Shown in pieces: positions 1 through 64,000 of a stretch of 64,000 bases of DNA; positions within the stretch are counted from its first letter, which is position 1, and every line of letters begins with the position of its first letter. The position numbers and the translations under genes were made by a program. The notes beneath the pieces were generated by a model. It was not told the DNA's origin and ran no database searches. It saw only the letters and a list, made by a program, of their open reading frames with translations. The stretch spans positions 808,501 to 872,500 of the forward strand of contig JABAKD010000011.1 of assembly GCA_012845835.1 (NCBI GenBank), read 5' to 3'. Source of the stretch: Undaria pinnatifida (lineage: Eukaryota; Sar; Phaeophyceae; Laminariales; Alariaceae).

Positions 1-740
1 CGCGAAATCATCACGTTCAATATAGTAACATGGCGTTTTCACAACCATTTTTGACTGGTAGGACTGAAATTTGGCAGCTGTGTTATCTGAGCATGCTGTG
101 CATTTGTAGACGTGAGACATTTTTGAACTCAAGTTTTTTTTGCCGAGCAAAGTCCACGCCGGTTCAATCCCGTCCCGCAGGGAGATGTATCGATAGTAAG
201 TCGATACCTAAAGCCAGCAAGTGCCACTATTAGGTAGCAAACATGTCAGGAGAAGGCAACTTTTGGCATCGTCGGTGACCCATTTCGAGTCTTCCACACT
301 AAAGCTATAATACCTGGTATCAAGTCTAGACCGCCGTCCGTCACAGACCTAGAACACAACCATGAGGTAGAATGTTAAGCCACCCGGCACAGACCTAAAC
401 TGCTACCAGACATCTCCTACCACGTGTGCTTGGTAGTGCGCGATGAAATCCTTCCAGGCTATATTTAGTAGATAATTCGTGTACCTCGTTTACTCTGGAG
501 GTACTACGTGTACCTACCCGAGTACGGTCCAGACAATCAGATTTGGTACTCCGGGTATCTACCCGAGTATCGACCAAAAACAACCCGGTTTCGTACCGGT
601 TTACCTCAGAGTATAAACTGAGTACCCTATTACACAAAGCCTTGAACCCCTTCCATCAGTCAATGCACTGCTCCTCGACCACAACGGCGCCTCTGCAGGC
701 GGTACTACTGAAAAAAAAATTAAGACGTAACATTTATGTA
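1..740. other. 3' flank of PSMB2, no gene recognised
   Basis: This stretch lies beyond the stop codon of the minus-strand proteasome gene. I see no coding exon in it. Around 475-615 there are several copies of a short motif resembling GTACCTACCCGAGTA. A long plus-strand reading frame that starts here (543-1298) runs over the PSMB2 terminal exon and a dispersed repeat and is judged fortuitous. Confidence 0.5.
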
Positions 741-851
741 TTATCCCTGCACGGGAACAGCCGCCTCCTTCATCTCTTCGCTTGCTCCTGCTGCGCCCAT
801 GTCCGGCTTCGGTGGTCCTCGGATAACCTTGATACCATCAGCCGTAACCAC
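741..851 (-). CDS. PSMB2: PSMB2 exon 5 (stop codon)
   Basis: This 111-nt terminal exon encodes VVTADGIKVIRGPPKPDMG and a short tail ending VPVQG with TAA at 741-743. The first ten residues match the C-terminal strand of beta-4 (family form KVVDKDGIRVI). The Pro/Ala/Glu-rich tail of about 25 residues is longer than in animal homologues. Confidence 0.88.
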   Translation of the reverse strand: MVTADGIKVIRGPPKPDMGAAGASEEMKEAAVPVQG

Positions 852-3800
852 CTGGTGCACGATGAGGGAGGTGCGAGGTGGCGCTTACGACAGCGTCTAA
901 ACGTATTGCGGCGTACTACCTGGTACATCACAGGACAGCAAGGCAGTATGAAATTTACCACGAAAACGATCGGCAATCTACCTCCTCAACACGAAAACAG
1001 TCTAAGTCATACCATGGTAATGGTTTTGTACTTGCTTCTTAACGAGTGTTTCGATTTATCTACTCAAGAGGTAGACGGCTTACATAAACGATTTGATTGT
1101 GTTTTCAACAAGTTATCACAGCTCGGCCATCACTGCAATCGCATCAGCCGACGTGGGTGTTATGCCATTGTTCTCACAAGAGTGGTAACGCGCTGCTGCA
1201 GGCATGGTGACCGTCGTTGGTGGCAGCTTGCGATGCCATTACCACGGAAACTAAAGGGCGCGCGAGCTAGCGCAAGGTTGCGAATGCCATCGAATTAAAG
1301 CGACACACAATATATATGAAAATACGCAGTTGTGTGGTGAGTCAAGCTTTCCTTTAACCCATCCGCTGGAGGATTTATCAAAAAAGAAGAAAAAATATGC
1401 TTTCTACGCTTCCTTGCTGACCTTGATGACGAAGTTCTTCTGTGCGATGAGGAAGCGTGTGTGCAGCTCGTTGATGCACTTGTCGATGATCGACAAGGCC
1501 TCGTCGACCGTGAGCCCCTTGATGTATTCTCGGTCCATCACGGAGAGGGTGAACGCCGCGCCGTACCCGTGCGCACCGTACGGCACCTGGCCATCAACAA
1601 AAAAAAAACATAACCAAGCAAAATCAATGCAAAACAAAAAACGATAAAACAAAAAAAAACAAGCAAAAAGCCAACAAAAGATCAAGCAAAATCACGTAAA
1701 TGCCAAAATGTAGATGTACCAGGTACCTGGTATATATTGTCGGTCCATGATGGAAAGGGAGCACGCCGCACCGTGCCCGTGAGCACCGTTAGGGGTGTGT
1801 CTGATTGTCAAAATGCCCCCATAAATGGAAGGTCAATTCGAGAAACACAACCAAAATGCATGAAAAAATAATAGCGAGCAAAAAGAAAAATGTGCCGCGA
1901 CCCAATTTGTCTTGGTGTTGGAATATATTAAAGGTCGACAGAAAATCAATAAACCACTCGACACAGGAGACGATTTGGATCCTTGAATTCTACAAGCATC
2001 TGTAGCCAGTGCACACAGAAGGAAAGGCCGTCGTTAATATTTTATATGAATTAATAGTTAGTTTTTACGTCAACCCGGATGGAAATGAGCGGGCAAACAG
2101 TACTTTTTCTGCCTACACGCGTCTCTTAGAACATGTTGACATGTTTACATACGCAATACCAGCCTCTCCCCCTCCGCTGGGAGTTGACGCAGACAGCAAA
2201 GCAACCCGCGCTTGAATTGAATCTATTCAGCAGCCGAGGAGAACACAGCAACCAAACTTTTGCCCTCTTGAGACAAAAAAAAAAGCAAAACAAATCGAGA
2301 GAACAAAAAAAAGATACCCGAGGAAAAATAAAAAAGACAAAGGTAGCCGAAGCCAACGCCATGCTTGTCGTTGTCGCCCCGCGCAAACGATACCAGACAC
2401 GCTCGTCGCCGCACGCCGAGCGAGTGGGTATCATCGAGGGGACGGAGGGCGTTTGTGATCGGGCCTCCATTGCGGCGGGAAGCGAGCCGCGCTGAGATTC
2501 CAGATGCGAAAGCATCCCTTCAAAATCTGTCATCAACTAAAAAAATTTCGAGTGAACAAAGTCTACCACTTTGTCCGAAAATGTAAGGACCGTGTTTGTA
2601 TAGTAATATAAATATAAATAGTCCTCATATTTCCGGACAGAGACGTACCTGGTACGGCGACTGGTATCATACCAAGTGCAAGTACAGCATTACCAGCTGA
2701 GAGCAAGACCCGCGGCGCGTGGTGAATGCAGCCTTGGCCAAGACTCAAGCCCGTGCGCACGCACAGAAACAAGTTATACGTGGGCTAGAGGCGAGACGCG
2801 CTGCCACGGAGGTACGGGTAGCGCCGTCGACCTCGCAGTCTCGGTGAGGTGTAGCATGGCAAGATGGCTGCTAGGCCTATTGCACAGCAGCACAACAACA
2901 CAGGAGAGCAGAGTCTGCGACTTGATCTCCACGTATCACAAGGGGGGGGAAGCGGAGCAGCAGGCTGCTGTCGTGCTGCCGGTCGTCGATCCCAAGAAGC
3001 CGCTCACGCTCGTGAGCCCATGTGCATGCTGCTGCCCTGCGCTCTGGGCCTGGTGCCGTGAACCAGCAAGCTTCGTACGAGCAGCTTCCAAACGCACCCC
3101 GGTGCTTTTTAAGTGCGTGTTTGCTACGAAATGTCATTTTTTAGTGACGTGGTTTTTATTCCCCCATCGCGGATTGGTTCGACTCTTAAAGAGCTTTATT
3201 CTTAACTAACGGCCATGGGTCATTTATTTTCCCGAACTCCACGCCTAAAAGCAATCCAGTCTCACCCCTAACCGTACAGTACCTGGCCATTAGCTACTGG
3301 CCATGAACAAATAAACAACAATCACCAAATAAAAAAATATCAACATACAATCAAGCAAAATTACGCATCCTTCGAAAAACAAGATAAACTCAACTCAATA
3401 TAATAAAAAAAACACGCAAGATGCCCCAAAAAGAACCTAGAGATGCAAAAACCACGCAAAGAGGCGAAAAAAAAACACATTCTAGCGATATTACCCGAGG
3501 TGACCAACAAAACAAGAAAAAAAAACGAAGCAAATTTTAAAACGCCAAAAAAAAAAATGTTCCTGATGGTCAGCGCTGGAACCACTGCACGGAAAAGAGA
3601 GGGAAAAACTTTCGCGCAGATACGTTTGCGGGTCGAGGCGATGTATAGGGCCAAAAAAAAAAACATTTCCAAGACCATATCTTACCTTCTGCAGTGTCCC
3701 CAGGTAGTCCATCCAAAACAAGGATGCTTCGTCGTTACTCCCTGCTCGCTTGTCCACCCCCGCCATCAAAATCTGAGTCTGAAACGGCCCCTTGCGAAGC

Positions 3801-6800
3801 GCCTTTGCCAGCTGCCACCCCACGGAAACACAAAACGGCACCATCAACAGGGGAGTGAGAAAGCATGCATCCTACAGCAGAGGTGCACACAAAAATTAGC
3901 GCCTTGACTACTGGAAACCATTTTTTTCGAAAATTTACTTGAAGTTAGTACAGGGAGGGATTGGGGCTCTAGAGGGGTCAAGATGCTCCTCTCTTGGGTA
4001 GCTGTATGCCCCACCCAAAACACTGACTTTCAGAAAAAAGGAAGTGCAACCACCGATCCCATGGCCTAGGCCCAGGCACACATAAATCGAACATTCATCC
4101 AGTAAAGCACAAACAATAGTTTACGTTCACGGTGTTGACTAAACCGAACGGTCGAGGTTAACACCAAGTCTGCGTTTTGCAGATGGACAAAAACTGGTAC
4201 ACAAACCAAAAGTGTATGGAGCTTGAGCGCTTTTTACCCGCATCTCCAGGAGGATCTGAAAAAAAAAAAAAAAAAAAACTGCCATCTATTTTGGGTACCT
4301 ACATGTAGCTCTTCAGTCGGGGAGCCCTAGGCAGTATTGCGTTAGAGACAGCGCAAGCGAAAAATTCCATGCGGAACTCGCTACAAAACAACGGCTCTTA
4401 ACGCACTACGCATGTGATCAACGACTAAAATAAACAACGCGTCTCGCACCTTGAAGCATCGCATCTCATCACGTCACCACCGCGTCACATGTCGCACGGC
4501 GTCTCACTCGTCTCGCCCCGGATATAGGGCTAGGCATTAGGGTGGAGTTTCAGGCGTAATAAACAATGTGTGTGGTATGAGGTGGTATCGGGACTTATTT
4601 CGCCTTCCCCTGGAAAATTACAAAAAATGCCTGCTGTTTCGCGCAATATAAAACGCCTTGTCTCACAATAGTGGAAACACACTGGGGGCCACGCAGCATT
4701 CCCCGAATTTCATACAACTCCCTACGAAGTAGCTATACTATTATGAAGAAAAAAGCGGCTCCTCACCTCGCCCCGGATGTAGGTAGCGGCCGCCTTCGTG
4801 GTGAGCGTAACGTTGTTGTTGAGCTCGTGGAGCGTCATGTTCTTGGCGATATACTCCGTGAACGCGACGCAGTCCGACTGCGGCCCCGCACAAGCAAGCG
4901 CCTTGTTCTCAGCGAGGGGGCTAATTTTGTCCATGTTGCTTTTGTACAGGAGAATCGAACGCGCTACTTGTGCGTCCGCTGCTAGGACTACAAACCTGCG
5001 GCAGTGGGAAGGTGGGAGGAAGGGGTATTCATTTGTTGCTTGCCTTAGAAAGTTGATCCATGACCACGCATCCCTTTCGAAACGGAGAACCGCTCCTCCT
5101 ATTGGAGACACCGCCAACATTTGGGCGCTCATTTCGTTTTATCCATATGGGGGTGGGTGATGTCATCAATTTGGGGAAGGGGTACCCGGTACAACAGCGT
5201 GGCGCATTGTGTTGTTGTCGATAACAGGGCCTATCCCCTAGATGGTACAGCCTCATTACCACTGCAAAACCCACAAGTCCTGTCACCTCGGCAGTGTCAG
5301 TCTGAGAAAATTTTTGTTGCTGCCCCCCCGAGCGTGGTCACGCCACATAAAAACACCTCCGTGTGTCTCCACGATGACCAATGAGACCAACCTGCTGCGG
5401 GGCTACAGTAGTCCTACAATTGGTTTTCGTTGTTCTGACATTGACCTGAAACACATGCTACTACTGTACGGTAGAGGACGTGAACCACATTTTTCCTGAG
5501 GCGCCTCACTCGAGCAGTTATAGGCTTCACCCATTACCAAAACAAACTGATTCGAGTAAACCGAAAGTGCCTTTGTGATGAGCAAGCCCATCATGGCCTA
5601 GGTATACCGAAATGTGGCAATATTGCGAAACGAACGATGACATTCCGACGATTTTGGGTAAAGGAGGGTTAACGAGCATATGCAAATACCGGTCGCCCCG
5701 GTGGCGTATCAGGTTATCCTCCAGCCTGGTATAGGTCAGTTTCGTGAGTTCGAGCCCCCCCTAGTGCATACTCGTATAAATTCGTAGGGCACAAATCGAC
5801 TTGCGGAAAGTGCGAGAGCGTGAGTTAGCACCACTCGATGAAAACCGACTAGCAGTGGGATTGCTGAACCCTATGCGCGCTACAAAACGAAGGCAAGAAC
5901 CGGGGGGGACAAGGGACGGCACCTGTGACCACGGCTTGTCCAGAAGCTGGAAAATAGAAGTGCACATGATTTTGAAAAAAAAGGAGCACCGTCATTCAGA
6001 AAATATGTTCGCCGAAAAGTGCCACGTCTGTTGCAGAACGCCCCCTCACCGTCACCATCTATTAATAGTCCTAGGCCACAAAACAGATTCCATTAACTCT
6101 GGACTGGAATAGTACCACGTGAAAAAAAACAGCGCCAACGGTGACATACCTTGTAGACCAACTGCACACTAGGGGGGAAGGGCGGTGAAATTTTCGTCAA
6201 GAATGGCGATGAGAGATACTCTAGGTACCTGGCTGGTACTGGATAACAGTTTTTATCGGAAATTTGGATACACCAGCCGAAGACGATTTCGGCTGGTAAC
6301 GCAGCTTCAGTACCGAACCTCAACAGATACGCCACCCAACAGCTTCCGGTTGGTAACCGGGGTTTAAGTACCAACCCTGCCACGTAGGCTCCCGACCGTT
6401 CTCGGTTGATAAAGCAGTTTCAGCCCCGTACATCGACAGATATTTCCAATGGGATATTTCGGTGTGTTGGGTTTAGTATATGCAAGGAAACACGTGCTCT
6501 ACTCTGCTTTCCGCAAAATATTCTCTAGCATTCTCGAAAAGGATCAAGGTTGGCGTCGCGAAGCTAAACAATTACTTGCAGTTTTGTAGTCTACATATAT
6601 GAGAGGATAGTGCTATGAAAACATCATAGTAGTGTCAGCCATAAAATGGTATAAAAGGGTTATTTGTGCCAATTTACGGTATAGGACAACATCCGCCACA
6701 GAAAGCACCATATGTCGGCGGCGATCATTGCTCAAGGCACCACTGCATCGTGATCTGGCCACAGAGTCTACGATACACCCACTCCCAGCTAATCAGGTTG

Positions 6801-8334
6801 GCTACATCGTGCTATGGGCTAGGTTTTGCAGTTTTGTGGCGATGCAGGACGCCGACCGATACGCGCATTAGACCCGCGGGCAACGTCAACCTACCACATC
6901 CCACGGAGCACAACGTATAACCAACACGGCACATTCTATCAGAACGCAAAACTTGGTTATGCGACCTACATGCGTCGATGCGGCCCATGGAGGAGCAAAA
7001 GAAGGTGAACCGCTCTTTATGTGTTGATGGCCACGCCTTCAACCGGAACCCTGTAGATAAGTACTCGAACAGCAATTCCAATCCATGCAGCTTTGCTCAT
7101 GGTTTGTTTGGGATACTGCTCTGGGACCACCACGTACTCGCTACTCACTTCGTATCATACTACTCGCCACCCCCTACCCTTGCGTTCGGCGTTGCAAGGT
7201 TTGTGCCTGTGAGACTTAATCCACGCCAAGGTCGTGCCAAGGGATTCGTTTAGTCCTGACGGGGTCGCAGGAAGTACATACTCTGGGGCTACCCGGCTGA
7301 CGGGGTCGTACGCAGTACATACCCTGGGGGTACCCCTGTACTTACCCGAGCATGAACATAACCAGGTTTGGTACCCAGGAACCCCAGAGAACATACCGGT
7401 AAGTTATCACTACTACTGTACGTACGTGCTTACTACTGTCAATATGGTACCCACACTCCCTTGTATCCTTGCATCCGGCCTTGCAAGGCTTCTGACTTGA
7501 GAATCGTCGTCATCTACGGCAAAAATGCAACGTACACCATAATATTTTAGCCATTGAGTCTACGTTCGGTTCTATCTGCATACTATACGAAGCACTATTG
7601 CTTTGCTTGTAAGTTGTTTCGGATAACGCCTTGAGATCGCTACCAGGCACTACTTACCTCGGCAAAGTATAAAGTACGCGAAAATCTTGTTTTTCAAGCC
7701 AACGAGTTCCATATATTCTGAATAGAATGTTGCCTTGCTGATAGGTTGCTTAGGATAACGTCTTGAGACAATCACGTCTTCACCGCGAACTCCCTTCGTA
7801 CTCACCACCCACCACCCACCACCTGACCGTCCTTGCCCTTGGGCTCGGCAGCGCCAGGCTTGAGCGACGAAATCCACGAAATATCATACGCCAGAATCGT
7901 GTAGCTTTGTACAAAGTCCACCTGTGGTACATTCTTTCCATTTAGATCTGAATAGAAATACAGCTGTGTTGAAAGCTGAAAGGTTGTTTGAGATAACACC
8001 TTGAGACCACTACGTACTCACTGCGTACTCATACTCTGCTTATCCTTGTGCTCGGCATTGCGAGGCTCGTGAGATGTAATCCACGGTGATCCACGGCATG
8101 ACGGTAGCAAAGTACCGGTGCCAAATACCAAGTACCAAACTACCTGGTCCTCGCGTGGTATGCCAGTATCTTGCCAAAGTCTATCGGAGAATGAGGCACG
8201 CATTGGTGCTACGAGGGCACCCAAAGCGCAATGCACGGACTTCAACTTGTGCTGCAAAACAACAAGGTTGAGCTCTTTCTGCCAAGCATCACTCTAGCTC
8301 ACCCTTCTCCAGCAATGCCCAGCAAGGTGTCCAT
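741..8334 (-). CDS. PSMB2: Proteasome subunit beta type-2 (20S beta-4), five exons
   Basis: Five exons (8334-8303, 4995-4767, 3811-3686, 1586-1422, 851-741) join in phase to give 220 residues, close to the roughly 200 of the family plus a short C-terminal tail. The protein starts MDTLLGIAGEG and runs into FVVLAADAQVARS, the N-terminal strand of beta-4. It continues with ACAGPQSDCVAFTEYIAKN, KGPFQTQILMAGVD, FWMDYLGTLQK, VPYGAHGYGAAFTLSVMDR and ELHTRFLIAQKNFVIK, and ends with VVTADGIKVI and a Pro/Ala-rich tail. Beta-4 is a structural, non-catalytic subunit of the 20S core. There is no Thr-1 active site or propeptide, as expected for the family. Introns are GT-AG (donors GTGAGC, GTGAGG, GTAAGA, GTCAGC; all acceptors CAG). 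It diverges from the GGT-like gene across 428 bp. Nothing looks broken. Family assignment is from remembered conserved motifs. Confidence 0.93.
1150..1385 (+). repeat. Dispersed repeat family R4, copy in PSMB2 intron 4
   Basis: This copy shares with other copies a chain of motifs in the same order: a GGTAGCGACAGCGCGAGCT-like segment, a 'gcgaatgccat...ttaa' segment, GACACAC...TATGAAAATACG, GTGTGGTGAG, and a CCGCTGGAGGAT end. Related copies lie near 13566-13740, 13800-13906, 20395-20560, 24000-24195, 30108-30290, 32925-32990 and 34250-34430 in both orientations. The class is not recognised. It has no coding capacity. Confidence 0.55.
1422..1586 (-). CDS. PSMB2: PSMB2 exon 4
   Basis: This 165-nt, phase 0-0 exon encodes 55 residues, VPYGAHGYGAAFTLSVMDRE to AQKNFVIK. 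The donor is AAG then GTCAGC, weaker than the others. Read-through of the intron would add only Val-Ser-Lys-Glu-Ala before a stop at 1404, giving a truncated isoform without the last strand. The spliced form is preferred because exon 5 continues as the conserved K-V-V-x-x-D-G-I-K-V-I segment. Confidence 0.92.
1733..1795 (-). repeat. Degenerate copy of part of PSMB2 exon 4 inside intron 3
   Basis: About 63 bp match the region 1527-1590 of exon 4 (segment TCGGTCCAT, then CGCCGC, CCGT and CCCGTG blocks in order) at roughly three quarters identity by eye. It lies just upstream of the exon in transcript sense. A second, weaker echo of the exon 4 acceptor region (GTACCTGGCCAT) occurs at about 3275-3330. 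These look like local duplications, not functional exons. Confidence 0.6.
1796..3685. other. PSMB2 intron 3, remainder
   Basis: This is intronic sequence of low coding character, with several A-rich runs (2270-2340, 3400-3560) and no exon or mobile element I can identify with confidence. Apart from the exon echo near 3275-3330, nothing more is called. Confidence 0.5.
3686..3811 (-). CDS. PSMB2: PSMB2 exon 3
   Basis: This 126-nt, phase 0-0 exon encodes 42 residues, LAKALRKGPFQTQILMAGVD through FWMDYLGTLQK. The GPFQTQILMAG core and the MDYLGTLQK end match the central beta-4 fold. It is bounded by GGCAG on the acceptor side and GTAAGA on the donor side. Confidence 0.95.
3812..4766. other. PSMB2 intron 2
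   Basis: This 955-bp intron runs from a GTGAGG donor to a GGCAG acceptor on the minus strand. It contains a pure A run near 4260-4279. I see no internal gene or named repeat. Confidence 0.6.
4767..4995 (-). CDS. PSMB2: PSMB2 exon 2
   Basis: This 229-nt exon follows a strong pyrimidine tract and CAG acceptor and ends before a GTGAGG donor. It encodes residues about 11-87, from FVVLAADAQVARS through ACAGPQSDCVAFTEYIAKN to KAAATYIRGE. The acceptor was chosen because it puts Phe-Val-Val directly after the exon 1 Gly in the family register. Confidence 0.94.
5690..5985 (+). mobile_element. tRNA-headed SINE-like element
   Basis: The 5' part resembles a tRNA-derived promoter. An A-box-like TGGCGTATCAGG lies at 5702-5713 and a B-box-like AGTTCGAGCCC at 5747-5757, with tRNA-like spacing. 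The segment GCCCCGGTGG also begins the element at 50075. The body ends in an A-rich stretch near 5975-5985. Part of the body (GAAGGCAAG...CACCTGTGACC...CTTGTCCAG) recurs at about 34090-34175, which supports dispersal. It is non-coding and sits in PSMB2 intron 1. Confidence 0.55.
7125..8100. repeat. Four diverged local repeats in PSMB2 intron 1
   Basis: The segments near 7125-7215, 7440-7510, 7745-7900 and 7985-8100 share, in order, a CGTACTCAC-like block, a CCTTG(C/T)(G/A)CTCGGC block, a GCAAGGCT(T/C)-like block and an ATCCACG block. On the minus strand three of them read W-I-x-S, then N/A-A-E-x-K. That could be a degenerated duplicated exon of unknown origin. Divergence is high and I assign no function. 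Confidence 0.5.
8303..8334 (-). CDS. PSMB2: PSMB2 exon 1 (start codon)
   Basis: This 32-nt exon encodes MDTLLGIAGE plus two bases of a Gly codon. It ends at a GTGAGC donor in phase 2, exactly matching the first base of exon 2. The start was chosen because proteasome beta-4 subunits begin with an M-(D/E)-x-L-(L/I)-G-I motif about 11 residues before the FVVLAADA strand. The exon is too short to stand out as an open frame. Confidence 0.9.
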
Positions 8335-8762
8335 GGTGCCCTGCTACTGCTATTGTCAGCTTCCTTCCTTGCTGCTGTTCCTTTGGTAAGGATGCCGGCT
8401 TGCTGGCTTTCGACTCCAACCTTCTCCTCTGCAAAAAACACTCCAATCCCCTTCTTTGCACAGCAAAATTTCTGCAAGCGTTGCTCCACCCTTCCAAGGT
8501 CACTACTTCGATCGATGGATGGAGGTGGTAGGGCTTCGGTAGCGAGAGATCTACAGGGAGTCGATGGACAGAACACGCGAGCGAACACGCGAGAAAATAA
8601 ACGGCAAGGTTTCAACATGCTTCGGAGGCTAGTTTTTACAGGGGTCCCTGTGCAAGTTTTGGACACCAAAAAAAAAAAAAAACGAACAAACGAACTATCC
8701 CAAAAACACAAAACTCGCACCTTCTCACACTGACGCTGCCGTTGCTTCGCGCCAAGATCACC
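8335..8762. promoter_or_regulatory. Bidirectional intergenic region between PSMB2 and the GGT-like gene
   Basis: Only 428 bp separate the PSMB2 start codon (8334, minus) from the GGT-like start codon (8763, plus), so this segment must contain both 5' UTRs and probably one shared promoter. I see no convincing TATA box. A 14-nt A run lies near 8669-8683, and a short repeated CGAACAC/CGCGAG motif near 8570-8595. Long open frames crossing it are treated as chance. Confidence 0.7.
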
Positions 8763-8849
8763 ATGAAGGGGAACGGGAAGCTTGACTTTCAATCGAGGCG
8801 CTCGCCGGTGCTGGGTACCCATGCGGCAGTGTCCACATCGCAGCCGCTG
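8763..8849 (+). CDS. GGT-like exon 1 (start codon)
   Basis: This exon encodes 29 residues: [18 protein letters not shown] followed by [11 protein letters not shown]. The F-x-SRRS-x-V-x-G-x-x-AxVSTSQPL pattern is the N-terminus of YwrD-type enzymes. The start context is CACCATGA. The exon ends CAGCCGCTG before a GTGAGA donor (phase 0), exactly the phase needed by exon 2, 13.8 kb away. Confidence 0.88.
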
Positions 8850-11800
8850 GTGAGACACGTGGTCATTGTTGTTTGGTTTGCTGTCGTGGGCAATCGCCAG
8901 GTACTGCTTTGTTCCTAAATATAATTACCATTGCAATTCATAATTTAATACAAAATGATCCTCATGTTTCTGTACAAATATGTGCAAGCCACGGATGATA
9001 TCTCATGATCGTATCATTCCATGCTATGGCCCGTGATCTGTTCTCAATGAGGCAAATCAAATCCTACGACAGCAACAGTGGCGGCGTTGTATCCTCGTGT
9101 CATACACCCACGCGTTGTAGCTATAGGGACTCGTTGGAAATCAGCAAAGTTAGTTGAAGCACCACGCTGTGTACTACTCGTACATGGCGTGTTTTTTGTA
9201 CGTACGTGTGGCTGGGGGGTTATTTCGGTATGTACAATCCGTATCTAGATCGTCACGTTTGGAGGAAGAAACATATAGGATACAGCAGTATGGAAAAAGT
9301 GAAAAGTCCTTGTTTTTAGTACGGAAAGATACTGGCTGCTGTCGAGGTCCTTTTCTACAAAATGACCGCCTGTTCTACTATAGATACAATCAGGGGAGTC
9401 GCCGACCTACAGCAGTACATCCTCCATGAGGACATGTCGCCCCCTTACGCGATCCACGTATCACACGCAGCTTGAAAATATTAGTTTCGACGAAATCCTC
9501 GATCTCACGCACGGCTAACGCGCTCGTATCTTTATATATTTGAGTTGTATACCCTCCATGGGGAACGACCCCCCGCAATTTTGCACAGGCGTCGTAGGTG
9601 CGCTACAACCTGTCAGGTAACTCGCCGATCGGGAAGACGGGGGCGACCATTTGATATTTGTATGGTGATTCTTGGTTCGATTGCTCTTGTTCCACTGCAT
9701 GCCCGCGGGTCGTCACTCTGACAGCACTCCAGACAGCAGGCGCGTTCGTCTGTGCTCACGATTACCGTGCGGTTCATACGGTGCAGGCAGCCCAACCGCT
9801 GTAGTTTGTAGCCGCGAGTTGGTTAGTTGTGGGAACGGGGGAACTCTACGGGGACGCGGCGGGGGTGGGGGGGAGCGTCATGCCCAAGAGACTGAAGTCT
9901 GAGTCTGGCCATCATCGTCTTGAAATCTGTGGGCCTTCCAATGGCCGTCACAAGATAGCGTAAGACCGCCCTGACTTCTTCGTCATGTTGCGTTCTCTAT
10001 GAGCCCAATGCCGTCTTTAGTCAACTCCTCGAGGTCTGCTAGTAGTATGACATTTTTTCTCTTTTTCTTCCTTCCTTATATTACTCTTCTTGTCTCTTGT
10101 CTTTTCTTGCTCTTCTTGCTTTGTCTTTTCTTTCCTTTCATTTTTCGTTTTTTCGCTTTCTTGTCTTTTCTTTCTGTGAGTCACAGCTCTGCGAACCCAA
10201 CTACCGACTTGCTGTCTCTATCCATAAAACCTAGAACCACGGGGAACGTTCCGTGAGTTATCGTCGGAATTTTGTCCTCGGAGCGATGTCTCTGTCCTCA
10301 AGGCACCGAGCCACAAAGGAAGGATACAACGTCCCGAGGACACCTAGAGGAGTCTTCTACGTGTCTTCCTCGGCACGTTGTCTGTCCCTTTCGTCCGAGG
10401 GTGGTGTGAGGGCTCGCCCCCGCACACCTCTCACTCTCCGCTTCCGTCTCCATCTCACCCTGAGATATCCGACTCTTTACCGAGTTCTCCGTTCTCCGTC
10501 TGTCCTACCGAGGGGGGAGGGGGAAAGGGAGGAAGGGGGGAGGGGCGGAAGGGGGAGCGTCATGCCCAAGAGACTGAAGTCTGGGTTTGGCCATCATCGT
10601 ATTGAAAGTTGTGGGCTTTCTAATGGCCATCACAAGATAGCATAAGACCGCCCTGACTTCTTCGCCATGTTGCGTTCTCTCCCAGGTGCCATTGATGATG
10701 GACGTGATACCCTCTGTTAGCCCAATGCCATCCTGAGCCAGTTCCTAGGGTCTGCTAGTATGACATTTTTCTTTCTTTTCTTTTTCTATTTCTTTTTTCT
10801 TTTTTTCTCTTCTTCTTTCCTTGCTTTCCTGTCTTGTCTTTTCTTGCTTTTCTTGTATTTTTCTTCTCTTTGCTTGCCTTTTTCGTCTTGTTTCGTTTTT
10901 TCTTCTCTTTTCTTTCCTTTCCTTTATTATCTTCTTTTCTTTTCTTTGTTTCTTTTTCTCCAATTGACTTATGCCTGTCGTGCGTATGCGTAGTGATAGA
11001 TACTACGTGTAATATATACGTGGTAGTCTTCCTTGGGTGGCAATCGGAATATTTGGTTTCTCCAGGCGTGAGTAGTGAGACGTATGCACCGGCCTGGACC
11101 TGGCACATCGTAGACTGACTCCCGATTTCACTTTTATATGTTTCTGGTGGAGGCATGAATTGCGTCAGCTGTGATATATGCGTGTACCACCTTGGGCTGT
11201 GTGTGTTTTTCCCTGGGGTATTCCTCAGCTCCAGAGTGACTGGAGCCTGTCCTGTGACCACGGACTTGATTATGCGAGTTAATGTGAGAACAACAACAAC
11301 AACAAACCCCTTACCCTTGTTTCCTTTCCTTTATATTATTTTATTTTCTTTGTTTCTTTTCTCCAATTGACTTGCGTCTGGCGTGCGTACGCGTAGTGAT
11401 AGGTACTACGTGCAATATATATATATTCTTTCTTGGGTGGCCAGCGGTTAAGTCGGTTTTTCCAGGCGCGAGCATTGAGACGTATGCACCAGTATGGACC
11501 TGGCACATCGTAGGCTGACTCCCGATTTAACTTTTACTCCGGAGTATATGTTTCTGGTGGAGGCATGAATTTCGTCAGCTGTGATATATGCGTGTACCAC
11601 CTTGGGTTTGTGTTTTTCCCTGGGGTATTCCTCAGCTCCAGAGTGACTGGAGCCTGTCCTGTGACCACGGACTTGATTATGCGAGTTAATGTGAGAACAA
11701 CAACATGCTGTAGTTGAGCGGATACCCGTGGCCATGTGAGTTCAGTTTGCACATTTGACAATTTCACTTGTTGTGCGCCTTCTTCGTTTCGTGCGTTTTA

Positions 11801-14800
11801 GGCGGGAAAGCGTATTATTTCCCGGACGAATTTTGATTTCATTTGGTTCGGATCTTCCCAGGGTTCCAGCACCTTAGTGTGACCACGGACTCTAGATTTT
11901 TTACAAGAGTCAATGTGAGATAACAACAACAACCAACAACAACAACAACAACAACAACCACGACAACAACAACGACATATTGTCATACATTGTACGCGGC
12001 CGTGAGTATCCTTGATATATCCTTGTTGCATATCGTACGATACCTGGTATTTAGTTTTGGACCTGACAATCTCGAGCCACCACGGGCGAAGAACACTTCG
12101 CCAGCGTGGCTTCGCATAGGCCATCCGCAGGTTGCCTGTGACCACAGCCAGGCTTGTATCGCTGCATTTCGGGTGAAGAATCGGCACGGACGCTGGATAT
12201 GACTCAGTTTGGGTAAGCTGTCGGTCAACCTTTTGCAAGTGGTCAAACGGACTAATACCCCACTAATACCTTAACAAATGGCATCGTCGGCAGGACATGG
12301 GTTTTTTGGATCGTGGGTTCGAGTCCCACATCCACCTATAATAATTTTTTTCAGACTTTCCCCATGTACTAGGGCATGACATTGCGTTGTCGAATGCATT
12401 ACGATGCATTATCTCTGTGTCGTAGCTTGTGACCACAGAGCTGATCTTTCTAGGGTGAAGAATCAGTACGGACACTGGGTGTGCTGGATGTCGACGAGTA
12501 GAAGAACGGTTTAATGTGAAGAACACACACACATGTCGAACTTAAGGAATACTCTCCCCGGTATCCCCAGGAAATGAAACGGCTTGGATATTGACAGGTC
12601 CACTCGTATATCCAGCCGACCTGCTATCCCGCCGTTTCAGGGGAGGGGAGTGTTACAAGGCGTAGTTTGGGTAAGCTATTGGTTGACCTTTTGCAAGTGG
12701 TCAAACGGACTAATATCCCACTAATATCCCAACAATATGCTATGTGTGATAATAGGGTATTTCAACATTTTCAAATTCCCAAAAAGACTTTTGTTAAACT
12801 TGAATTTTGAGAAAAGAAAGTTCATAATTGGAGAAGCGCTGAGAAGCGCTGTTTCAGGCATCCGAGCCCGCTCATCCGTCCGGAGAGGAGAATTCTCAAG
12901 TTTAGTGTGAAAAGCGAAAAAAATGGAGGCCTCTCAAGGCTTCTCAGGAAGTAGATATGTATTATTATTATTGCCCTCCGACAAAATAGCGTAGATGCCA
13001 TTCCGATGTAAATCGAATATCCTTCCATAACGCAGCAGTAGCACTTCATATGAAGTCGAATGATCGCACCATAATGCGGTGGTACATTCCGCCAACCATT
13101 TGCCCATTTCCTTTCCCCACATCTCCTCCTTTTATCTACTGTTTCTGTTTTCTAAATATGTTTCAGCTGAGAGTCTACCTTAATCCTCATCAGCATTCGT
13201 ACATAATAGGTAGTTATATTATACCTGTGGTAATTTTGATCCCATTTGTAATCTTGGCCCCTCTTTCTCGCTCACTCGAAGTCGTTACTCTGACCCGGGG
13301 TCACAAATTGAGCTATTTTCTCCCCCCGCCCCACCACGGTATTGCTGTTATCGCAAGAACAATTCAGCCCTTTTTTCCCTCGTCGATTGGCGCCGAGTTG
13401 TGCTTACTTATCAACGCTACTTCGAAGTATTAAGTATTAAGCGCTCTCAGCAGTTGGTGTCGTTGGAAAAACAAACGAAAAAAAGTAAATGCCGAGATTC
13501 GAACCCCGGACATCAACTCTATCTATTAATATTAATAGTACATAGCATTCGATTTCTTTTTCTCTTTTTTCATCCTCGGGCGGATGGGGTCGAAAAATCA
13601 AGCTTAAGCTCACCACACTTCCACGTATTTTCCTACACGTCGTGTGTCAATTCATCTCAATTGTATTCGCAATCCAGCGCGATAGCTGGCGTGTCCTTCA
13701 GTTCCCATGGTAGCGACAGCGCGAGCTGACCCTACCGGCGGTCCCCGTTGCTGCTCCGGCAGCGCAAGCATTCGAGGTATGCCGAACGAAGCAACGCAGT
13801 TGAACGTGAATAACGTTTAACAAGCAATCGACACACGACGTGTATGTAAATACGTGGAAACGTGGTGAGCTTAACCTTTATTTTTCCCCGCCCGCCGGAG
13901 GATACAAGAGTTGTGGGGACGGGGGAACTCTATGCTGTAGTTGAGTGGATACCCGCGGTCATGTGAGTTCAGTTTGCACATTGGACCTTTTCACTTATGC
14001 GCCTTTTTCCGTATCGTGCGTTTTTAGGCGGGAAAGCGTAGTATTTCACTGACGAATTTTGATTTCACTTGGTTTTTCGGATCTTCCTAGAGCTCCAGCA
14101 CCTTTGTGTGACCACGGACTCTAGATTTTTGACAAGAGTTAATGTGAGAAAACAACAACAACAACAAGAGAAAAAAAAAGTTAAACAAGCATTCCTTTGA
14201 CACCTTCGGCTGGTGTGCTTGCTTGCAAGTTTTCATAGTTTCACCGTGTGTTCATAGCTGGTGGCATTGCATCGCCAAATCACCTTGCTTTTTGTATTTG
14301 CAATATCTCTGTCTCGCAGTTTGTGACCACAGAGCTCCTCGCTCTCTTACGAATAACAGTTGGTTATTTTATTCGTCAAATCCTGCGAGGACTCACAACC
14401 CTACAATTAGTACGCCCACGAAAGAAAGAGAAAAAAAAAAAAGGGCTTGACAAGCTGCTGTGCATAATCTATATTTCACTTTGGCGTGCGATCTTCATCC
14501 TGTGTACTTCTGGCACACCACTACTACCTGCTACATGACATATTATACTCGTATATTTTTATCGAAATCCGCCGGAGTAGTAAACACTTCCACGCACTGG
14601 ATATCACCTCATTATCTTTCTAAAGCCATCCTTGCCGCTGCTGCAATTGCCACCCCTCCTCCGCCCCCAACGCCCCCTCCTTCCCCACCACCCGCACCAT
14701 CGCCCAGACCTAGCACCACGCGTATAGCAAACCCCTACATCTATGCGACCTAAAGCCCTTTCCCCCCCCTCCCCCCCCACCCCCCACCCCCCCCTCCCCC

Positions 14801-17800
14801 ACCCCCCCCTCCCCCACCCCCCACCTCCCCACCCCCACCCCCTCGAACACTCCGCCCTCTACTCACTGGTTGTACGACTTACAGGATATACATGATAAAC
14901 TGGTGCATTATTTCCCAAACCGTCACATTTATCCCCTTAAAGGATGTATAGTGTCCACGCACAGATTGAGCTGCCCCGCCCGTCCCGCCCCTCCCCCCCC
15001 CATGATTAACTGGTCCATTCTTTCCAAAACCGTCAGATTTATCCCCTTGAAAGATTTATAGTTTCCACGCACAAATTGAGCTGCCCCACCCGTCCCCCCC
15101 CCGTCCCCCCCCCCACCCCTGCTCCCTTTTGATCAAAACCAGGCCCCCACGTCCTTAAGAACCCCCCCCCCCCCTCCCCCCCCCCACCCCCGCTCCCTTT
15201 TGATCAAAATCAGGCCCCCACGTCCTTAAAAACTCCACCCTCCCCTCACCGGTTATTCGACTTACAGGATCCACTTGATAAAGTGATGCATTTTCTTCCA
15301 CAGCTGTCAGATTTTGTCCCCCTCAGAAACGGGTTTTATAGTTTCCGCGCATAGACTGACTAACATCACCCTGTTGACCCTGATAGCTACACTGTAGTTG
15401 CAAGGGGAGTCGCCGACCTATATCCTTAATGAGGACACACAACCCGTAATACGCGCGATCGGAGAATCACACAGCTTGCAAAGATGAGTTTCGACAAAAT
15501 ATTCGATCTCACAGCTGGAGTGCATTTTTATTTATATAATATATATGTGTGCAATATTATACACATGTATAATAGTATATTATCCATTGTGAAAAGGAAT
15601 TACAAGCAGATATATATACATTCTATATAACATTATGTATGACAAATCCTAGGCCATGCGTCGGAATTTTTTTTTTTCACCGTGTCGGCCTCAGTATCGG
15701 AATGTCGACACTTCAATATCTCGAGGGTTTTTTTATTTCTTCGAGCGCTCTCTTCGAGGATCAGCTTCAACGCCCCTCGCCCTTCGTTCCCCCTGCTTAC
15801 CTCGCCGTGAATGCGTGCGGGGGCTGAGAGAGACAAGCGAGAAGTAGGCACGATCTTGGGTTTTGGGTAGTATGCTCGAGCTTTTTATTTGAACCTTGGC
15901 GGGGGGAGGGGTGGTAGTGCGCAAATACAAGAGGGAAATTTTTATTTATATTGCAGTACGTACTCGTAGTAGTGGTAAGAATCACATTTTGTCAGCCCTT
16001 TGCATTGCTGCTCCGAAGATTCGTGTTGCTTCGCGGTTCATCCTCGAGTGAGGTTTACGGTAGGTGCACTCTACATTTCACGGTGTTGCTGTGGCGAGAG
16101 GATCGACTTGAACGCCCCTCGCCCTTCGTGCTCCGCACCCCGTGAACCGTGAACGCGTGCGGGTTGTCAAGCGTCCTCATAGCATTTGTCGCGCCCAAAA
16201 AAAGGCAGGTTGCTGGGGGACAAAAAACGATACTGTATTAGCATCTGACTTTATCCCGAAAGACTCAGATTTTTATTATATTTGACAGGCGGACTTGGGA
16301 GTTGTAGTGCGCACATGCAAAAAGGAGCAACTTTTTAAATAGTCGCAGTGTTATGATAGGAATAACATTTTGCCAGCCCTTTAAAAACAAAACAAAATTA
16401 ATTACAAATATTCAACGCATCCAGCATATAGTCTATATCGTAGAAAGCGTTCGCCTTACTATCACACTACTACTTACTGCTGCTGTGTTGTCGCTGCACG
16501 ATCGCCTCCTACAATCGCTGACCCTTGCATGTACGTACGTAGTATGGGCAACTCCCCTTCACAGCCAGCGTTTCCCGATGTATGCGTGCTACTGACTTAT
16601 CGTGGAATGTCTGATCACGCTCGGGCACAGTTTGACCCGCTGTGGTAGCAACCAACCAATCAATGCTCTCCTCCCCGTAGTCTACATTGTTGTTGTTGTT
16701 TTGTCACGTTAACTCGCATAATCAAGTCCATGGTCACAGGACAGGCTCCAGTCACTCTGGAGCTGAGGAATACCCCAGGGAAAAAAATACGAACCCGAGG
16801 TGGTACACGCATGTATCACAGCTGACGCAGTTCATGCCTCCACCAGAAACATATAAAAGTGAAATCGGGAGTCAGTCTACGATGTGCCAGGTCCATACCG
16901 GTGCATACGTCTCATTACTCACGCCTAGAGAAATCGACTCTTCTACCGCTTGCCACCCAAGAAAGACTACCACGTATATAGTTACACGTAGTATCTATCA
17001 CTACGCATACGCACGACAGACGCAATTCAATTGGAGAAAAGAAGAAAGAAAAAAAGAAACAAAGAAAAGAAAAAAGATCAAGGAAAGGAAAGAAAAGAGA
17101 AGGAAGCGAAACAAAACGAAAAACGAAAATAGAAAGGAAAGAAAAGAAAAAGACAAGAAAAGCAAGAAAAGACAGGACAAGAAGAGGAAGCGAGGAAAGG
17201 AAAAAAAGAAGAAAAGAAAAAGAAAAGAAAGAAAACTGTCATTCTAGCAGACCCTACTCGTAGGAATTGGCTAAAGACGGCATTGGGCTCATAGAGGGTA
17301 TCAAGTGCACCATCAATGGCACTGGGGAGAGAACGCAACATGGCGAAGAAGTCAGGGCGGTCTACCGGTCCACGAGCATGTGTATATTTTGAAGAAAAGA
17401 AGAAAAGAAAAAGAAAAGAAAGAAAACTGTCATTCTAGCAGACCCTACTCGTAGGAATTGGCTAAAGACGGCATTGGGCTCATAGAGGGTATCAAGTGCA
17501 CCATCAATGGCACTGGGGAGAGAACGCAACATGGCGAAGAAGTCAGGGCGGTCTACCGGTCCACGAGCATGTGTATATTTTGAAGAAAAGAAGAAAAGAA
17601 AAAGAAAAGAAAGAAAACTGTCATTCTAGCAGACCCTACTCGTAGGAATTGGCTAAAGACGGCATTGGGCTCATAGAGGGTATCAAGTGCATCATCAATG
17701 GCACTGGGGAGAGAACGCAACATGGCAAAGAAGTCAGGGCGGTCTACCGGTCCACGAGTATGTGTATATTTTGAATTGTGGTTCTTTTCGGGGGGCTGCT

Positions 17801-20800
17801 CCTGCTGCTGCTGTTGCTACGTACGAATACGAGAACAGTGTTTCAGACAAAGCTACAACAGGTAGCTACGTACAGCAGTATAGGTTCATCCTGCCGAGCT
17901 GGAGCATTTCGTAGGCGCACGAGCACGCAGTGCAAGAGTATACGAAAACACTGGCAGCTTCATCTGCTGCGCAGCACTTGCTGTACCGGGTGTGTTGTGT
18001 GTTGTCGGTTCTTTCTAATCAACCCAGTGTCCATCCTGATCATCAAACAGTACAGAGAGATAAGTAGTTGGCCTATTCTATTTGGTATCGGACGCGTACT
18101 GTTGTTTTACTTTCGTCGTTCTGTGTCGCTTTTGCCTTTACCTCGCCACACCCCCCCTCCTACTGGCGAGTTGTCTTCCTTGCTTTGTGCCTACGAAGAG
18201 AACATGCAGAATTCTGAAGACACGGTCAGTCACCTTGCTGGCCCCGGATGCTTGACCAGTGAAAACGTGATGAGAAACGCACTCAACACGTCTCTTCATG
18301 GCCAGACAATACGGTTAATCGGCGTGTGCCCGGATTTATCCGATCGAAATCTGATGAAGCTCGGATCGGATTAACGGCAGCAAGTAGTCCATTGTTAGGC
18401 TATATCGAATTCTTGGCGTTACCTTGAAACTGCTGTACGCGTAGACTATGTTTACGTGTGAAGTAACCTTTTTTACTTTCTGTCGAATATGGAATCGAAA
18501 TATTTCGAGGTGCTACCCTGCCCTACCCTGCCACCCTGCCCTACCCGAAGCATGGGTGCCGGCGAATGCGGAACCCTTGCATATGGTAAAATTGTGATAA
18601 AGCACACTACTAATACGCAGGGTAGTTCGTGCGTACCGTCTGCATTATTACTGCATGATCGCCTCCCAACCTGTGCCAAACGAAGTGACGCATGCCGAAC
18701 GAAGTAGTAACGTATTTGAGCGTTGACACATCAAGCGTCCCTTGGAAACGTTCAAGCCCGTGTACTGATTAGCACTCCTCCCCCTTGTGTTCATTGGCGG
18801 TGGCATTGGATGACCGCGTTACCTTGCTTGCTGTGTTTGCAATATGTATCTCCGTCTTAAAATTGGTGACCTCAGAGTCCCACATCGGCAAGGTTATTGA
18901 TTGTGCTGGATGTAAATGGGTGGAATATCAGTTTAGCGTCAAGATCACACACCTGTTGAATAATAACTATCATATCTGACACGCATTTTCAGTCGTAGTA
19001 TGGTATATTTAGAATAATGAAAATATTGTACATTGTTAAGATGCGGCCTCGAAAGGCCTGTAATCATCCGATTTTGAGATCATTTAGGTGGGTTTCGTAT
19101 TATAAGGTTGGCGGTTTATTTATCGGGAAAGTTAGGAATTAGATCGGAGGCACGTGCCTCCGATCTCAGAAGCTATCCCGGGCTCTGGTGGAAACGAATA
19201 AAGCTACATCTCTACAAAGGAACGAAAGTGAGTACTCTCCGAGGACCTGCTCAATTGGCAGACCTGCAGGGGGCACTCTGTGTCCCCCACCATTAATTTA
19301 ACAAGTGGCGTCGACGGCAGGACATTAATTTAACAACATATCATAGCAACATAAATATTTCGCAAACTTCCCACACAAGTCACTATCAAATAAATAGTCA
19401 TCATGGTGATACTACATGGTTGCATATGTCGAATGTTCCAATTTTGTGAATGTTCTATATTTCGGCCAACTACCCGATCCATGTATGATAACACACCACA
19501 AAGCCATTACACAATTGCATCATATACCGCAACTCTATTATTTTGCTATCATTCACCTCCGTCCCCCGCCACCACCACACACGCACCCCTTCCCCCACGC
19601 ACACAAGAAACACCGCCCCCTCCTCCCCCGCCGCCCCGCCTAAAATTAAATCTGCTGGAGTAATGAACACTATTAAACAGGTCGTATCACCTCATTGCCT
19701 ATCCAGCTAGCCATGCCGTAGCTCCGTTTCACCCCCCCCCCCCCGCCGCCGCCGCCCCCCTCCTTCCCCGCCACCCGCACCATCGCCTAGACTTAACACC
19801 ACACATTAAGTTCCTACCAGGTAGTATACATTTATGTGACCTCAAGCGGTTGTAGTCGCCCCCCCCTTCGAACACTCAGCCCTCTCCTCACCGGTTGTAC
19901 GACTTACAGGATATACATGGTAAACTGATGCATTCCTTCCACAACCGTCAGATTTGTCCCCTTCAAGGATTTATAGTTTCGGCGCACAGATTGAGTTGCC
20001 TCCCCCCCCTCCCCCCTTCTTTTCGGCCCCGGCCCCCAGTTTTTGTTTTTGTTTTTTAACTCCGCCCTCCCCTCACCGGTTATACGACTTACAGGATATA
20101 CTTGATAAACTGACGCATTTCCTGCCTCAGCCGTCAGATTTTGTCCTCCTCAAAAACGAGTTTTATAGTTTCCGCGCACAGATTGGTTAACATCACCCTG
20201 TTGACCCTGGTACAAGCTACACTGTAGTTCCAAGGGGAGTCGCCGACCTATATCCTTGATGAGGACACAGCTTGCAAAGATGAGTTTCGACGAAAATATC
20301 TTTGATCTCACAGCTGGAGTGTATTTTTATTTTTACAGTATAAACATGTGCATGCCAGTTTTTCTCTGTTACTTCTTGTTTTTTCTGTCCAGGACCTCCG
20401 GCAGATGGTGAAATATCAAATCGATTGCTCAAGCTCACCACAGTTCCACGTATATACTTTAACACGTGTCGTGTGCCATTTTAACGTAGATGGCTTCGCA
20501 ACCCAACGCTATGATAGCTGGCGTATCCTTACGTTTTCGTGGGAACGGCAGCGTATGTACGTCGATGGGCAGACATAACGGGTTGATGTGGCGAACACAA
20601 ATGTATGAGTAAAATATTATCTTCGTTTTTTTTTACTCGCTGCTCTCCGGCGGCCGAGTGTTTCTTCTCGCACTTTCGGCCGCGGGGCAAGCTAGCCTGC
20701 CATGGGTACATTTTGAAGCATGTCTGGATATCGGCCGAGCTCCGTGGCTGTGCTCGGCGCATTAAACGTCGCTTGGCTGGCTCTATTTGGCAAGGGATGG

Positions 20801-23800
20801 CGTTCCGCCTCCCTGAGACGAGCAGGTCACCTGGAACACCCCAAATTGTTTTACAAGTTTTGACATTTTGATAAACTTTCAAAAAAAATTGTTCTTCTTT
20901 TTTTATTCGTAATAAAATGGCCCGCTACTCAACTAACCTCAGCAGCAGCACAGCAGCAGTAGCAGCAACCCCCCGGACTAAGTTAACCTAAGCAGCAGCA
21001 GCACAACAGTAACAGTAGCAGCGACATACAGCAGTAATAGAAGCAGTACACACGTGGATCGGATTAGTGTGAGGTTTGGGGGCGCGCCGCCCTGGGCCGT
21101 TTCGACCCCGGATCTCGAAGTGGGTGCGTGGGCATGGGTGCAGACAAAAGATAAACCTTCCTGCGCTCTCCCGCCGCGCGGGCGGCCGCTCGTCGAGGCA
21201 GGAGCGAAAGCGTCTCTGGGCATGTTTGACCCTGTGTGTTTATTTTTCTCTTGCGGGGTAACTAGACGTGTCCGAATGTATGGGCTGTTTTTGCTTGAAC
21301 AGAGAGACATATCCCGGTACTATATTTCCGGACAAAGCGGATGCCAGGCGGAGGAGGCTGGGAGGTAGAGGCCAGGAGCAGTCGAGTGTTGGAACGAGCG
21401 CCACAGGGCACGGCTTGCATCTCTCCGCGCGGGAGACGGGGCTCACAGGGACATCGAGCGGGGAAAGCTTGGAAGATGGCGCCGAGCGCGGCGAGGGTGG
21501 CAGGCATCGCGAGCGCAGCATGCACTAGCTAGCATGCACGCGAGTCTCGACCAGGCCAAACATTTTGGGGGGGGGCAGAGTGGGACCATGGATAGAGTTC
21601 AAGGATATATAACTCCTTATTGGCGATAGCCAAACTCGGGTATACACACGGTGCTGCTGTGGCCAAAATCGGGTGCAGTTCTATTTTTCAGCGTTCGCCA
21701 CGCGCCCAGGACGCCATCTGATTGGCTGGGTGGACCGGTTCTAGGTCCGTTGCTATTATCGTACACGCGTATCATACACACATACATTTCTGACCACATG
21801 CATCATACCGAAATTGTTGCCGCCAACCAATTAATTATTGTACAACATCCAACAGCGACTGACATTGGCTGGTCAACCCTATCCATTACCACCAAGATAA
21901 GTGCGTAGTATGGTAAAAAAAAAATAAGAAGGCAAACAGGGGTGTTGAGAGGAGAGAAGAGTAGGTGTTCAGGTATTTGGTTGGACAAATACAAACACAT
22001 GTGACGTACTACATAGAAACGAGCACTATTCCACGCACGGTACACAGCATCCCCTGACCACTAATAATTAGTTTGCGCGTACATCAGTACAAGGTGCACC
22101 CACCGCTATCACACCCTTCCCGCTGATTACTACTACTACTTCTACTACTACTATTCTTTCTTTGGAGAAATGCACTAGCTCATGCCACACGTTTCCTCTA
22201 AGAGGAGCAGTGGGGTTTGTCTATGTGAGTACGCGTAACACCATCGTTATAGGTGGGGAAATATTTATACGTTTTACCGGTGTTTGCCTTTTTGCCTTGC
22301 GACGCCCCCGGGAGTTCACCTTACCCGCATCCCGAAGGGGGACCTTGTACATAGATGCATATATATATGCATACATGCACACATACACACGCACGCACAC
22401 ACGCACACACGCACGCTCGCATCCACGCACACACGCACGCATGCATGCATACACGCACGCACCCACGCACCTACCCACCCACCCACGCACGCACGCACCG
22501 ACCCACACACCCACACACCCATATACGTAATATCAAGCATACAAGCAGTATACAGAATGATGGGTAAATATAAAGGGCACATGTCTAAAGCACGGACGTT
22601 CGCACATATATACATACATGTTGACGTGCGTGCGCGTTTTGTATGATGATGCTGTTGTTGTTCGCGACGGTTGTACGACAATTCAGGCTACGGATATCGG
22701 CGCGAGGGTCCTGCGGTCAGGTGGCAATGCCGTGGATGCCGCCGTTGCTGTTGCGGCCGCTTTGTGTGGTGAGTGTGATGCCGTGCGTGTGTCTCCTTTC
22801 ATGGATAGTTATACTTTCTGTGAATCTTTATGGTATCCCCTCTCTCCCTTTCGGGCGTTATGATTAATATCAGCTGTCCCGGCGTCGTCGCCTGCTCGAA
22901 CGAACGGCTCCGCCCCCCTTCTGTTAGCCCCCTATTGTCAAAAGGTATCCGGCGGACAGCAAGCAGCTAATACCAGATGTATCATCCAAGCGACCCTCGT
23001 GTGAGTGACAAGTACAAAGCCAGAGGCACCCATGGATAGCAGTAGTCGGTCCGTAGATCCATATTGCCCCGATACTACCACGCTGGCGTCCTGCACAGTG
23101 TGCTCTAGGGATTGTGCTCTTTAGAGTTTTATGTTTGGTCCTTTCTGTGTGATGCTGAGACACGAATAATGCAGCAATGAATGAGATGCCATGAGCCGTG
23201 GAGGAGGGCGACCTGACCAGCACCGACACCCTGTAACCCCACGGGAATGTGTCATCACATTTGGCGTCGTTGGCAGAGCCCTTTGGATCCTTGCGCTCGG
23301 TTGCCTTGCTCTTTATGTTGTCGTAGCCCGATTGCTGTTGGTAGTTCGTAAGTACACATCTGACCTCGATCTCTCACGTTCGTAATCTCCACAGGGTTGT
23401 ACCTCTTGTAATGAGGCGTCTTAGCCTCATTACGAGGTGTGGGGAAATCTTTAGCCTCATTTTCGTTTGTTTCGAATAGCCGCATTTTCGATCCCCTTTC
23501 CATTTTACTGGGTGTTTCGTTGACAGCGCTTGATTGTCGTGTGATCTCCATCTACAAATATTCAGGGTGGGCTAATGTTATGGATTGATCTACGTAGACG
23601 CGTGAGGTATTGCTAAAACGGGACATGATGTCAGTTCTGTCATGAACTGCGGAATGTGGCGTGTTGTGGTGTCATAGCTCTCTGTATGCCGGGCGGCAGA
23701 TTTAGGCGATGCTTCGAGGTGAAAGCATCGCGCACCAGATCAGTGTGTTCTACGGATTGCGTTCTACCAGGTATAGATTTTTGTGCTTGGTCCTTTTTGT

Positions 23801-26800
23801 GTGTTGTTTGAGACACGAGAAATGGAGCAATGATTGAGATGCCATGGGCCATGAACGACGGCGATCTGACCAGCACCGACACCCTGCGTCCACAGATGCC
23901 TTCACATTTATCCTAGTTGTAGCCTGTGATTTGCATTTGCATGATACTAGGCGAGGGGACGCGACAAAAAGAAAGCGACAACACATTCCGTATTCCGCGG
24001 CAGCATGCGCTGGTGTAGTATCAACTGTGACCGCCGGTAGAGGCAGCTCGCGCTGTCCTTGCCGCGAGAACACCAGCTAGCGCTGGATTGCGAACACCAT
24101 TGAGTTAAATTGACGACGACATGTATGAAAATACGTGGGAGTGTGTTGAGCTCGAGTTCTACCTGGTACCAGGTATGTTTTTCTATCCGCCTGAGGGTTA
24201 AAATAAGATGACAAAAAAGAAACCACACACGAAACAAGGTCAGAATGAAAAACTAGGGCCTCTAGACATGGGGGGTGGTCTCTAAAACCAAGGAGACAAA
24301 AAGTGGAAAAAAAACGAGTTAAAACAATGTTTTTTCGCCCAAGTCGGCTTGTGATCGTAGCGATCCGGTTGGTTTTTCCTTCCGAGCTTTTTCGGTGTAT
24401 GGCGTCGTTTTCTCTATTTGTCGCTTGCCTCTGTACCAGATGTGATATTCCTGATTCTTCATGCCAGTACAACAGCCAGGGTGCTCGTTGTGTGTTTTTT
24501 ACATTATACTGACGATTCCACCCATCTACAATATATAGAGCACCACCAGTTGTTAAGTTATTGGTGGGATATTAGTCCGTTTTACCACTTGCAAAAGGTT
24601 AGCCAATAGCTTACCCGAACTAAGCCTTATAACACTCTCCCCCCCTGAAACGGCGGGATACCAGGTCGGCCGGATACACGGGCGGACCTGTCAATATCCA
24701 AGCGGTTTCATTTCCTGGGGATACCGGGGAGAGTATTTTTCAAGTTCGACATGTGGAAAGTCTGAAAAAGTATATTATTGTGGATGGTGGGATTCGAACC
24801 CATGACCCAAAAAAACCATGGTCCTGCCGACGACGCCATTTGTTAAGGAATTAGTGGGGTATTAGTCCGTTTGACCACTTGCTAAAAGTTAACCAATAGC
24901 TTACCCAAACTAGGTAAGCCTTATAACACAGTGTCCAAGCCGATGCCTCCTCCTGGAGAGACGACCACTGTGGTCACAAACTACAACACAGATACACATC
25001 GCCAAATACCGTAAGGTTCTGTGGCCATGCAATGCCAAACGCGATGAATACGCAAGCGGAACACGAAATTGCCAGCGCGCCAAACAGCTTGCGAGAAAGA
25101 GACAAAAAGGAAAAACGAAAGAAAAAAAGAAAGAGGCAGAAGAACAAAAAGTGGAAAGACAGAGTGAAAGACTAGCGCGGGGGAGGAGGAAAGAGGTGCT
25201 CAGGAAAACAAGACATTGGGTGAAAACGAAAACACGGAAAGGAAAGAAACGAAAAACCTGAGCCAAACGCAACAGCCAGCAACAAAACACCTGTAAAATA
25301 CCACCCCACCAGCGCCAGGGGCAGAACCCAGCTGGGTTCCGAACGCACCTACTGTATGAGTAGGACCGTTGCCGCATGGTCTACTGTAGTAGTAGTATTG
25401 GGGCAATATCGAGCTAGGTACCGGCTACTGCTATGCAGGGGTGCCTCTGGCTCTGTAGTGGTCAGTCACGCGAGGGTTGCTTGGATGTTACATCTCTGTT
25501 TTTAGATGTTTGCTGTCCCCCTCACACCTTCTAACAGAAGGGGGTGCGGAGCCGTTCGTTCAGGCAGGCGACAACGCCTGCCAGCAATAAAGGGGACAAC
25601 AGCTATAAATCATAACGCCGCAACGGGGTAGAGGGGATACCCCAACACTATCACCTGCTTGCTGCTTCTGACAATATATGGCTCCCATACCGCTATCATC
25701 TTCCCCCAAACCCAATACCTGGTACCAATAAAAAATTTACCTTAGAATAAAGATAAAAAGTAAGCAAAAGCACACAGCAGCCAAGAAAATAATACCACCC
25801 AACCGGCGGCGTCAATGCAGCACCCAAACTAGTTCCGAGTGCAGCTGCCATGGGAATAGCATGGAGATAGGAGTATTGCTACCTGGTCCGTCCTCTACCT
25901 ACTATATCTGACCGCGGCGGTGTCCATACCGCCAACGTCGCCTGCATACCCCCCAAGAGTACCCCAAAGGGAGGGGGGGTAGGCAAAGGAAACGGGGACA
26001 AAGGAATGGGTCGAGAAGGGAGGATGGTCTAAAAAGAACCAACACACTAGCGGTGGAAATAATGTAGTATCGGCCGGCACCCCCTCCCACGAGAGGAATG
26101 AGACAATAGATAAAAACACCACGGACAGGCGACGGGCTCTCAACCAAGGCCAAAACGAGTCGGACTCGAGGTAGTCGCAGCAGTTTGATGTAGCGTAGAC
26201 AGGTTTTTCCTGCTAGGCCTGGTGTCTTGCTAGCCTGTCTGCCGCCTCCTTGCTTTCTTCCACCTCAGTTTCTCTACCCCCCCCCCCACCCCCCGCTCTT
26301 TGGCATTTTGGACACCACGCATTCGGGATCCTTGGCGTTCCGAGCTCTTCTTTTCCTCCTCCTCGTGCCACCTGCCCATGAATCGTTCGGCTGCTCCGAG
26401 GATGCCTGGTAATATCCACCGGAATGACGTGCGATGACGATGATGATGACGATGATGATACTGATGAAAACGATAATGATACAGTATAAGACTCTACGTA
26501 GCTGTAATCGAAGTCAATTAGGAATGGGAACGGTGCTCCGTGTTGAAAGGGAGGCATGATGAATAACCAAATGACTAAGGCAAGCAACAAATGAGTACCC
26601 CCCACACACACACGCACGCCTCCCATGACCGCACGTGTGAAACAGTGCTCGAGCCCTGCTCCACCGGACTAGGGGGCGACTGCTTCATGCTGTACTACGA
26701 GGCGTCCACAAAAAAGGTCCATGCGCTAAATGGGTCGGGCATGGCACCGGCCGCCCTCACGCTGGAGCACTGCATGGCAGACCTCACCCCCCAAGTCGAA

Positions 26801-29800
26801 AAAAAATGCCCAACCACAACCGGCCCCAAAAAAAGAACGCCGCCATTGGCGACAATCCCGCCGCATCACCCGCATGCCGTTACGGTTCCTGGCTCTGCGG
26901 CGGGATGGTGTGACGCAGTAGAGCGTTTCGGGTCGGGCGAGGTTTCCCTCTCCCAACTTATGGAACCAGCCGCTATCCTAGCAGAGGAGGGATTTCCGGT
27001 GTCTCCTGTTACAGCTCATCACTGGAATCTGTGCGCGTACCAGCTTGACACCGGACCGTACGGTGCGGCGTTACTGATGCCGGATGGGAAGGCGCCGAAG
27101 GCAGGGGATGTGTTTCGAAACCCCGACATGGCAGGCGTTTTGCGGGAGCTGGGGTCTGGTGGGAAAGAGGCGTTCTATGGTGGGCGCATCGGGGAGGCGA
27201 TGGTTGAGGTGCTCCGGGAGTTGGGCGGCGTGCTTACCATGGAAGACCTTAAGGCGAGAAAAAAACTATTAGTTCACCCTTTTGGGACCCTTCATCACGT
27301 ATGAGGGATGCTTGATTAATTCAGTATCATTCGTTTTGCCATCTGACAAGTGTAGCGCTCAAAGAATTAATGACTTCCCTCTGTACCGTAAAGTGGCGTA
27401 GAAATCACGGGCTCGCTGTTTTCTAGTTTTTTCTAGTTTTTTTGGTCCGACAGGCTGACAGCTTGGAGGTTTAGCTAAAAGATAACCAGAGTAGATAGAC
27501 TTAAACTGAGGAACGATTTGTTTTGTTCGGGGGAGGCATAACGGGAATGAGCCGTTTTATGGTGGGCGCAGAGGGGAGGCGATGGTGGAGGTGATCCTGG
27601 GGGGTGGGCGGTGTACTTACCATGGAACATCTCAAGGCGAGAAACAAGCATTTTTTACCCCTTTTGGGCCCGTAATAAATTGTGGTGGGGTTGTGAATTG
27701 ATTTATTATTCTTCCATTTGCCATCTGGCTTGTGCAGCGCTTAATCAATTAGTAATTTCCCTCTGTACCGTAAAATGTCGTAAAAATTAAATATTTCACC
27801 GTTTTATGCTTTAAGTTTTCTGGTCCGACAGGCAGACAGCTTGGAGGTTTATTTAGCTCAAAGAGAGTCTTACTACGGTAGCCCCCCCAACTTTTCTTTC
27901 ACGAAGTCTCCGATTTTGAAACCAGCCCCCGGCCGTATCTCCTCAAATATAGTGTGCCTTGCCACCCCGACGTCATCGTTCGATCAATAGTCCTTCGCAA
28001 GCAAGAAAATATATGAGATTATTTTTTATGGCATCCTTCCTCGTGTCGAGCAGCCATGAAACGTTCGTTAGAAGAAATTCGATGTTTTCGGGCTGGGGCC
28101 ATCGTAGAATCAGTAGAAGAGGAACCTCAATAAACTGAGGAATCAATTGTTTTTTTCCGGGTGGGGGGGCTGATGGAAAAGAGGCGTTTTATTGTGGGCG
28201 CATAGGGGAGGCGATGGTGGAGGTGACCCGGGAGGTGGGCGGTGGTGTTTACCATGAACGATCTTAGCCCTTTTGAGGCTTGAGAGGGAAAAAATTGACG
28301 CAACAAAACTTATTGTTGCAGCGTCTCCACACAGAGCAACCCGGGCTGCTATTAGATAGATTAGATAGATTAGCTCAGGGCGACTTTGCTGTCGAACTCG
28401 AATGCTAGTATGATACCCGAAAGAGACGCGCACATCTTGCGCTGCCGTATGCTGCATGGTCGCACCATGGTAAGAAGACATGCATACTTTGTTTTATCGC
28501 TCGCGGTACTTTAATCACGTCACAAAAGGGTTGAGGCGAGAAACAGTGGGGTACCCGATTTAAGAGATTTAAGAGCGTCTCGGAACAGGCTATGAGTGTT
28601 GCCGCTCTTGTTGTCTCCGTGCTGCCCCTATCTCGGAGACGGATATCATATAGGTTTTTAGTATGGGCGCCACAATGCGTGACGGACCGTTTTTGACACA
28701 GTCATACAGTTAGTCGACATATCTGTATATGTTTTTCAGCTCAAACCAAAAAAAAAAGTTTGTTCCCCTCCTCGAGCGTACCTTACCGCACTTATTCGCA
28801 AAAATGGTGGAGATGAATACAGTTTGATTTTTTTCAAGAAGAGAGACACGTGCTGCTGCGATACACCAGAGTTATCGCGTTTTTTTAGTTTTTTTTTTTG
28901 TTCCGAATGACGGGGCTCCTTAACCCATTTCCAACCACATATTGTTTTCCTACTCTAACTCCAAGTGTTTTGTTCCCATAACGGGAGTGCGGTGCTAAAA
29001 GGGTCAACCCATCTTCATTCACCCAAAATCGTCGGAAAAGGCCGTTACTCTGTTTATCAGCCTGAATTACAGTTAACTCTCTCTTATTATGGGCGCTCTT
29101 AAACCGGGTATCCCCTCCCTGCACTTATTTTCTGAGGGACTCAGGATGTTGCGACAACCAGCATCGCTAGCCTTGTGTTCTGGTATTCACCTGGGAGCCT
29201 AAGAAGGCGTAATATATGGGATACGGCTGGATATAAATGGGTTTCACATGCCTTTGAAGGCATGTGCGTATAGGAAAAAGGGGATGATGCTTTTTTCGCC
29301 TCGCGGAATTGAACGCTATTCAGTTCGTCCGTGGCGTGTGTGGAACCAAAACAAGAGCTTATCGAGTACAAGTGAGTGACCAACGTGGAACCTGCCTAGT
29401 AAAGAAACCATCAAAATGGGTGGCCTGTGTCTGCAGCAGCCCTCCTTAATCTCATTGTACATGGTGTCGACGGCAGAAGGCCATATTGCGACCACCACGA
29501 ACATTAGGAGTGACGAGTGACGAGTCATCCCACGGTAGCCGGGGTTGCGCTTTTTTGGGGCTAACTCAATGGTTCTGACCTTATTTTTTTTCCGGTTGAG
29601 CCCCTCAACAGAGTGGAAATATCGGTGAACGTGATCATCTTACGAGGTGCATTTGTTCTATTGATAGGACTGTTACTATTAATAGGACTATTACTATTAA
29701 TAAGACTATTACTATTAATAGGACTACCGCATTGAAGTGTTGGTCGGGTTGGGTTGATTGCGCGAACGAACGCCTTCGAAGTCGCGTTATTTCGGGTGAT

Positions 29801-32800
29801 GATAGACGATGATGGGTGAGGTTGACATTGAGCTCTTCCTCATGTTAGGAGCTCACAAAAATCTTAAGAATCTGCTGCACCCTCTATAGCGTGGGAAGAT
29901 TCTGATCTATCAATCGTCGCGTGTGTGCGCGCAGCAGTTACATTGATAGGATCATGCCGTGCGCGTGTCGGGACAGCCCCCTTGCATTGCGTGATAGGTG
30001 GGGCACTGTTGTACCTGGTATTGCTTTTACCTTCTTTTTTTTCTTGTCTTTTTTGCCTTTTTTGCCTTTTTTGTCTTTTTTGTCTTTATATATACTTCGA
30101 AGCATATATTATCCTCCGGCAGATGGAAGAACTGCAGCTTGAGCTCACTATCGCTTCTACATATTTTTATACGTATCGTGCGCCATTTAACTCAACTGCG
30201 TCCACAATCCAGGGCGCTAGCTGGCGTATCCTTACGGTTTCGGTGGCAGCGGCAACGCGAGCTGTCACTTCCGACGGTCACCATTACTGCTATTGCTTTG
30301 TCAGCTCTTTTGTGGCCAATGCTGTAGTCGTCAATGGTTTTGGTCGTTTTTTTTCCTCTCAACCCTAATAGTTCTTCTGGTATCCCCTCTCCCCTGTTGC
30401 GGCGTTACGAATCACAGCAAGCGTCCCCTTTTTGTCTGGCAGGCGTTATATCGCCTGCCTTTTCCCGCCCCCTTCTTGCCGGAAGGCATCATGTGTGCGT
30501 CAAAAAAACACTCCAAGAGATACAACACCCAAAATAATCCCTTGTGTGAATGAATGAGTAGTGCAGAGGCAGAGGCACCCCTGCACAGCAGTATACGGTC
30601 CCTAGGATCATACGGCCTTATAATCAAGTCCTAGCACGATTACTGACGAAAAATTTGCCTCCCCACCACCGTGTTTGCTGTCGTTGTTTTTCCTGCCGGT
30701 TATTCTCTGTGCGCCATGTCACCGCCCTACCTACCACCCTCTGCTCCCTCCCTATGTGCAGTCCCACACGACGGCGTTCGTCGAGCCCATCTCGGTGGAG
30801 TTTGCCGGCGCCCGCGTGTACGAGGTGCCGCCGAACGGCCAGGGCATAGCGGTGCTGCTAGCCCTCAACATCCTCAAAGAGCTCGGAGTTGTCGACGGTA
30901 CCAACCCTAACCCCAGCGTAGCTGTCGGCGGCACCAACGCTAGCGTGTCGGAGGCTCCGGGCGTTGGAACTTCGGACGGAGGGCTTTGCAAGGGTGTCGA
31001 GACGGGGGCGGGGGAAGGGCAGGCGGCGTACTTGCACCGGCTGATTGAGGTTCTTCGTCTAGCCTTCGCGGACACTTGTTGGTACTGCGCAGACCAGGGC
31101 AAGGTGGACGTGCCGGTTGAGGAGCTGCTGGGGAGGGCGTATGCGGCCGAGCGCGCTCGTCTCTTCGATCCTTTGAGGTGACCAGCTGACGGCCGGCTGA
31201 TACCTACCTCTTGTCGGCTCCACGGTCTGACATTTTGACGAAGTTGAAGTATGCCTTAGTGTGACTACTACTACTGTCTGCTATGAAATCACCCCATTCT
31301 CTTAATGCCAATTTTTTTTGTGTAATTGATTTGTTTCATCTCTCTTTTTGTTCTTTAATCGTCGCTTTTACTCTCCAACTCAACCTGTAAGAGCGTTTAG
31401 CCCTCAGCGACCTTCGGGACAAGCCGTGGTCACAGGTGTCTTCCCTTATTCCCCCCGGTACACGCCCTCATTTTTATCGCGCATAGGGTCAAGCGTTCCC
31501 TCTCGTATTCAATATTTCTTATGCTGGTCGATTTTCGTCGAATTCTTCTGAAGCAATATGACAGGAGATTAGTATTAATATTTAATATAACGCGTGTTTG
31601 CCTTCGCACGACAGGGCGTCGGTAGACGTGGCCAAGGGCAGCCCCACCAAAAGCTCGTGCACGGTGAGCTTTCAGGTGGTCGACGAGGGCGGAAACGCAG
31701 TATCCTTCGTCAACTCCAATTACCTCGGCTTCGGCACCGGCATCGTGCCCAAGGGCTGTGGATTCACGATGCAGAGCAGGGGCTGCAACTTTTCGCTCGA
31801 CCCGGCGCACCCCAACGTGCTAGCCCCGGTGAGACGCGAGCTACGCCACGGGTAGCGCCTAGGGTTTTATGCAGCCCCTCAGATCAACCCGTTTCCTCAC
31901 TCAAGACAAACCCGTTTCTTCTCTTATGCCCAACCCATTCCCTCACATAAGACTACTACAACCCGTTTCCTCACTTAAGACTACTACAACCCTCACTCAA
32001 GACAAACCCGTTTCCTCACTTAAGACCAACGCGTTTCCTCACTTAAGCCCAACACTTTTCCTCACTTAAGATCAACCCGTTTGAGCCCAACCCGTTTCCT
32101 CACTCAAGATCAAACCGTTTCCTAACTCAAGACCAACCCGTTTCTTCACTTATGCCCAACCCGTTCCCTCACTTAAGACTACTACAACCCGTTTCCTCAC
32201 TTTAAGACCAACCCGTTTCCTCACCTAAGACCAACCCGTTTCCTCACGTAAGCCCAACCCGTTTGCGACTTTTGAGAGGGAAGAGGCGTCGAAAAAAAGT
32301 GACGAAAATCTTACATGCAGCATCGATTGGCCATATAAACCCGCTCTGATTGCATGGTTGCATGCGTAGGGCATGCGTCCGAAGTGCATGGTGTAGATAA
32401 TGGTGTAGGTAATGGTGTAGATAATGGTGTAGGTAATGGTGCAGATAATGGTGCAGATAATGGTGTAGATAATGGTGCAGATAATGGTGAAGATAATGGT
32501 GTAGATAATGGTGCAGATAATGATGCAGATAATGGTGCGGTACTACGATAGGGGGCACACTTTTTCGTTATGAAATACCTGATAAAAAACGGAACGCTAA
32601 GAGAGCACTGGTCCAATTTCTTTGGGGGAACAAAATGGCTGGCTCCACACCACATTTTTCGGGGCGAATGGCTTGAAATTAAAACGGGATATTACGGAGG
32701 ACCGTAGTTTTCAGAACCCACGATATACACAAGAAAAAAAGAAAAAAAAAACGATTTGTTGGAACCCCTGCTTTTGCTAGCCATGTTTGGTCCTAGTTAG

Positions 32801-35800
32801 CACTACGGCATGTATGTTCCCCCGCAGTATCATGTGCTGCGCGCTTGCTTTACCTGGTATGATGTGACCGTACTTTTCTCACTTAGTTCATCGCTATTCC
32901 ATAATCAAGTCCCAAAGAGGTTCACTGACACACGGCCTGTCATGTATGAAAACATGGGGAGGTGTGGTGAGCTCGATCCCTCCAGAGAGCTCCAAAACGC
33001 CTCCCTACACTAATTCCAAGTAAAACGTTCCCCAAAACGGGGTTTCCAGTTATAAACGGGTTTTCCAAGCTTTTTTTTTTTTCCACCTCAGAAAATGACC
33101 CTGCACTCAAATTCCAAGTACTTTTTACCCCGAAAACGTGGATGCGGTCGACAGGGGGTAATATCTCATTTTTTTACCGTCCACCAGAGAGTAAAACTGA
33201 AAAAAAAAATAGGGCTTTTCACGGATCGGATCCCTTTTCTTTCTCTTTTTGCGGGTCGGATCATGGATCAGGATGACCCGGCCCGACCCGTGATACTTGA
33301 GGACACCCTGACCGGACCCGACCCGACTCGACCCGTGGGATTTTCCAACACCTCCTAACCCGACTCGACTAAACCCGCGTGTTTTTGAAGTACCTTCTGA
33401 CGCGATCCGCGGGTCGGGTCGTGACCCATGAAAAGCCTTGAAAATTTCCATACGGTATCGTGCCATGGTGTGCCCCGCCAGTCCTGCCAACCGGTGCTAT
33501 GTCCATGCTCCAAGCTATTATGCTCGCTGTTGGGGAGCGAACGCCAAGACATACAGAGTACACTGTACGCCGCCGAAACGCAGGTACATCTGTGTTTGGA
33601 GTGAAATCGAGCTCCTCATCATGTCATTCCTACCAAGGCGTGCCTTGCCTTGCCTTGCCTTGTCATACCTCGCCTTGCCATCATGTCATTTTTTTTAGCA
33701 GAATAAATGTTTCGAATACGTCAGCTGTGAGTTAGTTGGATTAATTTTAGGGACGATACTCCTTTTACATGCTGCGTGATACTCCGGTCGGATGCAAAAT
33801 ACTGTTTGAAGATATATTAATTGTCTGGATTTTGTCGCAAAGGCGATTTCCGTCCATAATCATTCTTCTATACAACTCGGATGGAGGGGTTCAAAAGCTG
33901 GAATTAACGAAGACATGCCGTGTGTGTCGAATGCAACAAAGTGCGAAGCCCTATGACAGCCAACGAAAGAACGCATATCGGCGAGTTATGCCCATTTTTT
34001 TTTTCATTTTTCGATCAAAATGGACGAGCTTTAAAAAAAGCTGAAAAGTGGGAATGCTGAATGCACCCTATCATCATGTCATGCGCGATGAAAATGAAGG
34101 CAAGTGTACCGGGGGAGAGGAAGGGAAGACACCTGTGACCGGTGACCACGACCTTGTGACTTGTCCAGGAGGTATGGCTGAGGGTAAATCCTCTTACTAT
34201 GTGATACTACAGAGTAGTTGAGCTGGAGAGTAAAGTTGATTATTACTGGGGACGGTCGGTAGAGACAGTCCGCGCTGTCGGTAACACGGAAACCGACGGG
34301 TACGCCAACTACCGAGGGACTGCGAAGGCAGTTGAGTTACGTTGACACACGGCACGTATGAAAAACACGGGGAAGTGTGTTCACCTCAGTTAAGCTTTAT
34401 TTCCCCCCCATCCGCCGGAGGATAAAGCACTAAACCACTAAGAGTTAGCCAAAGTTGCAGCCCTTTTTCTGTTGCGGTCGTTTCTTCCTCTCCCGCCTAC
34501 TCCGCCTTGTCCAGGGGTAAACGGTACAACCTAGGGTTCGGTTGCGGCAGCGGTAGAATTTTTTTTTCTTATTTGCTTTCCGACGGTGGTGGCTCACGGA
34601 TCTCTATACCCCTTAGCCCAAAGGTGTTTTGATTTTGAGTGAAACTGAAAGTGCAGCCCGATTCTAGTAAAAAAAAAACATGGCCTAGGCGTAACAAAAA
34701 AACATTTTTGCAACAAACACAACCTTCCAGGAGTTGTGGCTTATGGAGCCCCGTCGTTCAGAAAAAAACTAGCCATGAGGAGGTATACCGTATGTACCTC
34801 TATCGCCGCGGCACGCGTCTTGAGTCATCGTTGTTGCAAAATGGTTAAGAGCTTAACCGTAACCCCGACAAACACTACTAACACTCAGCCATCCAGCAAG
34901 CCCTAATAATTATCGTCGCTTTTCCCCCCGCCTCCTCCGCCTTGCCTCAGGGTAAACGGCCGTACCATACCATCATCCCGTGCATGGTCACCCACGAAGA
35001 CACCGGGGAACTCCTCGCCACCTTGACCAACATGGTAAGTAGTTACGTGGTGCGGTTTTTGGTTGCGTGGTACGGATTTGGTTACGCGGTACGGTTTTCG
35101 TTACGTGGCACGGTATTGGTTGCACTACTGTTGAGGTTTTATCTCGGACGGCCGTTACAATCCATGGGTTGCCGGGTAATTGTGATGTTTTCGCACGTCT
35201 AGGAAGGCGTTGTGGTGTAAAAAGATGGAACAAACCCTTGAAGTCTGTTTGAATTCGCTTGCTGTATAAATTGTTCTGTGTAACCACGCGGCGTGCCGCT
35301 ACGGCGTAGATCGAGGAGAGAAGATAAAATTCTCGTACACCAGATACCAAATACACGCCAGGTGGGTCAATACCGTTCTGTCAGAGACCGCACCATATAA
35401 ACCGCACACAGGAGGTAAGCCGCACCTGATTGTCACCGGCTGCACCACTCACATATATGCGGGCAGTATCGTTATCATCAAAGCCCGGTTCGTATCATTA
35501 TCATCATCGACCGCCCCGCGGGGGGGCAGCTCCACACTCCGAGGCATATACCGAATAATGCCTCGACACATAATACGAAACCCCAGAATATACGAAACCA
35601 CCAAATATCCGCGGACCCGTATCGAACAACCGCATACCACAAACAGCCCCCCTATTCGGTGCTCGATACGATAGGTTCCGAACAACTTATCACCAATTGC
35701 CAGGTAAAACGGCAAATCCCAAATTCCATAATAAATCAGTGCCAAGGTAAAACGGCAAGCCCAAATTCCGTCATGAAGAATTGCCAAGGTAAAACGGCAA

Positions 35801-38800
35801 TCCCTATACCAAATCTCTCGATCTCCATTCCAGCATTGATCTCCCAATCTAAAGCGAGACAGTAACTATACGGGAAGGGAAAAATCCAACAAACAAGAGT
35901 ATGCTGGTAAAATCCTCAACCAAAACCAATAACACCGTCTTCACTAAAAATAGCATTCCGCCCGATAACATCGGCCCCCCTGTTGTACAAAAATATCACA
36001 CCGCCCGATAACATCGACCCCCCTGTTGCGTACTCTGGACGAGTAGGACAACAGAACGTGTCTGACATAGGGCATCTCAAATCGAACTATAACAGCCCCC
36101 CTGTTATTAATAGGTGCTCACCACGGGAGTATGCAAAAGACAACGATTGCATCTGAATTTAAAAGTGCTAAGGATGCTAGTAATTTTGGGTCCCCTGTAC
36201 GTTGTGCATACTTAACCAATAGCCAACGTGTATGGCACGATTCATCAAGACCATCGGCATATCTTACTGGCGTGTTAACCTTACGCGACGCATGAGTACA
36301 TCCCAATACTTTCTCCAATTCCCTAAAAATAACTTCTCCGTTCCACTCACCAAATACCCCAATAACCAAAAAAATAACTAAATGCAAGAAATCACCACAA
36401 ATTCATCACAAAGTTGCGGTGAAAACGAAACGTCTCCGTGTGCAAAGGCTTGGTGAGAAAATCAGCATGCCGCAGTGTCGACGCTACGTGGACAATCTCG
36501 AACTCCCTGTTAGCAACACGTTCCCGAAGGAAGTGATGACGGACATCAATGTGCTTACTGTTGGGAATGGTCACAGGGTTTTTCGCCGAATATATCGCCC
36601 CCTGGTTATCTTCCTTCACCGTGGTACACCCAACATCGCGGTCCGGGAAAATAAAACTCCAGAGATACCGCATGAAAATCGTCTCGCGAAAACCCGTGGC
36701 CATCGCCACATACTCTGCCTCCGTAGACGAAAGCGTAACGGATTTCTGCGTCCTAGAGTAGAACGATACACAGGCACCAGCGCACATGATAACTCCACCA
36801 GAGACAGACCTTCGGTCATTGGCCTCGTGCGCATAGTCCGCGTCCACGTACAACTCCAGCTGAACTCCATCACTCAGGCCCCTCTGAAAAGTAATACCGT
36901 AAGTACTCGTCGATTTGATGTACATCACGATGTGCAGCGCTGCCTGCCAATGCAATAACTTTGGCGCTGCAGAGTACCTTGCCACCGCTCGAACCGCGTT
37001 AAGGATGTCCGGGCGGGTCTGGTTCGCCAGCCACATCAAATGCCCTACCAACGACCGAAAAGGCTCATCAACGTCTGGTTCATCGTGGTCAAACATCTCA
37101 AGCTTTAGGTCAACCACCGCAGGGATGCTCTTGCCGCGAGTGACACCAAACTTCGTTACGGTACTTTCAGCGAAAACCTGCTGTGATATCGTCAACTTCC
37201 CTGCATCCCAGTCTCGAGAAAATCGGCAACCTGCGTACCACCGCAACTCCCCCAGGTTGTTGATAGGAACGAACCGGTTCAGGTCATCACAAAACTTGTC
37301 ACACCTACTCTCAAGCCCCATCGCAAATATGTCATCCACATGCACTACTACTACGATAGAAACGGCCCCCGCTTCCACCAAACGCGTAACACACGCATCA
37401 GCCTCACACTGCTCAAAACCAAGACCGCTCATGCCGCGTACCAAGTGATGGTGCCATTGCCGCGACGCCTGCTTCAAATCATACAGGCTGCGGCACAACT
37501 TAACCACTTTACCGGACATCGACCCGCACCCCTTGGGGAGGCGCATGTAGACATCCTCACTTAGCTCTGACTGGACAAACGCCTGCTCGGCATCAAAATG
37601 GCATAAATCCAATTCCAACTCGCACGCTATGGCAGCCAGCAAACGAATACTCGCAACTAATGGGCACGGGGAATAAGTCTCGAAATAATCAACGCCTGCA
37701 CGCTGCCCAAAGCCCCGCGCTACCAGCCTGGCCTTTGCCCGCACTACTCTACCAAATTCGTTGACCTTCCAAGAATAAACCCACTTAGCAGAGATTACGT
37801 TGATGCCGTTTCGTTGCTACGTGTCACCACCTCTCTCGTCCACCACAGCACCGAACGTCCCCGCGCGGTACAGACCGTCAAACTCAGTGTCCATGGCATC
37901 GAACCACACATCTCCGTGTTCATCCTCGCACGCTTCGCGATACGAGTCGGGCGTTACCAACTCACTTGCAGGGCATGAAGGCAGTTCAGGAGCGGGCATG
38001 TGCGGAGGAGACTGGTCGGCAATGATCATAGCGATATTCTCCCGCGCGGCTAGCATCGAAACGAAGCCATGCTGCGGGCCCAGGCCCCCCCGTTGTCGCG
38101 CCGCCGACCGCGTCACCGCCGGCGATACTCGCGGTTGCTGCTGCCGCTGCACCGGCACCTCCACAGAGGGTGGAGGCGCGGGCGAGGATTCCGGCTGTGC
38201 AACGGTCGCGGGCGGCGCAGGGGGAATGGACACGGGCAAGGACTCCGGTGATGCAACGGTCGCTGACGTCGGCTCCTGCTGCTGTGGTACGGACGACGCA
38301 GCAGGCAGGGGCGTGGGCGAAGACTCCGGCGTTACACCAGTCAATGGAGTCGACGGCTGGTACCACACCTCGAAGCCCCGCGGCGCTTGCGATTGCTGGG
38401 CTGGGTCACTGACAGCCCCCCCCCTAGCCGGCGACGGGGACCCGGCAATCGCGGTCCCTCCACCGAACGGCGCGCGCCGATAGCCCCACGTCACATCGGT
38501 CGAGTAGCTCGCGATGCCTGATGGCGACAGCATGATCTTGCTGCAATCCGAGGCGTGGTCGTTGCCGGAGTTCAGGTAGAAGCAGGGCTCCCCCTTCGGC
38601 TCTGACTTAGCCGCCCGCTTGACCTTGTGGCGTCCCGGCATCATGTATGGAAGTACGGGGCCCCTGTAAGGCCTCCCGTGGAACTTCTCGAACGAGCACA
38701 TCATGCCGGGCTTTTCATCCACCCGCGCCATGAGGTTGAGCGCGTCGCACATCCACGTCCATGCTTCCGGCCACGTGCGTTCATAGTTGAGCGCCTTGGC

Positions 38801-41607
38801 CGGAAACTCCACACCATCGAACATGGTCTGGAACTCCAAGAACGCAGCGTGACCCCCCTCGGCAACAAGAGCTGGCTTCCGCTCCACCCGCCCGTTGCGC
38901 TTCGGGCCGTCGACGGACGTGAACTCGCGACGGATGTTGTTGTCGACCATCAGCCTTTGGAACTCGGCGTTAGTGAATTCGGAGGCGTTGTCAGTGCGAA
39001 GGCATTCCGGCTGCCCGTAGGCATTTACGGCCGCCAGGAAAGTGCGGAAACCGAGGGGGACGGTGGCCGCGCTCTTGTCCGGCAGAAATACCGGCCAGCC
39101 CATGTTGGTGGCGTCGTCGACGATCATCAAACAGTACCGAGCGCCGCCTGTTGACGTCGGCATAGGTCCTGCGAGGTCGGCGTACAGGCGCTGCATCCGC
39201 TTCTCAGCACGGCACGACGTGGACTTAGCGACGGCTTTGCGGATCCCCTTCCCCACGGTATCGTGGGCGTGGACAAGCCAAAGCCGAGAAGTGGAGGAGC
39301 CGGGGGAGCCTACGAGGGCGGGCCGCTTTCCTCGACTATCGACAGCCAGGCGCCGGCCAGCAGCGAACAGCAGGTCGAGTGGCCCACCCTCTTCGTCGCG
39401 CACTCAACGTCTTTAGGCAAGTGACATGCTCTTTCTGTTGGGGGTGGTCTCGTGAGGCCTACAAGGCCTGGGAGTAAGATTCTGATTGGAGATAGTGCTG
39501 CTTCCATCCATTGTACTGGTGATTCTGCTCTCTTTTACAACAAGAGACCCCCTGCCCCCGACGAGAAGTATTCGATCATTGGTGACGGAAAGAAGATGGA
39601 GGTAGAGTTTCTTGGTTGCGTTGATGTAGTGATGCATTGTGCTGAAGACGTAGCAGTGACCTTGAGGAATGTGGCGTTTGTGCCTGGCGTACCTTTCGAC
39701 CTCTGCTCATTCAACGTGATCCAAGAGGAGCACGTCATTACCCTTGACCACGAAGGGGCGCACATGCTCGATGGACGCGTGTTTTTCCGCAAGGAGAAGT
39801 TCGGCAAGTACGTTGAGGCCACTCGAGTAGCGAGACACGAGAAACCCCCTGCACTTGCTGCTGCAGTGTTAAGGCCTGGTAGGCAGAGATGGATAGACAT
39901 CAACGACTTGCACTGCGCCAAGGGAACAGTGCAAGTCGTTGATGTCCATCCATCTCTGCCTACCAGGCCTTAACACTGCAGCAGCAAGTGCAGGGGGTTT
40001 CTCGTGTCTCGCTACTCAAGTGGCCTCAACGTACTTGCCGAACTTCTCCTTGCGGAAAAACACGCGTCCATCGAGCATGTGCGCCCCTTCGTGGTCAAGG
40101 GTAATGACGTGCTCCTCTTGGATCACGTTGAATGAGCAGAGGTCGAAAGGTACGCCAGGCACAAACGCCACATTCCTCAAGGTCACTGCTACGTCGTCAG
40201 CACAATGCATCACTACATCAACGCAACCAAGAAACTCTACCTCCATCTTCTTTCCGTCACCAATGATCGAATACTTCTCGTCGGGGGCAGGGGGTCTCTT
40301 GTTGTAAAAGAGAGCAGAATCACCAGTACAATGGATGGAAGCAGCACTATCTCCAATCAGAATCTTACTCCCAGGCCTTGTAGGCCTCACGAGACCAACC
40401 CCAACAGAAAGAGCATGTCACTTGCCTAAAGACGTTGAGTGCGCGACGAAGAGGGTGGGCCACTCGACCTGCTGTTCGCTGCTGGCCGGCGCCTGGCTGT
40501 CGATAGTCGAGGAAAGCGGCCCGCCCTCGTAGGCTCCCCCGGCTCCTCCACTTCTCGGCTTTGGCTGACCTTGCACTCCGTCGCCCACACCGCCCCCGTC
40601 CCAGTATGGTTCGCCTCCGCCCGCACCGCCCTCGTCCCATTGTTGTGCGCCTCCGCCCACACCGCCCCCGTCCCATTGTTGTGCGCCTCCGCCCACACCG
40701 CCCCCGTCCCATTGCTGTACGCCTCCGCCCATACCGCCCCCGTCCAATTCGTCGCCGTGAATTACGAAGCCAGTTTGGTGCTGAGGCCAAGCTCCCGGTG
40801 GTGGTGGTGGTGGTGCGCTGCTGTAGTGCTCCTGGGGGGGGCGGAGGGCCGTGCGGAGGGGCCGCGACAATGTTTGCATGCATGCGGGTGGGCGGAGCAG
40901 TGCGGCATTGCCTGGCCATGTGACCGTAAGCTCCACAAGTGCTGCAGACCCCCGAAAAAGCGTTCGGCGCTCGACAAATGTCGGACTTGTGCCCGAGGGC
41001 ACCACACCGACCGCACTTGTACACTTCCCCCATGGACGCTCCTGGAGGCGGAGGAGACTCCGGCTGGTACCACCCACTTCCGGTGTTACCTGCCCCACCA
41101 TTGCCCCCCGGCCTCAGCTGGTGCTGGGGCTGCTGCTGCGGCTGGGGTGGGTGCTGCTGCTGCTGCTGGTGCTGGTAACTATGGCCTGCACCCCCACGGT
41201 GCTGCTGTTGCCCTCCCCCCAACTGCTGCTGCTGCTGCTGCCCATACGGCCGCTGCTGCTGCTGCTGTTGCTGCCCAAACGGCCGCTGCTGCTGCTGCTG
41301 TTGCTGCCCAAACGGCCGCTGCTGCTGCTGCTGTTGCTGCCCATACGGCCGCTGTTGCTGCTGCTGTTGCTGCCCATACGGCCGCTGCTGCTGCTGCTGT
41401 TGCTGCCCAAACGGCCGCTGCTGCTGCTGCTGTTGCTGCCCATACGGCCGCTGCTGCTGCTGTTGCTACCCATACGGCCGCTGTTGCTGCTGCTGTTGCT
41501 GCCCATACGGCCGCTGCTGCTGCTGCTGTTGCTGTCCATACGACCGCTGCTGCTGCTGCTGTTGCTGCCCATACGGCCGCTGCTGCTGCTGTTGCTGCCC
41601 ATACGAC

Positions 41608-41645
<38 letters not shown>

Positions 41646-44600
41646 CCCGGCGCCTAATCTGCCCTGAAAAACCCCCACCGACGGCGAGGGCGTGGGGATC
41701 CGCCAACGGCGCAGCAGCCATTGACACGACCGCCGCTAACTTCCGCTCCTCCAACTCCTTCGTCTTGCGGTTAGCGTGGGAGGTGCGGACGATTCCCTCC
41801 ATCTCCGATCGCGTGAGGCCGGGTCGAAGCAAGCTAGTGCGCTGCTCCACGTCGTAAAACTCGGACGGAAGACGACGTGTGAGTATGCGAACCACGTCGC
41901 GATCCGACTTGCGGATGCCCAATGTGGACAGCACATTGCGCTTCCCTCAGCACGGGCAAAGAACAGCTTGGGGTCCTCATCCCCCTGCATCTCTATGTTC
42001 TCGAAGTCTTTCTCGAGATGATCTCGTTCGGCATCACCCTGCGGCTGATACCAGGCCATCACAGCCTTCCATGCTCCCTCCACCGACCCAGCGGCATGCA
42101 TCCGTTCCTCCACAGGCTGTCCTTGCATGGCTTCCATGAGAAATTCCCATGCCTTCTCGCACTTCTCGACTCTCTGCTGCCCATGAAGATAGATGGATCG
42201 GTTGCGCTCCTCCATCCCTCCTAAGCCCCCGGCTATCCGAATAGGGTCGCTCGTGGGCTCAAGCGCCCCGATCAGACCCCGCGCCGTCAAGAAAGCTTGG
42301 AACCTGTGTGACCACAGGTGCAGCTGACTGCGCCCATCAAACTTGGGCACCCGCATGCTGTTTGGCGACGACAAGATGAGCGCCGGGGGGGTCTGGTGGT
42401 GACGGTAATCTGGCTCCGGCACAGGCTGCCCAGCACTTGCCTGCTGCATGGGCCGCCCGCTCCCCCCAGCGGTACCCGACTGAACATCTGCCTCGGCGGA
42501 CATCCTCAACACTCTCTCCGCTGACAACGCCGCGTCTCGCTCAGCCACCGTCGCGTCTCGCTCAGCCAACGTCGCGTCTCGCTGAGCCAAATTAATCGAC
42601 ACTTCCTCAAGCTGCTGCCGAAGCAGCTCGGCCTCCTCGGCCATAACAACAACCCTTCAGCAAGCTCCGGGCCCGGAAACCCACGATAAGCGTGTTTGGA
42701 TTCGCTTGCTGTATAACGTGTTCTGTGTAACCACGCGGCGTGCCGCTACGGCGTAGATCGAGGAGAGAAGATAAAATACTCGTACACCAGATACCAAATA
42801 CACACCAGGTGGGTCAATACCGTTCTGTCAGAGACCGCACCATATAAACCACACACAGGAGGTAAGCCGCACCTGATTGTCCCCGGCTGCACCACTCACA
42901 TATATACGGGCAGTATCGTTATCATCAAAGCCCGGGTCGTATCATTATCATCATCGACCGCCCCGCGGGGGGGCAGCTCCACACTCCGAGGCATATACCG
43001 AATAATGCCTCGACACATAATACGAAACCCCAGAATATACGAAACCACCAAATATCCGCGGACCCGTATCGAACAACCGCATACCACAAACAAAGTCTCG
43101 CCCCCAGGGAATCGGTCCTCACCCGGCACGTGGTCTGAAAAAGCTCCTCTTCTTCGATCTCTGAAGCAAGGAACACACGCGCGAGTAGCCTCAAGCACCT
43201 ACGGAATAGGCTGGTCTGCAAGGAGGGAGGTTCGTAGCGAACATGTCAGGAAACGGCCAGTCGGCGGAAAAAGTCCTGCGGTCAAGGGCATAAAACCGAT
43301 CGTTCCAGACTAAAATATAGTAGTTTGGCGTCAGTCAAGGTAAACTGTTGGATAATTGCCGTCAGGTCGGTTAGGGGCTGACAGTCCCGTCTCCTGTCAT
43401 ATTTGGTATGAGTAGGCAGGACCATGCCCAATTGTATCACAGCACCACATTACCTTTGCGACTATGGTACGTGGTATACCATATGTGTTCATGGTTTCGT
43501 GGCATGTCCTTGACGAATACGGTATGATGCTTGGCACGGTTTTGGTTGAATCGCATAAATCTTGACAGCGGTAGGTCGTGATATGGTTGTGGCTGCAGTG
43601 CACGCTGCTGTTATATTGTATGCGATCGAACTATTTTGTAAAATTATTCCAACAACGTCAGCTGTGAGCTCGACACATTTTAGGATCGGTACTCATCTTT
43701 GCAACCTGCGCGATACACCGACCGCTCGTTTTTACAGATGTGTTACACGTTTAAGACTGGGGGCTGATACAGACACAGGCCACCCTTTGCAGGTCTCTCT
43801 ACTACGCAGGTTCCACGTTGGTCACTCGCTTGTACTAGATAAGCTCTTGTACTATCCCCACACACGCCACGGATGAACTGACCGCGTGCAAATCCGCGAA
43901 GCAAAAGCATCACCCCCTTTTTCCTGTATGCGCATGCCTTCAAAGGCGTGTGAAACCCCTTTTCTGTCATTTCCAGATCTAGATCTTACGCTTTGTTAGG
44001 CTTCCAGGGCAATACCATAACAGTTATCCTTTAAATGCGTATAGTCTAAAACTCCTATTTTGAAAAAAATCTTCCAAACACGTCAGCTATGAGTTCGATA
44101 AATTTAGGGTCGATACTCATCTTTGCAAGCTAGCTGCGTGATATATTTATATTGCCAAAGTAAACATCAACAATAAAAAAGTTATCATTAGACTAGACTA
44201 AAATAGTAGTAGTAGTTGTTCGCACTGATCGAACTATTTGGCCGGCAATTCAGCGTTTACCGGCTGCTTTGTGTGCCATACCATCTTGTGTACAGTACCA
44301 TAGCACCATACCATGCAATGCCACGATGGAAATACACTGGGGAGCTCCTCGCAAAGTTAACCTATATGGTGCGCGACGAACGTTGCGCTGTTTTTGGTTG
44401 CACGAATACGTTTTTTTTTTTGCACCAAAACCTGGCTGTATGTACGGAAACGGAATCTTATTACTATATTGAGGAATGACGTAGTCAAGACCAAAAAATG
44501 GCTCGACGCAAAGTCGACGAGGGAAGAACGTGCTGAATTTTTCTTGCGGCCAAAACGAAGGCACGTCTGTACCGTAGCTGGGAGGCCGGAGAAAAACCTG

Positions 44601-47600
44601 CTCATAGTGACCCGGGATCTGAGTCACGTCTCTAGGGAGGCAGAAGGAGAAAGAAAAAGTGCGGAGATAATAGATGGGATGAGTAAACAAAAAAAACAAA
44701 AAAAAAATGCCTGTGAAAACGTAAAACCAGGGAAATATTTAGGTTTATTTAAGTGTGTATCGTGAGTTCTGATTTCTACAATGATGTGATGTGGTCCTCT
44801 GTGAAAATAAAGGTGGGGGACACAGAGTGCCCCCTGCAGGTCTGCCAATTGAGCAGGTCCTCGGAGAGTACTCACTTTCGTTCCTTCGTAGAGATGTAGC
44901 TTTATTCGTTTCCACCAGAGCCCGGGATAGCTTCTGAGATCGGAGGCGCGTGCCTCCGATCTAATTCCTAACTTCCCCGAATATAAACCGCCAACCTTAT
45001 CATACGAAACCCATTCAAATGATCTCAAATTCGGATACCTACAGGCCTTTCGAGGCCGTATCTTAACACTAGCCCACCCTGATGAGTCGCATATGCAGAA
45101 ATATGGGAGATTCGGGGAAACTCCGGTTCTACGAACTAGACCATGAGTCAAAGATGCGGCTCCTCAAACCCCACTCCCACACCTCTAACCGTCTGGCTAT
45201 GGAGCCAGGAACACGCGAAGAAAAGCAGTAGAAAGAAAAGCAGACCCTACAGCAAGGCAATAGTCACCCATCAAAAACCTGCCGCATGCCGCCGGGGTGG
45301 CGGGGGGGGCAGAAAAGGCTCTAGAACCTGCCGCATGCCGCCGGTGTGGCGGGGGGGGCAGGAAAGGCTCTGCGGTAAACCAACCACAGAGAAAGTACTA
45401 TGGCGAGGCGAGCCCTCGTCGATATGGAGGGGAACACAGGCGCTAACACAAGGGAGAAGTCATGCGAAAAACCTCCCGCGGGCCATCGGCAAGGCGGGGG
45501 GTTAGACGAGGAAACGACGAATACCCGGGATGGAAGTTGTCAACACATACTGCCCCGCTAGGGGAGGAAGTATTTAGACGACAAAAAAAAAACAAAGCAG
45601 AACAAATACAACACACAAAACATAAAAGAAGACACACAGACCCGTACACTGGTTGACCCGGCTCTGGACTGAGGGGGGCGTCGGCAGGGCGACGACGCCA
45701 CATGTGAAATTAAAGGTGGGGGACACAGAGTGCCCCCTGCAGGTCTGCCAATTGAGCAGGTCCTCGGAGAGTACTCACTTTCGTTCCTTCGTAGAGATGT
45801 AGCTTTATTCGTTTCCACCAGAGCCCGGGATAGCTTCTGAGATCGGAGGCGCGTGCCTCCGATCTAATTCCTAACTTCCCCGAATATAAACGGCCAACCT
45901 TATCATACGAAACCCATTCAAATGATCTCAAATTCGGATACCTACAGGCCTTTCGAGGCCGTATCTTAACACCTCCGTAATAATAGCCGGCAACTCAGCA
46001 CTGCCAGCAGTGTGTTATGTACCGTGCGACCTCGAGCTCGATTATCGCAAAACTTTGCAACCGATTTTGACACCAAGTATTTTGTCGTGGGCAAGTCGAC
46101 AAATGGGACGTACATGAGATCGTGTGTGCCGCAAGGACAGTGAAGTTCATAGCGCGCACGAAAATTGGATTTTGATGTATACTGAAAATTCGGTATATCA
46201 CAATAGTGATATTTTGATATGTAGAAAGTTAGATGCGATAGTGATATCGATATGATATATGGAAACGTTCGACACGATATTCGACACTATAAGTAACATG
46301 CTTCGAAAGTCGTTGTTGTTGTGCTCGCATTAACTCGCCAATACAAGTCCGTGGTCACAGGACAGGCTCTAGTCACTCTGCAGTGGAAGAATACCCCAGA
46401 GAGAAAAAACTCAAAACAAAGCCAACGTGGTACACGTATGGTAACGTATTTTATTTATTTTATAAAAATTAAAACACACTCCAGCTGTGAGATCGAACAT
46501 TTTGTCGAAACTCATCTTTGCAAGCTGTGTGTGATACTCCGATCGCGCGTATTACGGGTTGTGTGTCCTCATTAAGGATATAGGTCGGCGACTCCCCTTG
46601 CAACTACAGCGTAGCTACCAGGGTCAACAGGGTGATGTTAGGCAGTCTGTGCGCGGAAACTGAAAAAAAAAAATAACGTTTTTGAGGGGGACAAAATCTG
46701 ACAGCTGTGGAAGGAAATGCATCAGTTTATCACGTGAATCCTGTAAGTCGAATATCCGGTGAGGGGAGGGCGGAGTTTTTAAGGACGTGGGGGCCTGATT
46801 TTGATCAAAAGGGGGGCGGGAGGGGGGGAAGGGGACGGGTGGGGCAGGTCTATTTGTGCGTGGAAACTATAAAGAGTTCTTGTGGGGGAGGGGGAGGAAT
46901 GTGGCGGGGGGGGGGCGGGGGCGGGGGGGGAGAGCTTTAGGTCGCATAGATGTAGGGGTTGGCTATACGCGTGGTGCTAGTTCTAGGCGATGGTGCGGGT
47001 GGTGGGTGAAGGACGGGGCGTTGGGGACGGGGGTGGGTGGGAATTGCAGCAGCGGCATGGACGGCTCTGAAACGATAACGAGGCGATATCCAGGGCGTGG
47101 AAGTGTTTATTACTCTGGCGGATTTCGATATTAGGTGGGGCGTTTATGCAAGAGGAAACGAGGGGAACAAGAAATAATAATTAAAAAAGAAAAAAAAAAA
47201 GAAAAAAATGGCGGGGGAGGGGGGGGGGGGGAAGGGTTTTCGAGAGGTTTAGTTCACATAAATATATATAAAATCATTCCTTGAATATCGAGTCATTCCT
47301 TGGTGTCATGGACTTTGGTCAGGAGTTTTTTGTCTCGGCCTAAGTATGCGATTCGCGGAACTGGAATTCTCGGTCGAACATGGCTTGGTTCGAGCGCCGC
47401 CTCCGGGGGGCGGCTCCAACGCCCCTCGCCCTGCCGTGTCCGTTCCGCACATCGACGTGAACGCGGACGGGTGCCGAGCGAGACGAGCGAGTGTCGAGGA
47501 GGAATTTTGGAAAAATCGTTGAATCTTAATGGCTGCAACGCCTGAATGATTTACAAAATTGGCATCATTTCCAAACCGTACGTGATAATGTTTGGAATTT

Positions 47601-50600
47601 TGCGGTGGCATACTCTCGAGCGTTAGTTTCTTTGCTGTACTTTTTTACTAGTTCGTTTGGTTTCTTGCTCGGCATTTTATTGCTTTTGTTTCTGCTCGTT
47701 TTGCCAGCTGGAAATTCAATTTTTTAGTGTGGGTTCACCTAAAACGTGACACGAGTTACCGACGATATCCAGCAACTTCTCGACACAAATTACCGACCGC
47801 AAAACGTTTCGTGACAAAATAACTCCCAAACCATGGAATCATGACATTTTCATGTAACAAAATCTCGAGACAAAACCAAGCAGGTAGAGCCATCTCTTCG
47901 GCCTTTGGCCCTGGCTTTAGCATGGCCGCTGACACTCCAGGCAGCCTCTGCTGTAGGCATGAACGAGTGCGGTTGATTCGCAGCGAACTATCCCGCTGTG
48001 CTCGCTGCTATGTGGCCGTTGTCCACGCCATTTCATGTCACCTCCCTTCTGTTTTGAGCTCGTCGTCGTGCCGTCGAGGTACGAGGAAACCCTTACGTAC
48101 TGGGTGAGAACAGCAGTATGTACGACGAGCATGAACGCCAACTGACGACATTGGCAAACACACAACATCAGGTGCAGCAGCAGTAGCCGAAGGGCGAAAC
48201 TTCTAGCACATACTGCAGCAACTAGTAGCAACCAGAACCACAGCAGATAGCTCAAAGTGCAGTACGAGTGCCGTTGGCAAGTTTAGTCGTACACGAATCA
48301 CTCTGTCCCATATATAACAGAATCTCGAGACAAAACCAAGCAGGTAGAAGAGCCGTCTCTTCGGCCTTTGGCCCTGGCTTTAGCACGGCCGCTGACACTC
48401 CAGGCAGCCTCTGCTGTAGGCATGAACGAGTGCGGTTGATTCGCAGCGAACTATCCCGCTGTGCTCGCTTCTATGTGGCCATTGTCCATGCCATTTTATG
48501 TCACATCCCTTCTGTTTTGAGCTCGTCGTCGTGCCGTCGAGGTACGAGGAAACCCGTACGTACTGGGTGAGAACAGCAGTATGTACGACGAGCATGAACG
48601 CCAACTGACAACATTGACAAACACACAACATCAGGTGCAGCAGCAGTAGCCGAAGGGCGAAACTTCTAGCACATACTGCAGCAACTAGTAGCAACCAGAA
48701 CCACAGCAGATAGCTCAAAGTGCAGTACGAGTGCCGTTGGCAAGTTTAGTCGTACACGCATCACTCTGTCCAATATATAACAACCGTTTTATGTTCTTAT
48801 TGAAAGAGAAAAAAAAAATTACATTTCCTGTAAGAATGATACGTCGTACGAGCGGACGCTCTGATTCTGGTGTGTTGCTGCCGTGATACCATGGAGCACA
48901 CCGCATGTTTTACCCAAACAAGAGCCAACAAGAGGCAGCGCACAGGGGCCCCCAACACAGAGACACGTGACAACCACAGCCAGCTGTCGATCGCGTAATT
49001 CGCCGGTAGTCCGTGCTTCGGTGGGTGTATCGGAAGTCGTTCGTAGTACTGCTGTAGATCGTCGAAAAACCACGTGGCATCGTTCTGGTGGCAGACTCGC
49101 CAGTAGACCCCCCAATTTTTTTTTACCTTTTCTTTTGCTTGGCCCCATGCACCCATTTCCTTTCCTTTCTCTTTGTTTCTTTTTGCCAATTGACTTGCGT
49201 CTGTTGTGCGTATGCGTAGTGATAGATACCACGTGTAATATATGCGTGTTAGTCTTTCTTGGGTGGCAAGCGGTATAGTCGGTTTTTCCAGGCGCGAGTA
49301 ATGAGACGTATGCACCAGCATGGACCTGGCACATCGTAGACTGACTCCCGATTTCACTTTTATATGTTTCTGGTGGAGGCATAAATTGCGTCAGCTATGA
49401 TTCATGCGTGTACCACCTTTCGTTTGTGTTTTTCCCCTAGGGCGTTCCTCAGCTCCAGAGTGACTGGAGCCTGTCCTGTGACCACGGACTTGATTATTCG
49501 AGTTAATGTGAGAACGACAACAACAACAACAACAACAACAACAACGGAAATATTGCCTGTTTCTTGACCTTTCAGCTGCTTCCTGCAAATTTGGTTTTTC
49601 TGCCAACACGATTTTGAACCTTTTCGCGATGTTTCTTCCTTTTTGTCTATTAATAGTAAGTTGAACCTCCTACCATTTATTTGCCGCAAATTTGCCGCCT
49701 GTGCATTGGTTGTGGAACGGTCCAGCTTTAGCTTTTCTTTGATTCGCACCAGTTGGTTTGTACTTGACGAAGCTTCATCGGCTGAGATCTGGGCTTGGCT
49801 CATCAGCTCGACACCGCCCAGCACCCCATCGCAGCCCTATAGCTTACAGCAACGAAGCGCCGTCCAGTGCAGCAGAGCGAAGCGCTATGCTTTGCCGTGC
49901 TCTGCCGTCGCGGTCGTTCGTTATTCATGATATCTAAAACTCCGCGTACGCTGATATTTAGGTATTTGGCGTTTTAGTCTATACATATCGCGTCAACCAT
50001 CGTAATATCATACAATATGGGGGAGGGAATGTTATCTCTATGCAAAGATCCTGTTTTGTTTTAATCAATTGTCAGCCGGCCGCCCCGGTGGTCTATTAAT
50101 AATAGTGGTTTTACCCTCGAATACTACTCACGTTTGGTTGTCCTTGAGTTCGACACCCACCACGACGAGATTTGACTTTATTTGCAAAAATGCAAAAAAA
50201 AAAACAGGGATCAACTGCTGAGAGCGCCTAGCAGCGTGGGTTGGTTCGACGCGAGTCGACGAGGGAAGAAAATGCTGGATTCTCCTCGCGGTAGAAATGA
50301 AAGCACGTGCCGAAGTGGGGAGGGAGGAGGAGGGCCCGCTATGTGACCCCGGATCTGAGTTACTACTGGGAGGGAGCGCGAGTAGTGCGGGGATAATACA
50401 TGGGATGAAGAAAAAAAAATGTTGCAAAGGTATATTTTTATTGCTACCAGTAAATAATATGTCAGTCTCTAGGAAATACGCACGGCACTATCAGCAGTCG
50501 TCATGGTAGAGACACTCCGGATATTATGCATTGAGGGGACGCGTCCGATTTCGACAACGTGAAAGCCCCCGCGAAGAAAAGACAGCAGACACACATATCC

Positions 50601-51904
50601 CGCCTTCCCGAGAAAAAACAGAGAAGAAGCGCTACGCCAACCTCCCGTACGAGCAAAGCCATCCCCGCACCAATCTTAGACCACGCCGCCTCAACGAGAG
50701 ATCGCCCTCCTCTTCTACGTTTTCCTCCTCGCCCGCGACCACGCAGACCAATCAATGCGACAGTCTTCACGTAACAAACAAAGCAATCTTCTTCCAAAAC
50801 CTCGCCGGCTGACATGTCCTCATGTCGACGTTTGATGCAAACCGACTTTGCATCCTGTCGACTTCGAACCTCCATTGCCACGGGGACAGCAGTGCAGTCT
50901 CTTCATTGATGCCAAGGCCTCTTTTGTTTCGCCTAGAGGCGACGCAGGTTCTCAATAATACTCTTTTCGGTATTATTTTTGTTTGACAGACGCCAACTTT
51001 TACTTGACGGCGCATTTAACATAGTTTGTTTCGCCTATCCTTGCCTTCTTTGTTGTATAATATAAGTTTTTTTCTTTTGTCAAAGCATGACTTTCATAAT
51101 CCCATGTTCGTATTAAACTCTTGGCATTACTTCAAAGTTCAATGCATGCCAAATCGGACAGCTACACCTTAAGTTGTCGAAGTGCTGCCCTGCCCTACCC
51201 GAAGCATGGGCGCCGGCATTCGCCGGCGCCCATGCGGAGCCCTTGTATAATATTATAATCAAGGATTTGGTCGACACTGATGTTCGCAACATTGTGTGTG
51301 ATCTTCCGATCGCGCGTATTAATCATATATGTAGGGGCCTACTATACGCGCGGTGCTGGGTCTAGGCGATCGTGCGGGGTGTGGGGAAGGAGGGGGCGTT
51401 GGAGGGGGGGAGGGGGGATGAATGAAAGCTACGTCATGGATGGCTAGAATGATAATGACGTGATGTCAATGGCTTATTAGTGTTTATTACTCTGGCCGAT
51501 TTCGATTGTAAGTGGGGCGTTTGAACGAACTGGGCGGGGAACAAAGGGGGGGGGGGGAGATGAGTTGGAGCTACGGCATGGATGGCTAGATGGATGATGA
51601 GATGATATCAGCTGGCTGGTAGTGTTCACTACTCTGGCAGATTTTGATTTCAGGTGGTGCGTTTAAACAAGAGGGATCGGGGGGGGGGCGGGGGGCGGGG
51701 GGGCGAGCATTTCAATATGTGCGGGGGGCGAGCATTTCTACTCTATCATATGATGATAGCTGATTCAAATCGTACATCCGCCCCAAAAGACCACCTTGAA
51801 ATCGGAGCTATTGGTCCTCCGCCACCCTCCCATTCTCTTGTCTTGCCTTGCACACAAGCACGACAGGGAAACTTCATGCAACCTCAAGGCCGCGTACAAC
51901 TACT
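8763..51904 (+). CDS. Gamma-glutamyltransferase-like proenzyme (YwrD-type), 7 exons seen, 3' end missing
   Basis: Exons 8763-8849, 22687-22768, 26646-27253, 30762-31177, 31615-31828, 34951-35034 and 51867-51904 join in phase to give about 509 residues. The family cleaves gamma-glutamyl bonds (glutathione and relatives) after autocatalytic cleavage before a Thr nucleophile. Motifs in order: [140 protein letters not shown] (predicted nucleophile Thr about 414), [33 protein letters not shown] and [13 protein letters not shown]. No signal peptide or membrane anchor is visible, so a cytosolic YwrD-like enzyme is likely. About 80 C-terminal residues are not found. The introns are large and full of repeats. 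Confidence 0.9.
8850..9388. other. Start of GGT intron 1, nothing recognised
   Basis: This stretch follows the GTGAGA donor. I see no exon, tRNA-like box or named repeat in it. Confidence 0.5.
9389..9520 (+). repeat. Fragment of dispersed repeat R2
   Basis: This fragment contains GGGGAGTCGCCGACCTA, a TCCTCATGAGGACA-like block, GCAGCTTG and TTTCGACGAAAT. These are in the order seen at 15396-15525 and 20231-20325, and inverted at 46480-46620. It is a short, diverged 3' portion of the family. Confidence 0.6.
9870..10250 (+). repeat. Composite repeat RX copy with pyrimidine tract
   Basis: The segment 9876-10050 (CCCAAGAGACTGAAGTCT ... GACTTCTTCGTCATGTTGCG ... GTCTGCTAGTAGTATGACA) recurs at 10559-10765, and inverted in three tandem copies at 17235-17775. 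It is followed by a long T/C-rich tract, as at the other loci. Here the SINE-1 body that normally follows is absent. Confidence 0.75.
10554..11307 (+). mobile_element. RX plus pyrimidine tract plus AAC-tailed SINE-1
   Basis: RX (10559-10765) is followed by about 190 bp of T/C-rich sequence and then the SINE-1 body from CCAATTGACTT (10961). The 3' part has the hairpin CTCCAG...CTGGAG, then TGTGACCACGGACTTG, AGTTAATGTGAGA and an (AAC)n tail. Copies with the same order lie at 11318-11706, 49135-49545 and, inverted, at 16685-17240. It is non-coding. A hairpin followed by a simple 3' tail is typical of LINE-mobilised SINEs. Confidence 0.7.
11318..11706 (+). mobile_element. AAC-tailed SINE-1, second copy
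   Basis: This copy starts in a short pyrimidine tract and continues with CCAATTGACTTGCGTCTG, GGACCTGGCACATCGTAG and the CTCCAG hairpin. It ends with TGTGACCACGGACTTGATT and AGTTAATGTGAGAACAAC. It abuts the previous copy, so the two form a direct pair of about 370 bp. Confidence 0.75.
11707..11975 (+). mobile_element. SINE-1b (different body, same AAC tail)
   Basis: The body begins GCTGTAGTTGAG and includes GTGAGTTCAGTTTGCACAT and GGCGGGAAAGCGTA. It ends in TGACCACGGACTCTAGATTT, AGTCAATGTGAGA and (AAC)n. A second copy is at 13930-14168. The 3' 60 bp match SINE-1 while the body does not, so two SINE families appear to share one tail. Confidence 0.7.
12194..12734 (+). mobile_element. TRIM element (miniature LTR retroelement), single copy with nested SINE
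   Basis: This is a non-coding LTR fossil. The 5' LTR (about 12194-12275) is eroded at its outer end, and the 3' LTR is 12651-12734 (84 bp, TG...AACA). The primer-binding site TGGCATCGTCGGCAGGAC follows the 5' LTR, and a polypurine tract (GGGGAGGGGAG) precedes the 3' LTR. The internal part contains a tRNA-like B box (GGGTTCGAGTCCC). A SINE is inserted at 12368-12536. It is older than the array copies, judging by divergence. Confidence 0.82.
12368..12536 (+). mobile_element. SINE-2 nested in the TRIM element
   Basis: The insertion interrupts sequence that is continuous in other TRIM copies. It is flanked by CATGT at 12363-12367 and 12532-12536, a 5-bp target duplication. It carries GTGTCGTAGCTTGTGACCAC, GGTGAAGAATCAGTACGGAC, then TTTAATGTGAAGAACACAC, an AC-rich tail related to the SINE-1 tail. 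Related bodies occur near 12130-12193, 14250-14345, 18795-18925 and inverted at 24940-25050. Confidence 0.75.
13210..13565 (-). mobile_element. tRNA-headed SINE-3
   Basis: On the minus strand a B box (GGTTCGAATCTC at 13494-13505) sits in a tRNA-like T arm, followed by a T run, CAACTGCTGAGAGCGC, an ACGAGGGAA block, GTGACCCCGGGTCAGAGTAA, and a tail ending near ACAAATGGGATC. The same order is seen at 50075-50420 (plus), and body only at 44488-44690. It has no coding potential. Confidence 0.65.
13566..13906. repeat. Inverted pair of R4 repeats
   Basis: A minus-orientation R4 copy (13566-13740: GGCGGATGGGG, GCTCACCACACTTCCACG, ACACGTCGTGTGTCAA, TAGCTGGCGTGTCC) faces a plus-orientation copy (13800-13906: GACACACGACGTGTATG, AATACGTGG, GTGGTGAGCTTAA, CCGCCGGAGGAT). 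The two make a head-to-head arrangement that could be mistaken for terminal inverted repeats. Confidence 0.6.
13930..14168 (+). mobile_element. SINE-1b, second copy
   Basis: This copy matches 11707-11975 through GCTGTAGTTGAGTGGATACC, GTGAGTTCAGTTTGCACAT, GGCGGGAAAGCGTA and GACCACGGACTCTAGATTTT, and ends in AGTTAATGTGAGA plus (AAC)n. It is non-coding. Confidence 0.72.
14560..15545 (+). repeat. Dispersed C-rich repeat R2, long copy
   Basis: This copy includes a CCGCCGGAGTAGT-like start, C-rich runs (14640-14860, 15090-15240) and two to three internal copies of a CGACTTACAGGATA ... GTCAGATTT(A/T)TCCCC ... TTTATAGTTTCC module. It ends with GTTGACCCTGATAGCTACAC, GGGGAGTCGCCGACCTA, GCTTGCAAAGATGAG and CAGCTGGAGTGCATTTTTA. 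Other copies are at 19640-20345 (plus), 46450-47150 (minus) and 51270-51720 (minus, partial). The class is unknown. Confidence 0.7.
15655..16165 (+). repeat. Two copies of repeat R10
   Basis: The segments 15655-15850 and 16005-16165 share GAGGATC(A/G)(A/G)CTT(C/G)AACGCCC, CTCGCCCTTCGT and GTGAACGCGTGCGGG-like blocks. A third copy is at 47330-47500. The shared block AACGCCCCTCGCCCT is more conserved than its flanks. The function is unknown. Confidence 0.6.
16685..17240 (-). mobile_element. SINE-1 plus purine tract, inverted copy
   Basis: Read on the minus strand, this copy has the pyrimidine tract, CCAATTGAATTGCGTCTG, GTAGACTGACTCCCGATTT, the CTCCAG hairpin, TGTGACCATGGACTTGATT and a short AAC tail at 16685-16705. 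Next to it are the three tandem RX copies at 17235-17775. Confidence 0.72.
17190..17775 (-). repeat. Tandem triplication of RX, 191-bp period
   Basis: The segment beginning ACTGTCATTCTAGCAGACC starts at 17235, 17426 and 17617, exactly 191 bp apart. Each unit carries GGCATTGGGCTCATAGAGGG, GAGAGAACGCAACATGGC and CCGGTCCACGAG, then a purine tract. The units are almost identical, so the duplication is recent. Confidence 0.92.
17776..18794. other. Intron 1 spacer, nothing coding recognised
   Basis: Apart from a CCCTACCCTGCC-rich stretch at 18515-18550 followed by GAAGCATGGGTGCCGGCG, also seen at 51187-51217, I see no supported feature. The frame at 17778-18374 shows no family resemblance. Confidence 0.5.
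18795..18925 (+). repeat. SINE-2-related fragment
   Basis: This fragment shares GTGGCATTG, ACCTTGCTT, TTTGCAATAT, a GTGACC(A/T)CAGAG block and GTGCTGGATG with 14250-14345 and the nested SINE at 12368-12536. It is incomplete, with no clear tail. Confidence 0.45.
19034..19335 (+). mobile_element. LTR-B: LTR plus primer site plus short LTR end, with target duplication
   Basis: The LTR (19034-19303, 270 bp, TGTTAAGATG ... TTTAACA) is followed by the primer-binding site AGTGGCGTCGACGGCAGGAC and then a repeat of the LTR terminus, ATTAATTTAACA. The whole is flanked by ACAT (19030-19033 and 19336-19339). The same LTR bounds the elements at 44800-45971 and 52714-54644. It is a remnant with no coding part. 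Confidence 0.88.
19640..20345 (+). repeat. Dispersed C-rich repeat R2, second copy
   Basis: This copy has the same module order as 14560-15545: GCTGGAGTAATGAACACT, C-rich runs, CGACTTACAGGATA modules at 19899 and 20087, GTTGACCCTGGTA, GGGGAGTCGCCGACCTA, GCTTGCAAAGATGAG and CAGCTGGAGTGTATTTTTA. It is in the plus orientation. Confidence 0.72.
20395..20560 (-). repeat. Repeat R4 copy
   Basis: On the plus strand this copy reads GCAGATGG, GCTCACCACAGTTCCACG, ACACGTGTCGTGTGCCA, GATAGCTGGCGTATCCTTA and a GGAACGGCAGCG block. That is R4 in the minus orientation, close to 30108-30290. Confidence 0.65.
20600..21535. other. GC-rich CpG-dense segment in GGT intron 1
   Basis: This segment is more GC- and CpG-rich than its surroundings (for example 20640-20780 and 21070-21200), with overlapping open frames on both strands but no family resemblance. 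Short CAG-type runs occur at 20940-21040. It may be an unrecognised exon or regulatory island. I do not assign a gene. Confidence 0.4.
22366..22530. repeat. Microsatellite of CACACGCACGCAC type
   Basis: About 165 bp of alternating purine-pyrimidine sequence (CA, CG and TG steps), 160 bp upstream of GGT exon 2. Long frames across it on both strands are artefacts of the repeat. Confidence 0.9.
22687..22768 (+). CDS. GGT-like exon 2
   Basis: This exon encodes [20 protein letters not shown] and AVAAALC, the glycine-asparagine helix typical of the family (L[12 protein letters not shown]). The acceptor is TTCAG at 22682-22686, and the GTGAGT donor follows at 22769 in phase 1. The split Val codon is completed by exon 3. 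Confidence 0.93.
22828..23090 (+). repeat. Repeat R12 with stem-loop, copy 1
   Basis: Segments TATCCCCTCTC, GGGCGTTATGATT, a CGTCGTCGCCTGC block, GAACGGCTCCGCCCCC and AGCCAGAGGCACCC recur in the same order, inverted at 25405-25655, and at 30376-30630. The best copy has a GGCAGGCG...CGCCTGCC stem. All three lie in GGT introns 2 and 3. Confidence 0.65.
23095..23895 (+). repeat. Direct pair of repeat R11
   Basis: The segments 23095-23240 and 23745-23895 share a GTGTTCTA(C/G)GGATTG-like start, TTGGTCCTTT(C/T)TGTGTG, GAGACACGA, a GCAATGA(A/T)TGAGATGCCATG block and GACCAGCACCGACACCCTG. Spacing between copies is about 650 bp. Confidence 0.75.
24000..24195 (+). repeat. Repeat R4 copy
   Basis: This copy reads GTGACCGCCGGTAGAGGCAG, CTAGCGCTGGATTGCGAAC, GACGACGACATGTATGAAAA, TACGTGG and CCGCCTGAGG, in R4 order in the plus orientation. 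Confidence 0.65.
24551..24928 (-). mobile_element. TRIM element, complete single copy
   Basis: This is a whole-looking non-coding LTR fossil of about 378 bp. On the minus strand the 5' LTR is 24928-24841, the 3' LTR is 24634-24551 (84-88 bp), and both have TGTTA/TAACA ends. The primer site TGGCGTCGTCGGCAGGAC, complementary to a tRNA-Ser 3' end, directly follows the 5' LTR. The polypurine tract CAGGGGGGGAGAG abuts the 3' LTR. Flanks are CAGT at 24547-24550 and 24929-24932, a 4-bp target duplication. It lacks the captured tRNA segment seen in the array at 59757 and so represents the simpler parent form. Confidence 0.92.
25405..25655 (-). repeat. Repeat R12, inverted copy
   Basis: This copy includes GGGGTGCCTCTGGCTCTG, GGGGGTGCGGAGCCGTTCGT, GGCAGGCGACAACGCCTGCC (a stem-loop) and ATAACGCCGCAACGGGGTAG, the reverse order of the copies at 22828 and 30376. 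Confidence 0.7.
25656..26645. other. End of GGT intron 2
   Basis: I recognise no repeat or gene here. There is a GATGATGAC-type microsatellite at 26436-26465, and CACACACACGCACGCC lies just upstream of the exon 3 acceptor. Confidence 0.5.
26646..27253 (+). CDS. GGT-like exon 3
   Basis: The largest exon seen, 608 nt. It encodes [17 protein letters not shown], an approximately 25-residue Lys/Pro/Thr-rich stretch, [70 protein letters not shown] and GVLTMEDLK. It follows AACAG and ends AAG, followed by GCGAGA. No GT donor is available at the position the family alignment demands, so a GC-AG intron is inferred. Confidence 0.93.
27254..28275 (+). repeat. Tandem degenerate copies of GGT exon 3 end and donor region
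   Basis: The block running from the last 90 bp of exon 3 into intron 3 (27163-27490) is repeated at about 27501-27870, and in shortened form at 28128-28275. Shared landmarks are GGTGGGCGCA...GGGGAGGCGATGGT, a GGTGTACTTACCATGG-like block, AAGGCGAGAAA, TTTCCCTCTGTACCGTAAA and GACAGCTTGGAGGTTT. The copies no longer keep the reading frame and are not exons. They place additional GCGAGA donor-like sites downstream of the real one. Confidence 0.85.
28276..29190. other. GGT intron 3 interior
   Basis: I find no gene or named repeat here. There is one more AGGCGAGAAACAG echo of the exon 3 donor at 28533-28545, and a T run near 28890. Confidence 0.5.
29195..29440 (-). repeat. Repeat R6 with hairpin
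   Basis: This copy is inverted relative to 43760-44015. It shares GGGTTTCACATGCCTTTG, AAGGCATGTGCGTATAGG, GGGGATGATGCTTTT, GAGTGACCAACGTGG and GTGGCCTGTGTCTG. The CACATGCCTTTGAAGGCATGTG part is a near-perfect hairpin. The class is not recognised. Confidence 0.7.
29655..29725. repeat. Minisatellite, ATTACTATTAATAGGACT unit
   Basis: About four imperfect 18-bp units in GGT intron 3. Confidence 0.85.
30108..30290 (-). repeat. Repeat R4 copy
   Basis: This copy reads TCCTCCGGCAGATGG, TGAGCTCACTATCGCTTCTA, a TACGTATCGTGCGCCATTTA block, CAATCCAGGGCGCTAGCTGG, CGTATCCTTACGGTTTCGGT and CGCGAGCTGTC. It is the best-preserved minus-oriented R4, 470 bp upstream of exon 4. Confidence 0.7.
30376..30630 (+). 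repeat. Repeat R12, copy 3
   Basis: This copy contains GGTATCCCCTCTCCCCTGTT, GCGGCGTTACGAATCACAGC, the stem-loop GGCAGGCGTTATATCGCCTG and GCAGAGGCACCCCTGCACAG, in the order of 22828-23090. It lies 130 bp upstream of exon 4. Confidence 0.7.
30762..31177 (+). CDS. GGT-like exon 4
   Basis: This 416-nt exon starts after TGTGCAG with [16 protein letters not shown]. It continues with the substrate-side motif [17 protein letters not shown], a Gly/Ser/Val-rich insertion of about 45 residues, then [22 protein letters not shown] and [19 protein letters not shown]. The GTGACC donor is in phase 2. The insertion is longer than I expect in the family. Confidence 0.92.
31615..31828 (+). CDS. GGT-like exon 5 with predicted catalytic Thr
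   Basis: This 214-nt exon begins after GACAG and completes an Arg codon, then reads [15 protein letters not shown], the predicted processing site and nucleophile Thr (TVSFQVVD), and [46 protein letters not shown]. Everything from the Thr on would be the small subunit after self-cleavage. The GTGAGA donor is in phase 0. Confidence 0.94.
31870..32265. repeat. Minisatellite, CCCGTTTCCTCACTTAAGAC unit
   Basis: About 18-20 imperfect units of 20-23 bp at the start of GGT intron 5. Subtypes ending AAGACCAA, TGCCCAA and AAGACTACTACAA alternate, a sign of stepwise expansion. Confidence 0.9.
32385..32540. repeat. Minisatellite, 12-bp GATAATGGTGYA unit
   Basis: About 13 units of GATAATGGTG(C/T)A in GGT intron 5. 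The multiple-of-three period gives spurious long frames on both strands. Confidence 0.92.
32541..34249. other. GGT intron 5 interior
   Basis: This stretch holds a weak R4 end (32925-32990), a GACCCG-rich simple repeat (33230-33425), a CCTTG-rich stretch (33640-33680), one R5 motif (33718-33790) and a fragment matching the SINE at 5690 (34090-34175). I see no exon. Confidence 0.5.
34250..34430 (+). repeat. Repeat R4 copy
   Basis: This copy reads GGTCGGTAGAGACAGTCCGC, GTTGACACACGGCACGTATG, AAAACACGG and ATCCGCCGGAGGATAAAG, in the plus orientation. Confidence 0.65.
34470..34535 (+). repeat. Degenerate copy of the GGT exon 6 acceptor and first codons
   Basis: The sequence CTCCGCCTTGTCCAGGGGTA, AACGGTACAAC resembles 34935-34970 (CTCCGCCTTGCCTCAGGGTA, AACGGCCGTACC), about 430 bp upstream of the true exon. 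It does not preserve the frame beyond a few codons. Confidence 0.65.
34951..35034 (+). CDS. GGT-like exon 6
   Basis: This 84-nt, phase 0-0 exon encodes [16 protein letters not shown] and [12 protein letters not shown] between CCTCAG and a strong GTAAGT donor. KRPYHTIIP is highly typical of the family. The last residues (TLTNM) are less typical than the usual form ending in GVM. Confidence 0.9.
35035..35130. repeat. Minisatellite after exon 6, TTGCGTGGTACGGTTTTGG-like unit
   Basis: Four to five diverged units of about 19 bp built on GGTTACGTGGTACGGTTT, immediately downstream of the exon 6 donor. Confidence 0.75.
35246..35645 (-). repeat. Copia 3' LTR
   Basis: 400 bp, preceded on the minus strand by a short polypurine tract (TAGGGGGGC). 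Several near-identical CCCCCCTGTT segments at 35966, 36025 and 36096 echo this junction within the adjacent internal sequence. Confidence 0.95.
36392..37744 (-). mobile_element. Copia reverse transcriptase and RNase H region
   Basis: The RT motifs are [50 protein letters not shown] and [12 protein letters not shown] (an HVDD active site). The RNase H motifs are [35 protein letters not shown] and [14 protein letters not shown]. Among Copia elements the order INT-RT-RH is diagnostic. Fossil part of the element. Confidence 0.93.
37817..39403 (-). mobile_element. Copia integrase region
   Basis: Contains the integrase core motifs [20 protein letters not shown] with the following [19 protein letters not shown] and NGRVERK (the DDE-type catalytic core), then a Pro/Ser/Thr-rich C-terminal extension with repeated ESSP-type motifs. 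Fossil part of the element. Confidence 0.9.
39276..40566. repeat. 640-bp inverted repeat with 11-bp spacer inside the Copia element
   Basis: The arms 39276-39915 and 39927-40566 are reverse complements with only a few differences, separated by CGCCAAGGGAA. The arms carry the protease segment (motif [15 protein letters not shown]) on both strands. The equal arm lengths and tiny spacer indicate a single fold-back event. A sequencing or assembly hairpin artefact is the alternative, but scattered mismatches between the arms argue against it. Confidence 0.93.
40365..42644 (-). mobile_element. Copia gag region with Q-rich repeats and two zinc knuckles
   Basis: The 5' part encodes a coiled-coil-like N-terminus (repeats of [12 protein letters not shown]), then a Copia-type Gag core ([20 protein letters not shown]). 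Then follows a 33-bp repeat block (41214-41660, about 12 units of Q6-7-R-(P/S)-Y-G) and two CX2CX4HX4C knuckles, [14 protein letters not shown] and [14 protein letters not shown], near 40920-41020. Fossil; not a host gene. Confidence 0.85.
42693..43092 (-). repeat. Copia 5' LTR
   Basis: 400 bp, TG...CA ends, nearly identical to 35246-35645. It contains a palindromic GCGGCGTGCCGC-type segment. The adjoining internal sequence does not give a primer site I can match to a tRNA with confidence. Confidence 0.95.
43650..44150 (+). repeat. R5 and R6 repeat cluster
   Basis: R5 motifs (CGTCAGCTGTGAG, then CTCATCTTTGCAA) at 43652-43735 and 44078-44150 flank an R6 copy (43760-44015) that is inverted relative to 29195-29440. 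Other R5 copies are at 33718, 46479, 51970, 56453 and 58893 (plus), and at 15468 and 20268 (minus, as the end of R2). Confidence 0.65.
44275..44410 (+). pseudogene. Degenerate copy of GGT exon 6 and its donor flank, in intron 6
   Basis: One frame reads [21 protein letters not shown], against [25 protein letters not shown] in the real exon. The similarity runs on past the exon end (ATGGTGCG...GTTTTTGGTTGC, against ATGGTAAG...GTTTTTGGTTGC), so a genomic segment was copied, not a spliced transcript. It lacks the conserved KRP start and a good donor. It lies 9.3 kb downstream of the true exon. Confidence 0.75.
44488..44690 (+). mobile_element. SINE-3 body fragment
   Basis: Shares GTCGACGAGGGAAGAA, TTCTTGCGG, GTGACCCGGGATCTGAGT, GGAGATAATA and ATGGGATGA with 50242-50420, but the tRNA-like head is missing. 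Confidence 0.65.
44800..45971 (-). mobile_element. LTR-B element, shortened non-coding copy, in GGT intron 6
   Basis: The LTRs are 44800-45068 and 45703-45971 (269 bp, nearly identical to each other, so young). The 4-bp target duplication is CCTC (44796-44799 and 45972-45975). The primer-binding site TGGCGTCGTCG lies next to the 5' (right-hand) LTR. The internal part matches the non-coding half of the element at 52714-54644 but is much shorter and carries no recognisable ORF, so it looks broken. The same family also left 19034-19335. Confidence 0.93.
46312..46445 (-). mobile_element. SINE-1 3' end fragment
   Basis: On the plus strand this fragment is a GTTGTTGTTG start, AACTCGCCAATACAAGTCCG, TGGTCACAGGACAGGCTC and a hairpin half, then GGTACACGTATGG. 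It is the 3' part of SINE-1 inverted, joined directly to an R2 copy. Confidence 0.7.
46450..47150 (-). repeat. Dispersed repeat R2, inverted copy with G-rich runs
   Basis: The reverse complement of the R2 order: ACACTCCAGCTGTGAGATCG, CTCATCTTTGCAAGCTG, TAGGTCGGCGACTCCCC, AGGGTCAACAGGGTGATG, a GACAAAATCTGACAGCTGTG module, then G-rich runs (46800-46935) and CTCTGGCGGATTTCGATATT. Confidence 0.72.
47330..47500 (+). repeat. Repeat R10, third copy
   Basis: Contains GGCTCCAACGCCCCTCGCCC and GACGTGAACGCGGACGGGTG, with GAGCGAGACGAGCGAG, as in the copies at 15655-16165. Confidence 0.6.
47858..48783 (+). repeat. 463-bp direct tandem duplication
   Basis: Two units, about 47858-48320 and 48321-48783, share CTCGAGACAAAACCAAGCAG, GCCTTTGGCCCTGGCTTTAG, GATTCGCAGCGAACTATCCC and GTTGGCAAGTTTAGTCGTAC, with only scattered differences. 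Both strands carry open frames of about 112 codons (minus), conserved merely because the units are nearly identical. Confidence 0.93.
49135..49545 (+). mobile_element. AAC-tailed SINE-1, plus copy
   Basis: Pyrimidine tract, then CCAATTGACTTGCGTCTG, TATGCGTAGTGATAGATACC, GGACCTGGCACATCGTAGAC, the CTCCAGAGTGACTGGAG hairpin, TGTGACCACGGACTTGATT, AGTTAATGTGAGA and (AAC)n. It matches the copies at 10554 and 11318 almost throughout. Confidence 0.78.
50075..50420 (+). mobile_element. tRNA-headed SINE-3, longest copy
   Basis: The head GCCCCGGTGGTC (A-box-like) and AGTTCGACACC (B-box-like, 50147-50157) is followed by CAACTGCTGAGAGCGC, GTCGACGAGGGAAGAA, GTGACCCCGGATCTGAGTTA, GGGGATAATACATGGGATGA and an A run. 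About 345 bp, non-coding, with the body also at 44488 and, inverted, at 13210. Confidence 0.68.
51204..51235. repeat. Perfect 14-bp stem, 4-nt loop hairpin
   Basis: GCATGGGCGCCGGC pairs with GCCGGCGCCCATGC around ATTC. The left half and its upstream CCCTGCCCTACCC flank also occur at 18525-18565 without the right half. Confidence 0.9.
51270..51720 (-). repeat. Dispersed repeat R2, partial inverted copy
   Basis: Contains CTATACGCGCGGTGCTGGGT, CTAGGCGATCGTGCGGG, G-rich runs and repeated TTTATTACTCTGGCCGATTT / CACTACTCTGGCAGATTTTG modules, the inverse of 14560-14760. It ends just before GGT exon 7. Confidence 0.65.
51867..51904 (+). CDS. GGT-like exon 7 (candidate 38-nt microexon)
   Basis: After CACGACAG the sequence reads [12 protein letters not shown] plus two bases and then GTAGAT. 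MQPQGxVQ is the family motif that follows directly on exon 6, and the phase-0 join to ATG of exon 6 is exact despite 16.8 kb between them. If it is not spliced at GTAGAT, the frame ends at once in TAG. The usual Gly-Gly of the oxyanion hole reads Gly-Asn here. It could be a decayed duplicate, but no better exon is visible. Confidence 0.7.
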
Positions 51905-51949
51905 GTAGATGCACTTGCTCCTCAAATCAAGGGGTTGGACGTTCGAAAA

Positions 51950-52260
51950 CGTCCCACGCGATACTGTTTTATAAAATATTTTTCAAGGACGTCAGCCGTG
52001 AGTTCGACGAATTTCAGGTCAATACTCATCTGTGCAAGCTGCGTTGTTGGTACTTACTTGTAATATACTAAATGGGTGAGTTTTTGTTGGGAGGGGTTCT
52101 ATTTTTGTCCACTATAAAGGTAAGTGTTGGTATTTATACTTTAGGTGGGGAATTTTGAGCTAGATCTAACGTCACATCTATTTTATTAATTTATTACTCC
52201 AGCAGTTTCCACTATACTTCTCTTATCAAATGTATGGTAGGCGGTTTATTTTGTTTTTTC
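51950..52260 (+). repeat. Repeat R5, long copy
   Basis: Shares with 58885-59180 the sequence TTTTATAAAATATTTTTCAA, GGACGTCAGCCGTGAGTTCG, ACTCATCTGTGCAAGCTGCG, a GGTGGGGAATTT block, a CTAACGTCACATCTATTTTA block and CAGTTTCCACTATACTTCTC. About 300 bp, non-coding, class unknown. Confidence 0.68.
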
Positions 52261-52447
52261 TTCCCCCCGGCTTCAAAATCGGGAGGAGTACGAATGCGGA
52301 ATATGATTAGTTATCTTGTATGTTACTCTTAATAACACAGCATTCGAGAATGAAAGTCGGCTACTCCCCCCCCCAAAATATTTATATTATATAAATTAAA
52401 ATACACTCCAGCTGTGAGATCGAATATTGTGTTTATAATAATAACAA

Positions 52448-52554
<107 letters not shown>

Positions 52555-52713
52555 ATTATTTTTATTATTATTAATAAAATATAAAATATATACGGTGTTG
52601 CGATTCGTCGGACCCCCCGATTTACAGAATTCCTTTGGCAATATCCGAACCCCGCTTCAATATATCATCCCCCCCTGAAATATATCATCCCCTCCTGAAA
52701 TTTATCACCCCTC

Positions 52714-54644
52714 TGTTAAATTAATAGGTGGGGGACACAGAGTGCCCCCTGCAGGTCTGCCAATTGGGTAGGTCCTCGGAGAGTACTCACTTTCGTTCCT
52801 TCGTAGAGATGTAGCTTTATTCGTTTCCACCAGAGCCCGGGATAGCTTCTGAGATCGGAGGCGCGTGCCTCCGATCTAATTCCTAACTTCCCCGAATATA
52901 AACCGCCAACCTTATCATACGAAACCCATCCAAATGATCTCAAATTCGGATACCTACAGGCCTTTCGAGGCCGTATCTTAACACTAGCCCACCCTGATGA
53001 GTCGCATATGCAGAAATATGGGAGATTCGGGGAAACTCCGGTTCTACGAACTAGACCATGAGTCGAAGATGCGGCTCCTCAAAACCCACTCCCACACCTC
53101 TAACCGTCTGGCTACGGAGCCAGGAACACGCGAAGAAGAGCAGTAGAAAGAAAAGCAGACCCTACAGCAAGGCAATAGTCACCCATCAAAAACCTGCCGT
53201 ATGCCGCCGGCGTGGCGGGGGGGCAGAAAAGGCTCTAGAACATGCCGCATGCCGCCGGTGTGGCGGGGGGGGCAGGAAAGGCTCTACGGTAAACCAACCA
53301 CAAAAAAGGTACTATGGCGAGGCGAGCCCTCGTCGATATAGAGGGGGACACAGGCGCTAACACAAGGAAGAAGTCATGCGAAAAACCTCCCGCGGGCCAT
53401 CGGCAAGGCGGGGGGGTTAGACGGGGAAGCGACGAATACCCGGGATGGAAGGTGTCAACACCTACAGCCCCGCTAGGGGAGGAAGTGTTTAGACTAAAAA
53501 AAAAAAAAAAAAAAAAAAGCAGAACAAATACAACACACAAAACATAAAAGAAGACACACAGACCCGTACACTGGTCGCCCCCCGGCTCTGGGCTGAGGAG
53601 GGCGTCGGCAGGGCGAAATTGAACAATGACAAAAAGGCGACAGCCCTGCGCCTCAGATAGCGGCGTTTTACCCGAACCCTGACCCGGCACTGAGTAGGGG
53701 GTTCGGCAGGACAGAAAAGAAAAAAAATGGAAAGAACCGCCCCAAAACTCGACAAAGACCCTCAGGACACTACGAACGACCCAAAGACAAAGACGCAAAA
53801 CTCATACCTCAAAAAAATGAAGAACTATCGAGAAGCGGTGGTGGCTTGGAAGTCAACTGGCCACGACCGCGCCTCGAGATTCGTCTATGTTACGTTGAAT
53901 TCCCCGAGGAAACGCACTGGCGATGTGAACTTGCAAGCACCAAGAGCCTCGTACGGCTCCCGTTGAAGTCGTGTAGCGCGCCCGGGGAAGAGGGAGTTTA
54001 ATCGGTCCCGGGTCGTCCAGAAAGCGGACCAGGTATACCTTGTCCGCGGTAGTGCTCGCGCTGATTTTTCCTAGCCACCATAAACCATCGTCTCCCTTGT
54101 ACCAAAAGTGGGCTCCCTTAGGGAGTACTGTGTCGTGGTAGCGGCGGAGCCAATCGGTGCGGGGAACACAGGCGTAGCCCGGCGCTAGGAAACGTTTCCC
54201 GTTGTTGCGGGAGAGCTCACGCTGTGCCGCCCCGATCCGCATTCGGCGGTAAAGGCGGTTGATTTGGCGGTGCTGGTCCGGGGTTCCGGCCCAATAACGC
54301 AAGATGTGGGAGCGGGAGAGGTGAAGGTCCATTTCCCGCTCCCAGGACGGTTCGGTCCTGCCGACGACGCCACTTGTTAAATTAATAGGTGGGGGACACA
54401 GAGTGCCCCCTGCAGGTCTGCCAATTGGGTAGGTCCTCGGAGAGTACTCACTTTCGTTCCTTCGTAGAGATGTAGCTTTATTCGTTTCCACCAGAGCCCG
54501 GGATAGCTTCTGAGATCGGAGGCGCGTGCCTCCGATCTAATTCCTAACTTCCCCGAATATAAACCGCCAACCTTATCATACGAAACCCATCCAAATGATC
54601 TCAAATTCGGATACCTACAGGCCTTTCGAGGCCGTATCTTAACA
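52714..54644 (-). mobile_element. LTR-B element, apparently whole non-autonomous copy
   Basis: The LTRs 52714-52983 and 54375-54644 (270 bp) look identical, so this is a very recent insertion. Target duplication CCTC (52710-52713 and 54645-54648). The primer site TGGCGTCGTCGGCAGGAC, matching a tRNA-Ser 3' end including CCA, follows the 5' LTR. The LTR contains two hairpins: AGATCGGAGGC with GCCTCCGATCT, and GGCCT with AGGCC. The internal part (about 1.4 kb) has one short ORF (54332-53853) and no RT or integrase, so it must depend on a relative. The uninterrupted target sequence is seen at 54961-55030. Confidence 0.94.
53853..54332 (-). mobile_element. LTR-B internal ORF with Tudor-like motif
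   Basis: An open frame of 159 residues starts about 43 bp inside the 5' LTR. The N-terminal half (MDLHLSRSHILRYWAGT) is basic. The C-terminal half contains HFWYKGDDGLWWLGKI, VYLVRFLDDPGPIKL and AVRGSWCLQVH. The W-x-x-x-DGLWWLGKI...YLVRFLDDPGP pattern resembles a Tudor/Agenet-type small barrel, a fold used to bind histone tails or RGG peptides. This is by eye only. I recall similar modules in stramenopile LTR elements, but the role is unknown. Part of a retroelement, not a host gene. Confidence 0.6.
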
Positions 54645-54699
54645 CCTCCCTGACATATGACATCCCCCCCTGAATATATCATCCTCCTCTGAATATATC

Positions 54700-54962
<263 letters not shown>

Positions 54963-55072
54963 ATATATCATCCCCCCCCGAAATATATCATCCCCTCCTG
55001 AAATTTATCACCCCTCCCTGACATATGACATCCCCCCCCTGAATATATCATCCTCCTCTGAAATATATCACC

Positions 55073-55520
<448 letters not shown>

Positions 55521-55522
<2 letters not shown>

Positions 55523-56440
55523 CAAACTCTGGAGCTGAGGAATATAGACAACAACAACAACAACAACAACAACAACCGACGGGGTGGCGGGGGCGCACGT
55601 CTTGAAGGCGTGTGTCCCCGTCGGGAGCTCAGGGTAGGGGTATTTGAGAAGAAAAAATAAGGGATAGAAAGTGAGAAATCTGAGAAAGATACGTACGCAT
55701 CGAGGAAAATATTGGTACCTGTTACGTACGAGAACGCATCGTGTGAAAACTGCGACACGGACGCGGCGGTGCGGGAGAAGGAAGGCAGCCCCGACAATCC
55801 AACAGTCTACAGCGACCGGCCTAGGAAGTGGGGTATTGGGCGAGCTCTCGATCGCACCACGCCGCGCCCGCTTGCGAGGGTGTGCGCGTACCGAAACGCG
55901 GCGGAACCTCGCAGTGAGCCGAATCAACGCTTGAGGGTGTGCGAGGCGAGTGGTGGCTTTGGAGGTTGAGAGCTGCTCCGCGGCGTGGAGGGAGGCACGA
56001 AGGAAGAAGGATTGCCCGGTTCGTGTCGATCGACGGATAAGAGAGGGAGGGGGGGAAGCTAGCTAGGTCGGTGGTCTCGGAGCAGAGAGGTACGAGTGGA
56101 AGTTACCTTCATCACCCAGCAGTCCATTTGGCAAAAAGATCGTCGTGGTCTCCTTGGCAGTAGCAGTGGGTCCACCGACGTAACCGCTGCTTTCGGAATC
56201 ACGTTCGGCCGGCAAAGCCTAAGATCGTGCGTTGCGCCTCGTCGTATTTATCTCTGACTGTCTAGACGCTGCCGTGTTGCCGGTGACCGCACCCTGTCCG
56301 CTGCTCGTTCTGCTGTTGGATGTATATAAAAGCGCGACGAGAAAGAGCGGAAAAGATATCACAGGATACGCTACGTACAATCTTGACGTACTTTTTGCTC
56401 GTACTCAATCAAGTGTATTTCATAAAAAATATACCAGGGA
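55521..56440. other. Spacer with SINE-1 scrap, nothing else recognised
   Basis: CTCTGGAGCTGAGGAATA followed by (AAC)n at 55527-55576 is a scrap of a SINE-1 end. The rest (55577-56440) is GC-richer with open frames on both strands, but I recognise no protein family. Confidence 0.45.
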
Positions 56441-56545
56441 TATATATTTCAAGGACGTCAGCCGTGAGTTCGACGAATTTCAGGTCAATAGACTACTCAT
56501 CTTTGCGAGCTGCGTTTCAGCTCTGTCTACTTGTACTCTTTTAAT
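56440..56545 (+). repeat. Repeat R5 fragment
   Basis: Contains TTCAAGGACGTCAGCCGTGA, GTTCGACGAATTTCAGGTCA and ACTCATCTTTGCGAGCTGCG, nearly identical to 51980-52045. Confidence 0.75.
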
Positions 56546-57262
56546 AGACTATGTACCTTATAGCAGAAGATACCCACGAGAGATACTGCTGTAGATTGGC
56601 GAGTGTATCGTTTCCGCGATTTAGACTGCTGCTGTCGTAAGACGCGCGAAACAACGAGCGTAAATAACATCGCGCCTTATTTTGGCGGTCTACTAGCCTA
56701 GTAGGTTCTAGATACTGCTGCTTGCTGTGCTGGTGCTGATCGCATTTGTTGTACTGTAAGTACGTCGCGTGAAAAAAGGCAAAACAAAGAGCGTAGTCTA
56801 AACGGTGCTGCACAAATTGCAGCCCAACCAACACAGCTTTAGGAGGGACGCTGTTTGGCGTGGCAATTGCTGGGGTTGGGAGGGGACACTACAGTATTAT
56901 TGTTGTGTGCCAGCATTCCAGTGTTGGCACAACTGTTTTTCGTTCGTTCTTTTATTTATTTATTTATTTACTTTTCGTGTGAGTTGGGGGCAGACAGCCC
57001 TTCCTTGGCTGTAACCTCTATCTTTCTTGCAGTCACTCGTACACTCGTACCCGCGGTTCGAGAAAAGGTCAACGTTCAGTCGCGAGCGAGGTAATTAAAC
57101 TGTAGTAGCCGTAACAATAATATTACAGCGGTCGCATGCGCCTCCTGCTGTTGTCTAACGTGGTCACATCGTGGATCACAACAAGAGGGGCGACCCGTAT
57201 CGCAAGAGGAGGTTTTGTGCACGGTAGAACCGGAAGGTCGATGAGAGGGGGGGGGGGTACTA

Positions 57263-58528
57263 ATGGCAGAGCCACAGAGAGAGCGAGAAGGCGGGGACTC
57301 TTTCCTTGCCACCGCCGATAGCATTGAGCAGCAATACCGCACGGCCTTCTGCGCGTTGAAATATACACGCAGCAGTTACAAATCAGCCATTTATATGGAT
57401 AGCGGGTTGTCGTTCGATGCTTCTTCGGAAGTGTATGGGGGGGAGGACTTGGCCCTTGCGGTCGGAAGTGGCAAGCGTAAGGGTGGGAGATTAGGCAGTG
57501 TTTTTGGGGAGGGGGTTAAGAGGGCAGGGTCACACAGAGAGCGAGACGGCGGGAATTCTGTCCCTGCCACGACCGACAGCATCAGCCAGCAACACCGCAC
57601 AGCCTTCTGCGCGTTGAAACATACACGCAGCAGTTACAAATCAGCCATTTATATGGATAGCGGGTCGTCATTCGATGCCTCTTCGGCAGTGTATGGAGGG
57701 GAGGACTTGGCCCTTGAGGTTGGAAGTGGCAGGGGTAGGGGTGAGAGCAGTAGTGTTTTAGGGGGAGGGGTTAAGAGGGTAGGGCCACAGAGAGAGCGAG
57801 ACGGCGGGGACTCTTTCCTTGCCACGGCCGATAGCATTGAGCAGCAATACCGCACGGCCTTCTGCGCGTTGAAATATACACGCAGCAGTTACAAACTAGC
57901 CATTTATATGGATAGCGGGTTGTCGTTCGATGCTTCTTTGAAAGTGTATGGGGGGGAGGACTTGGCCCTTGCGGTTGGAAGTGGCCAGCTCAAGGGTGGG
58001 AGAGGCAGTGTTTTTGGGGAGGGGGTTAAGAAGGCAGGGTCACACAGAGAGCGAGACGGCGGGAATTCTGTCCCTGCCACGACCGACAGCATCAGCCAGC
58101 AACACCGCACAGCCTTGTGCGCGTTGAAACATACACGCAGCAGTTACAAATCAGCCATTTATATGGATAGCGGGTCGTCATTCGATGCCTCTTCGGCAGC
58201 AGTGTATTGGGGGGAGGACTTGGCCCTTGCGGTCGGAAGTGGCAAGGATAGGGGTGGGAGCAGTAGTGTGTTTGGGGGAGGGGTTAAGAGGGTAGGGCCA
58301 CAGAGAGAGCGAGACGGCGGGGACTCTTTCCTTGCCACGGCCGATAGCATTAAGCAGCAATACCGCACAGCCTTCTGCGCGTTGAAACATACACGCAGCA
58401 GTTACAAACTAGCCATTTATATAGATAGCGGGTTGTTGTTCGATGCTTCTTCGGAAGTGTATGGGGGGGAGGACTTGGCCCTTGCGGCTGGAGGGGGCAG
58501 GGCCATGAAAACAGGGAGGTACATCTAG
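57263..58528 (+). CDS. Hypothetical protein of five 85-residue repeats
   Basis: An open frame of 421 codons starts MAEPQREREGG and ends AMKTGRYI-stop. It consists of five units of 85-86 residues carrying DS(F/V)(L/P)AT(A/T)DSI, QQ(Y/H)RTAFCALK, TRSSYK(S/L)AIY(M/I)DSG and YGGEDLAL. The units alternate in two subtypes (A: ADSIEQQYR..., B: TDSISQQHR...) as A-B-A-B-A. Size differences between units are single codons, so the frame is kept throughout, which hints at selection on a protein. I recognise no family, signal peptide or membrane segment. It could equally be a non-coding minisatellite whose period happens to be a multiple of three. No promoter or splice evidence is visible. Confidence 0.4.
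   Translation: MAEPQREREGGDSFLATADSIEQQYRTAFCALKYTRSSYKSAIYMDSGLSFDASSEVYGGEDLALAVGSGKRKGGRLGSVFGEGVKRAGSHRERDGGNSVPATTDSISQQHRTAFCALKHTRSSYKSAIYMDSGSSFDASSAVYGGEDLALEVGSGRGRGESSSVLGGGVKRVGPQRERDGGDSFLATADSIEQQYRTAFCALKYTRSSYKLAIYMDSGLSFDASLKVYGGEDLALAVGSGQLKGGRGSVFGEGVKKAGSHRERDGGNSVPATTDSISQQHRTALCALKHTRSSYKSAIYMDSGSSFDASSAAVYWGEDLALAVGSGKDRGGSSSVFGGGVKRVGPQRERDGGDSFLATADSIKQQYRTAFCALKHTRSSYKLAIYIDSGLLFDASSEVYGGEDLALAAGGGRAMKTGRYI
57290..58505 (+). repeat. Tandem repeat, 255-258-bp units in A-B-A-B-A order
   Basis: Landmark GCCATTTATATGGATAGCGG lies near 57387, 57645, 57900, 58155 and 58413 (the last copy with one change), giving spacings of 258, 255, 255 and 258 bp. Subtypes A and B alternate, implying that a 510-bp dimer was amplified after the two had diverged. 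Confidence 0.95.
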
Positions 58529-58645
58529 TATTTTCGTGGTTTTTGGTTGTTGGAAACATCGTTCCACGCTTTCATCTGGATTTTGTGTTCTTTCATCATG
58601 TTTATGGTTTTTGACACTCACGCTACATTGTCAGATGGCAAATGA

Positions 58646-58884
<239 letters not shown>

Positions 58885-58885
<1 letters not shown>

Positions 58886-59180
58886 AAAGATCAGGACGTC
58901 AGGTGTGAGTTCGACGAATTTCGGGTCAGTACTGACTCAGTACTCATATTATTTTGAAGCTGCCTGCAGGTACTTGTACTATGCTATGTGGGTAAAAAAA
59001 ATTAATGGGAGGGGTCCCATTCTTTTATAAACAAATGTTTTTCTCCACTACAATGATTGGTGTTAGTATCTTTACTTTAGATGGGGAATTTCGAAATGAT
59101 CTAACATCATATCTATTTTATAAAATTATTTCTGTAGTTTCCACTATACTGCTCTACCACATGATGATGTATGGTGGATG
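58885..59180 (+). repeat. Repeat R5, second long copy
   Basis: Matches 51950-52260 through GGACGTCAGGTGTGAGTTCG, GACGAATTTCGGGTCAGTAC, a GATGGGGAATTTC block, TCTAACATCATATCTATTTT and GTAGTTTCCACTATACTGCT. Confidence 0.68.
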
Positions 59181-59756
59181 GTTTGCGGATGGATGGCTTG
59201 GTCAGGGTTGTTGGTACTTGTGGTGAAGTGCGTAAGTATGTTTTCTCTACCTGGGGGTGGTTTTATATTATTATTATCTTATTTTATTTTTGCACTATAG
59301 TGGCGGGTTTTGGTATACATCGGGAGTATGAAGACAGTAGTAGTAGTGGTCTAATAGATATTATGTAAAAGTTCCACCTTAAAAAATATAAAATGAAATA
59401 AAACAAAACAAAATAAAATAAATTAACTTGATATAAATAAGTAAATATAATAAAATATACTGTCACCATACCATTTTACATGTAAAAGTCCCACTCTAAA
59501 AAACAAAACAAAACAAAAACAAAGACAAGAAACAAAAACAAAAACAAAAACAAAACAAAAACAAAACAAAAACAAAAAACAAGAAACAAAAAAACACCGG
59601 GAGTCGGTGAGCCTCGAACCCACGATTTGTACGTCGATGATTTCGATGAAGAATGATCGAACGATCGACATCCAACGCTATTATTAATAATGCAAAGTTT
59701 CAATATAATACTTGGAAGTGCATAATATTTACCCTCACCACTATTTCTTTCCCATC
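59181..59756. other. AT-rich spacer with a tRNA-like remnant before the array
   Basis: On the minus strand 59655-59590 reads a tRNA-like T arm (GTGGG-TTCGAGG-CTCAC) and ends in a T run, a possible pol III terminator. An (AAAAC)n stretch lies at 59505-59590. No gene is recognised. Confidence 0.5.
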
Positions 59757-62700
59757 TGATATAAGGCTTAGTTTGGGTAAGCTATTGGTTAACCAGTTGC
59801 AAGTGGTCGAACGGACTAATACCCCACTAATTCCTTAACAAATGGCGTCGTCGGCAGGACACGAACCTGCGCGTGAAATCACAATGGGTTTCCAATCCAT
59901 TGTGATTAACAAATGGCGTCGTCGACAGACCATGGGTTTTTGGGTCGTGGGTTCGATCCCCACCATCCACAATAATAAACTTTTCAGATTTTCCCCATGT
60001 CGAACTTGAAAAATACTCTCCCTGGTATCCCCAGGAAATGAAACGGCTTGGATAATTGACAGGTCCGCCCGTATATCCGGCCGACCTGCTATTCCGCCGT
60101 TTCAGGGGGGGAGAGTGTTATAAGGCTTAGTTTGGGTAAGCTATTGGTTAACCAGTTGCAAGTGGTCGAACGGACTAATACCCCACTAATTCCTTAACAA
60201 ATGGCGTCGTCGGCAGGACACGAACCTGCGCGTGAAATCACAATGGGTTTCCAATCCATTGTGATTAACAAATGGCGTCGTCGACAGACCATGGGTTTTT
60301 GGGTCGTGGGTTCGATCCCCACCATCCACAATAATAAACTTTTCAGATTTTCCCCATGTCGAACTTGAAAAATACTCTCCCTGGTATCCCCAGGAAATGA
60401 AACGGCTTGGATAATTGACAGGTCCGCCCGTATATCCGGCCGACCTGCTATTCCGCCGTTTCAGGGGGGGAGAGTGTTATAAGGCTTAGTTTGGGTAAGC
60501 TATTGGTTAACCAGTTGCAAGTGGTCGAACGGACTAATACCCCACTAATTCCTTAACAAATGGCGTCGTCGGCAGGACACGAACCTGCGCGTGAAATCAC
60601 AATGGGTTTCCAATCCATTGTGATTAACAAATGGCGTCGTCGACAGACCATGGGTTTTTGGGTCGTGGGTTCGATCCCCACCATCCACAATAATAAACTT
60701 TTCAGATTTTCCCCATGTCGAACTTGAAAAATACTCTCCCTGGTATCCCCAGGAAATGAAACGGCTTGGATAATTGACAGGTCCGCCCGTATATCCGGCC
60801 GACCTGCTATTCCGCCGTTTCAGGGGGGGAGAGTGTTATAAGGCTTAGTTTGGGTAAGCTATTGGTTAACCAGTTGCAAGTGGTCGAACGGACTAATACC
60901 CCACTAATTCCTTAACAAATGGCGTCGTCGGCAGGACACGAACCTGCGCGTGAAATCACAATGGGTTTCCAATCCATTGTGATTAACAAATGGCGTCGTC
61001 GACAGACCATGGGTTTTTGGGTCGTGGGTTCGATCCCCACCATCCACAATAATAAACTTTTCAGATTTTCCCCATGTCGAACTTGAAAAATACTCTCCCT
61101 GGTATCCCCAGGAAATGAAACGGCTTGGATAATTGACAGGTCCGCCCGTATATCCGGCCGACCTGCTATTCCGCCGTTTCAGGGGGGGAGAGTGTTATAA
61201 GGCTTAGTTTGGGTAAGCTATTGGTTAACCAGTTGCAAGTGGTCGAACGGACTAATACCCCACTAATTCCTTAACAAATGGCGTCGTCGGCAGGACACGA
61301 ACCTGCGCGTGAAATCACAATGGGTTTCCAATCCATTGTGATTAACAAATGGCGTCGTCGACAGACCATGGGTTTTTGGGTCGTGGGTTCGATCCCCACC
61401 ATCCACAATAATAAACTTTTCAGATTTTCCCCATGTCGAACTTGAAAAATACTCTCCCTGGTATCCCCAGGAAATGAAACGGCTTGGATAATTGACAGGT
61501 CCGCCCGTATATCCGGCCGACCTGCTATTCCGCCGTTTCAGGGGGGGAGAGTGTTATAAGGCTTAGTTTGGGTAAGCTATTGGTTAACCAGTTGCAAGTG
61601 GTCGAACGGACTAATACCCCACTAATTCCTTAACAAATGGCGTCGTCGGCAGGACACGAACCTGCGCGTGAAATCACAATGGGTTTCCAATCCATTGTGA
61701 TTAACAAATGGCGTCGTCGACAGACCATGGGTTTTTGGGTCGTGGGTTCGATCCCCACCATCCACAATAATAAACTTTTCAGATTTTCCCCATGTCGAAC
61801 TTGAAAAATACTCTCCCTGGTATCCCCAGGAAATGAAACGGCTTGGATAATTGACAGGTCCGCCCGTATATCCGGCCGACCTGCTATTCCGCCGTTTCAG
61901 GGGGGGAGAGTGTTATAAGGCTTAGTTTGGGTAAGCTATTGGTTAACCAGTTGCAAGTGGTCGAACGGACTAATACCCCACTAATTCCTTAACAAATGGC
62001 GTCGTCGGCAGGACACGAACCTGCGCGTGAAATCACAATGGGTTTCCAATCCATTGTGATTAACAAATGGCGTCGTCGACAGACCATGGGTTTTTGGGTC
62101 GTGGGTTCGATCCCCACCATCCACAATAATAAACTTTTCAGATTTTCCCCATGTCGAACTTGAAAAATACTCTCCCTGGTATCCCCAGGAAATGAAACGG
62201 CTTGGATAATTGACAGGTCCGCCCGTATATCCGGCCGACCTGCTATTCCGCCGTTTCAGGGGGGGAGAGTGTTATAAGGCTTAGTTTGGGTAAGCTATTG
62301 GTTAACCAGTTGCAAGTGGTCGAACGGACTAATACCCCACTAATTCCTTAACAAATGGCGTCGTCGGCAGGACACGAACCTGCGCGTGAAATCACAATGG
62401 GTTTCCAATCCATTGTGATTAACAAATGGCGTCGTCGACAGACCATGGGTTTTTGGGTCGTGGGTTCGATCCCCACCATCCACAATAATAAACTTTTCAG
62501 ATTTTCCCCATGTCGAACTTGAAAAATACTCTCCCTGGTATCCCCAGGAAATGAAACGGCTTGGATAATTGACAGGTCCGCCCGTATATCCGGCCGACCT
62601 GCTATTCCGCCGTTTCAGGGGGGGAGAGTGTTATAAGGCTTAGTTTGGGTAAGCTATTGGTTAACCAGTTGCAAGTGGTCGAACGGACTAATACCCCACT

Positions 62701-64000
62701 AATTCCTTAACAAATGGCGTCGTCGGCAGGACACGAACCTGCGCGTGAAATCACAATGGGTTTCCAATCCATTGTGATTAACAAATGGCGTCGTCGACAG
62801 ACCATGGGTTTTTGGGTCGTGGGTTCGATCCCCACCATCCACAATAATAAACTTTTCAGATTTTCCCCATGTCGAACTTGAAAAATACTCTCCCTGGTAT
62901 CCCCAGGAAATGAAACGGCTTGGATAATTGACAGGTCCGCCCGTATATCCGGCCGACCTGCTATTCCGCCGTTTCAGGGGGGGAGAGTGTTATAAGGCTT
63001 AGTTTGGGTAAGCTATTGGTTAACCAGTTGCAAGTGGTCGAACGGACTAATACCCCACTAATTCCTTAACAAATGGCGTCGTCGGCAGGACACGAACCTG
63101 CGCGTGAAATCACAATGGGTTTCCAATCCATTGTGATTAACAAATGGCGTCGTCGACAGACCATGGGTTTTTGGGTCGTGGGTTCGATCCCCACCATCCA
63201 CAATAATAAACTTTTCAGATTTTCCCCATGTCGAACTTGAAAAATACTCTCCCTGGTATCCCCAGGAAATGAAACGGCTTGGATAATTGACAGGTCCGCC
63301 CGTATATCCGGCCGACCTGCTATTCCGCCGTTTCAGGGGGGGAGAGTGTTATAAGGCTTAGTTTGGGTAAGCTATTGGTTAACCAGTTGCAAGTGGTCGA
63401 ACGGACTAATACCCCACTAATTCCTTAACAAATGGCGTCGTCGGCAGGACACGAACCTGCGCGTGAAATCACAATGGGTTTCCAATCCATTGTGATTAAC
63501 AAATGGCGTCGTCGACAGACCATGGGTTTTTGGGTCGTGGGTTCGATCCCCACCATCCACAATAATAAACTTTTCAGATTTTCCCCATGTCGAACTTGAA
63601 AAATACTCTCCCTGGTATCCCCAGGAAATGAAACGGCTTGGATAATTGACAGGTCCGCCCGTATATCCGGCCGACCTGCTATTCCGCCGTTTCAGGGGGG
63701 GAGAGTGTTATAAGGCTTAGTTTGGGTAAGCTATTGGTTAACCAGTTGCAAGTGGTCGAACGGACTAATACCCCACTAATTCCTTAACAAATGGCGTCGT
63801 CGGCAGGACACGAACCTGCGCGTGAAATCACAATGGGTTTCCAATCCATTGTGATTAACAAATGGCGTCGTCGACAGACCATGGGTTTTTGGGTCGTGGG
63901 TTCGATCCCCACCATCCACAATAATAAACTTTTCAGATTTTCCCCATGTCGAACTTGAAAAATACTCTCCCTGGTATCCCCAGGAAATGAAACGGCTTGG
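59757..64000 (+). mobile_element. Tandem array of TRIM units, 359-bp period, to window end
   Basis: Units start at 59757, 60116, 60475 and so on every 359 bp to 63706: eleven complete units and 295 bp of a twelfth. Each is one 84-bp LTR (TGTTATAAGG...CCTTAACA) plus 275 bp internal, so LTR and internal parts alternate singly, as in a concatemer of one-LTR circles. Each unit holds the tRNA-Ser primer site, about 57-60 nt of antisense tRNA-Ser(GGA), a second LTR-end plus primer-site copy, a sense B box (GGGTTCGATCCCC), a CCTGG/CCAGG hairpin and the polypurine tract CAGGGGGGGAGAG. Units look identical apart from one base at the first LTR start. No coding capacity. It looks whole as a repeat and very recently homogenised. 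Confidence 0.95.
59843..59902 (-). other. Captured tRNA-Ser(GGA) 3' part in the array unit (first of 12)
   Basis: On the minus strand this reads an anticodon arm ATGGA-TTGGAAA-CCCAT (anticodon GGA), a long class II variable arm (GTGATTTCAC), a T arm GCAGG-TTCGTGT-CCTGC, an acceptor strand CGACGAC, discriminator G and CCA. That is a tRNA-Ser from the anticodon stem to its post-transcriptional CCA, repeated in every 359-bp unit. It has no 5' half, so it is not a tRNA gene. T-loop position 58, always A in tRNAs, is T. Only the first 18 nt would be needed as a primer site. Confidence 0.85.

Follow-up and report, generated by a model that had tools for sequence, protein, structure and literature searches.

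LTR elements of the Undaria pinnatifida genome repeatedly hold the antisense sequence of their own replication primer, a mature CCA-tailed tRNA-Ser, joined at the primer site. About 200 chromosomal places carry such integrated products, and we consider it likely, with good confidence, that they form a chromosomal archive of the modifications of one tRNA. Modified nucleotides I34, m2,2G26 and m1A58 would be recorded there as base changes or stops, with frequent read-through of m1A58, inheritance of the primer sequence (unlike Ty1 and Ty3) and snap-back palindromes on the anticodon hairpin. In retroviruses, replication is generally considered to rely on the arrest of plus-strand synthesis at 18 nt by a methylated tRNA base. 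As to the origin of these products, they were very probably generated by read-through of the mature modified primer tRNA, after which the over-long plus strand was rejoined, completed and integrated; the ancestor of the tandem array described below would have arisen by snap-back and switch.

The window, the whole 64,000-nucleotide stretch of DNA analysed here, runs at its end into a tandem array of TRIM units (Table 1). As computed from genome-wide matches, the whole array is composed of 17 units and a closing LTR (C13:868257-874443). Since CATC flanks it on both sides, the array is placed in the chromosome as an ordinary integrated element would be. All 10 units between the LTR starts at 60116 and 63706 were identical (359 nt), the first unit differed from these ten by one base, and one more base change was detected, in one unit, across the full 17-unit array. 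Each unit begins with the 84-nt LTR, AA and 58 nt of antisense tRNA-Ser, continues with TGTGATT, the LTR end AACA and a further AA, and then has a second, slightly diverged primer site ahead of the TRIM internal domain and the polypurine tract. The organization is that of TRIM, with short direct LTRs and with a primer site and a polypurine tract between them. Target duplication at the constant length of 4 bp was observed for the array, for the single copy at 24551 and, as an exact repeat, for 7 of the 46 TRIM records tested.

Table 1. Features of the window (positions counted from its first nucleotide)
Feature	Position	Strand	Remark
Ordinary single TRIM copy with extra internal sequence	12197..12734	+	Without tRNA insert
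Family-2 LTR, primer site of exactly 18 nt and repeated LTR end	19034..19335	+	ACAT on both sides
Ordinary single TRIM copy	24551..24928	-	Target duplication CAGT; without insert
Tandem array of 359-nt TRIM units	59757..64000	+	Runs past the window to 17 units and a final LTR; target duplication CATC
LTR of first array unit, TG...CA	59757..59840	+	84 nt
First primer binding site	59843..59860	+	18 nt, complementary to the tRNA-Ser 3' end including CCA
Captured primer, tRNA-Ser(AGA) nt 27 to CCA	59843..59900	-	With G34 and T58
Left arm of perfect 11-bp inverted repeat	59877..59887	+	Variable arm and anticodon stem
Right arm of 11-bp inverted repeat	59897..59907	+	Last 7 nt TGTGATT (59901-59907) non-tRNA, complementary to left arm; proposed snap-back extension
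LTR end TTAACA, repeated behind the proposed switch	59906..59911	+	
Second, diverged primer site	59914..59931	+	Followed by normal TRIM internal domain
Polypurine tract	60105..60115	+	Ahead of the next LTR

A sequence-only reading of this DNA had proposed that the array unit carries about 57-60 nt of its tRNA-Ser primer and that single TRIM copies have no such insert. Both proposals held: the segment is 58 nt long, antisense from nt 76 to nt 27, and lies right after the LTR, and the insert is lacking from both single TRIM copies of the window. The repeated TTAACA end and the second primer site were likewise found as described; the preceding 7 nt, TGTGATT, are not of tRNA origin and complete a hairpin. 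The resulting inverted repeat encloses the anticodon loop and is perfect over its 11 bp. ARAGORN called no tRNA gene in the window, and the tmRNA-like Rfam matches in the array were all below the gathering score. A retrozyme was considered and rejected, as the 26 Rfam matches obtained for 56000-64000 (E up to 1) included no hammerhead.

Several other features of the window and of ordinary TRIMs were noted. The TRIM internal domain, for instance at 59940-59975, contains just past the primer site a sense-strand stretch similar to the T arm and acceptor of tRNA (GTGGGTTCGATCCCCACCATCCAC), and a diverged form of this stretch is also present in the two single TRIM copies. Ordinary TRIMs form short tandem arrays or clusters elsewhere too, for example at C19:5857946-5859098, C32:26961242-26961821 and C48:6591137-6592566. 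The family-2 element at 19034 looks as if synthesis had halted at the canonical m1A58 length and then jumped to the LTR end; the alternative is a simple deletion. Ahead of the array, a 421-aa open frame of about five repeats (255-bp tandem repeat) occupies 57263-58528, and for a Copia protein of the window, Ectocarpus and Pylaiella supply the only named relatives among the 120 listed of 1712, which points to a probable brown-algal host.

Capture of the primer is not unique to the array, as was revealed by a genome-wide survey. In the assembly searched (511 Mb, 68 contigs), 266 places match 25 nt of the tRNA T arm and acceptor with at most one mismatch; among the matches listed, the exact 25 nt were located 17 times in the array and 72 times elsewhere. 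When nt 58 and one acceptor base were left open, T arm plus CCA was detected at 234 places, 17 in the array and 217 outside, with several LTR families involved. The events behind these 217 places are fewer, since some places are arranged in tandem, as on C30, where three follow each other at intervals of 953 bases. For comparison, the genome contains 2681 exact copies of the joint between TRIM LTR end and primer site; of the 100 such joints listed, all of them on C1, 4 coincide with places of T arm plus CCA. DNA scanning of viral contigs gave 0 matches for the tRNA T arm and 0 for the LTR-primer joint.

For detailed analysis 99 records were read, consisting of 98 distinct non-array contexts and one array unit. 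All 72 exact non-array places were retrieved, and any that lacked the exact CCA pattern (L052, for instance) were kept outside the 99. The records are not all independent, since L169 and L170 appear to derive from a single event and L154 contributes two arms. In 93 of the 99 records, a recognisable LTR of opposite sense lies behind CCA at the spacing of a primer site (at most 7 errors in 27-28 nt), a criterion that was passed by 1 of 1000 random sequences; the LTR match was only weak in the other 6. The LTRs behind CCA belong to TRIM or to at least two other families: sorting of the 99 records with up to 9 errors gave 51 for TRIM, 19 for F2a, 12 for F3, 11 for F2b and 5 for F3b, and L122 matched worse. 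The copied sequence includes the post-transcriptional CCA and starts at the primer joint, as is predicted for read-through of the primer.

We next compared the copies with the tRNA genes. An exact whole-genome pattern with nt 26 and nt 34 open matched 38 places, including 10 genes for tRNA-Ser (six with anticodon AGA, four with CGA). All ten were read; CCA is encoded in none of them, G26 and A58 are present throughout, and nt 34 is A in six and C in four. The sequence-only reading had named tRNA-Ser(GGA) as the source. No gene of this type was found with one exact whole-genome pattern, and when the array segment is compared with the AGA gene extended by CCA, only two differences appear, A to G at nt 34 and A to T at nt 58; a genomic tRNA-Ser nearly identical from nt 27 to CCA does exist, as had been predicted, and it is of the AGA type. 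Among the 38 places, A34 occurs only together with G26, in the six AGA genes. At the 27 places without G26, nt 34 is G in 17, C in 10 and never A, and the sole place with G26 and G34 is a tRNA-LTR fusion (L175). Fourteen of these 27 were read, and 12 run from CCA into an LTR; no clear LTR follows the CCA of L107, and L114 ends short of CCA.

Marked deviation from the genes was observed at three positions. At the 217 non-array CCA places, nt 58 is T in 121, A in 65 and G or C in 31, and the control position nt 57 deviates in 7 of 224. This position was judged from the 217 places, because the 99 records had been chosen non-randomly with respect to nt 58 (loci were first picked by T58). Within the 99 records, deviations were counted at nt 34 in 75 of 78 cases, 16 of them with the C of the CGA tRNA, and at nt 26 in 28 of 42, against a mean deviation of 5.6% at other tRNA positions. 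The copies have mostly A, T or C at nt 26 and mostly T or G at nt 58, and G26 was retained in 4 of the 31 records starting at nt 20 or earlier. The share of A58 is suggestive of a difference between families (about 8 of 46 versus 8 of 11, with L093 moved by hand and L154 counted twice).

The changes at nt 26, 34 and 58 are those that would be expected when reverse transcriptase reads a mature tRNA carrying m2,2G26, I34 and m1A58. We infer these modifications from the mismatches together with the known chemistry of eukaryotic tRNA-Ser, m2,2G26 being what we take to be the modification at nt 26. The presence of I34 in tRNA-Ser(AGA) and of m1A58 in primer tRNAs is stated in the available part of PMC13191261. 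If G34 represents inosine read as G, the apparent tRNA-Ser(GGA) is tRNA-Ser(AGA/IGA), and the GGA anticodon would itself be evidence of copying from RNA.

The points at which the tRNA copy ends were also clustered. Ends at nt 27 were found in 19 of the 99 records (p ~ 2e-12), at nt 26-28 in 30 (p ~ 3e-12), at nt 36-37 in 14 (p ~ 2e-4), and at nt 1, indicating run-off, in 14 (p ~ 8e-8), after removal of L018, of which the alignment ran into the second primer site; these p values are against an even spread over 43 positions, for records that are not all independent. The ends at nt 27 may include some ends at nt 26 with a misread base. The cluster at nt 36-37 often continues with GG, which a simple stop fails to explain. 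Base changes at nt 26, 34 and 58 and ends at nt 27, 36-37 and 1 altogether give the pattern expected for copying of modified tRNA nucleotides.

The sequences beyond the tRNA indicate the fate of the captured copies. An exact 4-bp duplication around the whole carrier was detected for the array, L018, L045, L047, L076, L081, L092 and L121, and one was recognised by eye for L034. As the duplication lies outside the whole element in these nine carriers, capture preceded integration there. The tRNA copy continues into internal sequence and a second LTR in L018, L045, L047, L076, L081 and L092; in L121 it continues into a short LTR end and then the duplication, in L052 into an inverted LTR, and in L093 into a second tRNA copy. 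Of the 46 TRIM records tested (L142, L156 and L171, TRIM records of which the LTR start was not recognised, were left out), 27 had no recognisable far end. A target duplication directly beside the tRNA end was absent in 36 of 46 cases, for which reason the search was moved further outward.

One of the records, L154, forms a near-perfect palindrome around the anticodon loop, its arms being at least 154 nt long with 2 mismatches. It looks like a completed snap-back, as would result from a plus strand that ended at nt 27, folded back onto its anticodon stem and served as its own template. L050 may show snap-back, of 2 nt as measured by script and 4 nt by eye; in the other testable fusions it was 0-1 nt. 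Since clear snap-back outside the array was found only in L154, it is a minority route. Other rearrangements were noted by inspection: the anticodon stem-loop of L079, L092, L121, L126 and L171 seems inverted, as if copied from a palindromic intermediate; in L081 (C22:4395768) TRIM pieces lie in opposite orientations around the tRNA-LTR fusion, forming a nested inverted structure; and in L018 (C25:8282596) CCTTAAC is common to the antisense of the tRNA D loop and to the end of the TRIM LTR, and the switch to the LTR end appears to fall within it.

The following series of events is proposed. During plus-strand strong-stop synthesis, reverse transcriptase would misread m1A58 instead of stopping and read I34 as G, and would then pause in the anticodon loop or at m2,2G26, or run off the 5' end of the tRNA. 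Being over-long, the plus strand could not form the normal pairing with the minus-strand copy of the primer site, and would join the LTR end, internal sequence or another strand, to be followed by completion and integration. For the array ancestor, synthesis may have stopped at nt 27, the strand may have folded on its anticodon stem and copied 7 nt of itself, and a switch through TT may then have led to the end of U5. The new element would later have been multiplied in place to 17 near-identical units. Plus-strand read-through followed by template switch had already been suggested by the sequence-only reading and is strongly supported at many loci; the snap-back step to which the array junction points was not part of that proposal. 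Likewise, its suggestion that the captured variant was later amplified agrees with the local array of 17 units at one locus, the only site of amplification seen, and does not extend to spread, of which there was no sign; a view that the variant was favoured or has spread is not supported.

The tRNA segments could be considered to originate from a tRNA-derived SINE or a tRNA gene inserted beside an LTR and then amplified, because the strand opposite to the element reads as tRNA and because ARAGORN calls some full-length fusions tRNA genes. Such an origin is highly improbable: 93 of 99 records run from CCA into a recognisable LTR, with several families represented, the start points differ between loci, and base changes are located at modified positions. 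No target duplication of the tRNA piece itself was seen, the systematic search having covered duplications around the whole insertion. A SINE in particular was rejected, as a shared body unrelated to tRNA is absent, several LTR families stand on the CCA side, and the sequence on the other side differs. Post-insertion recombination between integrated LTR elements and tRNA genes might be imagined from the repetitive nature of both sequences, but the ten genes read have no CCA and carry the wrong bases at nt 26, at nt 34 (AGA type) and at nt 58, so that its probability is close to negligible.

Two other pathways retain reverse transcription and differ in its course. In one, the plus strand jumped to another, free tRNA-Ser and then onward, without a continuous run into the attached primer. 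Recombination mediated by tRNA is known in HIV (quoted in the accessible section of PMC12220202), but a primer already attached to the minus strand makes the extra jump needless, and the LTR-tRNA joint is the primer joint; we regard this pathway as improbable. In the other, the array junction was formed in two steps, namely, a capture as in L018, with read-through of G26 to nt 18 and a switch via the CCTTAAC common to the D-loop antisense and the LTR end, and later perfection of the hairpin by template switching in chromosomal DNA. This possibility gains from L018 itself, which is 95% identical and has TCCAT-ACCCTTAACAAATGG at the corresponding place. On the other hand, G58 in L018 versus T58 in the array suggests separate captures, and complete snap-back exists elsewhere (L154); we thus consider the two-step formation possible but rather unlikely, and prefer direct snap-back of the over-long plus strand.

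In HIV, plus-strand strong-stop synthesis normally stops at m1A58, with a minor stop at modified A37, and unmodified tRNA is copied to its end (available text of PMC13191261). Read-through of unmodified or undermethylated tRNA-Lys3 by HIV-1 is thus alike in copying past nt 58, in the minor stop at A37 and in run-off at the tRNA 5' end. There it is a side product in vitro or in cell culture (PMC13191261), whereas the products found here are chromosomally fixed at many places and pass a nucleotide that appears to be methylated. A tRNA-Gly with CCA was reported at deleted HIV proviruses, together with tRNA-mediated HIV recombination, and a cloned MMLV circle contained tRNA-Gly between LTRs (Colicelli and Goff 1986, quoted in PMC12220202; both from the accessible section of that paper). 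These cases share with ours a nearly full-length, reverse-transcribed tRNA with CCA at LTR ends, one of them integrated; as presented there they are few, derived from culture and due to a spurious primer, in contrast to the regular primer, many loci and modification footprint observed here (PMC12220202).

In Ty1 and Ty3, the primer sequence is not inherited, according to the portion of PMC5371799 available. Ty1/Ty3 and the elements described here have in common that rejoining takes place at the U5 end beside the primer site, as though the minus strand continued into U5 (PMC5371799); the latter do inherit primer sequence. Cassandra TRIM arrays are similarly head-to-tail with shared LTRs, and no captured primer is mentioned in the accessible text (PMC7215508). 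Helenus TRIMs also contain tRNA-like sequence, as described in the available part of PMC10886601. We rejected Helenus as an explanation, since its tRNA-like part lies inside both LTRs and has pol III boxes, whereas the segment found here is antisense, outside the LTR and primer-derived (PMC10886601). In the main text of an Ectocarpus transposon survey the words tRNA and solo both occur 0 times (PMC12477816). Within the open-licence literature (titles, abstract openings and top matches), no genome-wide set of chromosomal primer-tRNA captures and no such record of modifications was found.

The large number of natural integrations shows the outcome when the plus-strand stop fails. The finding bears on the old question of whether LTR retrotransposons inherit primer sequence, and on whether primer tRNA joined to LTR DNA enters chromosomes. 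Such chromosomal entry has been proposed for the origin of some SINEs; Ohshima and colleagues in 1993 reportedly regarded strong-stop DNA with primer tRNA as the ancestor of tRNA-Lys SINEs. Under their proposal, primer tRNA should be found fused to LTR strong-stop sequence in chromosomes, as is the case here; the fusions described here differ in giving no sign of SINE-like spread. From the captured primers, tRNA modification, stop sites and template switching can be read off the genome, which would normally call for in vitro work.
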